Source of the DNA: Sialis fuliginosa
Taxonomy: Eukaryota; Arthropoda; Insecta; Megaloptera; Sialidae
NCBI GenBank assembly: GCA_961205875.1
Contig: OY540818.1
Location: 15,784,761 to 15,848,760 of the forward strand
Length of the DNA: 64,000 nucleotides
Direction of reading: 5' to 3'
Shown: piece by piece, positions 1-64,000 of the stretch
How the letters are laid out: every line of letters starts with the position of its first letter
Position numbering within the stretch: the first letter of the stretch is position 1
Notes under the pieces: model-generated
Databases searched by the model: none
Seen by the model: only the letters and a program-made list of their open reading frames with translations
Told to the model about the DNA's origin: nothing
Program-made: the position numbers and the translations under genes

Positions 1-342
1 CATGTGAGTAGCAAAACTGTACCCAAAAATTCCTATTTTAGGTACTTTTTAGCATTGACAGCCAGGACTAGTTTAGTAATTTTTTATTTTATAAAATTCG
101 ACAATTGACCGGTATTCCGGTTTTCAGTATTTCGGAATCCCGGTATTGTATTCACTACTTCTACATTACATTTATAAATTTGCAGTTAGATATATCTATT
201 TCCCAATTTTTGATTATAATAATTACGCTGATTAAAATTAAAACAGTATCTACCCTGAGATGCGCAATAATAAGACTTTTAATCACCAGAATGTTAAAAA
301 GAGTTGCATCACCTTTATAAATTCTGTGTAATGGCTTCTATA

Positions 343-488
343 CACTACCCAATCTGCAGGGGCGATTTGTAGGAAGTAAAAGGGGGGTAAATCGGGTACA
401 GTTATAGTTAGTATTGTTTTTTTATATATAATCACCCAGACTTGCCTATACACGACCCTGCAGATTGGATGTCAAATTGGGTAGTAGT
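343..488. repeat. Short element with inverted ends (cactacccaat)
   Basis: The left end reads cactacccaatctgcaggg and the right end carries ccctgcagattgg and attgggtagtagtg, both in inverted orientation. This gives a compact fold-back of about 145 bp. No clear target duplication is visible, so the superfamily is unknown. Confidence 0.4.
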
Positions 489-559
489 GAGGCCTTAACA
501 TTATTAAGTCAAAGTAAATAGCGGTTTAAAAAAACAAAAGACGATTTTTTAAATGAAAT

Positions 560-850
560 TGAAATAAATCGTTATAAGGGAATATTTTACAACTAACATT
601 GTGTTGTAGGTAAACTATATTATAGAAAACTGAATGCTCTACAAAAAAGATTCTATAAAATTTTCACGTAACATATGTCGTTCTTGAGATATCTTTAAAA
701 AATAACTGTTTTTGGATGTCACTCCTCCCCCTTACACACTATTTTAATTGGAACCGTTCTCAAGCCAGACCCAACTAACCAAGTTTCATTAATATCAGTT
801 TAGTGGTTTTAATTTAAATGCCTTGAATTGTCAACTTTAATTTAATACAA
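560..850 (+). repeat. Dispersed repeat, family R1 fragment
   Basis: Shares blocks such as aatgctctacaaaaaagatt, a run of cacgtaacat.tg.cgttcttgagatatct, and aaccaagtttcattaatatc with 32100-32290 (same strand) and with 36361-36830 (opposite strand). The end of the family carries the common motif 'tttcattaaaatcggtccagtgg / ttcatgag'. This is probably the 3' part of a non-autonomous or non-LTR element; no coding sequence remains. Confidence 0.6.
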
Positions 851-1539
851 CACTCACCGAAACGTGGAATCATTTGTATAAAAAAATCCCAGTACCTAGA
901 AAGTGAAGCGCAAAATAAAACAACATTTAAAAGAATAACTAATATATATTTTTCAAAACTAAAATAATTTCTACTTTTTCCCGGTGAGAGGTGTATAAAA
1001 AGAATTCACATATATTTATTTAAACAACCTCCCACAGGACACTTCTCACACATGTGTGATTTTATATTCGCATTAACAAATAAACAACTGTACAAAAGAT
1101 CAAACAAATTATGATGCTTTTGAGCATTTTGTGTTTATTAGTTTACTAATCCTGTATACTTCATGTCGGAGTTACGTTCCATATGTTGGTAGTAGCACTC
1201 TACAGTTGGTACTTCCAACTCCTTTTGATTAAAATGTATTTACATAGTCGGAGACAATATTACCTTTTGTGGTACGGTATGTTATTATTTATAATATTTG
1301 TGAATAGTCTACGATGATATTCAGTGCTGGTGAAAATTAATACTTTTAAGGATTATTTTAGGAACTATTTTGTTTAAAATAAAACAAATATTATTTACAC
1401 ATTATTTATTGGTCATTTTTAAGTAAGAAAACAATGGTTTACAATTTTTCTATCATAACTTATATGTGTCAATTAAAATTCATAAAAATATAAATTCTCG
1501 TTTATGAAAAATAGAAATATCATGCGTTTTAGAAATATT

Positions 1540-1740
1540 CGAAATTGTGTACCTATTATCGTCTAAAAACCCTTTTGCAATCCCGTAAAGGTTCACTTTT
1601 CGAGATACGAAGTAGCCTATGCCCTTCTTCGAGATGCAAGCTATCTCACTACCAAATTTCATTAAGATCCGTAAAGCGGTTTAGCCGTAAACAGGTAACA
1701 AATAGACAGCCTGAGAGATACACTTTCGCATATTTATAAT
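1540..1740 (+). mobile_element. Retroelement-like 3' tail
   Basis: Contains the insect-wide tail motifs ttcgagatacgaagtagcct, gatgcaagctatctcactac, aaatttcattaagatc and tttagccgta, and ends cactttcgcatatttataat. A second copy follows at 2070-2196, and others lie at 8245, 11141 and 60304. Similar tails end RTE-type or SINE-like retroelements in many insects (family knowledge); the element body is missing. Confidence 0.6.
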
Positions 1741-1742
1741 AT

Positions 1743-2035
1743 AAGTCTCGACTCTATGTAAGATAAGGGGTTGTTTTGTCCCCCTAATAACCCCTCTTCC
1801 GTAGTATTTTCCCTCTCTGATCGAATGTAACTAATTCCAATCCTTCATATGTAAAAGAGTGTGAAATATTAAATTTGTCTTATTTTTAGTTTTCTTTCAT
1901 TATACCAAATCGTAAATATCTCGGCTCCTATGCAAGATAGAGGGTTGTTTTTTCCCCTGATCCCCCCACCGAATCGAATAAAACGACTTCATATGTAACG
2001 GGGGGTAAAATATTAATTACTAAAAAAAATAAAAA
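1743..2035 (+). repeat. Two tandem copies of a ~174-bp unit
   Basis: Starts ctcgactctatgtaagataa and, 174 bp later, ctcggctcctatgcaagata. Both continue with gggttgtttt and a C-rich run. The same unit in reverse orientation forms the centre of the palindrome at 56161-56862 (ctctatctagcacaggagtc), so the two loci share a repeat family. Confidence 0.55.
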
Positions 2036-2069
2036 ATTTCCACCTCCTTGCAATTTATTAGGGATTGAA

Positions 2070-2196
2070 TTTTCGAGATATAAAGTAGCCTATGTCCGTC
2101 CTCGAGATGCAAGCTATCTCATTGCCAAATTTCATTAAGATCGGTTCAGCGGTTTAACAAACAGACAGACAGACACACTTTCGCATTTATAATATT
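2070..2196 (+). mobile_element. Retroelement-like 3' tail, second copy
   Basis: Carries gatataaagtagcctatgtc, gatgcaagctatctcattgc, atttcattaagatcggttca, a short cagacagacaga run and actttcgcatttataatatt. Same family as 1540-1740, better preserved at the end. Confidence 0.6.
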
Positions 2197-2370
2197 GTTT
2201 GTCACAATACTTGGTTAATTTTAAAGACGATACAATAACATGTGAATCTTGCAAATAACTATGACTCACACGAACTAATCTCTTAAGTAGCATTGATACC
2301 AGTTACTCAACGGTTAACTTCATTAACAATTACTGTAATGAATATATTAGTCCAAGTAAATTAGATATTT

Positions 2371-4547
2371 TAGAAGAACAAATTCATAAAGTTTTGATAC
2401 TTTGTCCACGAACTCTTAGTAGGGTTTGAAATAAGAGCCCGAAAAGTTCCCACCTAAATCGTGGATGGAACATCCCCTTTCACGTAAAAAACTACCCCCG
2501 GAATGAAATTTATTCCAGTTTTTCCCATTTTTCATCCGAACCGCTTTTCGGAGAAAAAAATATTACAGGAATTAAAGATTCAACATAAAATTCTACGTAA
2601 AAAATGTCATGTTCACTATTCGGTTAATTCCCAGCCTACTCTTGCAATCGTTGCTCAAAGTGAAGGGTAGTTTTGGCAACGCAGCGAAAAATCGGCGTAA
2701 CAATAGTTTTCAACATACATATTTCCAAAACGGCTGATTTTACGTAAAAAATGATTATGATAAAAATTATAGAACTTAATCTTCTCTATGAGATCCATGC
2801 ACCACGAATTTTTTTCAAACGTTTTTCATTGATTTTTTTGCTTTTTTTCACAAACGTACATTCCATATTTTGAGCTCTTTTCCATACAATCCATTGATTA
2901 CAGCTTTTAACAAATTTTAATTTAGTGGTTTACCATCGTAAGTCTATTCCACTAAGTTTTGTATATTTTTATTGATTTTATGTTGGCTTCTTGGATTAAT
3001 TCCTCTTCGGTTGACGAATTTAGACAACCTTCTCTATGGTAGTTGAAATACATGGTTAAGCAGCGCAAACCAATTTTAATATAGCCGGATCGTTTCCAGC
3101 AACCCACTTGACAGTTCTGGTTTAAAATTTTGAAGATGTAAGGTAGACATTGTGCCTCTGTAGTGAAAATAAATGATAAAATGTTGTTCGTTTTCATTTT
3201 AACCCCATTTTGTAGCGCCTATGATAACTGTCTGTCAAGATTTAGTTTGGTAAAATACTCAATAGGAATGTTGTTGATAAATTCCATATATCGATGAGAT
3301 AAAATTATGGCATGTTTCTATTGGACAACCAACTTATGAAACGAACTAATTTTTTGTGGATTTAAATATATTTCCTTTCGTGAACCTTTCTACAGTATTT
3401 TTCTTCCAAACCGTCATTCGAAGAAAAAAATATAGTGAAAATTAAAGATTCTATATAAAATTCTGCGTAAAAAATGTCATATGTTCTATTCGGCTAATCC
3501 CCAGCCTACTCTCGCAATTGAAGCTCAAAGTGAAGGGTAGTTTTGAGAACGAAGCGAAAAATCTGCATAACATGATTTTTCACCGTGAATATTTTCGTAA
3601 CGGTGAACTTAACGTAAAAAATTATTATTATAAAAATTATAGAATTGAATCTCTTCTATGAGATTCATGTGCTACATTTTTTATTTCAAACGTTTTTCAT
3701 TGATTTTTGGCCTTTTATCACAAATGTACATTGTACACTCCATTTTTTTTTACAAAATATAATACAATTTAAACAAACGATGCGTCCTTTTGAGATATTT
3801 TTAAAAAATACCGATTTTGAGATACTACCTCTTTACCTTCCACACGATTTTGATGATTTTTATATGGGATCATCTACTAGTCAGAACCAACAAAGAAAGT
3901 TTCATTAAAATCGGTCCAGTGGTTCATGAGTTAAGCGTGCGACAAAAATTCAGGGGACAGGCACACAAACACATTCGCACACACATAGACAACATATTTT
4001 ACCATATTTTGATGATAATTTTTACTAAAAAATCTTCGCCATATAAAATAATAGAATGCGCGTTTGTGAAAAATGGGCAAAAAAATCAATGAAAAACGTT
4101 TGAAAAAAATTCGTGGTGCATGGATCTCATAGAAAAGATTAAGTTCTATAATTTTTATCATAATCATTTTTTACGTAAAATCAGCCGTTTTGGAAATATG
4201 TATGTTGAAAACTATTGTTACGCCGATTTTTCGCTGCGTTGCCAAAACTACCCTTCATTTTGAGCAACGATTGCAAGAGTAGGCTGGGAATTAACCGAAT
4301 AGTGAACATGACATTTTTTACGTAGAATTTTATGTAGAATCTTTAATTCCTGTAATATTTTTTTCTCCGAACAGCGGTTTGGATGAAAAACGGGTAAAAC
4401 TGGGATAAATTTCATTCCGGGGGTAGTTTTTTACGTGAAAGGGGATGTTCCATCCACGATTTAGGTGGGAACTTTTCGGACTCTTATTCCGAACCTTACT
4501 GAGAGTTCGTGGACAAAGTATCAAAACTTTATAATTTTTTTCTTCTA
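2371..4547. repeat. Large inverted repeat, ~500-bp arms
   Basis: The left arm (2371-2870) and right arm (about 4047-4547) are reverse complements with few mismatches. For example cgtggatggaacatcc on the left faces ggatgttccatccacg on the right, and gcagcgaaaaatcggcg faces cgccgatttttcgctgc. The ~1.2-kb spacer holds a third, diverged copy on the + strand (about 3400-3760). The spacer copy then runs into an R1-family end (3805-3990). Open frames on both strands here are images of the arms, not genes. Confidence 0.8.
3400..3990 (+). repeat. Third copy of the 2371-4547 arm plus R1-family end
   Basis: Blocks such as attaaagattctatataaaa, gcctactctcgcaattgaag and gaagggtagttttgagaacg match the flanking arms at lower identity. 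It is followed by aagtttcattaaaatcggtc, cagtggttcatgagttaagc and a CA-rich simple tract (acacaaacacattcgcacac), typical of the R1 family end. Confidence 0.65.
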
Positions 4548-6322
4548 TTTGGCGAATTTTAATCTAAATACTGTGGACTATATGTGTGAGAGCGCTATGT
4601 AATTGCAAACAGAATTGTGTCGGGTTTCTCTGTTGCTAGGCGCCCATAATCAGAATGAAGTTTAACGGTATCATCATTATTACTTAATTGACAAAAATTA
4701 CGCATGTCGCAACACATCTTGTGTTTTTTGTAAGATATCTGATTTTTTATCTTTCTTAAGAAAGTGTGATCATTTTAGTTTTACTTAAAGTATTTGTGTT
4801 AATATTAATTTAATTTAAATAATATTTTTATGAATGCAAAAAAAACAGTTTTTCATCCCTTGCCTAACTACCCCTGCACCCTTTGGGGACTTTACTCATC
4901 TACGCTACATCTGTACCAATTTCCATTGATGGAGATATATTTGTGCTTATTTTACATTTTTTTATGTATTTTTGTTGTATTACATAGTAATGTAGTGTTT
5001 ATAATAATATTTTTAAACAAAACAAAATTTTTATTTAGGTAAGATTTTTACTTACATTTAGGAGCTCAAAAAATACCAGTTTTCAAAAAAAAACATCTGC
5101 CAAGTAAATGTACAGTGCTTCCTCGTGCTAAATTCACCAAAGGTACTTAATTATTGAACAATTTAAATAAAAACCGTATTTTTTTATAATTTAACTTGAA
5201 ATTTTTTGGAGATATTTTTGAATGCATACACACTAGAAGAAAATATTATTAAAAAATCGTTTTTTTTATCCATCACAGTGGCATTCTCCATTAAATAAAA
5301 GAGCTTTTCGTAACAAATATTTCTGGATATATAAGTGTTTCCATTTGAGTTGACCACTTGAGAAACACTTTGATTGTGTGCAATGTGGTCAGATATTCCA
5401 ATTAAACTAGTACTAAGATAATTATCTATTTACTTATCTATTTATTCAATATCAAAACGGAAAACATGTGTTGTGTGTTATGATGTAATATGTAAATAAC
5501 AGAATTCAAATTTTGAAATAATTATATTTTGAGATATACTAAATATATCAGCAGGCTAGGAAAATTAAAATAACTTACGATAATACAATACACATAAAAT
5601 AAAATTATTTACTCAAGAGTAGGGGAGGAGACAATTTCAAAAATATTTCTATCGAGTTAAAAGTTATTAACACTAGTAGAATGTGAAAATTTAAATTAAA
5701 AAAATAAATAAATAATATTTTAATATATTAATTTTTTAATAGAAGGCAGGGATTTTTGTAATTTTATTTCGCTGGCAGAGAAATTGTCACCCGCCAAAAC
5801 CACCCTGTTTTTATTACAAAGTATTTGAATATTTCTGGAAAAACATAAAATAAAATTTAGAATATTTCAAAAATATATTTGTAGGCATGCGTTTCTTCAT
5901 TATTACATACTAGAAAAAGGTAAACATATCTATTGTTTAAACGAAAGTCATTTTGATGTCTGGATAAAAGAAAATGATACATATATTTATTATTTGAAAA
6001 AATAAAACCACAATTTATTCTATCGCTGACGCAAAACTTATGTAGATATCATTTCGTTTTTACGATTGGCGCATATTTTCTTTGTTTCTCTCTCAAAAAA
6101 ATTCAATTCCTAACATTCTGGGCTTCAATTTTTTATAGATTAAAATGCGGTATGCAAACTTGAAATAAATGAAATGAATCTAACTTTGTTTAACATGAAT
6201 ACTCTCTTTATTCTTTTTATTTACAATTGAAATAAAGCTTCTAAAATGTTTATAATATATCTAACATCTGATTAAAATCTGGATATAATATGTATTACTT
6301 GCTTGCAATAAATGATTATATA
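4548..6322. other. No gene seen; AT-rich intron sequence
   Basis: Nothing recognisable except about 75 bp at 5093-5165 (cttcctcgtgctaaattcac), whose reverse complement recurs at 36909-36977. The latter is therefore a second copy of a short dispersed repeat. Confidence 0.5.
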
Positions 6323-6425
6323 CAGAGCCGGCCTTAGTAATCTGGCGCTCTGGGCGAGATTTATTTTTCCGCCCTTTTTCCTCTTAAAAAAATCATCGAA
6401 AATGACAATTAAAATTGATAAATTA
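6323..6425 (+). mobile_element. hAT-like 5' end (CAGAGCCGGCC), truncated
   Basis: Begins cagagccggccttagtaatc followed by tggcgctctgggcgagattt. It matches the 5' end of the complete hAT element at 28160-28853 in the same order. No matching 3' end follows, so only the end is preserved. Confidence 0.6.
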
Positions 6426-7654
6426 ACAAATAAGTTGAATATCTCAGCTTGGCGCGATCCTATAGACTATAACTTTTTTTTAAATATAACTTACATCATT
6501 AACTTTATGACTATTAAATGCCGTAAGACCGTCGAGACCTTCTTTCCCTATTATTATTAAAAAAATACCTACCTTTTATTTGAAAAACATAATTAACTTT
6601 GCTATATTTTTTTACAAAATTTTATATCAATTTTTATAAACTTCGACGGAAAAATCTTTCAAATAATAAATCAAGTATCAAATTAGGTACATAGATATTT
6701 TATTGATATAAAAAATAATAATTTATTACTTACACATAGTTTTTAATTAATATTATGATTACTTTCTAATCTTTTAACTAATTGTATGTATTAAGTATGT
6801 ACCTAATAGTACCTATACTAGATTTAATTATTACAGATAATTAAAACCAATTTTTTAACAAATCCTCTATAAACAATGATTTAGCATTCACAAAAAAGGA
6901 AATAACGTAGTAGAAAATAGGATATATTCAATACAACTATCTAGCATCAATAATAAATAACAAATTCCATTTAATTCAATCCAAATAAAAACAGACATAT
7001 TCAAGATCACTGAGACATCTTCGCGCCTATTTTAGTGAATTGAATAATACCGATAAGACAATATATAGTAGGTATCTACATAACCGGTTGATTGTGATGA
7101 AGAGTGAATTGATTTGCAAACTGGCACAGGGATCTAGTGTAGCAAGGTCGCGGCTGTGATGCTGGAGGTATCCGCGCCCATGACCCACTCAGATTTGTTG
7201 CTATGATTTACATGTTAATCTTTAAACACCATGATCAGTGGTGCTCCTACTATTAGAACCAAAGGGTAAAGAAATCGAAAATTTATTGATGGATTATTTA
7301 AAGTTATTAAATCTTGTAAACTGGAAGTCACCTTTTAACAGCATAGATGTATTTCTTATAATATAACAAATACTTTTAAATTAGTTCTTAAATAAGTTCT
7401 ATCGAGGTTGTTCTCATTGGTAAAATAAAACGAGTTCAATAGATGGTATATAACTATAATATATAAATAATAAATCATATATTACGAATCTAAAGTCATG
7501 ATCATATATTATTATTTATAATTATATGTATATGATCACATTTGGAATCATATGGTTATTTAATATCGTATGTATATGAATTCATGTATGTTTTATTTTT
7601 ATCGGGTAATTAAAGGTTTTGGTAATTTTCTTAATGTTGTAGTTAATTAACAAT

Positions 7655-7890
7655 GCTGCCAATACTTGAATAATATATCAAGAATTTTTTTTTATACTTG
7701 AAGTATCAGTATATTTTAAAATAGGTTGAAGTACTTGGTACTTCAAATACTTTATCATAATATTTGATTAGAACAAGTAAAATACTTCAAGTACATTTGA
7801 AAATTGGATAAATTACTTTATAATTCAAGTTCTTACACTTAGTACTTGGTATTTGTACTTCAAATACTTGTACTGTTAATCAAACTAACA
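7655..7890. repeat. Repeat rich in tacttcaagtac-type palindromes
   Basis: Contains many overlapping variants of acttgaagtat, gtacttggtacttcaaatac, aatacttcaagtacatttga and ttgtacttcaaatacttgta. The cluster is self-complementary at short range. The element class is unknown. Confidence 0.45.
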
Positions 7891-8244
7891 ATTTCGTGAA
7901 AATATTATTTTTCAGGTTAAACAATTATTAACGTATTGGAAAGAGATTGTTAAGATTTCTCTATTACAATGATTTTCTATAAAAATACGTTCCTCGTGAT
8001 TTTTCTTTCAGCCTGCCACTGACCGTTTAAGTTTTACATGTGTTATTGACATTGATAGTATATTGATTGACATAATGGAAATGAATACTTCAATAACGTT
8101 TATTGACGCATTTTATTGTCACACAGTTTGACACATTCGTGTCCTCTTTGATTTAATATAAATACGTGTTTAGGATTTTCGCAAATGTATGTATTGTCTT
8201 TTGAAAGTTTAATATGAAAATATGTAAAGCTTATATTATTAAAT

Positions 8245-8530
8245 CCATACTAATATTATAAATTCTAAAGTGTGTCTCTCTGTTACCTCATCACGGCTAA
8301 ACCGCTGAACCGATCTTAATGAAATGTGGCATGGAGATAGCTTGCATCCTAAGGAAGGACTTAGACTACTCTGTTTCCTGAAAAAGGGTGTAAATGACAT
8401 TTGTTCGCGAAATCTGTATTACCTCACCTTCTTCATGGGTGACAATTCCTAACTTACCCAAATTCCAAGTGAACGATAAACATTTTATTATATATATGAT
8501 ACAAACGAAGTTATGGGTAACAGCTAGTAT
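8245..8530 (-). mobile_element. Retroelement-like 3' tail, reverse
   Basis: Reads on the + strand as aaaccgctgaaccgatctta and atagcttgcatcctaaggaa, the reverse complement of the tail at 2070-2196. It is preceded by actaatattataaattctaa, the usual tail end. Confidence 0.6.
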
Positions 8531-11140
8531 TATATAAATGATTTGCTGTATTTAGATTTGTTTCGGTTAACCACATTTTTTTATAATATTTGATAAATAT
8601 TAAAAATAAAAAATGATTGTATATTATAATAAAATATAGTAATTATTATTATTTAATACAAATTATTTTGTTTGATAAATATAGTTACAATGCAGTTTGT
8701 ATCTTGTATATAATTATTTGCATTTTGTTATTTATTTATCAATGTCATAAATGCATAAATTTATGTAATTCTACTATCGAATTTTTACTATCAAGAAAAC
8801 CATGGCACAATTGTCACATATAAATTTAAAAAAACAATACCTGCTTTCAATCGTTAAATCAAAATCTAAATATGGTAAACCAAAGTATTATGCCATTTAA
8901 AATGCAATAAAAATAGTAGTTTAAGGTCAAATTGATTGTTGATAAAGTTTGAAAAATTGGAACAATATATATCACTGTAAATTGATAGTTTTTTTTCTTG
9001 TTCATTAATAATCACAATATAATGTTTCTTATTTATTTATTAGTAATACAGCCAAATAGTTTCTTCATATTTTGATTGTCTTGAGTGTTAATTTAGTAAT
9101 TTGTTAATTAGTATTAATTACCATATTAGACAGTTAATAATTTACTATCTTAAATATCAATTTCATATTACATATGTATATGTATAAAAAATGCAATTAT
9201 TTACTTTCGCAAAACAATTTTTTGATATTTCGCACTCATATTTGCTTTCAGTATAAGTACTTTCATTACAACTCTAGTATTTGATACAATTGGCCTTTCA
9301 GCTATTGAAATATGAATTTTAACTAATCAAATCAAGTTTCATCAGCAATCATACAAAGACTCCACTAACAACGTAATAGAATTCCACAAACATAAAATTT
9401 ATTTATATGCATGTAACACATACATTGAGGAAATATTTTGCATAATAACGTGGATATAACACGGATTCACATCAGCAGCCGGGACACAAAACAATGCTAT
9501 GCAGATCTCTGTAATACCGGCGCGCTGTGATGTGATATATGGCTCCACCTTGTCGTGGCACGCGGTATTCGCCGGGTACGTCTTGATCTAGTCGGCTAGG
9601 AGACGTGATCCATTTACATTTTGCACCTGTTCTGAGTTCTATGTGTCATAAGAATATATAATACAGGAACGGAGTTAAAGTAAAGAGATAATTATGTTAA
9701 TGGGATAATAGAGTTTAATTTGTTTAGATTTACAAGTGTTTTAACTATCATGTATGAACATTAGGGTACAGTCCGTTGAAATTGAAATATTAAGGGGGGA
9801 ACCTCCTCAAATAAAAAATAAGGTAGCCACTAACTGAGCGTTGACAATTATTAAACTCATCAAAACAAATTAAAACAAAATTTTACAAATTTTCAAACAG
9901 TTATATCTCCGTAAAAAATGATTTTATTTGCATGATCTAAAACTCATTTATAAACTTGAACTTTCTAGTTTTTGAATCAAAAGCTCAGTAATTTTTATCA
10001 TCCCCTGCCAAGGGTTAAGAGTTCGAAAAATTATCCTTTAATTTTTTATAAACTTTGAAAGATTAAAATTATTATTAATTATCGAAAGTTTGTTATTTTC
10101 TCTTGAAAATGCATTTTTTTTTCATCCCCGTACATTTTTTTTACCGCGTTATTTACTGTCAAAGTAAAATTAAAACTTTTGACTTTTAAACTGTTTATTT
10201 TGAAATAATGATCGCACAATAATCTATTATAAAATAATATTTTAACATGTGAGTGATTTTGCAAAAGATCCATTCAAATACAATCTTTTAAAAAAAGTTT
10301 AATTATTTTCCTTCTTAAAACAGTTTTGATTTTTAATTTGTTAATATGATATAACATTATAAAAGAAAATTAAAATTAGCGAAGCATATTTAATACCATT
10401 TCTCCAAATTGAAATATTTTTAAATGTATTTACAATTTTTATTACTTTTTATGAGAAGATAACTGAACGGAGAGTAATTCATAATTAGAAATTGTAATTA
10501 ATATAAACATCTGTCACAAGAGACATTGCTTATGAAGATGATATTTTATTGCATTATTTATAAATTCTTTTAACGACAACTTTCTTCAAATTCATGTATT
10601 ATTCAAAAAAAATAAAATAAAGTAAAAAATATTTATTATTTGAATGTTAAAGGTAAAGTTATGTTTTATATATTTACTAATGAAATATGAATACAACAAA
10701 TTTTATTTTAAATTCATTTATAAAAATTAAAATAAAAAAAAACAACTAATGTATATTTATTTGACGCTATAATTAATTTAAAAATATAAATATCAAATGC
10801 TAAAATTTTAAAATAACCTAATCTATAATCTATATGGGTGCGCCAGTGTTATTAAATATCGCCAATACTAATCTAAATTACATTAAAATCATTTTAGTGT
10901 GAAACTCATTACACCTCAAACAATAATATCACGATAATTAAAAAAATAAAATAAAAATGTTCTTCAACACCATTCGAGCAACACAAAGAAACATTATTCC
11001 GGTATGTTCGACTAACCGGATGTTTTAAATGCACATAAATGTTCTTTATGTCAACAATCTACACCGTATCTTAGTTGTTGGCTATTTAATGGGTTGTTTT
11101 CATACACTGATATTCTACTTCACTTTTTTACGATATACTA
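8531..11140. other. No gene seen; AT-rich with one GC-richer island at 9440-9640
   Basis: Mostly simple AT-rich sequence with A-runs. The interval 9440-9640 is less AT-rich (taccggcgcgctgtgatgtg, ggcacgcggtattcgccggg) but has stops in all frames within about 35 codons and no repeat partner in the window. It may be conserved regulatory DNA or an old insertion. Confidence 0.4.
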
Positions 11141-11495
11141 TTTTCTACCCGCGACTTCATTCGCGTAGAATTAAGGTTAGTGAAAACAACACTATGAAGT
11201 TAGGTTAGGTAAATAGTACAGATAGATAATACAGATTTCTGTATGATAGTCGATAAAACACGTTATAAGTTTCACATTAAAATTTGCATGATAGATGCCA
11301 CTAAACTAACTACTACAAATATCACATACATCAATTTTTTTCCAATAAATATTTCATGGTACAAAGTAGCCTACATATGTCTTTCCTCAGGATGCAAGCT
11401 ATCTCCCTACCAAATTTCATAAAAATCGATTCAATGCTTTAGCCGTGAAAATTTAACAAACAGACACTTTCGAATTTATAATTTTAGTATGAAAA
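11141..11495 (+). mobile_element. Retroelement-like fragment with full tail
   Basis: Starts ctacccgcgacttcattcgc, the usual 5' landmark of this insect repeat, and after a diverged stretch continues caaagtagcctacatatgtc, gatgcaagctatctccctac, aaatttcataaaaatcgatt and acagacactttcgaatttat. The locus at 60304 has the same landmarks. Confidence 0.65.
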
Positions 11496-12467
11496 AGTTC
11501 AGGAGGGGCTAAAAGACCATAAGAAATTATAATAAATAATAATATTAATTTTAATAACAATAATACAATCATATATTACGTATGATTATTTTTTCTAAAA
11601 CTATTTTACATTCTATAAAAAGGAGTAAGATTGAAATCGTAGTAAACTTGCATAGTTCAAATATTTCATTGTTTGAGAGTCACTTCTAAGACAAGAATGT
11701 TCTGTATGGCGCTGTAATGAAACTTTGCCATCTTTAGGCAATATATGTACAGCATATGAAGAAAACGTTTTTATGACAACATTATGTTTATACATTGTTT
11801 TGAACAATGTATAGTTCGTAAATGTGAACGAAAAATTGAATCATTTCGATTTTATTGTATTTGGTATGTTATATATCTGAAACTATTTTTGTAATTACTG
11901 CTAATATGGTATAATATTGGTGCCGTTATAAAAATATTTAAAATTTAATCGTTGGCATAAGCGCTGACTCCGGGGAGCGAATCTTTTGTACGATTTTTTC
12001 CATTAAGTTCATATATTTTAGCTGGAAAATTCAATAACTCATAGAAAAAAACATTTATATATTTTTGGCATTACTTTTATTGACCTGTAACTTTTTAAGA
12101 TGTAAATGAAAATTATTTTTTTGGAGTAATCTTATAATTAGAAGAAATTTCAAGCTTTAATTTAACTATTTTTTACCAAAGTTACAACTATTTGTGAATT
12201 GTACAATATCCCCCCCCCTCCTCCCAACGTGGGTTTGAAAATCTCGTCCCCTCGGACAAAATAAAAAGTGAACGCCTATGATCGTTGATACTGGTAATAA
12301 CCTATACATCATTTTTTTACAATATAAGTCTTATATCAACATAATATAAAAAAGTTTAATTGAGTTATGATATTTAGAAGTAGGTTTTAAAGTCAACATT
12401 TTTATCATACCAACTGTTGAACGATGTTAATACTTTTATAATTATATACCCGAAAATATGTAATAAC

Positions 12468-12700
12468 CATAGACATAGAGCATGGACTGAGCATTCTGTA
12501 TTAACATAACATTTTTCCAAAATAGCGAGAAAAATGCGCGGTACGTTTGGGATGTATCTATATATATTTTTTCTAATAAGAATTAAATTAAATAGACACT
12601 CCTGTTTAAAAAATGATAAGTGTATCCCAAACCGTTTTCTATCTCTTTCTTTTGACACGGCTCTGTTTTCGAATCAGATGCACAATCCTATGAATCTGAT
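12468..12700 (-). mobile_element. MITE copy of the catagacatagcatggactg family
   Basis: Reverse-complement relative of 50241-50482. The left end catagacatagagcatggac and the internal blocks tctgtattaacataacattt, tctatctctttcttttgaca and cggctctgttttcgaatcag are shared. The right terminal repeat is degraded. Confidence 0.55.
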
Positions 12701-14735
12701 TTGAAAATCGAGTAATCGCAACAAAAATAGATAGAGCGTAGTTTGGATCTATGCTTGTCTTTATTTTTTAATCATAAGTGTAAAAAAGTATTGTTTAGTT
12801 TATACCTCTATCTTCACTTTTGTGAATCAAATATAAATTATGTTAATTCAGAATACGTAGTTCATATCTCTATACCATATGTCACAGCTAAAATATTGAA
12901 GAAGAACATTAAGCTGTAATGTTACTTATTTCGTTACAATATATCTTATTATTACAATATTACCTTAAAACTCATTTCACTAAAAAATACCTGAAAATTA
13001 CTGACATATTTTAATCTTACTCTAAGAACTAAATTATTTAAAAATTATAAAATATTGTAAATTTTATTTTGCATAAAACTGCATTCATAACTCAAAAATG
13101 ATATTTGTGTGGGTTAATACATTAGTTCATTTATCCATTCTGTTAGAAATATTATGTAGATAGCAAATAGTTTTTCTTTTTGCCTTCATAAATAATTTTA
13201 ATGTTATTCCAAGCATTTCATTTTAATTAAACACACACTCTAAAAAAGTATCACTGGTGTAACACAAATAACATATATAAAACAAAAACATTAATAAAAA
13301 TGAAATTTTACATCTATGGAAAGAAGCTTTCGGTCACGGTTTCAAATATTATGTAGATATAATCTATTGCAGAATTTTTTTACATCAATTTAAAGTATTT
13401 TACTTAACAATACAATTTTTCGGTATAGCGAGCGAACCGTGGGAAAGACGATATGTTTTCGACGGTCACACTTTTTGTCGGTTTATGGCAAACAAAACGG
13501 CACCCCAGTTGGACGTTATTTTCATGAAAAAAGTGTTTTTTCAACGGAAAACCAAAGATGGAATTTAAATTGAAAAATTCATTTTTAATTGTAAAACACA
13601 CGACTGGTTTATATATAAACATTATAAATTTTAATGCTGTTCAGTTGTTAATACTACATACAGGGTGTATATTAATTAATCACAGTTTCGATATAGTTAA
13701 ACCAAAAATTAAATCAGGTACGTATTAAAAAAATACAATTGAAATTTTCTGATAAAATTGTCTAACAATGGAAATTATTTAAATTCTAAACAAAAAATGT
13801 GGTAGATCCGCAGATATCTGTTAGTATTGAATACAAAAATATGTTCTTAAAGATGAGATACTGAGTTGGGGATATAGAATGAACAAAAGATGCTGGTTTA
13901 ATAACCTTAATAAAATTTAAAGTCGTTGACAACTTGCAATGTCTGCTAAAAGAATATTGGCTCATTTTTATAAATTATGTTTAAAAGAATTGCTACATAA
14001 AACAAAAACTCTCGCGTCTAATTGATTAATTATACTTTCTCCATTTTTATTTTCGTCTGTTTACTTCGACGTAAAAACTAATTATACAATTGCATTTAAC
14101 AATTCGTCCAAATTACAAACGTTTTAAGTAATTATCTTTCATATTATTTTTAAGGCAAAATTATAGGTACTTTTTTATAATACCTATGCGATATTAATCA
14201 TTAATAATAAAAAAATTTTATGATTGTGAACTGTGATATATTCCAAAAACACATTTCTGTGGATTTGTATTGTAAAATTGGTCAATAAACAAATTTTATA
14301 CATAAAATTTGATACATATGTATTATTTCTGTTACTCAGTGTACAAATAAATTCATTTATCGCTAGAAAGTTCCGACAACGCTAATGTATAAATAAATTA
14401 TTGTTTCCATTCTTACAAAAACACCCGAATCTCCGTCTGGGAATAGTAAAAATGTCGTATATTCTAATTTGAGGTACAATTTAAACTGTGGGTTGACAGT
14501 TCACAGTTGCGTTAGCTTTTTAGCTCCGTGTTTTTACTATTCCTTTCACTTTGAGCACAAAAAGAACAAAGTATAAATTATTAGGAACTTATTAATTGAT
14601 ATATAACATACAATATTTCACTTGTGTTTATTACATTTTCTTTCTAATGTAAGTTACTTACATTCAGTTAGTAATATTAAACTCAAAATATTTTGTTCTT
14701 TGTTTTATATAAAATACACTTACTGAAATTAGTTC
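12701..14735. other. No gene seen; AT-rich intron sequence
   Basis: No exon, RNA gene or clear repeat boundary. A short run tacagggtgtatattaatta at 13661 resembles the CAGGGTG terminal motif of the element at 54021 but has no partner. Confidence 0.4.
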
Positions 14736-16015
14736 AATAAATTATTTTTAATATTTTAATATTTTTCTTCAAAATGTACTAACTGGAAATCTGTTTGAAT
14801 TTTATGGTATGTTGTGACTTATCAAGTCATATTTTTTACTTTCTGTTGTAATTCTATAACTGAATTATATTTCAATTTGCAAGAAAAAAGTAGAGATTTC
14901 AATCCTTAAAATGTAGTTTTATTTTTTGCCCCTAGCAATATTATAATGACTATTAATGTTTTTTTCTTCAGAAAATGTTTTATTTGTTATTATAATTTTT
15001 TTAACCCAAATTTGAACCCGAACCATAAATAAAGTTCGGTTCAAGTCCTCTTGTTACATTTATCCTGTATATGTAAATATTAAATTAAAAGCCATATAAA
15101 AATTAGGTATATACATCTACAATTTCCGTCTTCAATTAAAGTTTAAACATCAAAACCTTTATCTGATTAAAGTTACGAATACTCTTTGACAACAAATGGA
15201 CTGTTCATAAGCCCGAAAGAACATACACATATCAGACCCATTCTCTGTAATCCAGTTGACGCATGACCTTTTGACCTTTTGTGTGGATAGCACAGGTGCG
15301 CTTCAATGTACATGTATGTGTGTCAAACGTCAGAGAGAAAAGTTTGCTGTATTTCTCAATGAAAAACATTTTCATTCTAACTTTTCCCTGTCTTTGACAG
15401 AAGTGCAGGTACATAGAAATGTTAGTTTCTTTTCAAATCAAATCAATTTGTTTAAAAGAATTAAGTTGAATTTATGTTTTTTGAAACTGTTTATTATTAA
15501 TTGTAATCAGGGACTTGAACCTGAACCCGAACCCGAACCGTAAACCCAAATAAACCCGTATTTTTTATTAACCTGAACCCGAACCGAACCCCTATTATAT
15601 CTCAAAGTCAACGAACCTGAATCTGAACCCGAACCTTTTCATGGATAACCGGTAACCATATATTGTTAAAAGGTTCAATAAATTATTTTTAATATTTTAA
15701 TATTTTCCTCCATTAATTTTTAAAAAAGATTGTAAAATGTATCTAGTAATACTGGAAATCTGTTTGAATTTTATCGTATGATGTGACTTATCAAGTCAAC
15801 TACTGAAATTTGTATATTTTTTACTTTATTTTTTAATTCTATAACTTAATTACATTTCAATTTGCAAAAAAAATCTGAAAAATAGAAATTTCAATCTTTA
15901 AAATGTACCTAATTTTATTTTTTGCCTTTTTTCTAGCAATATTTTAATGGCTATTAATGTTTTTGTTTTTTTTTCAGAAAATGTTTTATTTGTTAATTAT
16001 AATTTTTTTTCGAAC
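14736..16015 (+). repeat. Diverged direct duplication, ~930 bp apart
   Basis: Segment 14736-15010 recurs at 15668-16015 in the same order: aataaattatttttaatatt, tggaaatctgtttgaatttt, gtgacttatcaagtca, and gaaaatgttttatttgtta. The second copy carries insertions (aaaaaagattgtaaaatg and a few others), so the duplication is old. Between the copies lies the hexamer repeat at 15505-15650. Confidence 0.7.
15505..15650 (+). repeat. Degenerate ACCCGA hexamer repeat
   Basis: A run of gaacctgaacccgaacccga is followed by interrupted aaccc / gaaccgaaccc units and a last cluster ctgaatctgaacccgaacc. Single units occur at 15015 and 16045 at the equivalent ends of the flanking duplicates. It is not the insect telomere motif TTAGG/CCTAA. 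Confidence 0.65.
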
Positions 16016-16229
16016 AAAATAATTTATGTCAATTACAAACTTAAACCCGAATCGCACGGTCTTATTTTTTACTCACCCTGTATATAGCAAATATGGATAC
16101 CTAATTTTCACTACCAAAATATTTACCTATGTAAAAAGGAATAAAAATTGAATAAATTTATGTTCGACAGCCAAAAAACTACATCTCAAAAAACCATTAC
16201 AATACAATTTCCCGCCATAAAAAATTAAA

Positions 16230-16520
16230 ATAAATTTGAATTCTCTCACCCACACAAAAAATACCGCGTATGTGGATACCTCTGTTCTTCGCGCAAAATA
16301 TTTTTACGATGCAAATTGGAAGAAACGAAATCTACATACGTTGAAAATAGCAGTAGAGAAACGCTACTTCAGAGCGTACCCGAACGTTTAATATGTCCAC
16401 GGGGACCCGTACGTCTCGCCACATAATGATTCACGAATAGAGGTAAAGCCCCAACTAGTTTTACACACTCCGCCAAGTCCCCCCAAAACTCCAGTGTATC
16501 CATAGTTTGTTGCCACTGTA
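16230..16520. other. Less AT-rich island, nature unknown
   Basis: Stretches such as agcgtacccgaacgtttaat and cacggggacccgtacgtctc stand out from the AT-rich surroundings. One + frame is open for about 50 codons and ends in TAA near 16392, but it has no recognisable motif and no convincing splice sites. No copy elsewhere in the window. Confidence 0.3.
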
Positions 16521-16634
16521 AATTTTACTATATTACCAACATGCTTGAGTTGTCTGGATATTTGTAGAATATGAACTTACTTCTTTTTTGCTCCATTTTA
16601 CACTGTTTTAATGAAGGCACATACTACATAATAA

Positions 16635-17041
16635 TAAGGTAAAGGCACCAGTTATGATCGCTATAAGAGCAAGATTTCGGTTTTTTTGATTAATAGGCTT
16701 GTTTTTTGTAATTCTCATAAACTCATGTTACTAATAAAACAAGTAACTCTTTATTTAATCAATTTAATTACCAAAGTCCGCAAATATAGTTTGTTTTTTT
16801 AAATTACAGCCATTTATTTTATTCATGTTTTTTCTCCAGTAATGGCAAAGATACAACCAGTAATGAGCACGCAGTGATGGACACTTGTTAATGATTACAA
16901 AATGATAAGTACTACGACAAAAAAGATATAAAAGAAAAAATCGTCTTTGAAACAATGTAAAGCAGTTGCTATGATAATATAATAATTAATAAATAAATTA
17001 TACTAATAATTAGTTTAAATGTCCACCATTTTGACACCAAT
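16635..17041 (-). mobile_element. MITE family M1, reverse copy
   Basis: Begins taaggtaaaggcaccagtta and carries ctcataaactcatgttacta, acaagtaactctttatttaa, and tgatggacacttgttaatga. These are the reverse complement of 26971-27386. The far end (ggcaccagtcttgg type) is missing, so the copy is truncated on its right. Confidence 0.7.
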
Positions 17042-17950
17042 ATTCTATATAACTATATTCATCCACATTCAACTACCACCATATATCTTACGTAAAATAG
17101 AATAATATGTCTTATATATATAACCCACCTATTATAACAAAATTTGACGATGATCGTAAGGTTTCATTCCGGATGTCGGTAACATCTCTATCTACATTAC
17201 CAACACCACACAAGTGCGTTTTACAACAAAATTCCCCAGTTATTGCTGCTGCATTTACGTGCCCCATGTTTTATTTCCTACCTGTCTAAAATGTATTAAT
17301 CCTCGAGTTCCCATCATTCTTGTGATAAATTTAATCGCCCTTGAAGAGAAGAGTGTCTTCTCAAACTTGCCCCACTAATAAAAAAGTTTTGGTATTGTTA
17401 TTAATTGAGTTAATGGCTTTACGGCAAAATGACGTGGTATCACACAATGTTACTCTGGAGTTATTAATACTGATGGGTGTTTAACAGGTAATTTGATTTT
17501 GTGGGGTTTAATTCTATAGAGTATAATAACTTTGTTTGAATTGCTCATTTATCTGTCCGAGTTTGATTTGCTTTTTGTTTCGTGTTTTTTTTAGTTTATT
17601 TAATTATAAATTTTTCTTTATAATTGTAAATCGAAAGTATTTTTACAAACTCTAAAACAATTTTAGAAGCGTATTTTTAAAACTATCTTATGAAATGGTT
17701 TAATTTATGATTATTATTCCAGTTGTTTTTTTAAACCATGGGGTGTTGTTTGATCAAAAGAATTTATAATACTACACAGTGCTTTCCTTACTTTATGGGT
17801 AAATTAATACAAATCTGTGGATTCAGTTAATAAATAATTTTAAAATATTATTAGAATATTCGTCTTTATGCGCAACTCAAACATTTTAATCAAAAATAGC
17901 ATTTAATATTAATTTACACGCTGAGTGATAAAACTATAATACCTCTACGT
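17042..17950. other. No gene seen; AT-rich intron sequence
   Basis: No repeat boundary or coding motif recognised. Confidence 0.4.
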
Positions 17951-18684
17951 CTTATTTTCTTGTATTTTAGTCAATATATGTATGACGAGTTGAAGTTCAC
18001 TGCAGGAAATTTCACTAAAAAATTTCGAATTTTTGATTTCGTTAAAAGTATGTTTATTGTATAGAAAATGACGTGAAAAGTTTTTTGTTTTAAACCGCAG
18101 GTCTGTATCTCAAACCGTTCTCGAGATATAGCCTCTCAGAGTTGCAGTTTTTTCAAAATTTTGAAGAAAAATGGCTCTAACTTTTGAACGCGTAGTCGAA
18201 ATTGATTTTAGTTGACGGATTTGGAATCAGCGTATCAAAATCTATATAATGACATGTATAATACCTTAAAACTCGAAAAAAAAAAATTCACGAAAAATAG
18301 AAAAAATTCAAAGGGGTATACCTTAAAAATATGTCGATTTTTAGCCAAAATTTTTTTGTCGGATTTTAAAGTATTATACATGTCATTATATAGATTTTGA
18401 CACGCTGATTTCAAATCCGTCAACTAAAATCAATTCCGACCACGTGTTCAAAAGTTATGGCCTTTTTTCTCCAAAAATTTGAAAAAACTAAAACTTTGAG
18501 AGGCTATATCTCGAGAACGGTTTGAGATACAGACCTGCGGTTTGAAACAAACAACTTTTCGCGTCATTTTCTATACAATAAACATACTTTTAACGTAATA
18601 AAAAATTCGAAATTTTTTAGTGAAATTTCCTGCAGTGAACTTCAACTCGTCATACAAATATCGACTAAAATACAAGAAAATAAG
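17951..18684. repeat. Palindromic fold-back element, 734 bp, copy 1
   Basis: The left arm starts cttattttcttgtattttag and the right arm ends ctaaaatacaagaaaataag; the centre is near 18317. Arms share gagttgaagttcactgcagg / cctgcagtgaacttcaactc and tctcaaaccgttctcgagat / atctcgagaacggtttgaga. The loop is only a few bases. Open frames on both strands (from about 18212 and 18423) are mirror images of one another and are not genes. The same 734 bp forms the core of 43440-44505. Confidence 0.9.
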
Positions 18685-18699
18685 GGTCCCTGAACCAAA

Positions 18700-18763
18700 A
18701 ATATAAGATTAAATACTAAGTCATATCCCCCCCCCTCATCGCAAAAAGCTATCTACGCCACTG
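18700..18763 (-). mobile_element. hAT-like terminal fragment (CAGTGGCGTAGATAG)
   Basis: Ends agctatctacgccactg after a C-run (tatccccccccctcatcgca). It is the reverse complement of a common hAT MITE end, like those at 51601 and 59301. No partner end is visible. Confidence 0.45.
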
Positions 18764-19074
18764 ATTGTACCTTGTTCATTGCTAGATCAAAATAGTAAAA
18801 TTGTTATTCTAACATTTGTAAATATTGATTTTGTGATATTTCATTTATCATTTAAATTCGTGTTTTACAAACAAGTTTGATTAATGGCAACATGTAATCA
18901 ATCAACTAAAAACTCTGTTACGTGAAAGATAATGAAATATAAAGAATGAATGAATAAAATTTAAACGAATATTAATTGAATTGAATACTATTTTCACATT
19001 TAGACTTTATTAATCATTTACATTTATATTAATTTTTGTGACTTTTAAAAAATGTTAAAAATTACTATCTAAGG

Positions 19075-19700
19075 ATGACTGCACACGTCCGGTTTTCGTA
19101 TCAGGTTCCCTGACGCGGTTACCGGATCAGGAAACCTGACAAGCCCCGCACATGTACGGTTGATTGTGTTTTAATTTGCTCAGTTCGGTAGTGTTAGTGA
19201 GAAAGACAACATGAACGATGACTAACTATTCAGTTGCTTTTTGACTGTCGCAAGTGAAAAAAATAACGTTAGAAAATATTTTTTAACTCAATCGTTCCCG
19301 AGGTTTTTTTTTGTTACCGATATTGTTGATTTTTCTGTCATCAATTTATACCTTTCTATGTATACTAAAACTCCAGAACGTTGGTAATTCCATTGTTGAT
19401 GTATTCAGTCCAATACTCGAAAATAAGTATGATTTCAAACCCATTCGAATTAAAATAATCTTATATCAAACGCAAAATCTTAATAAAAGCGCTCTGTTAC
19501 ATATATGTAACGCTGGGCACAATTGGGTTATTAATATATCTCCTAAACTTTATTAAAAATTAATTTAATTGCTTTTTTGACTGATACATTGTTCATTTTG
19601 CTGATCTTCTAGCTCCAATAATAACTAATGAAAGTGATAACAATAGCTACTTTTCGTTTGGATATAATAAAAAAAACCGTACATGTGCGGAGACCATAGC
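19075..19700. repeat. Possible terminal-repeat element with internal hairpin
   Basis: The left end gcacacgtccggtttt faces aaaaaccgtacatgtgcgga on the right; a third related run, ccgcacatgtacggttgatt, lies inside. A compact hairpin at 19101-19139 pairs tcaggttccctga with tcaggaaacctga across a 13-nt loop. Confidence 0.35.
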
Positions 19701-19859
19701 AAAAACATGTTAAATTCGCCTTCAAGTTGCCTGATTAAGTTTAATACGCCATATGTATATAATGCTATTTCTACTCGTTTCTTTCTTTTTTATTAGACAT
19801 AAAAAGCAACAGATTGCTGTTTTTTTCTGTAATATACATTCTTACATATTATAAAACGC

Positions 19860-20060
19860 AACATCTGTCTGTCTGTCTGTCTGCTAGTGCGCTTATAACT
19901 CGAGAATCACTTGTTCTTCAGATTTGAGTACATATTTTATTGCGTTAGGTAATATAAGGAATAAACATTGACGATAATAATAGTAAATCAAGTCGGAAAA
20001 AAGTTTGTCGCCAACGCGCTCTTTTGCAATACGCTGCCTAAACCGTTTAATATTGAACAA
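19860..20060. repeat. CTGT microsatellite and repeat-like tail
   Basis: catctgtctgtctgtctgtc is followed by cgcttataactcgagaatca, a context typical of retroelement tails in insects. No partner is recognised in the window. Confidence 0.35.
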
Positions 20061-20657
20061 AATAATGTAGTAAAGAATTGTTTAGAATAAAAAGATCTAA
20101 AATAAACTCCGCGATACCATATATCTAGTGCACTATAAAAACAATTTATAAAAAATCAATTTTTTAACATTATACTCAAATTGCAATCGATAAACCAATC
20201 TTTTGGGAAACGTTACAAATTATTCAAAAAGACGTTAATACTGAATTTCACAAAACCGATTTATTTTTACGTGACAAACTTCATACATAGCTGATCAAAT
20301 ATTAATGTTTGAAAAAACTGTAGCATAAACATATAAGTTTCTCCACGAGCATTAGGAGATTATCGTCCACTTTCGGAATAACCGGTTCGACGCGGTTTCT
20401 CCGGTAATGCAAACTTTAGAGGTAAAGATAAGTCGATACCACAAATGCTACTATCGATATTTTAAATAAATTGCTGAAACAAATATTATTATTAATTAAT
20501 TATAGTTATTTGGTGCAGAATTTCCTAATTGAAAACATTTTAAATATTTATACCATGACAAAAAGATCACAGATTTTTATTTTATAAGCAGAGTTTTGAA
20601 AACTAGTGCCACAATTATGTACCTACTTAGAAGTGTTTTTTCTCAATATTACTACAA

Positions 20658-21034
20658 TAGTAGAGGGAATAGAGGCAAAAGAGTGATGAATAGTGATGCA
20701 TTCGGGAAGTAGGATTTTCTCTTTATATGTTCCAAGATTATTTAACAGATTTTGGTATATGTTCACAAGAAAGTACATAAAAAATCTACAATTAAAATAA
20801 AAAATTTACCCTACGACGTTTCCTCATTAATCAACCGGAGATATTTCAAAAACAGTATTGCGATACACTCGAAATGTATCAAAAATACACAATTATGCAA
20901 TTTTCTCGGGACGCACATGGCCGAGTTTACCAAATTTTTGATTTTCAACTAATCTTGGAACATATAAAGAGAAAATAAAAAAAAATCCAACTTCCCGAAT
21001 GCAACACTTCAAAATGCTAATTTCCCTCTACTAT
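20658..21034. mobile_element. MITE with ~80-bp terminal inverted repeats, 377 bp
   Basis: Left end tagtagagggaa and right end ttccctctacta are inverted. Inner blocks gcattcgggaagtaggattt / atccaacttcccgaatgc and tctctttatatgttccaaga / tcttggaacatataaagaga pair well. The middle is unique. The superfamily is not determined. Confidence 0.75.
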
Positions 21035-21487
21035 AACTATGTTGATTCGAACAATCTAAATACAATTTCTAATCTCGGAAAGTGCTTTAAAACTAATCTT
21101 TTTCAAACAAACAAATGCCAAATTTAGTATGATTTAAAAACAAGCTATCTATCCCCTCGAATATGTGAAAATCCAGCTTTGTGAAGTCCGATCTGCTTAT
21201 TGAATTTTAAAGCTCCTGAAACACTCACGCACAGACAAAATTGAAGTATTACGTAATGTGCTGCTATGTATTCGAGGTTTATAATCTGATACGTCAACCC
21301 TCCCAAATGGTTAAATCAGTGACGTTCGTAACTATATATTTTATATGACATTTTTAATAATAATAGTTGAGACATTCATATCTAGTAATAATAAGTAAGT
21401 AATATAATTATCACTGTCAGATATATTTGCATGAATAAATATACTTATGATATCAATAAATAAGTAATAAATTTTAGATGCTTAAAT

Positions 21488-21964
21488 AAGGTACTGGCAC
21501 CAGTCTTGGATATGACCCTAGTAATGGCTATTTTTTAATTAAATGTACCGAATAAGAAATATTTGTTGATATTTGATTACTACCATTTCTGAATATTAAT
21601 CTATATACATTTAACTGTCTTATAGGTGCCAAAATAGTGGACATTTAAACTAATTATTAGAATTATTCATTTATTAATTATTATATGTATTATCATAGCT
21701 GCTTTACATTGTTTCAAATTTGAAGATTCTTTCTTTTATATCTTTTGTGTCGTAGTACTCATCATTTTGTAATCATTAACAAGTATCCATCACTGCGTGT
21801 TTATGACTGGTTTTACTTTATCCATTACTGGAGAAAATACATAAACAAAATAAAAGGCTATAATTTAAAACACAAACTCTATTTGCGGACTGGTAATTAA
21901 ATTGATTAAATAAAGAGTCACTTGTTTTATTAGTAACATGAGTTCATGATAATTACAAAATAGA
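21488..21964 (+). mobile_element. MITE family M1, copy
   Basis: Starts aaggtactggcaccagtctt and carries ttttaattaaatgtaccgaa, gatatttgattactaccatt, gtggacatttaaactaatta, tgtcgtagtactcatcattt, and gagtcacttgttttattagt. It lacks the terminal actggtgccttta end present in the copy at 26971. Confidence 0.75.
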
Positions 21965-21969
21965 AGCCC

Positions 21970-24570
21970 GTCAATCACAAAAACAGTAAACCTTTGTCTT
22001 TTCTATTAACGTAGTATATTATTCTACTGCACCAGATCTTAAACGCGTTGCACATTTTCGTATTTAAAAACTCATTCCTTCTCGTTCTACTCTCTAGTAT
22101 ATCGCATAACACGTTTATTCTCAAGTAAATTGCTTCAACAGTGATTAAAAAATAAATTACGATAGTTATTTTATGTAGAAAAAATGCGGTATCCTTTAAA
22201 ATATGTGACCCGCTACTGAAATCAAAGGCTTTTCATTGGACATATATTTAGTCTATAATTCTACCATCAGTATGCGAGAAAGATATACAATGAATTGTAT
22301 TATATATTTTTCATGTTTGTTTTCAGATGGTATTATCCTTTGATTCCACTTTCATTTTGTCGTTTATAAATTTGTAACGAATTATAAATAAAGTATAATA
22401 CGCAGAAACGACTTGTAACAATTTAAATCTAGAAGTCCGATTGATATCTACATACTTAGGTTATTTTTAAACTACGCCTTCCTCTGCTATATTGGGGAGG
22501 TAACTTCGTAAACGAAATGCAGGGAGTTTCCGTTAACTTTGAAAGCTTATATATTATATATATCTGGAAGTTATAACAAAAAATGAATATATGTCTCATA
22601 TGTCTATTTTTTTTTTAATGTTAACCCTTCATTCTTAAACTCTTAAATACAAAAACATAAAAAAGTTAAGTCACAAATGAAGTATTGTAATTAGTATCTT
22701 TCTATTCGGAAAAAATTGTACAGGAGTGTAGGGAAAAATCTACCCCCTATTTTTTTATATAGTGAATTATTATTATCGTTAAACGGTTATAGATAGCTTA
22801 TATACTCTCATTTTTAATCTTTCAAAAAGTTAATAATCCTAGAATTTTGTAAACATAGCCGACTATTTTCTACATTTTTCTTGTGCCACTTTGAGATTTA
22901 TTATTAATTCAAAAATTTTCACAAAGGAAAAAAATTATACACTACACTATTTCTGCAATAACAATACAATTTCTACACAAAAACTGTAATAAAATATTTG
23001 ATCAACGGCATAGTTCTAAATATAACATTCATTTCAATTTTGTTTTGCTTATATAGCGGTTTGTAAGTATATAGTGATATCCATGGGACTAAAAATGAAT
23101 TATGCTTCCAGAATACTAAAACCATTGAACTTGTATTATACAGGCAGTTGCGTATACAAGGGGTAGGTCAAGGGGTCAGACCCCTCCCAAGATTTAAAAA
23201 GATACACGAGATATTATGAAGAAATCATAAAGTTATTTAAAGTAGTCAGATGAATTCAAATCACTATTGTATGTAATAATAAATTTTAAACTACAAAATC
23301 ATTTGAATAAAAAATGTATATTATGGCATTTTATTATTTTTAATATACATACTTAATTAATATTGAGCATCGTTAAAGCAATTATTTAGTTATAGGAAAT
23401 TGATTTGACTTAATTTCTGGTTGCTATATTGTATATCTCTCTCTACTACTGTTTATTGCAAAATTTGAATCAAGAAAATGTTTGTTAACTAATATCTCGA
23501 AAACAACAGCTCTAAATAAATTTTGAATTACAGATTATTAACTAGCGAATGTTTCAGCATACTGTTCTGGAACAATAAAATATTTGTAGATTTATTATAT
23601 GTTTTTCAGCAGTTATCATGAATCAGTAATACCAACTAAAGAATCATTTCTCTATGTTATTTGAATGGGAAACGGGACCCCCCTTTGCGGCACCTTTTAA
23701 AATTGAACTACAGGATAATGAGGATTTATTTTAGGTTATAAACTAACTTGTTTCGTAACGAAAGGGAATTTTTTTTGTCATAGTAAAAAAAATATATAAA
23801 TCCAATAACATGATCCTGTTGCCGTTTAGAAAAACGTTCATGACGTCATAGTTATGAAGTCATTAAAAATGCTGTCTAAAAAGTGTTTGAATTTCCTACT
23901 GAAATTTTAATAAAATTGTTTTTTAATCATCTTAACCTTGTATATCTTGCGCGGATAGTATAAATATTTTATTTCGCAAAAATAACGGCATATCTGAGGA
24001 TAAATAAAAATCATTTTAATAATGAATCAAAATTGAATGTATGTAGGCAATTTACTGTAAATCACAGGCAGTAAATATAAATTTCTAAGCAACAATATTC
24101 CATTCATGTTTTAGTCTTTCATATATGCTTCAATAAAAACAACCTATAAAAATATAGCTATTCGCATAGATGTAGATACTACAAGACGGCTGTGACTCTA
24201 TGGTAGTGGGGGAAAGGCAAAGCAATGATTTGATAGAGGTAGTGGGGATAGCCTTGACCGCCCACGCCACACGGTCGATAAGGTAGGCAACGCTGTTATA
24301 ACACGTTGTCATTCCGTACACCTGAACCGCCCGCTGTATAAAAACGGAACAATTTATGCTGAGTTTTAATAATTAATTTGCGTACGTGATTTATTGTGAT
24401 GTCACATAAAAAAATGTTTCCTGATCTTCCCAAACAATATGTCATGTTGTACAATGTATTGAAATAATAATTTTATTTTTGGTGGAATACCTTTAACATG
24501 CCAGAAAAATGGCATAGATATAGTTTATTTAATTATTCTGAAATAATTTTATGAGCGATAAGTACAATCA
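21970..24570. other. No gene seen; AT-rich, one island at 24170-24340
   Basis: Mostly featureless. The interval 24170-24340 is less AT-rich (gggatagccttgaccgccca, gtacacctgaaccgcccgct) and contains, on the minus strand, a run gtggcgtgggcggtcaaggc reminiscent of a tRNA-type A box in SINEs. No B box follows, so this is not called. Confidence 0.35.
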
Positions 24571-24574
24571 GCGA

Positions 24575-24715
24575 CTTAAAATAAGTGTTGCCATGTGTAC
24601 CTCATAAAATACATAGCATTTACATTATTATACATTTATTACCACTGCTTTAAAACATTCATAACAATTTGACATCTAGCAGATAGCGTTAGCTGGAAGC
24701 TAATTTGCATTTGCA
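24575..24715 (-). mobile_element. MITE fragment, family of 49596-49849
   Basis: Its right end, agcgttagctggaagctaat, and the inner blocks gtacaatcagcgacttaaaa and tacattattatacatttatt are the reverse complement of the element at 49596. Only one terminal repeat is present. Confidence 0.7.
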
Positions 24716-24772
24716 CTCAAGCAATCTTCTTTATAATACCGCGCATAAATATTCACCTCAGGTTGCATAAAG

Positions 24773-24960
24773 CAAAATTAACCACAATTAGTTAATCAGT
24801 TGTTTTCAAACCATGATTAATGTTAATTCTAAACTTAATCTCAATTTGTAAATGAACAATTCACTAAATATATCATAACCGTGATTGTTTTTTAAAATTG
24901 GCGTAGTAATGGTTTTAAAACAACTGATTAACTAATTGTGATTAATTTTGCTTTGTGCAA
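24773..24960. mobile_element. MITE with ~52-bp terminal inverted repeats, 188 bp
   Basis: Left end ttgcataaagcaaaattaac and right end gattaattttgctttgtgca are inverted. The arms continue through acaattagttaatcagttgt / caactgattaactaattgt. The interior is short and AT-rich. Target duplication not clear. Confidence 0.8.
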
Positions 24961-25445
24961 TCCAAAGTCAGTCTCATTCTGTTAATATTCAATATTAAAT
25001 AAACTGCAAAACCATGAGATGCAAAGTATGTATACCTAGAATATGTGTACTATTGTACATGCATTGGTTAGAATTGTAAGAATTTAAAATTCAATTTTCA
25101 CGTTGTTAAGGTCAGACCACTATCATAAATATTTGAATTATATAGCAAAACACTGCTTCCTGTTACAGTGAAATTGTGTATAATATATAAAGGAGCCTGT
25201 GAAACGAGAGAACAATTCAATATCTTTACACAAATATATGCGCTTCTATATATTTATTCAAATAATGATTCTGGACTTTAAAACACGTCATTTACGTTAG
25301 TAAAAACAGCGCCTTTCAAAAAATTTAATTTGATACATAATGTAGAGAATAGAAAATAATATTATCTATAGTTTATGTCCCATTCATTTTATTCCATCTT
25401 TTATTAGTTTGTCAGAAATATGTTTTAATAAAATAAAAATCAAGT

Positions 25446-25508
25446 GCACTGTTCACTATCAGTATTACGTATAAGAAAGTCTCGTGGCTCCCATGGCAGA
25501 TATTTTTC
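25446..25508 (+). repeat. 60-bp dispersed repeat, copy 1
   Basis: cactgttcactatcagtatt, acgtataagaaagtctcgtg and gctcccatggcagatatttt. The same block occurs twice in tandem at 29521-29640 and, more diverged, at 41925-41990. Confidence 0.65.
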
Positions 25509-26970
25509 CGGGTACAATGTGCATAATATATCACATTTTTAGTTCAATTATATATAACCCTATATTTAATCTGGTATTTCGTCAAAAATATTTGCTCACT
25601 TCTAATTTAAACCAATTGTTTATTTATTTATTTAAATACAAAATGTTAATGCATTAATTTTATGTCTGAAATTTTAACGTATAAAATAAATTTAATTAGA
25701 TTGTATTGGCAAATTGTAGTGTTATGTGTTTGTACTAAATTAACACAGTATAGCTTTTTAAATCCACGATAAATAAATATAAGTAAACATATTTTAAATG
25801 TCTAACAATTAATTTTATTTTAAGATATTCTCTTTAGATAACATTGATTGCATTGTACCACGGCATGCAATATTGTGATTTTTATTCCAATTTCACAGTC
25901 AAACTAGAAAAATGTAAATGGTGCATTTTTGCATTTTTATAACAAATATTTAAAACTACTATAGGTACAATCCAAAAAATATGGTGGACAGTAAGGAAAA
26001 TTATAAAATAATATTAAAAAACATAAATAAATTCATAAGTATTTTTATTTTAATAATTGAAATACATTATAGATTATAGATCATAGATACGTACTTATAA
26101 TAAATCTTATTAGAAAATTGTAATGTAACAAATACAAGATAAAATAAATCTACAAAAAAAACCTTCATATATGACAGTTTTTGTGTTTCTCTTGTAACAA
26201 TTACATGAACTTTACTCCATCGTTCCATTCTATTAGACTTCACTTATGACCCTTAATAAGCTCCAGAGCTTCCGGAATACCGGCAGACATCTTTCAGCTT
26301 AGTTCCGGTTTCAATACATCGAATCCTATTTAATAGTTAGTAAATGGACAGCCAAGGATATTTGGTATTTAATGTTTATAAGAATCTATTTAAAGTATCC
26401 ATAAGTACAAAGTTGTATGTATTAGCCTATACCAGTTTAAATATTTGTTTTATACTCATTGTCAGCTTAGCAAACAATAGTTACTTAAAGTTTACCTCTA
26501 AATATAAAAATTAATAATTCAGTAATAACTTAAAATGTAAGTTAATGGCTCGCCAAATCAAAAGGTATGTATCGAATAGTTAGAGCAGTAGTTCTTAACT
26601 TTTTCAAGTTACGGAACATTTTTGATTGTGAAAAAAATTGCATTGAATCATTAAGGTCATTAAACAAATAATAAAAATATGCAGAATATATTTTTTATTA
26701 AAAACTACAGTTGAAGTAATCTTTCAAAATAAGGTTTTTAGTATTTATACAGAGACGGCTTTAGAGAAAATTAAACTCCCCATTAAAATTGGAACAAATA
26801 ATCACATCTAAAAAAATTAAATTGAATTATTAACAGTTTATTTGATCTAAATCTTAAACATATAAATGATTATCAAAACTGGAGCTTCCATTGTTAATTT
26901 TTTGGAAATTTGATAAAATAACCTTATATAAATTCGATACCAAACAAGTAACTGGTAACTAACATGGACT

Positions 26971-27386
26971 AAGGTAGTGGCACCAGTCTTGGCAAGGACC
27001 CTAGTAATGGCAAATTTTTAATTAAATGTACTGAATTAGAAATATGTATATACATTTAACTGTCTTACAGAGTGATTTGATGATAATCGGTCAATAGGTG
27101 TCTTTTTTGTCGCGTAGAATTTTGTAATCATTACCAAGTGTCCATCACTTCGTGCTCATTACTGGTTTTATCTTTGCTATTACTGGAGAAAAAACATAAA
27201 CAAAATAATAGGCTATAATTAAAAAAAAAAACTATATTTGTGGACTTTGGTAATTAAATTGATTAAATAAAGAGTTACTTGTTTTATTAGTAACATGAGT
27301 TTATGAGAATTACAAAAAACAATACCATTAATCCAAAAAAAACGAAAACTTGCTCTTATAGCGGCCATAACTGGTGCCTTTACCTT
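26971..27386 (+). mobile_element. MITE family M1, full-length copy (416 bp)
   Basis: Both ends are kept: aaggtagtggcaccagtctt on the left and aactggtgcctttacctt on the right, so the terminal inverted repeat is about AAGGTANNGGCACCAGT. Related copies lie at 16635 (reverse), 21488 and 37521. No coding capacity. Superfamily undetermined. Confidence 0.8.
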
Positions 27387-27861
27387 ATATACATTTTCTT
27401 TTATATACATAACATTTTTCTTATAACCAATCCAATCATTTTTTTATCAATAGTGCCTACTTATATTTTTATGGACCATATATGTCAAAAACACAATTTT
27501 ATGTGTGCTTCTAAAATAATCACCTACATATAATTTTATTATATTTTTCCGTGGTAAACTTAAAAAACTTAATAGCATTAGAACCGGCTCTGTACATGCA
27601 CCAAGTTGGTATACGTGAATACTAAAAATAGAACAGATTTATTTTAGAAATAAACTTGCGAGTTCCATCACGCAAGGATTCTCCGATTGTGAAAGGTTCG
27701 AGTCTCGGGTGTATTGTTTAGTGGTTCCACGACTCGCCACTGCGGCGTTACTGTACCTGAACACGTGAAATATGGCATTGATATACAAGTTGATTTATTC
27801 TGAATTCTCAGTATATAAATTACTCTGTGAGTTATTGTATTTTCAATGTTAACTCAAACTT

Positions 27862-28158
27862 TATCTAGGTGCCTACATATTTTGTCGCTATATATTTAAA
27901 TAATGTTTTATTTACATAACATTATTACTATTTCACAAATTTACAGGCACGAATATTGCTTCCTCGCAATATCGAAGATACGAGAATTTTTGTTATCGTT
28001 TTAGAATGAGACAAAAAAATTGTTCTCCGATTTCAAAACTTTAAATTGATCTTTCCGTTCAGATTAAGACAAACACTTTTCATTCCGTGTCTGTCTGTCT
28101 GTCTGTCTAAGTGTGTATGTGTGCGTGTGTCTGTCCCCTGAATCCTTGTCATACTGAA
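27862..28158 (+). repeat. 297-bp direct repeat, left copy
   Basis: By eye identical over its whole length to 31654-31950: starts tatctaggtgcctacatatt and ends cttgtcatactgaa. It contains a CTGT run and R1-family sequence (gagacaaaaaaattgttctc). Left copy is followed directly by the complete hAT element; right copy continues into different sequence. The two copies flank a 3.5-kb insert. Confidence 0.95.
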
Positions 28159-28159
28159 C

Positions 28160-28853
28160 CAGAGCCGGCCTTTGCGATTCTGGCGCCCCAGGCGAGATTT
28201 TTTTTGACGCCCCCCCCCCTTTCCACCGCCACAGTGACGATCATTAAAAATTATCCGCACAAAAAAAAAAAAGCGTGAGAAAATTATCTTGTTATTAATT
28301 CATTAGTGTAATATAATAATATAATATAACATATAATTGATAAATAATATATAATATAACTAAAATTATATAAAAGATTTCTTCCTGGCTTTCATATCTG
28401 CAAAATTATCGATTGCTGTCTCAAAATTGAGGTTTGCTACAACCTTATTTTCAATTGAAAGAATAGCCAAATTATTCAACCTATCTTCTATCATAGCCGA
28501 TTGCAAATAAGTTTTTATGAATTATTTTAATTTACTAAAACTTCTTTCACCACTAGCTACACTAACCGGAATTGTTACAAGAATTAGCAAAGCCACCCAC
28601 AGATTTGGCACTGTGCTTTTCAAGTTTAGTAAAAAAATGTTTAATAAATAATTTATTTTTGATATTAAACATTTTATTAAGTAAAATGAATTATTTTGCA
28701 GAAAAAATCAAAACTATTATTCAAAAAATATATATAGCTTAAATTTGGCGCCCTAGAACAGAACATAGAAAAAAAGTTTAAAATAATTGGCGCCCCCACG
28801 AAATTAGCGCCCCAGGCTGTCGCCTGGGTCGCCTGGCCGTTCGGCCGGCCCTG
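28160..28853 (-). mobile_element. Complete 694-bp hAT element (CAGAGCCGGCC ... GGCCGGCCCTG)
   Basis: Ends are cagagccggcctttgcgatt and gttcggccggccctg, a short imperfect inverted repeat of hAT type. The 3' flank is ttttttac; the same 8 bp precede the partial second copy at 31570, which identifies TTTTTTAC as the original 8-bp target duplication. At its own 5' end only the final c of that duplication remains, followed leftward by the 297-bp repeat. It encloses a broken transposase end on the minus strand. Confidence 0.85.
28378..28625 (-). pseudogene. hAT transposase C-terminal remnant
   Basis: Minus-strand frame reads PNLWVALLILVTIPVSVASG, then ERSFSKLK, a stop, then FIKTYLQSAMIEDRLNNLAI and LSIENKVVANLNFETAIDNF. 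This is the hAT C-terminal dimerisation region, in which the SGERSFSKLK motif is characteristic (family knowledge). A TAA stop follows KLK and no upstream transposase domain exists, so the copy is dead and can only have moved with help from another element. Confidence 0.8.
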
Positions 28854-29520
28854 TTTTTTACTTATCCAAGTATTAAACCAATCTATAGATTCTAATAAAT
28901 TGAAAATTTATCAATAATGATGAACGGATGGCAAATTAAACAAAATATATTGTTACATTCATCAGAGTAACCGTTTTTTTAAATTAGAGCGAATTGTCGC
29001 TGAAGAAGTATCGTCTAATTTTTATAATACGCGTGATTTTGCTAATTAACTTTTTGTATAGTGTTTACCAGGTATGTATATTGTGATTCATATTATTTAT
29101 TTGATTTTTTTGTTTCGGTTCTGATATTTATGTAATGGTTTTTATTTGTTAACGTATGTTTACATCATGCACTTGTCGAAAGAGCAATAAAACTAAGTTT
29201 TGTTAACGAATGTACATATCCTCATTGTTTATAGTTAATAATAATTATATAATTTATAAAAATATAATTTTAATAATAAAAAAAAGGTAATATTATTCTC
29301 TCCATTATATAACAAGTGATTTTTTTAACGTAATAACTGAAATCAGATGTTTACTCTTGTAAATTTTTGAATTAACGAATTATTTTTGAATTAAGAAAAA
29401 ATGTTTTAGATACAAAATGTCGAGTATGTTATTATCTATAATTAATTCCCTATACATTTTTTTCCAACATTTATAATTTAGCCAGAAAGAAATTTTTTAT
29501 GTAATTATTTAGATTCACCT

Positions 29521-29640
29521 ACACTGTTCACTATCAGTATTACGTATAAGAAAGTCCCATGGTACCTATGGCAAACAAGCACACTGTTTAATCTCTGTAC
29601 TACGTATAAGAAAGTCCCATGACACTCATGGCAGATATTT
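29521..29640 (+). repeat. 60-bp dispersed repeat, two tandem copies
   Basis: Two units exactly 60 bp apart, each with acactgtt, ctacgtataagaaagtccca or a close variant, and an atgg core. Related to 25446-25508 and 41925-41990. Confidence 0.7.
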
Positions 29641-29820
29641 CTCCTCTGTTATGAACCATTTGAATTATAATAAAATTGCATGACGTTAACATTTGTTTAC
29701 AAAGTCAAAAAAATGAAATAAACTTTTATTTTCAAAAAAAGATTTTTTTTACTATTTTTCCCTTAAATCTAGCCTACTTCTGCTTCAAAAAATTAATATT
29801 TCGTTAAAATAAAAAAAATC

Positions 29821-31503
29821 ATGCAATTAAGGGTTAAAGATAATAGTGTAAGCTACATTTAAAAAAAAAACTGGAGTCTCCTCGATCGCGCCAAGTTGAG
29901 ATATTAACTATTCAATTTACTTCTTTGTTAGCGTATGAGTTTTAATTTGTTTTTTTAGTTTTAACTTGTTTTTAAAAAGGGAAGGAGCACGCGAAGGTCT
30001 TTAAGTGCGTGATGCTCTTAAAGATAATAGTGTAAGCTACATTTAAAAAAAAACTGGAGTCTCTTCGATCGCGCCAAGCTGAGATATTAACTATTCAATT
30101 TACTTCTTTGTTAGCGTATGAGTTTTAATTTGTTTTTTTAGTTTTAACTTGTTTTAAAAAAGGGAAGGAGCACGCGAAGGTCTTTAAGTGCGTGATGCTC
30201 TTAAAGATAATAGTGTAAGCTACATTTTAAAAAAAAACTGGAGTCTCTTCGATCGCGCCAAGCTGAGATATTAACTATTCAATTTACTTCTTTGTTAGCG
30301 TATGAGTTTTAATTTGTTTTTTTAGTTTTAACTTGTTTTTAAAAAGGGAAGGAGCACGCGAAGGTCTTTAAGTGCGTGATGCTCTTAAAGATAATAGTGT
30401 AAGCTACATTTTAAAAAAAACTGGAGTCTCTTCGATCGCGCCAAGCTGAGATATTAACTATTCAATTTACTTCTTTGTTAGCGTATGAGTTTTAATTTGT
30501 TTTTTTTAGTTTTAACTTGTTTTTAAAAAGGGAAGGAGCACGCGAAGGTCTTTAAATGCGTGATGCTCTTTAAGATAATAGTGTAAGCTACATTTTAAAA
30601 AAAAACTGGAGTCTCTTCGATCGCGCCAAGTTGAGATATTAACTATTCAATTTACTTCTTTGTTAGCGTATGAGTTTTAATTTGTTTTTTTAGTTTTAAC
30701 TTGTTTTTAAAAAGGGAAGGAGCACGCGAAGGTCTTTAAGTGCGTGATGCTCTTAAAGATAATAGTGTAAGCTACATTTTAAAAAAAAACTGGAGTCTCT
30801 TCGATCGCGCCAAGCTGAGATATTAACTATTCAATTTACTTCTTTGTTAGCGTATGAGTTTTAATTTGTTTTTTTAGTTTTAACTTGTTTTTAAAAAGGG
30901 AAGGAGCACGCGAAGGTCTTTAAGTGCGTGATGCTCTTAAAGATAATAGTGTAAGCTACATTTAAAAAAAAAACTGGAGTCTCTTCGATCGCGCCAAGCT
31001 GAGATATTAACTATTCAATTTACTTCTTTGTTAGCGTATGAGTTTTAATTTGTTTTTTTAGTTTTAACTTGTTTTTAAAAAGGGAAGGAGCACGCGAAGG
31101 TCTTTAAGTGCGTGATGCTCTTAAAGATAATAGTGTAAGCTACATTTAAAAAAAAACTGGAGTCTCTTCGATCGCGCCAAGCTGAGATATTAACTATTCA
31201 ATTTACTTCTTTGTTAGCGTATGATTTTTAATTTGTTTTTTTAGTTTTAACTTGTTTTTAAAAAGGGAAGGAGCACGCGAAGGTCTTTAAGTGCGTGATG
31301 CTCTTAAAGATAATAGTGTAAGCTACATTTAAAAAAAAACTGGAGTCTCTTCGATCGCGCCAAGCTGAGATATTAACTATTCAATTTACTTCTTTGTTAG
31401 TGTATGAGTTTTAATTTGTTTTTTTAGTTTTAACTTGTTTTTAAAAAGGGAAGTAGCACGCGAAGGTCTTTAAGTGCGTGATGCTCTTAACCCTTAATTG
31501 CAT
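29821..31503. repeat. Inverted 17-bp borders around the satellite
   Basis: atgcaattaagggttaa at 29821-29837 faces ttaacccttaattgcat at 31487-31503 as a perfect inverted pair. TTAA next to CCCTTA resembles piggyBac-type ends (TTAA target plus CCC start), but then the ends would point away from the array. No target duplication outside the pair is evident. Confidence 0.6.
29836..31490 (+). repeat. Satellite array, nine copies of a ~184-bp unit
   Basis: Units start with aaagataatagtgtaagcta at 29836, 30020, 30203, 30387, 30571, 30755, 30939, 31123 and 31306; the array ends at 31490. Spacing is 183-184 bp and copies differ by only a few bases and A-run lengths. Landmarks are gatcgcgccaagctgagata, actattcaatttacttcttt and aagggaaggagcacgcgaag. 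The end of each unit can fold (gagcacgc against gcgtgatgctc). No frame is open throughout. Flanks atgcaattaagggttaa (left) and ttaacccttaattgcat (right) are inverted. Confidence 0.97.
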
Positions 31504-31569
31504 CTTGTTAACATTCGTGAACAATGTTTTCAGAGGTATCTATTAGCAAAAATGTACAATATTTTTTAC

Positions 31570-31653
31570 CAGAGCCGGCCTTTGCGATTCTGGCGCCCCA
31601 GGCGAGATTTGTTTTGACGCCCCCCCCCCCTTTTTCCACCGCCACAGTGACGA
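31570..31653 (+). mobile_element. First 84 bp of the hAT element, truncated copy
   Basis: Starts cagagccggcctttgcgatt and stops after gccacagtgacga, where the second 297-bp repeat begins. It differs from the complete copy at 28160 by one substitution and homopolymer lengths. Preceded by ttttttac, the same 8 bp that follow the complete copy. Confidence 0.9.
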
Positions 31654-31950
31654 TATCTAGGTGCCTACATATTTTGTCGCTATATATTTAAATAATGTTT
31701 TATTTACATAACATTATTACTATTTCACAAATTTACAGGCACGAATATTGCTTCCTCGCAATATCGAAGATACGAGAATTTTTGTTATCGTTTTAGAATG
31801 AGACAAAAAAATTGTTCTCCGATTTCAAAACTTTAAATTGATCTTTCCGTTCAGATTAAGACAAACACTTTTCATTCCGTGTCTGTCTGTCTGTCTGTCT
31901 AAGTGTGTATGTGTGCGTGTGTCTGTCCCCTGAATCCTTGTCATACTGAA
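31654..31950 (+). repeat. 297-bp direct repeat, right copy
   Basis: Identical to 27862-28158 by eye. It continues rightwards as gtctgaaccgatagtaatga, the natural continuation of R1-family sequence (compare 36516-36560), so the right side represents the undisturbed host junction. Confidence 0.95.
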
Positions 31951-32330
31951 GTCTGAACCGATAGTAATGATACTTAATTATTGTTAAAGTTCTTATATAA
32001 ACTGCCATTGGTAAATCATATAATTTTCATACAATTTTATTACAAAATATTAATTCGAAATTTTGCTTAATACGTGCCTGATTGTAAAAGAATATTTTAC
32101 TACAAAGTTGTGGTCAACTTTTTTGTAGAAATTTGAATGCTCTACAAAAAAGATTCCATAAAATGTTCACGTAATATGCGCCGTTCTTAAGATATCTTGA
32201 AAAATAAATATTTTGGAATGCCACCCCACACTTCAACCAACAAACCAAGTTTCATTAATATCGGTCCATTGGTTCATGAGTTATTTGTGTGATAACACAC
32301 ACGGAAAAATAAAGTAAAAATTAGTTTTCT
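31951..32330 (+). repeat. R1-family sequence, second arm
   Basis: Carries tgctctacaaaaaagattcc, cacgtaatatgcgccgttct, aagtttcattaatatcggtc and cattggttcatgagtta, matching 560-850. Together with the end of the 297-bp repeat it forms an inward-facing pair of R1 ends. Confidence 0.6.
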
Positions 32331-32888
32331 CTTTGAAAAATGATCACATAGCTTTCCCTACCATTCGAATATTAGAAAGGAAACAGTAATAATTAATGTC
32401 TTAGACAATCTGACATCCCTGGCAATAAATTTTCAAAAGGACAAAATAGTGAAAAATATACTAGTTTTGCTTTCAAAAACGCATCTTGTTTATATCAGAA
32501 AAACGTGTTTTGGAAGCACTGCAATAAATCAATGTTTTCCTGAACAACACATTTCCCTATAGTCGAAGAGAATTAGCTTATTGTACCTAGCTGTAACAAT
32601 TTATTGCAACAAGCAAGAGTTTCCTGTGGTGAAGCATTAATTGACATTTGAATATGCATGTCCACCTGTACGGTTATGGTTCTGACAGTTGGACATTCAG
32701 TGTTCAGTCAAATCTAGTTTACATTAGCATTTGATTATAATTCATCATGGGTAATTGACTGGATGTACAAGATACTCAAACGCATCGCAAATTCATTTTC
32801 AACATGTGTGCGTAATTTTGTAATGAGTGTTATGAATCGAATAGTGACATTTTGTAGGTGGGTTTATTTAACATGCATGATACAAATA

Positions 32889-32959
32889 TTATTTGTTTGA
32901 CTATTTAAAATGTTTAATTAATTAACTATTATTGCCATAAGGGTTCCGAAGTACGTACT
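32889..32959 (+). repeat. 71-bp direct repeat, left copy
   Basis: Matches 33621-33691 at 68 of 71 positions: tatttaaaatgtttaattaa, ttaactattattgccataag and ttccgaagtacgtact. The end aagggttccgaagtacgtac is also the reverse complement of the right end of the element at 47178-47918. Confidence 0.9.
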
Positions 32960-33480
32960 CAATTTACTTCTTTGTTAGTTCATCAGTTTTAATTTGTTTT
33001 TAAAAAGGGAAGGAGGTCGCGAAGGTCTTCGGGCGCATGATACTCTTAAAGATAATAGTGTAAGCTACATTTAAAAAAAAATTGAGTCTGTAGGATCGCG
33101 CCAAGCTGAGATATTAACTATTCAATTTACTTCTTTGTTAGTTTGAGTTTTAATTTGTTTTTAAAAAGGGAAGGAGGTCGCAAGGGTCTTTGGGCGCGTG
33201 ATACTCTTAAAGATAATAATGTCAGCTACATTTAAAAAAAATTGAGACTGTAGGATCGCGCCAAGCTGAGATATTAACTATTCAATTTACTTATTTATTA
33301 GTTTATGAGTTTTAATTTGTTTTTAAAAAGGGAAGGAGGTCGCGAGGGTCTTTAAGTGCGTGATACTCTTAAAGATAATAGTGTCAGCTACATTTAAAAA
33401 AAATTGAGACTCTAGGATCGCGCCAAGCTGAGATATTAACTATTCAATTTACTTCTTGAAGAAGGAGGTCTCGACGGTCT
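32960..33480 (+). repeat. Diverged short satellite array (161-bp units)
   Basis: Three repeats of aaagataat-start at 33048, 33209 and 33371, spacing 161-162 bp, plus partial units at both ends. Same family as 29836-31490 (gatcgcgccaagctgagata, aagggaaggag), but units lack a ~22-bp stretch (a second ttagttttaacttg/tttt) and carry many substitutions. Units are less alike than in the large array. Confidence 0.9.
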
Positions 33481-33620
33481 TCGGGATGTCCATCAACTTA
33501 GTGAAACAACTTCCGAAAAAAGAATTGCCATTATGCCAAGAATTTACCACTTTTTTGCCGTTAATTAGTTGTGAAATTAAAAAAATTTCCACTCTTTTAT
33601 TATTTATTATTTTATTATTA

Positions 33621-33691
33621 TTATTTGATTGACTATTTAAAATGTTTAATTAATTAACTATTATTGCCATAAGAGTTCCAAAGTACGTACT
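33621..33691 (+). repeat. 71-bp direct repeat, right copy
   Basis: Near-identical to 32889-32959; together they bracket 661 bp that includes the short satellite array. The right copy continues acgtggactgtttggagcca. Confidence 0.9.
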
Positions 33692-34429
33692 ACGTGGACT
33701 GTTTGGAGCCACTTAAAGCTACATTTTTTAGTGTCAGATTCTACCAAATAGGTGCATATTTGTCGGAATTATGCCCGAAAATACATAAAAAAAATTTAAG
33801 TCCATGGTTAGATTCTGATAAAATTTAAATAGGACCTCCTCGGGAGTATACTTTTTCAAACAAACAAAAAAACGTCAAAATCTGTGCATATTTGACAGAG
33901 TTATACCCGAACATATATTTTTTTAAGTCGGTTAATAATTAAGTATATTTTAATTCAAATCAATGTAAAACAAGAATGTTATTGTATATTATTTGTATAA
34001 TTTACACGACTTCCTGTAAGTAAAAATATTAATAGCCAGTTTGATATCTCATGAAAATATTAATAGTATAATGTTTTAGTGTTAATTTTGAGGAAATTCT
34101 ATTTTATAGACGCATAAAAATGCGATAACAACTCTAATTAATAGCTAAGTTATGAGAGTCTCTTCTCTTGAAGTGCTTATAATGTATTATATTTATACAA
34201 CCTTTACATAAAACTTAATAAATTTTACAATAAAGAAGACCGCATAAAGGTAGATAAAAGTTTTCCAATATAAAGAAAGTTAGATGTAGATTATATACCA
34301 TCATCTTTGAACATAAAGTTGAACTTTATTGAATAACATACATGTTACTCAAACAAGATAGCCACATAAATTTATGAATGAAGATATTAATATATTTATA
34401 CATATCATACATACCTATTGAATGTACTG
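33692..34429. other. No gene seen; AT-rich intron sequence
   Basis: Apart from repeated phrases (tgcatatttgtcggaattat, gcatatttgacagagttata) that suggest an old internal duplication at 33750-33930, nothing recognisable. Confidence 0.4.
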
Positions 34430-35095
34430 TAGAGTTGGGCATTTTAGTTCATGACAGAGAACTCTCCCTATAGTTCAGTGGTCTTTAATGAACTAGTTCG
34501 TTCTTCTAGTTCATAGAATTTTTTTCCGGATTATACGATGACAATTTATTGATTTAGATATATTGGATTGTTCAATTAGTAATTTTGTATATTTTTTTTT
34601 CGTCTATAGAAATGCAAACTGCTGCAATTTTGAATTCGTTATTAATTTATAGACAAGATCGATATTTTTAAATGTGTACATATATTTGCAATAATCTTTT
34701 TTTTTTTAATCGAACCCATATATATGAAAATTTTTAAACATATTCATTATTTATTGTAGGTATAGTAATTTAAGCAATATATTTAAATTCCATTAAAATC
34801 TGCGACATTCCTTTTTGTTGATTATCATAAAGTAATATAAAAATCACGTGCTTTTAACAGACATATTGCATTCATGTATCTTTAATAAAATAAATTCAAA
34901 ATTGGTAATAAAGTATTGAAAACGTAAATTATTAAACATAAAAATTGTACAATCTCATTTTTAGAACAGTGTATTTAAAGTGTATCAGAAACTATTGAAC
35001 TAAAAGAGCGGAGCACATACGAACTAGTTCCTCTAGTTCTCGTATGGGAGTGCTCTTTTGAACTAGTTCGTTCGTGAACTACACAAGTCTAATGT
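34430..35095. mobile_element. Fold-back element with gaactagttc motifs
   Basis: The left part has gttgggcattttagttcatg and aatgaactagttcgttcttc; the right part has acgaactagttcctctagtt, tttgaactagttcgttcgtg and aactacacaagtc. Terminal parts are inverted (gttgggcattttagttca against tgaactacacaagtc). Long AT-rich interior without coding sequence. This resembles insect elements rich in GAACGAAC motifs; superfamily not set. Confidence 0.5.
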
Positions 35096-35320
35096 ACTGT
35101 ATCTATCTATTATATAAATTAAACACTTATATGTTGTATATATACAATTACATATTATATTTCATATACCTACGTTAAGAGTGTATATATAAAAAAATGA
35201 AACCGTTAAAATGATCGAACAGAATAAAGCAATTTGATATTCGTTGTACAAAGGGTTTCTTGGTGGATTGCATTATACTCACATAAATGTACAACACCAC
35301 TCACATGATTGATTGTTTAG

Positions 35321-35423
35321 GACTTACACCAAATCTGTTGATGGATCGACGCACTACTGCAGCATCAGTGACCTCGGATAGGTTATTTTCTACAACAGTC
35401 GGTCATATTGGTCCATACAGCGT
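35321..35423 (+). pseudogene. Possible hAT transposase fragment (DRLFST motif)
   Basis: One + frame is open for about 34 codons in sequence that is clearly less AT-rich: LTPNLLMDRRTTAASVTSDR followed by LFSTTVGHIGPYSV and a stop. ASVTSDRLFSTTVGHI resembles the SVPSERLFSTAG block of hAT dimerisation domains (family knowledge), so a transposon relic is most likely. A gttgattgtttag-like acceptor precedes it and a GTGAGA donor at 35424 would give phase 2, matching exon A. A small Ih exon therefore cannot be fully excluded, though it does not resemble the known sequence before S1. Confidence 0.35.
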
Positions 35424-35429
35424 GTGAGA

Positions 35430-36360
35430 TATTTTTTTTAAAATGATACAATTTTTTTTAACTATTGATACACATTGGATAGATAATTTTCATTTCACAT
35501 AATACATATAACTAGAGGTGAAATTCTGTCCGGAATTCACTTCTAATATCACTATTATATTTTAAATATAAAAACATAGATTATTATCTTAAATTAATAT
35601 AATATTATATAAATGGCATTTCTTTAAGAAAATACATTCAATTATAAAAATTGTTTTCTACATATTCTGTAATTTTTACAGCTTCGTAAAACTATTTGTA
35701 TAGCTATATCTTCGTTAAATTATTTGTATAGCATACGTTCTTTTCGCTCGAATGACGTTAAAATATTCACTTTAATTCTACATCGTGAGTTCCGGTCGAA
35801 ATTCTGATACACCTCTATATATGTTAACATTGGCATAATAAAGAAAGTTTAACTTCAATTCAAAAATTCATTAATATATTTAAATGTCTGATTAATTATT
35901 TTGAATTAAATTTAAAATGGAGCAAGCTTGTCTCTCTGTATAAATATATGTTACTACTAAAGATCTGCTATTGATTCTATACTTACGGAAGTTATTGTTA
36001 TTAACAAATCGTTAATAGAGTTCTATGTCGCCGGAAAAACACGACTCAATACAATCTCATTAAATATGTATACATTCATTAAGGTTAAAGCTTTCATTGA
36101 TTGCGAACATACTCTTTTATTTGATTTCCGTTTCATTCTTCCTATTTTTAATATAAATTTTCGTGGATTTAAAATATCGAAATTTTTATTTTTAATTATA
36201 AATTCGATAATTTTTGTTCTAGTACACGTAAATAAAATTTTAATATGAAAAAAAAATTATTTCGCAATTTATCCCTTCGAGTATAAAAATAAAATCTTTT
36301 ATGTATCCCGTAGGAAATTGCGCAAACTAATTAATTATTATTTTATAATGTGTGCAGGTA
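35430..36360. other. No gene seen; AT-rich intron sequence
   Basis: A weak near-repeat (tgtatagctatatcttcgtt / tgtatagcatacgttctttt) around 35690-35740; otherwise nothing. Confidence 0.4.
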
Positions 36361-36830
36361 TCAGAAGAAAAAAAATGTGATCGTTTTAGATTGAGACAAA
36401 AAAAATGTTCTCCGATTTAAAAATTTTAAATTGATCTTTTCGTTTCACGTCAAGACAAACACTTTTCGTTCCGTGTCTGTCTTTCTATCCGTGTGTCCGT
36501 CCGTCTGTCCCCTGAATTCTTGTCACAACCATAACTTATGAACCACTGAACCGATATTATTTAAACTTGGTCGGATGGTTGGGTCTGGCTTGAGGACGGT
36601 CCCTTTTCAAAATCATCAAAATCGTGTGTAAGGAGGAGGGGTGACATCTCAAAATATTTATATAATCAAGATATCTTAAGAATGTTACGTGCAAAATGTT
36701 ATAGAATATTTTTGTAGAGCATTAAATTTCCTATAATATGGGTCTACAACGTTTGTTGTAAAATATTCTCTTACAAAGATTTATCTCAATTTATTTTTAA
36801 AAATCGTGTTTTGTTTTTATAAATTGATAT
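36361..36830 (-). repeat. R1-family repeat, longest reverse copy
   Basis: Contains gagacaaaaaaaatgttctc, cgttccgtgtctgtctttct, gtcccctgaattcttgtcac, aacttatgaaccactgaacc, ggtctggcttgaggacggtc and tgtagagcattaaatttcct. It links the parts seen separately at 560-850, 3805-3990, 27990-28158 and 31770-32330 and serves as the best model of the family. Confidence 0.7.
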
Positions 36831-36908
36831 TTACTTTGATATATTAAGAACTGTCATTTTGATGACAGATAAATAAATTAATTAATTAATATAATTAATT
36901 ATTGAAAT

Positions 36909-36977
36909 TGTTCAATAATTAATTATCCTTGGTGAATTTAGCACGAGGAAGCACTGTGCATTTACTTGGTAGATGTT
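36909..36977 (-). repeat. Short dispersed repeat, partner of 5093-5165
   Basis: ggtgaatttagcacgaggaa and gcactgtgcatttacttggt are the reverse complement of 5093-5165, with only a few differences. Confidence 0.7.
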
Positions 36978-37520
36978 TTTTTTTATTTGTAAATATTAGT
37001 GCTAACGCTAACTTTAAAAAAAATGTAAATATACATGAATGGAATTACCTATAGCGGCTATGTATATATACAACTGACAATGAAACCAAAAGTCTATTTG
37101 TCCCGTCCGTTATATATGAAATACAAGCTTTTAAAAGTTACTTACAAATTCAATAGATGTAGTCAAAGTTTAGTACCTGCTCAACTAAACAGCGTTCGAG
37201 ATATTTCATTAAAATTCAAAATGTAGAATTGGTATTAAAATCAGACATGATTTTAAGAGAGTAGTGGAACGTAAATCCATACCATGGCATATTCAACGGT
37301 CTGATAACTTTAATATTGATTATAATTTTATATATACATACATATATTAACTACATACATACATACGTAACTGTAATATTTATTTTGATAACGTTATACA
37401 AAATGTATAAAATTTCAATATAAGTTATTTTAATATAAAATTTATTTGAATATTATTTTAATTTTAAAATATATAAAGACATTTGTATGCATTCAAACTT
37501 TTCAAACAGATACCATCGCG

Positions 37521-37904
37521 AGGTACTGGCACCAGTCTTGGATATGTCCCCAGTAATGGCAATTTTTTAATTAAATGTACTGAATTAGTAATATTTGTTG
37601 ATATTTGATTACTACCATTTTTGAATATTAATCTATATACATTTAACTGTCTTACAGCGTGATTTGATGACAATCGGCCAGTAGGTGTCATAATGGTGGA
37701 CATTTAAACTAATTATTACAATGTTTCAAATTTGAATATTCTTTCTTTTATATATTTAGTGTCGTAGTACTTATCATTTTGTTACCATTAACAACTGTCC
37801 ATCTCATTACTGGTTTTACTTTATCTATTACTAAAGAAAAAACATAAACAAAATAAATGTCTATAATTTAAAAAACAAAGTATTATGCGAACTTTGGTAA
37901 TTAA
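37521..37904 (+). mobile_element. MITE family M1, copy next to exon A
   Basis: Starts aggtactggcaccagtcttg and follows the family through gatttgatgacaatcggcca and gtggacatttaaactaatta to actttggtaattaat, lacking the far end. It ends about 170 bp before the exon A acceptor, so it lies in the region used for branch point and acceptor recognition. Confidence 0.75.
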
Positions 37905-38076
37905 TTTTTTGTATTGAAGCTGTAAGTAGAAATTAATAAGAATCTTCCATAGGGATTTTTATAAAAAAATATATTAAACTTTAGAGTTATCGATAATTAA
38001 AATTGTTTATAAAGTTACCTGGGTATCGGATAGCTAAAGTTTTGATAATATTATTGAACTATTCTTGTTGTTTCAG

Positions 38077-38240
38077 ATTCTACTGGGATTTGTGTATGCT
38101 GTTACTTCTCGTAGCCAACTTAATTATATTACCAGTGGCCATTTCGTTCTTCAACGATGACCTCAGTACGAGATGGATTGCCTTCAACTGCTTGTCCGAC
38201 ACAATCTTCCTTATAGACATCGTCGTCAACTTCAGAACCG
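38077..38240 (+). CDS. Ih: HCN/Ih channel, exon A (S1-S2), internal partial
   Basis: Internal coding exon of a hyperpolarization-activated cyclic-nucleotide-gated cation channel, which carries the Ih pacemaker current in the plasma membrane of neurons and muscle. The acceptor is ttgtttcag and the donor is accg|gtgagt. The first base completes a codon begun in the previous exon (entry phase 2); 54 full codons follow, and the last base (g) starts a glycine codon finished in exon B. The peptide opens with [20 protein letters not shown], which is transmembrane segment S1. It continues with the polar loop [15 protein letters not shown] and S2 ([17 protein letters not shown]). The FYWD start and the DIVVNFRTG end of S2 are hallmarks of arthropod Ih. 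No stop or frameshift is present and codon use is less AT-biased than the flanks. The exon coding the segment just before S1 is not recognisable upstream. The family call is secure; the gene symbol follows the Drosophila orthologue. Confidence 0.96.
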
Positions 38241-38377
38241 GTGAGTTAATATATGTAACATATTTATTAGGCTTCAATGGTGACATGAAACTATTACTTT
38301 ATTTTAACATCTAGGAAATGTTAATTTACAATATATTTATTACATTTTCTTCTGTAGGCTTTCGTGGCCGTTGTCCA

Positions 38378-38578
38378 TAGTAGCTAACTTTTCGGGCTGT
38401 TGTCCACGTTGTCGTATTTTTCTTACACTTGACGTTTCGACTCTCATGTCGGAGTCTTCTTCAGAAGTGATTCTGAAACTGAAATCATCTTCTGAAGAAG
38501 ACTCCGACATGAGAGTCGAAACGTCAAGTGTAAGAAAAATACGACAACGTGGACAACAGCCCGAAAAGTTAGCTACTA
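38378..38578. repeat. Near-perfect 201-bp palindrome just downstream of exon A
   Basis: Left arm tagtagctaacttttcggg ... gagtcttcttcag and right arm ctgaagaagactccgacatg ... cccgaaaagttagctacta are almost exact reverse complements of about 95 bp, with a loop near ctgaaactga. The right arm reads ctgaagaagactccgacatg then agagtcgaaacgtcaagtg, a phrase typical of Penelope-like retroelement terminal repeats (family knowledge), where CUGANGA ... GAAA is part of a hammerhead ribozyme. Here an extra A lies before the stem, so activity is doubtful. Confidence 0.85.
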
Positions 38579-38742
38579 TATTTGTTACATAATAGTATAT
38601 TGTTATTTGTATTATATTTCAATGTAGCTGTAAGAATTGTAGAAATTTCATTAGATTTTTTTATCATGTATAAATAACACAGCCACACAAAAAAATGTGT
38701 GTGAGGTACCCAAAAAGCGACCTATATAGCATTGTAGTATTA

Positions 38743-39043
38743 TGTCCGGTATCATAAAGGACCTAACAAATTTGTTAGCTAACAAACACTTTCAACTGAG
38801 ATATCAAACTTATATGACAGTTCTTTTGGAGTTTGTTGATGACTTTGATAAGTTTCGCGCACGCGTTGAAGGTAAATACAAACGGTATTAAAACAAAAAA
38901 GATGCCAACTGTGTTACAATTAGTTGAAGTGTCACTGCTCTAAATTCCATAACTAATCCATAGATACTAGTACATTATTAATACCCCATTTGAATGTAAT
39001 TGCTAGCTAACAAATTTTGTTAGGTCCTTTATAATACCGGACA
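38743..39043. mobile_element. MITE with TGTCCGGTATNATAAAGGACC ends, 301 bp
   Basis: Left end tgtccggtatcataaaggac and right end gtcctttataataccggaca are inverted, and the arms continue through ctaacaaatttgttagcta / tagctaacaaattttgttag. Flanks are ...atta on the left and tta on the right, compatible with a 3-bp TTA duplication as in PIF/Harbinger elements. A related copy lies at 61427-61707. Confidence 0.8.
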
Positions 39044-42000
39044 TTAGTCGAGCATAGTCTAAATCCAAATTTTTGAAATTTTTTGCTTTCTAGTTTTTTT
39101 TTATTTAATTTTATATAATTTATTATTATTATATTTTATATAATTTGAATTATTGCTTATATTACATCAAACAAGATTATTTTCATTTCGTTTCAATAAA
39201 ATTACCGCTTATAACGCCATGACACTTTGACAGAATGTTAAACTAGTGGTGACGAAGACGATTTTTACTCAAACTACTAAAGTCGTTAAAACACAAAGTA
39301 ATCGTTTTATCCTGAGGGATCGTTTTGTACCATTCTCCCCTACTTTGAAACTCTTATGATATACACCCTTGTATGTCTTGCCCGAATTATTTATTATTAT
39401 GTACTAAAATTAAGTATCATTTTTAATATGAAACATAAATGAAAAATGCAATAAATTAAAGATGATGTGTTGTAAAACAAAAGAGCAATAAATAAGAAAT
39501 GAGTAGACGCCTTTTTATAGTTTCCTAACGAGAAGATAATTCATATAAAGTAGCACGTACAGGTATAAAGAAAATATTTCATACTGAAAGAAAATAAAAA
39601 ACAAAATGGTCATGTCTCTTGATTAATTTTAAAACAATTGCACAGAAAAAATATACGAGTATATGTAAGTACGTGCTTTATAAAAAACACTAACATAAAA
39701 ATTATTCTAGTGTAATTACAAAAAGCTATTTTTAAAAACAAATGAAAACGTACTTACATGAATTTTTATTGGCGATTTTTTTTATAAAAGCATTAGACAT
39801 AATATTATATACATATAACGATATACTTATTAGATTGTGGTTTTCAAAAATAAAAAAGATGTTATTGCATATGATATACTTTTTAATACTTCCTTTTTTG
39901 TAGAAGATTGAAATTTTCAACGGATACGTTTTCAGTTTTCTTACTAGGAATTTTTTTAATCTTGCATTGTAAAAATTCATTTCACGTAGATATGAAGATG
40001 AGAATAATGCTAGTGTAAATTTTTTAAGTATTTAAAATATATATAAACCCAAAAAACAAGTTAATACATCGAAATTATAGTTAATAATTTAAAAAATGTA
40101 TTATTATTTAATCATTTATTATTTATCTTCTTTATTTGTTTTCAACCTCTCCGTGTAAAGTGAAATTTTAAATAAACTAATTTTCATTTATACATACATA
40201 TATATATGTCAGATATTATACAGAATTTGTTCTAGAGCTTACGCTATCTGTGAGGTGTTAAATCGTTATGAATTTTCTCGGATTTTATCTATCACCACTG
40301 CTTTAAGACCGCTGATTTCTACTAAATGCGCATGTCTCATATCAGTTAGATAATGTTGTATTAAAATCATGTAATTTTTATTTCGTATATTATGTTGATG
40401 ACATAATAAGTTATTCGAAGAGCTTTAGAGTTTTGATTGACAAACAGTGCGCAATTTAAAATATATACTTTACATCAACCATCGTAAATAAATTAAGTTT
40501 GTAACAATACATTAATTGTTATTGAACTTCCCAAAAAAAAGTTTCCATCTCACACATGAGATCCTATAAATATATAGTAGGTATAATTTCTTTTTCTTTA
40601 ACTTGTATATCAGTCAGCCTATGCCATTTTCGACAGCTTAGTAGTGTTCTTCAAATGTATTATTGCAAGAACAATCTTCTTAAAAACATATACTTGTTTT
40701 ATGTGCTACAAGTTCAATGTGAGAAATCCAATTTAAATGTCTGTCTTATTTATTTACCATGCGAAGAAATTTTTATGTTCTATTAAAACTATTTTATCAA
40801 AGTAATGTATTGTTGCTTTGTATTGACAGCTGCCTAATCTGGTGAATTAAGTTTTTTTCTATATTTCACTTTAATCTTTTATTTTCAAATCAAGAACATA
40901 CATAGCATTTCAGAAGTCAAAGCGTTTATTTGCATATCTAGCTAAATAATAAAAAGGGTAAAAATATATAAAATATAAATAAAACAAAATAAATGTCGGC
41001 TGGTGGCTCTTTCAATGCCTCGATGTTATGAAAGAACCAAATTTTATTTTTGGGTAAAAAACTGTAGTTCCCTCACGAAGAATTTCCGAACATAAGTTCA
41101 CATAAAGTTTTTTGCTTAAAATTACATCCTCGATCTACTGTTAAATTTGTTTACACTAGTTGTAAATCATCCTGTATATATAAACAATAACTGTTTATAA
41201 AATACATTTTGGGTCTTTTTTAAAATTGGCTCTTTCATGCCACTCTTCCCCCACGTCTTTCGATCAAAATTCCTACGTTCTAGACCGGCAAACAAATTTA
41301 ATTTATTTACAAACATCCTGTATAAGTAAATGTGTTGATAGCGGTTTGTTTACAACGAACAAGAGATTTTAAATTGCATTCAGTATGTTTTGACGAGATG
41401 TATGTTAAAATGTAATGATTGAGTTGTGGTGTTACATTTATGCATCGATGATATACATATACATATTCATGTTCATGCATACATATATGAACATGGTCAT
41501 GTGTATTATATATGATTATCATAATGTTACTATGAAATACTGTCGACAGTTTTAATTAACGTTGTATCTTGCGGCCAGTTGAACTTATTAAACAACCGCC
41601 CTTGTTACCCTTGTTTATCCTCCACTATAACAGGGTAGTTTGTTGTTATGTAACGTTTGATACCCCATTGTTTAAATTTGTTTTTAATTGTGCCAATAGC
41701 AAAATAGAACATTAATCATTCTGAGATTTTTTGAAAATATATCCATTTTGTAATCAATTCTAACTATTTTCGCCATGATGTCTGCCTTTTGTCTGTAGAC
41801 GCTAGTAGGGTGAAATTGTATATTTATGATTCATTTTCATCTGGGAAGATAACATCTTAATTTTAAAACCTATCTATCTTTTATCAGTTAACTTTCTGGT
41901 TTACTTACAAGTAGAAAGCCGTACATTGTACGCTATACACTCAGTACAACGTATAAGAAAGTTCTGTGACATTCATGGCAGTTTTTTTTATATTTGCCTA

Positions 42001-43439
42001 TTTTAATTGCTGCTAATAATTAGGTTGTGATAATATAATGTTTAGTACCAATAAAATCTAGTTAAAAAATTTTCCAAATTGCATCGCATGTCTGTTAAAT
42101 ATTTTAATTGCCGTATACATATTATTTTTCTCCTTAAATATGACGTAATGGAAAATATCTCAGACAGAATTAAAATCGTCATGTGATGTTAAATATATAT
42201 GCAACAAAATACAATTTCTTCATTGTTATTTATTAAAAAAAATTGCAATATAACTTTTAAAAACACAGCTTCTATATTCTTCTCTTTAAAATAATACATA
42301 TACATTTTTGTTGACAAAATTCATACACTCCATTATCAAAGTAAAACAAGGGGTTTAGTACAATTAATGTAGTATAAATTATAATATGTTTAAAAATTTA
42401 AAAAAAATAATTTTACTTTCTTGCCTTTTTTAACTTAAATTAATGGCCATCGAGCTTATTTTAATTTTATGATCCTATTTCATTTTTTCGACCTTTTAAT
42501 TTATATTCATTTTAAATTTTAATTAATGATTAAATTTTTATTAATGTTTTGGCTAACTACCAATTTCTGTAGACATCAAGCGTGGTACTTAAAGTTAAGA
42601 ATCTAGAATTTGTTCACACATAAGAGTTTAATTTTTTTACTATACACTGCATTAGTTAATTTCACGAGTAATAGAATATAATTCGTTTTCCCATTCAATA
42701 TTTATATCTACATAAATCATGTAATATAACATGAAATGATAATATATAGATTTGAACCCATAATTTAAGTTCAATCTATAATTAATAATAATGATATACA
42801 TATGTATACAATAGTAGTTCAATTATTTTGGACTTCATCCAAGTCAGATCGAATAAAAACACATACAAGGCACATTATTTTTTTCATAAAAATGTAACAA
42901 AATCTCTTCTAGAAAAACAGTAACATGAATTAGATGAAAGAGTGAAAAACATTGCATCTGTTAGAAACATAAATTTTCAAGATAAGCTTTTTTTATTTTT
43001 ATAGCACAGATATACCATACATTTGTGGTTAGTTAATATCTTCTATGAACTATTTTATTTTTTTAAATGTGTCTTTTGAAGAAAATATATTACACTTTTC
43101 GTACTAACTATTGCATTTTAAAAAAAGTTGATTTTGTTCATACTAGAAGAGTTTAAAAAATATCTCTGAGTTAAAAAAATGTCTTTGAGTTTTTAGTTAT
43201 ATAGTACATATGCAAAGAAAAAAAATCAAAATAGTAATATATAATTAGTAAATATACCTCCTTGTTCTGTCCTGAATCTTTACCAACAAATAATCACTTT
43301 TAATTTCGTTTTTATGTCAAGTTAGTAATGATCATTATAAATATATTATTTGCTGTAAATTATCACTGAAACACATCACGTATATATTATAACTAATATT
43401 TATAAACATTAATAGATTTCGTTCTATTTAATAAATTTA
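39044..43439. other. No gene seen; AT-rich intron sequence
   Basis: Only small repeats: a tail catacacccttgtatgtcttgcccgaattat-type run at 39360, shared with 47925-47955, and a diverged 60-bp repeat copy at 41925-41990 (acgtataagaaagttctgtg). Open frames of up to 80 codons have no motifs. Confidence 0.4.
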
Positions 43440-44505
43440 TATAGAACAGTGGCGAGGCGTAAAATTTTTAATAAGGGAAGCTTATTTTGTCAATCCTCCC
43501 CCTCCTATTAACAAAAAAAACTAATTATGAAACACCTTAAATTCAAGCTTTTACTTTTTTAAATTCTTATATAAATATTCATATAGTGACTAAATGATTC
43601 TACGTCTTATTTTTTTGTATTTTAGTCGATATTTGTATGACGAGTTGAAGTTCACTGCAGGAAATTTCACTAAAAAATTTCGAATTTTTTATTACGTTAA
43701 AAGTATGTTTATTGTATAGAAAATGACGTGAAAAGTTGTTTGTTTCAAACCGCAGGTCTGTATCTCAAACCGTTCTCGAGATATAGCCTCTCAAAGTTTT
43801 AGTTTTTTTAAATTTTTGGAGAAAAAAGGCCATAACTTTTGAACGCGTGGTCGGAATTGATTTTAGTTGACGGATTTGAAATCAGCGTGTCAAAATCTAT
43901 ATAATGACATGTATAATACTTTAAAATCCGACAAAAAAATTTTGGCCAAAAATCGACATTTTTTTAAGGTATACCCCTTCGAATTTTTTCGATTTTTCGT
44001 GATATTTTTTTTTTCGAGTTTTAAGGTATTATACATGTCATTATATAGATTTTGACACGCTGATTCCAAATCCGTCAACTAAAATCAATTCCGACCACGC
44101 GTTCAAAAGTTATGGCCTTTTTTCTCCAAAAATTTAAAAAAACTAAAACTTTGAGAGGCTATATCTCGAGAACGGTTTGAGATACAGACCTGCGGTTTGA
44201 AACAAACAACTTTTCACGTCATTTTCTATACAATAAACATACTTTTAACGAAATCAAAAATTCGAAATTTTTTAGTGAAATTTCCTGCAGTGAACTTCAA
44301 CTCGTCATACAAATATCGACTAAAATACAAGAAAATAAGACGTAGAATAATTTAGTCACTATATAAATATTTATATAAGAATTTAAAAAAGTAAAAGCTT
44401 GAATTTAAGGTGTTTCATAACTCGTTTTTTTTGTTAATAGGAGGGGGAGGATTGACAAAATATGCTTCCCTTATTAAAAATTTCACGCCTTGCCACTGTT
44501 CTATA
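43440..44505. repeat. Palindromic element, 1066 bp, copy 2 with extended arms
   Basis: The inner 734 bp (43606-44339) correspond to 17951-18684. The arms extend outwards on both sides: tatagaacagtggcgaggcg on the left faces cgccttgccactgttctata on the right, through aattcaagcttttacttttt / aaaaagtaaaagcttgaatt and gacaaaatatgcttccc. Arms are ~530 bp with almost no loop. The tips carry the hAT-type end CAGTGGCG, but adjoining bases are also inverted rather than directly repeated. Open frames on both strands are mirror images. Confidence 0.9.
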
Positions 44506-44525
44506 AAAATTTCTATATTGATTTA

Positions 44526-44882
44526 AAACACAGATAGTTCATTAATGGTCAATGGTCATCTCAATAATATTCAGATTATTAGTTTGCACTAGTATAGTCC
44601 ATAAGTAGTAAATTTTGGAATTAAAATGTTTTTATGCACAGATAGTCCATAGGTGGTAATCTTTGGGAAAAAAACAGTCAGTAATGTTAATTTATCTATA
44701 ATGCTGTCAGTAATATTAAAGTTATTAATCCGCACTGGTATAGTCCATAAGTGGTTATTTTTGGGCCAAAAATGTTCTTAAACAGATAGTCCATTAGTGG
44801 TCATCTCGGGGGTTAAATTATCTACAATGCAATCAGTTATATTCAAATTATTAATTTCCACTCGTATAGTCCATAAGTGAAC
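44526..44882 (+). repeat. Degenerate tandem repeat, ~120-145-bp unit
   Basis: The phrase atagtccataagtggt recurs at about 44592, 44645, 44735, 44782 and 44864 with alternating contexts (cacagatagtccat... and gcactagtatagtcc...), giving about three copies of a two-part unit. Ends at ccataagtgaaccctc. Confidence 0.6.
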
Positions 44883-47177
44883 CCTCAGTTCAATTTACTT
44901 TAATTAAGTTTTCTACAAAATGTGATGAAACACAAAATAATTTCAAAAAATTATAATTCATTTTTTTTTGGTCGAAAGTTTATAAATTAAGAATATTTAC
45001 GGAATTATGATTGTCATTTGCTTGTATTGTATTTTTTGATGAAAATAGTTATACATGCTTTCAAAATATGACGTCTGCAATCTATAAAAATTAAATTAAT
45101 CGTTAAAAAAAATGTAAATGTATTGTATCATTTATTTTTCACTTTTAAATCTTCATACTGCATTTAATGAAAGTGCAAGAACATACTTGGAAGCAATCCA
45201 AAAACTTACTGATGCTTGTCAAATAAAAACGATGCAAAAATAAAACCAGCTGCTGTCGAAGATTAATCGGTCAAAGAAACACTAAAATGATAAAGAATCC
45301 TATTTGACATCTCAGTCTAAGTACTCGAGTTAAATAAGAGTTACAACAAAATAATAAAACAAACGTAGACAAGTCTGTTACAAATTTATCGGTGTCTTTG
45401 TCAGACAAGAATTAATTTGTTACAGGGAGGGTCCAGGTCAATAAGCCACTTGGTCAACTCTGTACTTCTCTGGCCTTGGTGGACAATTTGTTCTATGCAC
45501 TTACTATTTCATGTTGATTTTTTATCACTGTACAAAAAAACTGTGTACAGTGAAATGTTTGTAATTGTTCTATTTTAATCGACTTTTTTTAGAAAGAAAC
45601 TTTTTACTTCATATTATTTTTTTATATTTAAAGTTATAATAAAAGTGTACGTAGAAAGTTACATTTATTAGTCGAATTTTGGTTTTAATTAATAAGTATT
45701 AAAAATTTTAATTAAATGATTAATTACAACGTAGGTACAGCAAAAATCTAATTTTTGTTTTACTACCAAGATGATTTCAAAAGTTTTTAGCGTGCTGAAA
45801 TTGAATCTGCCCTCCAAATTATGCAATTAGCTTATTAACTTTAGAAACAAATAGTTTGAAAATATAATCGTATATGATTTTCTCAAAACTACTGAAAGGA
45901 TTTTATTCCGGTTTTTCATAATGGATAGGTAAGGTTTAGGTGTATAATATGTGGATATTTTATGTAAATTTCATGAAGTTGAAAAAAAAAAACAATTCGC
46001 AGTGAACTGTGTGTTGTAGGCATGTTGGGTGGGCATGTAAAATATTTTAGGTCACTATGATTTTGTAACACCGGGTCCAATGCGCTAGTTAAAAATAAAA
46101 TGAAACAAAAACTACTATAACTATCACAAAAATTAAATAAAAATGCTATACGTTATGTTTTCAAAATATCTACTTCTCTATCGTACTACTCGACAGCATA
46201 AAAACTAGGAATATATAACTTCCTATTAGAGATAATATACAAAATAACCACAGTATGTGATTACTAAAGCCATTCTGCAGTCTACAAAACAAAAGTTTGT
46301 AAAATCCTGTCTATTGTACATACAATAATGCACTATGAGCCACTTTGTCCGTAGGTATTTATATGTGTTCTGGAAAGTCCTAGCGCTTAATAGTAAATAC
46401 AATAGTAGCATGTGGTAATTTAACGGATATCCATTGACTTTACCCGGAGTAACGTAACTCTCAACAATACTATTGCTAGTTTCACAAACAAGAGAAAGTT
46501 CGAACATACCTGTAATAGTTTATATAAACTGACGTAATTTAAATAAAAGCTAATCATGTTACAAGTTTGAAATTGCTGTTTTAGATTAACATATTGACTG
46601 TTGATTAGTTAGTTTAGTTGCTGACATAAAATAACAAAAGCGAAGCCGTTGGCAATACATTGATATATTAAAATAAATATAATACATACATATTATCAGT
46701 TATATAATATAATAGGAACGGATTAAAATATTATATTCTGTTCGCGGATAATATTAATTTTCACTCCTCTAATAGTGAAGCTGACAATACAATGAAATTG
46801 AAAACTATGAAAGTTTATTTTGAAAAAATTGACTTCTTAAAACAAAACAGATTTTTTTAGATGAACGGAATTCAAAGAAAACAATTATTTTTAACTCAAT
46901 TACTTATGCCAGTTGATAGTAAGTTTAGATGTAAAAAGATTATGGTAATTTTAAATTGATTTTGCCTAGAAAATTCATAATATTCAAAATATTCAACAAG
47001 CATGCCAAAAGCTTACGGAAACATATTTTGTCTATTTTACAAAAATTCAAACGTTTCTGTGTAACAAAAAAAGTTAAAGATGTATCAATTCATGAGTATG
47101 AGTTTTATTGAACCCAACTTCCACGTATTCACGTCAATCCCTCGACAGTGCATCCCGACACAGTCATACCCATTTTT
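44883..47177. other. No gene seen; AT-rich intron sequence
   Basis: No repeat boundary or coding motif recognised. The 93-codon minus frame at 46226-46507 lacks any family signature. Confidence 0.4.
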
Positions 47178-47918
47178 AGGGTTCCGAAGAAACCCTATTA
47201 ATCTCACTTTGTCGTCCGTCCGTTCGTCCTTTCCACTCAAAGCTAAATAGCTCGTAAACTATACAAGCTAGAAACTTGAAATTTTTACTGAATATGTAAA
47301 ATGACACCCTCTAGTAAAAGATGTACAAATATATTGAAAAATAATTTTTCAAGGGGGGCAATAAGGAGCTAAAGCTAGGTAAAAAAAATATTTTTTTATA
47401 CCAAGGCATGTGCACATTAAAATGTATAACCAAACAAGCGGAATTTGACTCTTTTTCTATTTTTTTTCTAAATCAATAATGGTGCCTGCAGGGGGATTTA
47501 AACAAATCCAAAAACATTGTATACCAAGACGTATGAGATGTCAAAATGTACATCTCAATTAGTAGAATATGATCATATTTTTTATTTTTTTTCTAACAAA
47601 AATGGCGCCTGTAGGGGGCTAAAAGCATTGTTTACATTGTCTTTGTAACTACTGGCTCAAAAAATCTGAAAAAAATTTGGTAACGATGCTTTGGTGGGAC
47701 TACCAACAACAAATACTAAAGTCAACAATATAATTTTAAATTTTGGAATTATAGGGAGGGGTGTCATAGAATTTTTTATTTTGATATCTAGGCAAGTGGG
47801 GTATCAAAATATAGATCTCAATTAGTAGAACTTGACACTTTTTAATATTTTTTTCTAACTTAAAAATGCACCTGTAAGTGGTTCCAAACATTCCACGTAG
47901 TACGTACTTCGGAACCCT
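47178..47918. mobile_element. Element with agggttccgaag terminal inverted repeats, 741 bp
   Basis: Left end agggttccgaagaaacccta, right end gtacgtacttcggaaccct. A CGTCCGTCCGTTCG run lies near the left end. The interior shows a loose internal repeat: aaaatgtataaccaaacaag, aaaatgtacatctcaattag and aaaatatagatctcaattag, each followed by a T-rich tract and aatggcgcctg-like phrases. No coding sequence. The ends recur at 32940 and 33676. Confidence 0.6.
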
Positions 47919-48051
47919 TATGACATACACTCGTGTATGTCTTGCCCGAATTATTTCAAAATAAATTTAAACAAAATGCACTTTAATTATCTCATACTCT
48001 CTGAACTTTTCTATGTATCAAAATTAACGCCGTAATTATTATTGTTTACAG

Positions 48052-48188
48052 GGATCATGCAGCAAGATAACGCTGAACAAGTGATCCTGGATCCGAAGCT
48101 GATCGCAAGGCACTATCTGCGCACGTGGTTCTTCTTAGACCTCATATCGTCGATACCTCTGGACTATATATTCCTGATTTTTAATCAG
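48052..48188 (+). CDS. Ih: HCN/Ih channel, exon B (S2-S3 linker and S3), internal partial
   Basis: Second visible coding exon of the same channel. The acceptor is attgtttacag and the donor is aatcag|gtaact. Two bases complete the glycine codon begun by exon A, followed by 45 codons ending with Q in phase 0. The peptide begins [15 protein letters not shown], the cytosolic S2-S3 linker. It continues [20 protein letters not shown], where [15 protein letters not shown] is S3 and carries the conserved aspartate of the HCN voltage-sensor domain. It ends with IFNQ, the S3-S4 junction. The join to exon A gives an uninterrupted FRTG-IMQQ, the sequence expected for arthropod Ih. Because the exon enters in phase 1 and leaves in phase 0, skipping it would break the frame. 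Reading past its donor meets a stop after 12 codons. Confidence 0.96.
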
Positions 48189-49456
48189 GTAACTAAAAAT
48201 GTATGTATTGTCTTTTTTATATGTTGATTGATGGCATCATCCTTTATCTTTGGCGCACGTTTTTAATATTATCTCTATTCTATTTGACTTCGCTCTCGCT
48301 ACATACATCATGGAAAATATACCTGTAGAAGGTGAGTAAGTTATAAGATATTCTCTGCTCTCAGTCACTCACAGACACACTGGTGTTATTGTGGTGGTAT
48401 GGGCACATCATGTATTATTGCACTTGCAACGTCAATAGTGCCGTATTTCGACGAGTCGATATTTAATTGTAGTATCTTGTATATGAATGTATGTTTTACA
48501 TGTAGTGGGCTTTTACGTCATAAGTTGGGAATATAACACTGTATAAAGTTGAACTTTGTCTTATAAAAAAAGATAATCTTTATATATATTGCAATAAATA
48601 GTTCAACTATAAAAAAATCTTGGAAATTAATATTCAAAACTTAATTTTTCACTGAAATGAAATAACAATTAATTAATTAACAGATTGGGTGCTAGAGAAT
48701 ATAATTTGTAGGTAAAAGGTTCAAATATCTTCAAATTGGTTGCAGGAAGGTAAAAGTATGAACATTTTTTTAAAGTTCACTTAAATTTACAGTTAATTTG
48801 TTCAAAAATTGTTTGTTATTTTTATGAGTTTTAAAGTTTTAAGTGCATTTTTTTTTAAATATTGATTCCATTGTTTTTCAATGATTGGTGATCTTCAGGT
48901 ACAGTAGGTGCATACAAGCATCAAATAAGAAGATTTACTTTAGAAGGTTTCATTATAGTAAATGGTTTGAAATTTAAGAAAAAGTTGATTGATTTTATAT
49001 TTGAACAATTCAGAAGCCAAAACGATTAACGAAGAAATTAGATATTTTATAACTCACTTGTATCGATTTATCATGCAGTTGATCGTTTACATTTTATTAT
49101 TTTCTAAAAAAAAAACACTCCGCTAATTACAAAATTACAAGAGACTTAATCGTTTTGACAATTTTTATCCCCTATATATATTTAACATTCAAATTAACGA
49201 CGAAGGTTTTTGTAGGGTAAAAATTATTTTAGGTGATTCTATACGGTTATATAATAATAACCTGTTTTGTGTGTCGTATTTTAGATTAATATTTCATTTT
49301 CATTTTGAATTAAGTTGATCTTACATTGAAACAATTCGACAACGAATCAAAAAAATCATTAATAGATATAAATTAGTAAGAAGGTAAAGTATTAATTTTT
49401 GTAAATTAAAAAAGTAGGATACATTCGTATAGTAAAAATAATAATTACAAATATCC

Positions 49457-49580
49457 CGGGAAAAAATCCACGTAGATCTAAATTTTTGAATATATCTACG
49501 GAAGTCTAAGGAGATCAACTTAGACTTTATTACTCGGTAAAAAATAGAGAGATCTGAAGATCTGTATTTTGAGACAGATC
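49457..49580. repeat. AGATCT/GATC-rich fragment with cccgggaaaaa start
   Basis: Begins cccgggaaaaaatccacgta and contains gtagatctaa, ggagatcaac, gagatctgaagatctg and acagatctac. Same motif set as the ends of the palindrome at 56161 and the stretch at 63468. Confidence 0.55.
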
Positions 49581-49595
49581 TACAGATGTGCAAAT

Positions 49596-49849
49596 GCAAA
49601 TTAGCTTCCAGCTAACGCTATCTGCTAGGTGTCAAATTATTATGAAATCACTAGATATTTTAAAGTAGTGGTAATAAATGTATAATAATGTAAATGCTTT
49701 TTGAGGTACACTTGGCAGCACTTATTTTAAATCGCTGATTGTACTTATCTCGCATGTATCAAGGTTATCTTATGTACGGTTTTATTCGTGAGTGTGTTGT
49801 CATTTATATTTAATACCTAGCAGATAGCGTTAGCTGGAAGCTAATTTGC
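49596..49849. mobile_element. MITE with 35-bp terminal inverted repeats, 254 bp
   Basis: Left end gcaaattagcttccagctaa continuing cgctatctgctaggt, and right end acctagcagatagcgttagctggaag-type inverted counterpart ending ctaatttgc. The interior matches 24575-24715 in reverse. Target duplication not clear. Confidence 0.85.
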
Positions 49850-50240
49850 AAAGTGATTTGTTATAATCGGATCGAAGTCGAGTTGTCTCATTGTCAGTAC
49901 AGAATCAACAATTCAATTTCTACGTTTCGAATGTATGTTTTTCTAGAGAGCAGATTGAAAATTAGAATACATTTAGTAATCTCCTTCATATGACGTAAAT
50001 GCTTTTAAAAGATAAATGCCTGATAATATTATTACTGAAGAAATAAAAAAATTAATTGTAGTGTATACATACACCAGTGATTATTAACCTTTTAAAAGTT
50101 GCAGAACACTTTCCATTATAAATGACAATCTTAAAAATAAAATAAAAATATTGTTAATAATTAGAACTTATACTAGAAGTGGGTACACTTTTGTACATAC
50201 ATTAAAACCATTTTTGTTTGTAGAAAAATTTTCTTCACGT

Positions 50241-50482
50241 TCATAGACATAGCATGGACTGCGAATCTGACTCGAAAACAGAGCCGTGTCAAAAGAAGGA
50301 GATAGAAAGTGTTTTGGGATATACTTGTCCATATTTAAAGAGGAGTAACTATTTAATTTTTGTCAGAAAAAGACATAGATATTTATATCCAAAACGCCAC
50401 CGTATCTCTCTCACTGTTTTGAAGAAATGTTCCACCATTATGTTAATACAGAATGCGCAGTCCATGATCTATATCTATGTTC
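50241..50482. mobile_element. MITE with catagacatagcatggactg ends, 242 bp
   Basis: Left end catagacatagcatggactg, right end cagtccatgatctatatcta, inverted. Interior blocks ccgtgtcaaaagaaggagat and tgttaatacagaatgcgcag match 12468-12700 in reverse. The open + frame across it (50254-50598) is a chance frame inside the element. Confidence 0.7.
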
Positions 50483-51299
50483 ACGTTGTATATTATTTAA
50501 GTACACATAAAGGTATTGTTTGTATTATGAAAGAAGACCGATCTAAGTGTTTAAGCATTGTAATTACATTGCTACACCTGTCTTATTTTGTGATATGAAC
50601 TATAATATCCCGAACTTTGGGTCAATTATTTTCATATATTAGGTATTAGCTGGAGATTTTTTCCCTGAAAGTTATTTTTAAAAAAACGTCATTTTGAAGT
50701 AAATTTTTTGTATTTTTAATCCGAAAATATAATTTCAAATGGTTGTGAGAATCCGTCAAATTCGTGATTTAATACAAATTTTATAGAATTGTTGACATAG
50801 ACTGCAATAAATAATAATAATTAAGTCAAATAATATGGACAAAATATTTCTTTATATTTTATTAAATTTTAACAATTGACGGACACTTGTTTTTCTTGTA
50901 AGAAATTACGGAAAATTTTGAGGAACACCGGTTAAGAATCACTGGTGTATACTATTTAAATAATGTATGCAATTGTTGATTGTAGTAAACTGGCGTAATA
51001 TTCGAATGAGAAATATGTGTTGTGTAACGTTTGTTTGTATGATTTATAATAAGATAGCAATGGTAAAATATAAGCGCTATATATGAATATATATATATGT
51101 ATTTATATCTGTGTAATATTGACATGAATTTATACTTTATGCTATTGTTGGTGAAGGTTCCTGGTGTATTTATCCCCCCCACCCCCAACATGCATGATAT
51201 TGAGAAGTTATAAAAAATAAAAAATAAATTTTAAATGTCTGAAAATCATTAACTGAAATGAAATGTTGAGAAAAGTATGGTGTTTATTGTTTTATTACC

Positions 51300-51458
51300 C
51301 TCTAAAACTGAATCAGTGAATAGTCACTAAACAAATCAGTGGATCATTGTTAATATGGCCAAAATCACTGTGAGTACTAGTATAACTACTGATTTTCAGT
51401 GATATTTACGTTCACTGAAGGAATCAGTGGAATTCTCACTGATTTAGTTTCATAGAGT
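51300..51458. mobile_element. Small MITE with aatcagtga ends
   Basis: Left ctctaaaactgaatcagtga, right cactgatttagtttcatagag, inverted. The interior repeats tcactga / tcagtg motifs several times. No evident target duplication. Confidence 0.5.
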
Positions 51459-51600
51459 ATGTATATTGTCACTAATGAGTAATGCAAGACTTATAATAAT
51501 TACTAATATGAAAATAAATCCAACTATTTGAGTAAGATTTGGTGTAAAAAACTCAAATCTTGAATATTGTGTGTATTTATCTAATCTTCTAGTTATTAGT

Positions 51601-51932
51601 CAGTGGCGCGTTATTCTATGGACTAAAAGGGTAATTCCCTATATCCTCGCCCCCTCCACCATAATTGGGCCCAAACAATTATTTTATAAACGCATTACTG
51701 TAAAAAAAATCGAATTTAAAAATCAATCTATTATTAAGCCATTATTGCTGTCGAAAAATTTCGAAATTTAAATCTAACGCCAAATCAGATTACTGGTGTA
51801 AAGATAATTTTATTTTGTCGCCATGGACAATCTTGAATATAAAAGATTAATTTCTCCCAAAAATTCCCCCCGAAGAAAGTGTCTAAATTCAACACTGTAC
51901 ACGGAGTCCCATAGAACTATAACGTGCCACTG
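51601..51932. mobile_element. hAT-type MITE, 332 bp, 8-bp target duplication
   Basis: Ends cagtggcgcgttattctatg and agaactataacgtgccactg are inverted. Perfect 8-bp flanking repeats TTATTAGT at 51593-51600 and 51933-51940 mark a hAT insertion. No coding sequence. Confidence 0.9.
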
Positions 51933-51940
51933 TTATTAGT

Positions 51941-53568
51941 GATGTATTTTTAAATGTAGTGATTAGATTTTCCAGTGATAATATTAAATGAATTATTATA
52001 TACATTTATCATGAATAGTTTTTATATTTTTAAATATTAAATCAAAACTGACTGAGTGATGTTAATACAAACTTCATAGTTCCCCCTCTATTTTATTTAA
52101 CTAATAATTTATTATTTTATCAATCAATAATACAATTCAACGATGAATAAGGAGAATATATTTTTCTCTTCACATTTTCCATATTTGAAAGACTTTTCCA
52201 TTTGCACAAGGATACTTAAAATCGATACAGATTAATCCTGCATTTTACAATATGTGTAAAAATTCCTATTGTATTCAACAATCTTAAGTTATGTATTTAA
52301 ATTTTCGTAATTTTATGCTTTTGTATTCATTTTTTTATTTCAGTATTCACATGTTGTATTTTATTTCATGTTTGTATGGCTTTTGCTTATGATTTTTTAT
52401 TGAACACTGCTTTATTTTCTTTTAGTTTTAAGTTTGCATTTTCATATTTTTGAAAAAAAAAACATGCATGTTTGAATCATATTTTTATGGTTAATTTTTG
52501 AGTTGAGTTATATTTTTGTTACTGATATTAAATTAGAACACATAAAAACAACACTGAAAATTATAATTTATTATAATGGACGCATGAAAAAATATATTTA
52601 TATCTCTGTTTAAAAACTAGCTTTTTTCTCATTTTTATTTATTTTCTTTAATAAAAAATAGTAATTTCATAATGTACAATATAAATATAATACAATAATT
52701 ATATTTTTAACCTTAAATAAGTATGGATAAAATAAACTATACTATAAATTTTTATAAGCGTCCTTTTTTTAATGAACTACTAAAACACTATATCTGTTTT
52801 ATACAAATAATTTAAATTAAATAAAAAATATGTTAACGTTTCTAACACAATTAAAAAAGCATGGTATATTCGACGATTGCAATGAATGATCTCGAGATTT
52901 AATTAAAACAATAATTTAATTTTTTGGATTTTGACTTTTGATTGAAATTTTTTGTAACTTGATAAAATGATAGATCAAAGTGTGCTAATCAAAAAAAAAC
53001 TATAATTTCTGCTCCAGAGGGCATCAAAACATTTTATGTTTATTTTTTATCTTCTAAGTCCTAAATAAATGATCAACTTTTAGAAAAATTAGCAAAGAAT
53101 AAAAAGTGCCTAAAATTAGAACTTTTCGTAACATTTTTTAGTTTTTGGTTCGGTAGTTTCTTTTATAAAATTTAAATTCTTATTCTAAGAACGTTTATTT
53201 TTATAAAAGTTGATCCTTTCTTTAAGAGATGAAAAAAATTAAATACAAAAAAAAATCGTCGAAATAAAATCATATAACATTATTTTTTGTTGATTTTATT
53301 TTGCTGATATCTTCTTTTTTAAGGGGCTTGTTATTACTTTTTTAAATTGTTTAAAAAATTTGGGCTTGATATTTTTTCCAAGATTTTCAATAATAATAAT
53401 AAATAAATACCTTACTAAACAAAATACGAAACAATTTTCGAAATGAAATAAAGTTTCAAAATCACGTTCATTGCAAGCGTCGTAATATCCTTAACCAAAG
53501 TTGCTTCTGGGTACAGAGTAAATCTTATCAAAGACACACTTTGTAACTTTCGCTTGCCGTTTTTACAG
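51941..53568. other. No gene seen; very AT-rich
   Basis: Long T- and A-rich stretches up to the exon C acceptor. No element ends recognised. Confidence 0.45.
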
Positions 53569-53706
53569 GACTTCAGCGAGAGCTTCCAGATCCTTCACGC
53601 AGGTCGAGCTCTTCGAATACTCCGTTTAGCAAAACTGTTGTCATTGGTCAGACTCCTGCGATTATCTCGTCTTGTCCGATATGTCAGCCAATGGGAGGAA
53701 GTTTAC
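53569..53706 (+). CDS. Ih: HCN/Ih channel, exon C (S4 voltage sensor), internal partial
   Basis: Third visible exon, acceptor gtttttacag and donor tac|gtaagc, exactly 46 codons, phase 0 at both ends. The peptide starts [20 protein letters not shown], the S3-S4 loop and the first half of S4. It continues [19 protein letters not shown], the arginine-rich half of S4 with positive charges at every third position. It ends SQWEEVY, the start of the S4-S5 linker, where the QWEE motif is typical of HCN channels. S4 moves in response to hyperpolarization and opens the pore through the linker. Because the exon is symmetric, its omission would delete the voltage sensor without shifting the frame. The next residues of the family (linker, S5, pore with GYG filter) were searched for downstream to 64000 and not found, so the next exon is probably outside the window. 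Confidence 0.96.
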
Positions 53707-54020
53707 GTAAGCTATACAATTTTATATTTATTCTATTTTATTTATATCGGTGTTTCATTTATTTTTAATTTATATATATAGATCGCAAATTAATCGTAAG
53801 TTCATATGAGATATGAGAAATTGTTTAAAGATTTTGTTATCAGATAACAAAACTTTTATAGCTTTGACTTGTTGTCATATGAACTAACGAAATATATTAC
53901 AAAAATAACTTACACTAAATTTTAAATTTTATAAACACTCTGTATACATATCGGCCAATATTTGAAATAATTTTTAAATTATTCAAATTAGATTTATTAA
54001 ATATTTTATATATATTTTTT

Positions 54021-54786
54021 TATACAGGGTGAGTCATATCAGGTGGAACAAACTTGAACCGTGGATTGAGAAAAATATTTTAAGCAAAAAACATTATATA
54101 AACATGTGTCCAGAAATTTGCCATGAGGGGGCTACAGCCCTCCAAAAATTAAAATCAAAATTAGTTTTTATTTGATATCTAGAGAACCCATTATGCTAAA
54201 GTTATGAAATTTGATAAGGGGTTTAGTATTAATAAGTATTATTGATTTCCAGTATTAACCAATTATAATTTAGACCAGGGCTGTATGGGGCCAGTAGGCC
54301 CATCGATTTTTATCTAGTATTTTTTTATTCTTTAATTTTTCCTGTGTTAGACATTTGAATAAGACTGTATAAGACAAAATACACAAAAATATCCTTTGCT
54401 CATTTATCATAGGATAAACCGTTTACGAGAAATATGGATGCAAAAGAAAGGATGCAGAATTTTACTTAATACGGATGCTTCAAATTAAACAAAATAAATC
54501 TATATTCCTGTTCTTTGATTAAAGGTAAGAAAAAAGTTCATGTACATATATCACCTAATACGTGTCCTCTTAGACCTATAGCCAGTTCTATTAATATTGC
54601 AAGTAATTTACTAACATAACTAGAAAGCGATACTTAAAATGGCTATTTGTTGGTAAGGATGAATTTTTGGAGGTATATTTTTATTATTTTTTTGTCTTAT
54701 TTTTTATCATAGAACAAGAATATGAAAATATTTTTCTCAATCTACGGTTCAAGTTTGTTCCACCTGATATGACTCACCCTGTATAC
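54021..54786. mobile_element. Element with ~60-bp terminal inverted repeats, 766 bp
   Basis: Left end tatacagggtgagtcatatc, then aggtggaacaaacttgaacc; right end ggttcaagtttgttccacct, then gatatgactcaccctgtata. It starts about 315 bp after exon C. TA at both ends is compatible with a TA target. The interior has no transposase motif; the 103-codon frame at 54667-54978 runs across the right end and is not a gene. Confidence 0.85.
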
Positions 54787-56160
54787 ATATATTTAATATC
54801 CTTCAGAATAATTGAAATAAAGACAATGTTATATCTTCGAAAATTATTTCATAAGCTTTTATCTGAATTTTTCATTTCAATTTTTTACACACTCGCATAT
54901 TTTCGATGTTCATTTGGTACCTTGGATAAAACGGTATTATTTAGAAATATGATTTATTATTTATATGCATATGAATAGAAAATTGTTTAACTTTATTAAC
55001 ATTTTGAGTACCAATATACGTTTCAATGCACCACACTTATAGCTTATTATTAACTACCACAATATATTTATTTTAATTTATAGAAAAAAGATGAAAATAT
55101 TATAGAAACGTACATGTGGCATTCAAAATGTTAACAAAGGTACTAAATAAACATCTTGCACCTTCACGTGTCATTATTCATTTAATAAAACAATGAATAA
55201 TATTTTTGTTGGTATAATTTCTTATAAAATATAATTGTACTCTTTCATTATGAATTATACCAACTCATTTTCTTCAATGAAAATGTGTGGAAACTTACGG
55301 TGAATGAAAAACGGTAAACATAAATAATTCAATCCCATTAAATAAATATTTTCAACGTGACTCTTAACTTTTGAATACCTCTAAAATTATATATAGATTT
55401 GAAAAGACATTTGAATATTTCTCTGGTTTACAAAATTCATACAATATATTAATGATATAATCATATTCCAAAATAAATAGGTACCTTCTGATTTTCGTAA
55501 TGAATTTAAATAATTGTAGAATTCTTAGTGAGATTTTTTTCTGAATATCTTTAGAAAATTGTCGGTTTCTGGGTATAAGTCGTATCTCTTGATTAAAGAT
55601 TTCTCTTAGAGATATTCTATATTCAACAGTGCGTAAACTATAACCAGAAATCGTTCATCAATTAATTTAAATGAATATTTATATATCTTCGTAAACCACA
55701 GAAATACTAATAACAATCCACACATTTTCTGACTAAAAATAAAAAGTAAAATCTAAAAACAAAATATCAAGAGACGCAATGAGTGTGTTCAATATAATAT
55801 AACCTACCATGAAGTTGTTGTATCGACCAAGTATTGCCTCTTGCTTTTGCTTCCAAAGCGATGCTTTCGCTGCTTTGGAATGACATCGAATCCAGTGTCT
55901 TTATTTTTGCACAAACATTTATACAGATATATACAGACACCAACAAAGTTCAACCAAATATTTAACCATTATTTGTTTCATATGCATCAAATGTCAATTA
56001 AATTATAATCCATTAAAACTACAAGATTTTTAACTTTATACAACATATAAAACTTTCTTTACATTTATAATAAACTTGTATTAATAGTCCCTTAGCGTAA
56101 CTAAAACTCCCATAAAAAAGTCGTTTTAAAAGAAAAAGTTCACAATCCCTCTGAAATACC
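54787..56160. other. No gene seen; AT-rich intron sequence
   Basis: A region with inverted phrases around 55280-55700 (tgaatatttctctggtttac against cgtaaaccacagaaatacta; gattttcgtaatgaattta against taaatgaatattta) suggests another old fold-back element, too diverged to bound. Confidence 0.4.
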
Positions 56161-56862
56161 TACCCGGGAAAAAAATTCAGATCTGAAGTGATCTCGGTTG
56201 ATCTTCATTTTGGAACAAATCAGATCTTTGTAAATAAATAAACTTTTGTCTACCTTAAATAACAAATACACATATACTACCCATATAGAAACCTTGTTTA
56301 TAATTTAATCAATTGAAAAAAAATTGTACAGAAACGTATTGAATGATATTTGAGGCCCGTGTATTAAATTAATAAATAAATTCATAACTCACTCCCTGTC
56401 ACAGATGAAGGGTTGTAATTGGTCTCATTCGATCCAGCGGGAAAAATACTTCGGGATACTAGGGGTGGGGGCAAAACAACCCTCTATCTAGCACAGGAGT
56501 CGAGATATTTACGATTTTCTATAATGAATACCATAAGTAGCGAAACAGAGAAAAATTTACCTAGTATCCCGAAGTATTTTTCCCGCTGGATAGAATGAGA
56601 CCAATTACAACCCTTCATCTGTGACAGGGGGTGAGTTGTGAATTTATTTATTAATTTAATAGACGGGCTTCAAATATCATTCAATACGTTTCTGTACAAT
56701 TTTTTTTTAATTGATTAAATTATAAACAAGGTTTCTATATAGTATATGTGTATTAATTTGTTATTTAAGGTAAACAAAAGTTTATTTATCTACAAAGATC
56801 TGATTTGTTCCAAAATGAAGATCAACCGAGATCACTTCAGATCTGAAATTTTTTCCCGGGTA
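56161..56862. repeat. Palindromic element, 702 bp, with cccggg/agatct ends
   Basis: Left arm begins tacccgggaaaaaaattcag then atctgaagtgatctcggttg; the right arm ends caaccgagatcacttcagat then ctgaaattttttcccgggta. Arms of ~300 bp stay matched to ggatactag / ctagtatcc. The ~100-bp centre holds one 174-bp-type unit seen in tandem at 1743-2035. Right at each tip lie several GATC sites. Confidence 0.9.
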
Positions 56863-58630
56863 AGTATCTCTTATTTGACCTATATTTGACACTATCATTA
56901 TATTATACTTTCTAATCGAAATTAAATCTTTAACCCGGTAGTGGAAACATACGGTCGATCTGACCCTATAAAGGACTCTATTAACAAAACAAAATTAGTT
57001 ATTTACTTATCCGTTAGTCTACCTTCAAACTGAATCATGTTGAATCACTGACATTAATTAGTTTAAATTTATCGCAGAAACGTGGTGTCTTTTTGATAGG
57101 TAAATTTGACTCAACGTACCTGTTAACGTGGTTTTTTTACAGCATGGCCGGCTCATTTAAAAAAAACTATTAGATCCGAATTCCCATATTTTACGTTTTC
57201 AGAATTTTTATGTTGTATACATTCACTAAATAAAAAAAATGTGGTATATTATGTTATTTAATATATTAGACTGGGGATCTAATGATATTTTTTACTTATT
57301 AATAAAATAACAGTAATTAAAGAGTGTTTTAAAAAGCCCCTAATCTCTAACGGATCAATTTGACCCAATGTTCCCACTGACGTCAGGATTTTTCACGTTT
57401 CCACTGCCAGGTTAATGTTTAAAGTTTATTTAGGCCCTAAAGTAAAAAATTCTATTGAATATTATATGCATATCTATTTTTAAGATATTTTATCAAATAA
57501 CCTTCAATATAATTATTATATCTTAACTTTTGATTAAACATTTAACCTCTTTAAATGTAGTCTTATTAACATGTCAATCATAGATACAGAATTGAATAAA
57601 TTTACATTATTAATCGCCGCAAAGTTATCATTCCATCTCAATTGAATATGTATTTTTACAAATAATCAACGAATATTGGTTTAACTATGTTGGCTTCAGC
57701 ACATAATATAATCGATTTTTTTTATAAATTTCTTACAGGTTATACCTATCTAGGGATATATTTTTTTAAATTCAACACTTACGCTTCATAACTAAATACA
57801 TTTATTAATTTATAATATTATACAACTTACTTTTTCACATGCATATTGTTCGGAAAGAGAAAATTCATAAAAAATATTTTAGTATTATTTATATAAATAC
57901 CTTAGGATGAACTTTATAAAAATTATTCTATTACATTTTTATTTTTAATTATTATATATACGATTCCAAATGTACAAATACAAATTTCATGTATTATACA
58001 AACACAAATTAGATATAAAACTTAATAATTAGAAAAGTTCCTTACCTTCTTACTTATAATAAAATGCACTACACATTTTAGTAAAGTCAAGATTAGAAAA
58101 TCCTTAACACAATTACTTATGTGTTCTATTTAGTATAAACCTTTTGTTAAAACTTTAGCTTTTATTTTCTTCCTTAAAAGTTTTTCTAAAAGCTTATTAT
58201 TATTTAAATGAAACTCGTAAATAAATATAATATGTAACTAAAAATTTAATTATGTATAGATATTAATTTAAAAGTGGAAGAACTTTAGTGTAAAACAATA
58301 TAATATTAAGTAGTTCAAAATTATACAGGAATTCAATATTTTTAAATAAATAGACCAATATATGATATCTAATTCACATTTGCAAAGCTGTGGCGAGCGA
58401 AGATATTATAAAAATAAAATTATTAAATTATTTACGTAGTTAACTAACAATAAATCGCTTATAGATGCAGATAGATTTCAATAATAAAAAAAAACGGATT
58501 TTATTGTAAAAACTAATATGTCTTAATTTAAGTAAATTCCAGTTGGTTTGTCTTTAACTATATTCAGAAACTTTGTAATTAAAAATTCCTGATTATCCTG
58601 GACACGAACCAATTGGCTTTAATTTTTGTG
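56863..58630. other. No gene seen; AT-rich intron sequence
   Basis: A loose pair gtggaaacatacggtcgatc (56941) and gttcccactgacgtcaggat (57370) with repeated phrases of the type atctgacc / tttgaccc suggests a remnant element at 56935-57420 (taacccggtagtggaaac against gtttccactgccaggtta, inverted ends). Nothing else. Confidence 0.45.
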
Positions 58631-58639
58631 TTGTAAAAC

Positions 58640-58830
58640 ATCGACTGAAGCGCCACTTTGCGCAGATCCCATTGTACCAGCAGCCAGCGGGGGTACAGAC
58701 AGAAGCCACTCCCATCTATGCGGCGACACCACGAACTACACAGGTGCCTCACCGCACGTCGCCCGTCTCTCTTATGTCGTGTACCTGTCAATGTGCTCTC
58801 ACTTGCTCTATGACCACATACCGCCATCTG
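58640..58830 (-). other. CpG-rich island, possibly the 5' part of a retroelement
   Basis: Strong contrast with surroundings: tgaagcgccactttgcgcag, atgcggcgacaccacgaact and ctcaccgcacgtcgcccgtc. Both strands are open for 74-82 codons because stops are rare in GC-rich DNA; no motif is seen. On the minus strand it starts agatggcggtatgtggtcat; an AGATGGCGG start is typical of some LINE promoters, but this is only a hint. Confidence 0.3.
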
Positions 58831-59300
58831 TTATCGTTTATATGAACTAAATATTCAAAAATTATAACTTACCTGTTGTTAAAAGTAAATTTATATATAA
58901 ATTGATATTAAACATCATTTTAACTTTTTTTGAGATTAATACAGTTTTAATTATTACATAAATTGTAAGTTTACTTCTAGCATCAGATAAAAATAAGAAG
59001 TAAGATAGTATCTCTCAATATTCGTAATTTGTTGAAAATCATTGTAGTTATTGATTATGAATTTAGCTTATTACAAATTAGGCTTTTTTGAAATTTCCAT
59101 ATATGTATACATATATTTTAATAAGAGTAGACTTTAATGTGGTCATAGTGCATTATTGATGTATGGGTTGTAATCATTTAGGGGATTGTATCATTAAATA
59201 ATTGTGGACAATATCAGCCCTTAGCGCTAGCATAATAAACATCATTAGGTGTTAGCAATGTATGCAAAACCTTTCATATACATTTACTCATAATGTTTAA

Positions 59301-59790
59301 CAGTGGCGCTGGAACCTCAAAAATTAAACTGACTTAATTTTTATTCAAAATTGTTTCAATTTTCTTTAACTTGATTAATATCGTATTATTTGTTAAAAAT
59401 AAAAATAAATAGAAATACAGTGGAACCTCATTAGTACGTTTTTAAAAAGGGACTGGGGGAAAACACGTACTAACGAGAAAATCGTACTAATGAAATATTT
59501 TAACTTGGGGTCTTATGGAAGAATGCCAGGGCCTAAAAAAAGGTAAAACGTACTAACGAGGTTTCACTGTACTCACTTTTTATTTTTCTTTGACTCTGAT
59601 TACATTTTATAATTAGCTTGTGAGCTTTAACATCAGTCTACAAAAATTAAAGAATTTTTAAGAGTATAAAATTACAGAAAACAGATTTTTATAATTGCAC
59701 GTCGCTTCAAACCCACCCTTAAAAACAGGATCCAAATTTTGGGTGGCAACTTCCCCCCTTACCCCCTTCCCCTCGACTCCGGCGCCACTG
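59301..59790. mobile_element. hAT-type MITE, 490 bp, containing a nested element
   Basis: Left end cagtggcgctggaacctcaa, right end cgactccggcgccactg, inverted. Flanks atgtttaa (59293-59300) and atgtttag (59791-59798) match at 7 of 8 positions, the hAT target duplication. A pogo-like MITE sits inside at 59418-59569. Confidence 0.8.
59418..59569. mobile_element. pogo/Tigger-like MITE, 152 bp, TA duplication
   Basis: Ends cagtggaacctcattagtac and gtactaacgaggtttcactg are inverted, with TA on both sides (59416-59417 and 59570-59571). The CAGTGGAACCTC start is the usual end of pogo-like elements (family knowledge). It interrupts the hAT MITE, so it inserted later. Confidence 0.85.
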
Positions 59791-60303
59791 ATGTTTAGTT
59801 ATAATGAAAAATTAATTAATTACTATCGAAAGTAAGTGAAAATTTAAGATATTAAAATTATTAATAACAATTCTTATGATATACTTCATTAGCAAAACAT
59901 AGAACAGTGGCAAGAACGAATATGTCGTTTTCTTACTTTTCTTAAATACAAATAATTACTGACGGAATCATATTAACGAAAGAAATTTCGAATAAGGAAC
60001 TGAAAGGAAATAGTGTTTTTCTTTATTTCTTCTAGGCATCACAGGAGTCATTAACTGAAAAAAAATTCGTTGGGTAACCTCCGGAAACCATTTTTAGAAC
60101 CTTTTAGTCTGATTGCAAAAATAAAGGAATAATTTTTGCGCTGTAATTTTCCGTACAAAATTGGATAATTAAAAATCTACAATTATAAAAAAATGTAATT
60201 TACTACTTATTTATGCCTAAGAAGTATCTTTTAAATCAAATATAATAAATACTAATATTTGTTTGTATAATAAACTTTCAGGGTTTTAATTATTTTTATA
60301 GAA

Positions 60304-60480
60304 TACTAGCTTTTATCCGCGACTTCGTCCGCGTGGAATTTGTATTTTTTTAATCTAATAAATTTTCGAGATACGAAGTAGCCTATGTTCTTCCTCAGGG
60401 TGCAAGCTATCTCCCTGCCAAATTTCATCAAAATCGTTTCAGCAGTTTAGCCGTGAAATGTAACGAACAGAAGGTCCAAA
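60304..60480 (+). mobile_element. Retroelement-like fragment, well preserved
   Basis: actagcttttatccgcgact, tcgtccgcgtggaatttg, ttttcgagatacgaagtagc, ggtgcaagctatctccctgc, aaatttcatcaaaatcgttt and cagcagtttagccgtgaaat in the usual order. Short internal deletion relative to typical insect copies. Same family as 1540, 2070, 8245 and 11141. Confidence 0.7.
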
Positions 60481-61426
60481 AATTCCTTTCCAAGGTCGCC
60501 CAATTTATAAATTTCAGTTATGTTCTCCCTGTGATTTTTAAAAAAAGTTAATAAAAAAATGCTCCTTATTTCTAGTTCCTTATTCGATAATATTTTCGTT
60601 ATAAATCCACTAAACTAATAAATTATACTTTTGTAATATGTAATAAAAATTAATTTATTATTCAATTGATCTGAAAATATAAAATACAGCTGCAGCAAAT
60701 AACGAAAAAAGTAAAATTTGACTGATAATAAATAGTCATACCTATAAAACTGAATGTTTAATGAAAACATTAATTTTTTAGCTTCCAATCAACACTGAAT
60801 ATGCAAATACTGACAAGATTTTGCATACATTATTTGACCAGAATGTGATATAAGCGTAAACAATGTAGTGCTATGATTATTATGTACTGTTAAACGATTT
60901 TTTCACGTATTAATGCGGTTACATTAATTGCTCGCCATTATTCAAAACTAACGCCACATTTTCTCTGCCGTCATCTAGATACACATAGAGCTATAAATAA
61001 ATTACTTGAAACGAAGACGTGCTGAACTTACATCGCAACAACGTTCAGATAGTATCTCGATCACGTCGTCAAAAAACATTTCATCACTCATACCAATTTT
61101 TATATTCTTTTAGCACGTTTTCCCCCAAAATTGTTAAACCGTGATGCGTTTTTAGCATTTTATATATGTGTCACTATTTTTGATGTGCTAGAATGTCTCA
61201 CTCGCCAACTAAAAATAATTTTCAAATATTAAATTCAAATTCAAATACAGTCAATTAATATTCTTGTAAATACACTCTCCCGTAAACTTATTTTAGTTCA
61301 TTCAAGATAATAATTAATTAAAAAGATTATCTCTTCTTACAGGAATTTTATTTGAATGATCTAAAACCATCCATAGTCACTCTACTAATATTAATTGGCT
61401 ATCAAGATAGATATTTCAAAATTATT

Positions 61427-61707
61427 ATGTCCAGTATTATAAAAGAACTAAGAAATTTGCTAGCTAGCAAGCACTTTCAAATTGAGTATTAATTATGTAA
61501 TAATATCTATGAATTAGCTTCAACACATTTGGCGACTCTGACCGTACAAATTTTCATAATATCGCAACTGTTTTAATACCGTTGGTGTTTACATACAACG
61601 CGTGCGTAAAAATGTTGAGAGAGAATTTTCAGATAGGTTTGAAACCTCATTTGAAAGTGTTTACAAGCTAGAAAATTTTGTTGGCTCGTTTATAATACTG
61701 GATATTA
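61427..61707. mobile_element. MITE, second copy of the 38743 family
   Basis: Left end tgtccagtattataaaagaa, right end ctcgtttataatactggata, inverted; inner parts gctagctagcaagcactttc / gaaagtgtttacaagctag pair. Flanks atta and tta are again compatible with a TTA duplication. The interior cgcgtgcg/aatac run parallels ttcgcgcacgcgttgaagg at 38853. Confidence 0.7.
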
Positions 61708-62139
61708 GAGGAGAAAATTATTTTTTATGTATATAAAAATCCGGCGAGTTGAAACAGAAAGCATGCGATGGAGAGCTATAGATGTCTCTCTTTATGTTTT
61801 GATGGATTTTCTTTCTTTTCCGCATGCTTTATAGCCATCGCGCTGTATAGCTTATAGATTGGTGTCGGCGGCATGTATCATAGTAGACCATGGAATAATT
61901 ATTATATTTAATGTTAAGTAAACTCTTTTGCTACTGAAAAAGTTTGCGACATAAACGAACTTGTTACTATGCAAAGATGAAAAAGCGTACCGTGTAATAC
62001 ATTAATACACTAAGAATCCAAATATTATGTGACGTATGTATGAATATTGCTATTGGTTTTACAGTTAGTTTATAAGTAATATACGACATCTAAGGTAAAC
62101 AATAAATGGAGAAAACCCAAAAATTCATCATTAACTCTC

Positions 62140-62640
62140 ATAGCTATGTATATAATATATCATTCTTTCAAAAAATCAGATTATTTGAATCAAAGTTCAA
62201 TAAGTTCTACTATAATCAACCATTTCCGCAATCTTTCTTGCTTTTTGCAATTTGGTTTCGACTTTTTATTCTATATCTCTTCTGATAATTTCGATTTGTT
62301 TAACATTTCAAACTTCTTCAGTAGTGACTGTGTATAGTTTGTTGGTTCTAACATTAACAATGTTCTAACACAATTTAAAATATTCTTTGCACTCTTGTTT
62401 CTTTGAGCCCAGTTTTTTATTCTTATTCAATTTTTGCGACTTTTTTCAATGTCGTTTTTCAGTAGATAGTGTTTCAAAATCGACGAAACTGCAACTTTTT
62501 GAAATACTTTGCAGTTATTTTGATAATACCTTTTGCTCCAATGAATTTTTACATTTAGTATTTTTAACTAACGTCAATTTTGAAGCACTTAAACTTTTGA
62601 CCTTTAACAATTGTACAAAATTTTAAGCACAAATATAAAC
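62140..62640 (-). pseudogene. Possible lysine-rich coding remnant, broken
   Basis: The plus strand shows long F-rich open frames, the usual shadow of a K-rich minus-strand frame. The minus strand reads KNWAQRNKSAKNILNCVRTL, LMLEPTNYTQSLLKKFEMLN and KSKLSEEI in one frame, then a stop and a shifted continuation. I do not recognise the family. It may be a decayed transposon protein or chance; no start or splice sites are evident. Confidence 0.25.
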
Positions 62641-62769
62641 ATTCAATACTTTCGATTACCAAAAAATCTAAAAATAATTAATAATCGTTGTGTATTATTA
62701 ACAAACCGCTTCGCTGTCTCTGTCTTTTTCTTCCTCTACTATCTTGTGTTTCTCGCTTGTTTTCTAGAT

Positions 62770-62970
62770 ATTGCAGAATCTACAAAAAAAGCGCACGGAG
62801 CGAAGCCAGCGCCTCAGTTCGGAGCCAGGTGGAAAAAAAAAGAAGTACAGCAAAAGCTCTCTGATTTTTAAGGTAACCCCCCGCTCCGCCGTCGCTGCCG
62901 CCGCAAACATGCTGCCTGGCTTCGCCGCTCAACTTCCTCCGCCCCTATGTGACAATACCCTTTCTCTACC
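62770..62970. promoter_or_regulatory. CpG-rich island of unknown role
   Basis: gcgcacggagcgaagccagc, ccgctccgccgtcgctgccg and cttcgccgctcaacttcctc hold about 15 CpG in 200 bp, in striking contrast with the flanks. It could be an internal promoter of a later-starting Ih transcript, the end of an inserted element, or the 5' end of the remnant at 62140-62640. No TATA box or initiator is convincing. Confidence 0.25.
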
Positions 62971-63467
62971 CAACTGCTTCCCCCAACACAGTAGTGCATG
63001 TTTGGCCTATACCCTCGCCCCTTACACCATCACTACTATTATTCATTGCGTTTTTGTATTATATATACATTTTACACATCGACTACTGGCTGAGCTACAT
63101 TCGTGTGTTATTCGGCTGTTGCTGATTGCCGCTTTTTGCTAATTTGTATTTGTACACTTCAACAATGGAATTTTTTTCATTTATTATATTGGCTCGATAG
63201 ACATTAGATATGACTTGAAGTATTTATATTCTAACTCAAACTGTACTAACAAAGCTAACTAATAACAGTAAAGCGTCAATTGTCCGAACAAAACCTACTG
63301 CAGACTACCATTTTGTACTTACATTAAATTATATTAAGGTTTTATAAGTTATTTTATCTGGTTGTACTATATACTTGGATAATAGACACTCTACTGTACT
63401 TCAAATCATATTTAATAATAGATTAAGGTGATATGTAGACGGTGAAAATATTGAAATTATATTTTAT

Positions 63468-63700
63468 AAGATCCTGGGAAAAACTTTAGATCTGAAGTGA
63501 TCAAATCAGATCTGGGATAGATCTGCATTGGTTTTTGATCAGTAAAGACCCACATACAAAGATCTTCAACAATCTACAAAAATCTCTAAATATCGTTGTA
63601 GATCGTAATAAAGATTCAAACATTAATCTTCAGAGCTCTTGTAGATCTTTACAGGTCTCCACAGATCAAAAACCAGTGAACAAATATGATCTTGTCTCAA
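63468..63700. repeat. GATC-dense stretch, family of the 56161 palindrome tips
   Basis: Eleven GATC sites in about 220 bp, including tagatctgaagtgatc, cagatctgggatagatct and gtagatcttt. Begins cctgggaaaaactttagatc, matching the cccgggaaaaa start at 56163 and 49457. The 73-codon + frame across it has no motif. Confidence 0.65.
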
Positions 63701-64000
63701 AATGCAGATTTAAAATCACAAATAAAAATATAATTAGTCCTAACGTATATCATTAAAATGTTCAAAAAATCATTGTTGAAATGTCACGTGCAATAAAAAA
63801 GTGTCTTAATGTTAGAGCTTGCGCGCTATGCATGTAAATTTTATCTTGCTGCTTTTTTTCTCAAGCATACCTCAGACGAATATTGACAGATTCATATGAC
63901 GTAATATCATCATATTCTTTTTTGTTTTCTACACCATTTTATATTACAGATATTGGCTTTATTATTATTATAATCATCGTAAATTGTTTATTAGAATAGT

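Follow-up and report, generated by a model that had tools for sequence, protein, structure and literature searches.

In maize, two hAT elements can move the DNA that lies between them as a macrotransposon (PMC9910405), and composite insertions have been reported there that show tandem duplications and broken Ds ends (PMC4270019). Excision of hAT elements leaves small substitutions, deletions or insertions, some of them complementary to the flank (PMC3499496, PMC3744419), and gap filling at transposons with terminal inverted repeats (TIRs) is documented in animals (PMC8277862).

The locus described here lies in a stretch of 64,000 nucleotides (C10:15784761-15848760), hereafter called the window, and belongs to a family that resembles the Ac/Ds macrotransposons and composite insertions of maize, since two hATs flank other DNA and their outer ends are mobile together (PMC9910405, PMC4270019). 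Common to both are 8-bp duplications on insertion; a modified 8-bp duplication after excision, as in maize, may be a further shared trait. The cargo differs, consisting of genes or enhancers at particular loci in maize and of a satellite array in the window family (PMC9910405, PMC4270019). Unlike the maize elements, the window family has about a hundred exact left junctions, and the inner hAT end is missing in 106 of its 137 exact right junctions. The history proposed below for the window copy shares with animal Pack-TIRs a template switch during repair of a cut element and a short-microhomology join to foreign sequence; in Pack-TIRs the foreign DNA lies inside the element, whereas in the window flanking host DNA is duplicated outside the truncated end (PMC8277862). 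Dispersal of tandem repeats by a mobile element is also known from transposon-borne satellites, but the cases reviewed are internal Helitron or MITE arrays or tandemised transposons, and here two hATs move an array together with a split piggyBac-like MITE (PMC12628747). In the open-licence papers searched, no hAT composite was found that carries a satellite, is present in so many copies and has lost an inner terminus.

Layout of the locus

The features of the locus are as follows, with positions counted from the first nucleotide of the window.

27862 to 28158, plus strand: left copy of the host repeat R, an exact repeat
28152 to 28159, plus strand: TACTGAAC, putative left 8-bp target duplication of the composite, adjoining the hAT terminus; the C at 28159 matches paralogs
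28160 to 28853, plus strand: left hAT, 694 bp with both TIRs (sequence reading)
28854 to 28861, plus strand: TTTTTTAC, left copy of the inner hAT target duplication, adjoining the 3' end of the left hAT
28862 to 29833, plus strand: B, which forms the right part of a piggyBac-like MITE and ends in CATGCAATTAAGGG (sequence comparison)
29834 to 31490, plus strand: satellite array of nine 184-bp units, 1657 bp, with TTAA at both borders (repeat analysis)
31491 to 31569, plus strand: A, which forms the left end of the MITE to which B belongs, starting with CCCTTAATTGCAT and ending in TTTTTTAC (sequence comparison)
31570 to 31653, plus strand: right hAT, first 84 bp only, with an intact inner terminus lacking the 9-bp deletion described below (sequence comparison)
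31653 to 31654, no strand: non-canonical junction between the 84-bp hAT and R, with 1 bp of microhomology (T) (sequence reading)
31654 to 31950, plus strand: right copy of R, an exact repeat
31951 to 31952, plus strand: GT instead of CCA at the point of insertion, a putative hAT excision footprint (paralog comparison)

Direct comparison confirmed the exact 297-bp direct repeat of host sequence that the original prediction had described: the two copies of R are identical at 297 of 297 positions, and identity stops at exactly the borders given above. The predicted pairing of a full hAT on the left with a second hAT cut at 84 bp on the right was likewise confirmed. The left hAT has no room for a transposase gene, and its ends, CAGAGCCGGCC and GGCCGGCCCTG, form short TIRs as in the hAT superfamily. 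The 84 bp of the right hAT align with the first 81 bp of the left one, apart from one substitution and a C/T run whose length differs by 3 bases. The hAT starts thus differ, whereas the copies of R do not differ at all. The original prediction had mentioned neither the nine-unit array with its piggyBac-like ends nor the CCA to GT change at 31951-31952, nor that the structure belongs to a family found across the genome.

R was also considered as the LTR of a retrotransposon or as another terminal repeat, and this reading was rejected. It starts with TATCTAGG and ends in ACTGAA, without TG...CA, no short duplication lies outside it, and its right part is a dispersed repeat.

Two piggyBac-like ends flank the array and point away from it (29821-29833 on the minus strand and 31491-31503 on the plus strand). 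At four sites in the genome, A is joined to B through a single TTTTTTAC and without a hAT, the sequence reading ACAATATTTTTTACTTATCCAAGTATT. These sites bear out two claims made from the window alone, namely that the TTTTTTAC copies, of which the second (31562-31569) directly precedes the truncated right hAT, are one hAT target duplication split between the ends of the insert, and that the sequences flanking them were once adjacent. Two of the four hAT-free elements (L038, L039) lie inside 184-bp arrays. The A-B element of L039 measures 1053 bp from end to end and has TTTA on one side and TTAA on the other, and those of L037, L038 and L040 have TTAA at the left end. With its TTAA target and inverted CCC...GGG termini, A+B is, by these sequence features, a piggyBac-like MITE, which occurs in 184-bp arrays without a hAT.

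The composite family

The assembly searched comprises 392 Mb in 20 contigs and is the only one used. For 20 other 184-bp arrays we retrieved the surrounding 10 kb, and nine of these stretches contain the full order hAT–B–array–A–hAT. Four more (L017, L021, L026, L027) have a shortened left hAT in an otherwise full composite order, five show the right hAT alone within the stretch, and in two (L018, L022) no hAT is visible. Since 40 of 135 candidates were scored in the array search, and 40 of 719 in a search for A+hAT, both lists are lower bounds.

Copies of the composite are bounded by 8-bp host duplications, the target site duplication length of the hAT superfamily. These were found at all 20 other copies in which both ends could be read, 18 being perfect and two having one mismatch; L012 and L025 share one flank and are not independent in this count. 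At the nine array loci with both outer hAT ends, eight duplications are perfect and that of L011 matches at 7 of 8 positions. For copies without the 9-bp deletion, left and right junctions could be paired at 15 loci, of which 10 are readable, with nine perfect duplications and one with a single mismatch; in the other five the left hAT terminus is absent from the fetched stretches, and they count neither way. The multimer L087, which contains four hATs and three arrays, has matching cctacaat on its two outer sides. The matching outer duplications indicate that two hATs and the DNA between them were inserted as one unit, as in a macrotransposon.

As judged from the genome sequence, the insert in the window is therefore one copy, truncated on its right side, of a composite that occurs dispersed in the genome and has the order hAT–B–[184-bp satellite]n–A–hAT. 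This composite can be described as a macrotransposon in which two hATs carry a piggyBac-like MITE, split and permuted, around a 184-bp array. It may also be excised as a unit, to judge from the one CCA to GT change that resembles a footprint. Array length corresponds to whole numbers of units, from 6 to 43, in the 12 copies measured; in the multimer L087 the arrays are not whole-number (8.36, 5.62 and 8.6 units), and B and A are shortened. B diverges by 0-1.5% among 14 array-linked copies, which include that of the window and that of L018 without a visible hAT, and by 1.3-2.2% between array-linked copies and the hAT-free L038 and L039. The family thus offers a concrete route for the dispersal of satellite DNA, in which two hAT copies would take a whole block out of an array and carry it.

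The dispersed order bears directly on the origin first proposed for the insert, a 3.4-kb circle inserted at this site. In the version weighed here, a 3.4-kb circle or linear fragment would be captured at a break with staggered ends of about 297 nt, or the structure would arise by replication template switching. Such events, too, yield the order of left flank, R, insert, R and right flank, and the 1-bp microhomology at the right junction suits them. The left end, however, is the natural terminus of the composite with a plausible target duplication, which this explanation does not predict, nor does it predict the CCA to GT change in the right copy of R. Since hAT–B–array–A–hAT is dispersed with outer 8-bp duplications, insertion of a circle in the window is unsupported, and we regard this explanation as very improbable. 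The original prediction had itself named 8-bp duplications outside a larger transposon as evidence that would speak against it, and very nearly this was found, at other copies of the composite. It had further taken the position of the left junction at a hAT terminus as a hint of transposase cutting; involvement of transposase is indeed likely, in the different sense that the junction is the natural left end of the composite. In line with this, the base just outside the left hAT (C at 28159) suits the final position of such an 8-bp duplication. An extrachromosomal circle inserted at this site would be expected to open at an arbitrary point and to lack a transposon-like outer end, whereas the left end coincides with the composite terminus seen at other loci.

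Inner hAT terminus and permuted order

Two forms of the composite can be distinguished at the junction between A and the right hAT. At 14 of the 20 fetched array loci, a 9-bp deletion (TTTTTTA[CCAGAGCCG]GCC) removes the inner hAT terminus; the junction is intact in four (L014, L016, L023, L026) and unreadable in two. The window copy has the intact form. Exact matches across the whole genome, which count junctions and not elements, gave 108 left junctions and, on the right, 106 with the deletion and 31 without it.

On this sequence evidence, the deletion would lock the composite. We tentatively propose, as a reading that is quite possible though short of probable, that the composite stabilised itself in this way: the loss of 9 bp would block the solo exit of the right hAT, so that the composite became one element, expanded and spreads the satellite. 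Reactions that use the inner end (reversed ends) would be blocked as well. The 106 locked against 31 unlocked exact junctions would then reflect the expansion, blocks of 6 to 43 satellite units would now be spreading through the genome, and the damage at the unlocked window copy would be of the kind that locking prevents. Should the missing inner terminus prove to have this locking effect, the family would illustrate how adjacent transposons can merge and be inherited as one element.

The permuted order itself points to an earlier step. A hAT would have inserted into a piggyBac-like MITE lying inside a 184-bp array, two such MITE(hAT) units would have come to stand within one array, and mobilisation would have used the first hAT's left end together with the second hAT's right end, as the two ends of one element. 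Because hAT-free A+B occurs inside 184-bp arrays at two loci, such hAT-to-hAT mobilisation out of a tandem array would most simply account for the order. A circle is possible at this founding step, long before the insertion in the window, and nothing requires one. Junction and A+hAT searches of the genome did not find the founding donor locus. Of 20 further A–hAT copies fetched, 19 keep the right hAT terminus and continue beyond it into DNA that is not B. None of these 19 unlocked copies with a readable right end is a simple, non-permuted A–hAT–B copy. Internal A–hAT–B is present in the multimer L087 and at C1:44.91 Mb, where B is cut after 101 bp.

Insertion point and history of the window copy

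The right two thirds of the left R (27953-28154) belong to a dispersed repeat family, of which 40 of 2141 first-look candidates were scored. This family allows the sequence at the insertion point to be compared. C occupies this position in 19 of 19 alignable paralogs (20 were fetched; L082 was left out, as a stretch is missing there and the alignment crosses a deletion), and the right copy in the window has G. Eight other R-family ends among those listed were also compared, six of which read AAC at the insertion point, while L034 and L036 diverge there. The paralog that shares the local sequence, L042, reads CATACTGAACCACTGAACCGAT where the right-hand copy in the window reads CATACTGAAGTCTGAACCGAT; it is only 77% identical over 167 aligned columns. 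The pattern CATACTGAAN{1,6}CTGAACCGAT has only two matches in the genome, L042 with CCA and the window locus with GT. A second pattern, CTTGTCATACTGAA, has five, namely two in the window, L042 of the R family and two unrelated ones (L041, L043).

From these paralogs, the pre-insertion site probably read CATACTGAA-CCA-CTGAACC, and the right-hand host copy would carry a CCA to GT change exactly at the insertion point of the composite. This two-base change is similar to the footprints that hAT excision leaves, and an excised allele, itself deduced from the scar, is probably the source of the right half of the locus. The window thus combines a filled site and an apparent excised-site scar in one sequence, which makes the repair of a hAT excision in a natural genome testable.

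We lean, with modest confidence, towards abortive gap repair that used both a filled and an excised template. The composite would have inserted after TACTGAAC. On one chromosome copy, its excision would have left GT as a footprint. On another, either the whole composite or the right hAT, with its intact inner end, would have been cut, and the gap would have been repaired incompletely. An intact copy would have served as template for the 84 bp of the right hAT on the left side of the gap, and the excised allele for the 297 bp of R and the footprint on the right side, before both repair ends were joined at one shared base. In this best model, a single repair event would explain why the hAT is truncated and host sequence duplicated, and why the left target duplication is intact while a footprint lies on the right. 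Internal deletions in L017, L021, L026 and L027 start at hAT position 46-53, which suits repair aborted soon after entering the hAT. Against gap repair counts the need for two different templates. Abortive gap repair was reportedly described by Rubin and Levy, and insertions with tandem duplications, it is said, by Vaughn and Bennetzen.

Among the rival explanations, the footprint would also be explained only by an assembly switch and by alternative transposition. The main rival to gap repair is the former, in which a haplotype with the full composite and a haplotype with the excised site were joined, so that a switch inside the right hAT left R twice. A join of this kind accounts for the perfect identity over 297 bp, for a truncation that falls inside a repeat and for the footprint, and the elements are young, as the low divergence of B shows. 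The window sequence contains no N, however, and the junction overlap is one base only. Assemblers normally join sequences through long overlaps, so the one-base overlap counts against this explanation, which we consider unlikely.

Alternative transposition (hybrid element insertion or a relative, perhaps combined with re-replication) would involve two copies of the element. One copy's left flank would be joined, with a footprint, to the other copy's right flank, and the hAT end that remained would insert at least 297 bp leftward, duplicating R; the right hAT end would later be lost by deletion. By our own derivation, such a course should yield a direct flanking duplication, leave the left duplication intact and place a footprint where R meets the right flank. 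Reversed-ends transposition in maize generates tandem direct duplications (PMC4270019, PMC3744419), and a bronze1 allele consists of a truncated repeat joined to a truncated Ds (PMC4270019). At the right junction, however, there is no hAT terminus with an 8-bp duplication, which makes a second deletion necessary, and the duplications that flank sister chromatid transposition in maize are inverted, not direct (PMC3744419). We therefore judge this explanation improbable.

Ordinary steps alone would suffice if, after a standard insertion of the composite, CCA had changed to GT independently and a duplication-deletion had occurred alongside as an event of its own, but the small change would have had to hit the exact insertion point by chance, and we give this sequence of events hardly any credence.

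Elsewhere among the 20 fetched array loci, no near-perfect direct host duplication was found beside a truncated composite, which counts against the gap-repair model. Inverted repeats occur at other fetched array loci, and neither these nor the direct repeats of L019 and L016 resemble the exact 297-bp case. L019 has direct repeats of about 300 bp with 93% identity on either side of the array and right hAT, and L016 has a 96% direct repeat immediately to the right of its right hAT.

Variants of the composite elsewhere in the genome

At the left junction, where the left hAT of the composite (hAT, MITE right part, 184-bp satellite array, MITE left end, hAT) joins the right part of the piggyBac-like MITE, the hAT is followed by a T run, which is 6 nt long in the window type (window 28854-28861) and 9-12 nt long in the other left junctions among the 100 of 108 listed. 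This difference in length may mark two lineages. Five composites (L010, L012, L021, L024, and L025) have the flank ccaatatg in common. The arrays of L010, L021, and L024 are enclosed by inverted arms of ~440-765 bp, which looks as though another element had taken these three composites up and moved them on within itself. Locus L087 (C12:14904500-14913500) contains a multimer with four hATs and three satellite arrays. Both of its outer ends carry an identical 8-bp duplication, so it seems that the whole multimer moved together.

A second satellite array in the window

The window contains a second array, composed of ~162-bp units that are related to the 184-bp unit at ~82%. The array is flanked on either side by 73-bp direct repeats, which are 96% identical:

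Window 32887-33691: 162-bp-unit array (32959-33457) between 73-bp direct repeats

Pieces of the 162-bp unit are also present at another locus, L011 (minus strand, 8639-9140).

Possible older relatives within the window

A diverged hAT-like end (window 6320-6384) adjoins a piece on the minus strand (window 6407-6553) that is similar to the 162/184-bp units, and together they possibly represent an old composite (window 6320-6553). Pieces of the right part of the piggyBac-like element (window 29396-29644) resemble window 25318-25509 and 41940-41987 at 73-83%, so there may be older relatives of this element nearby.
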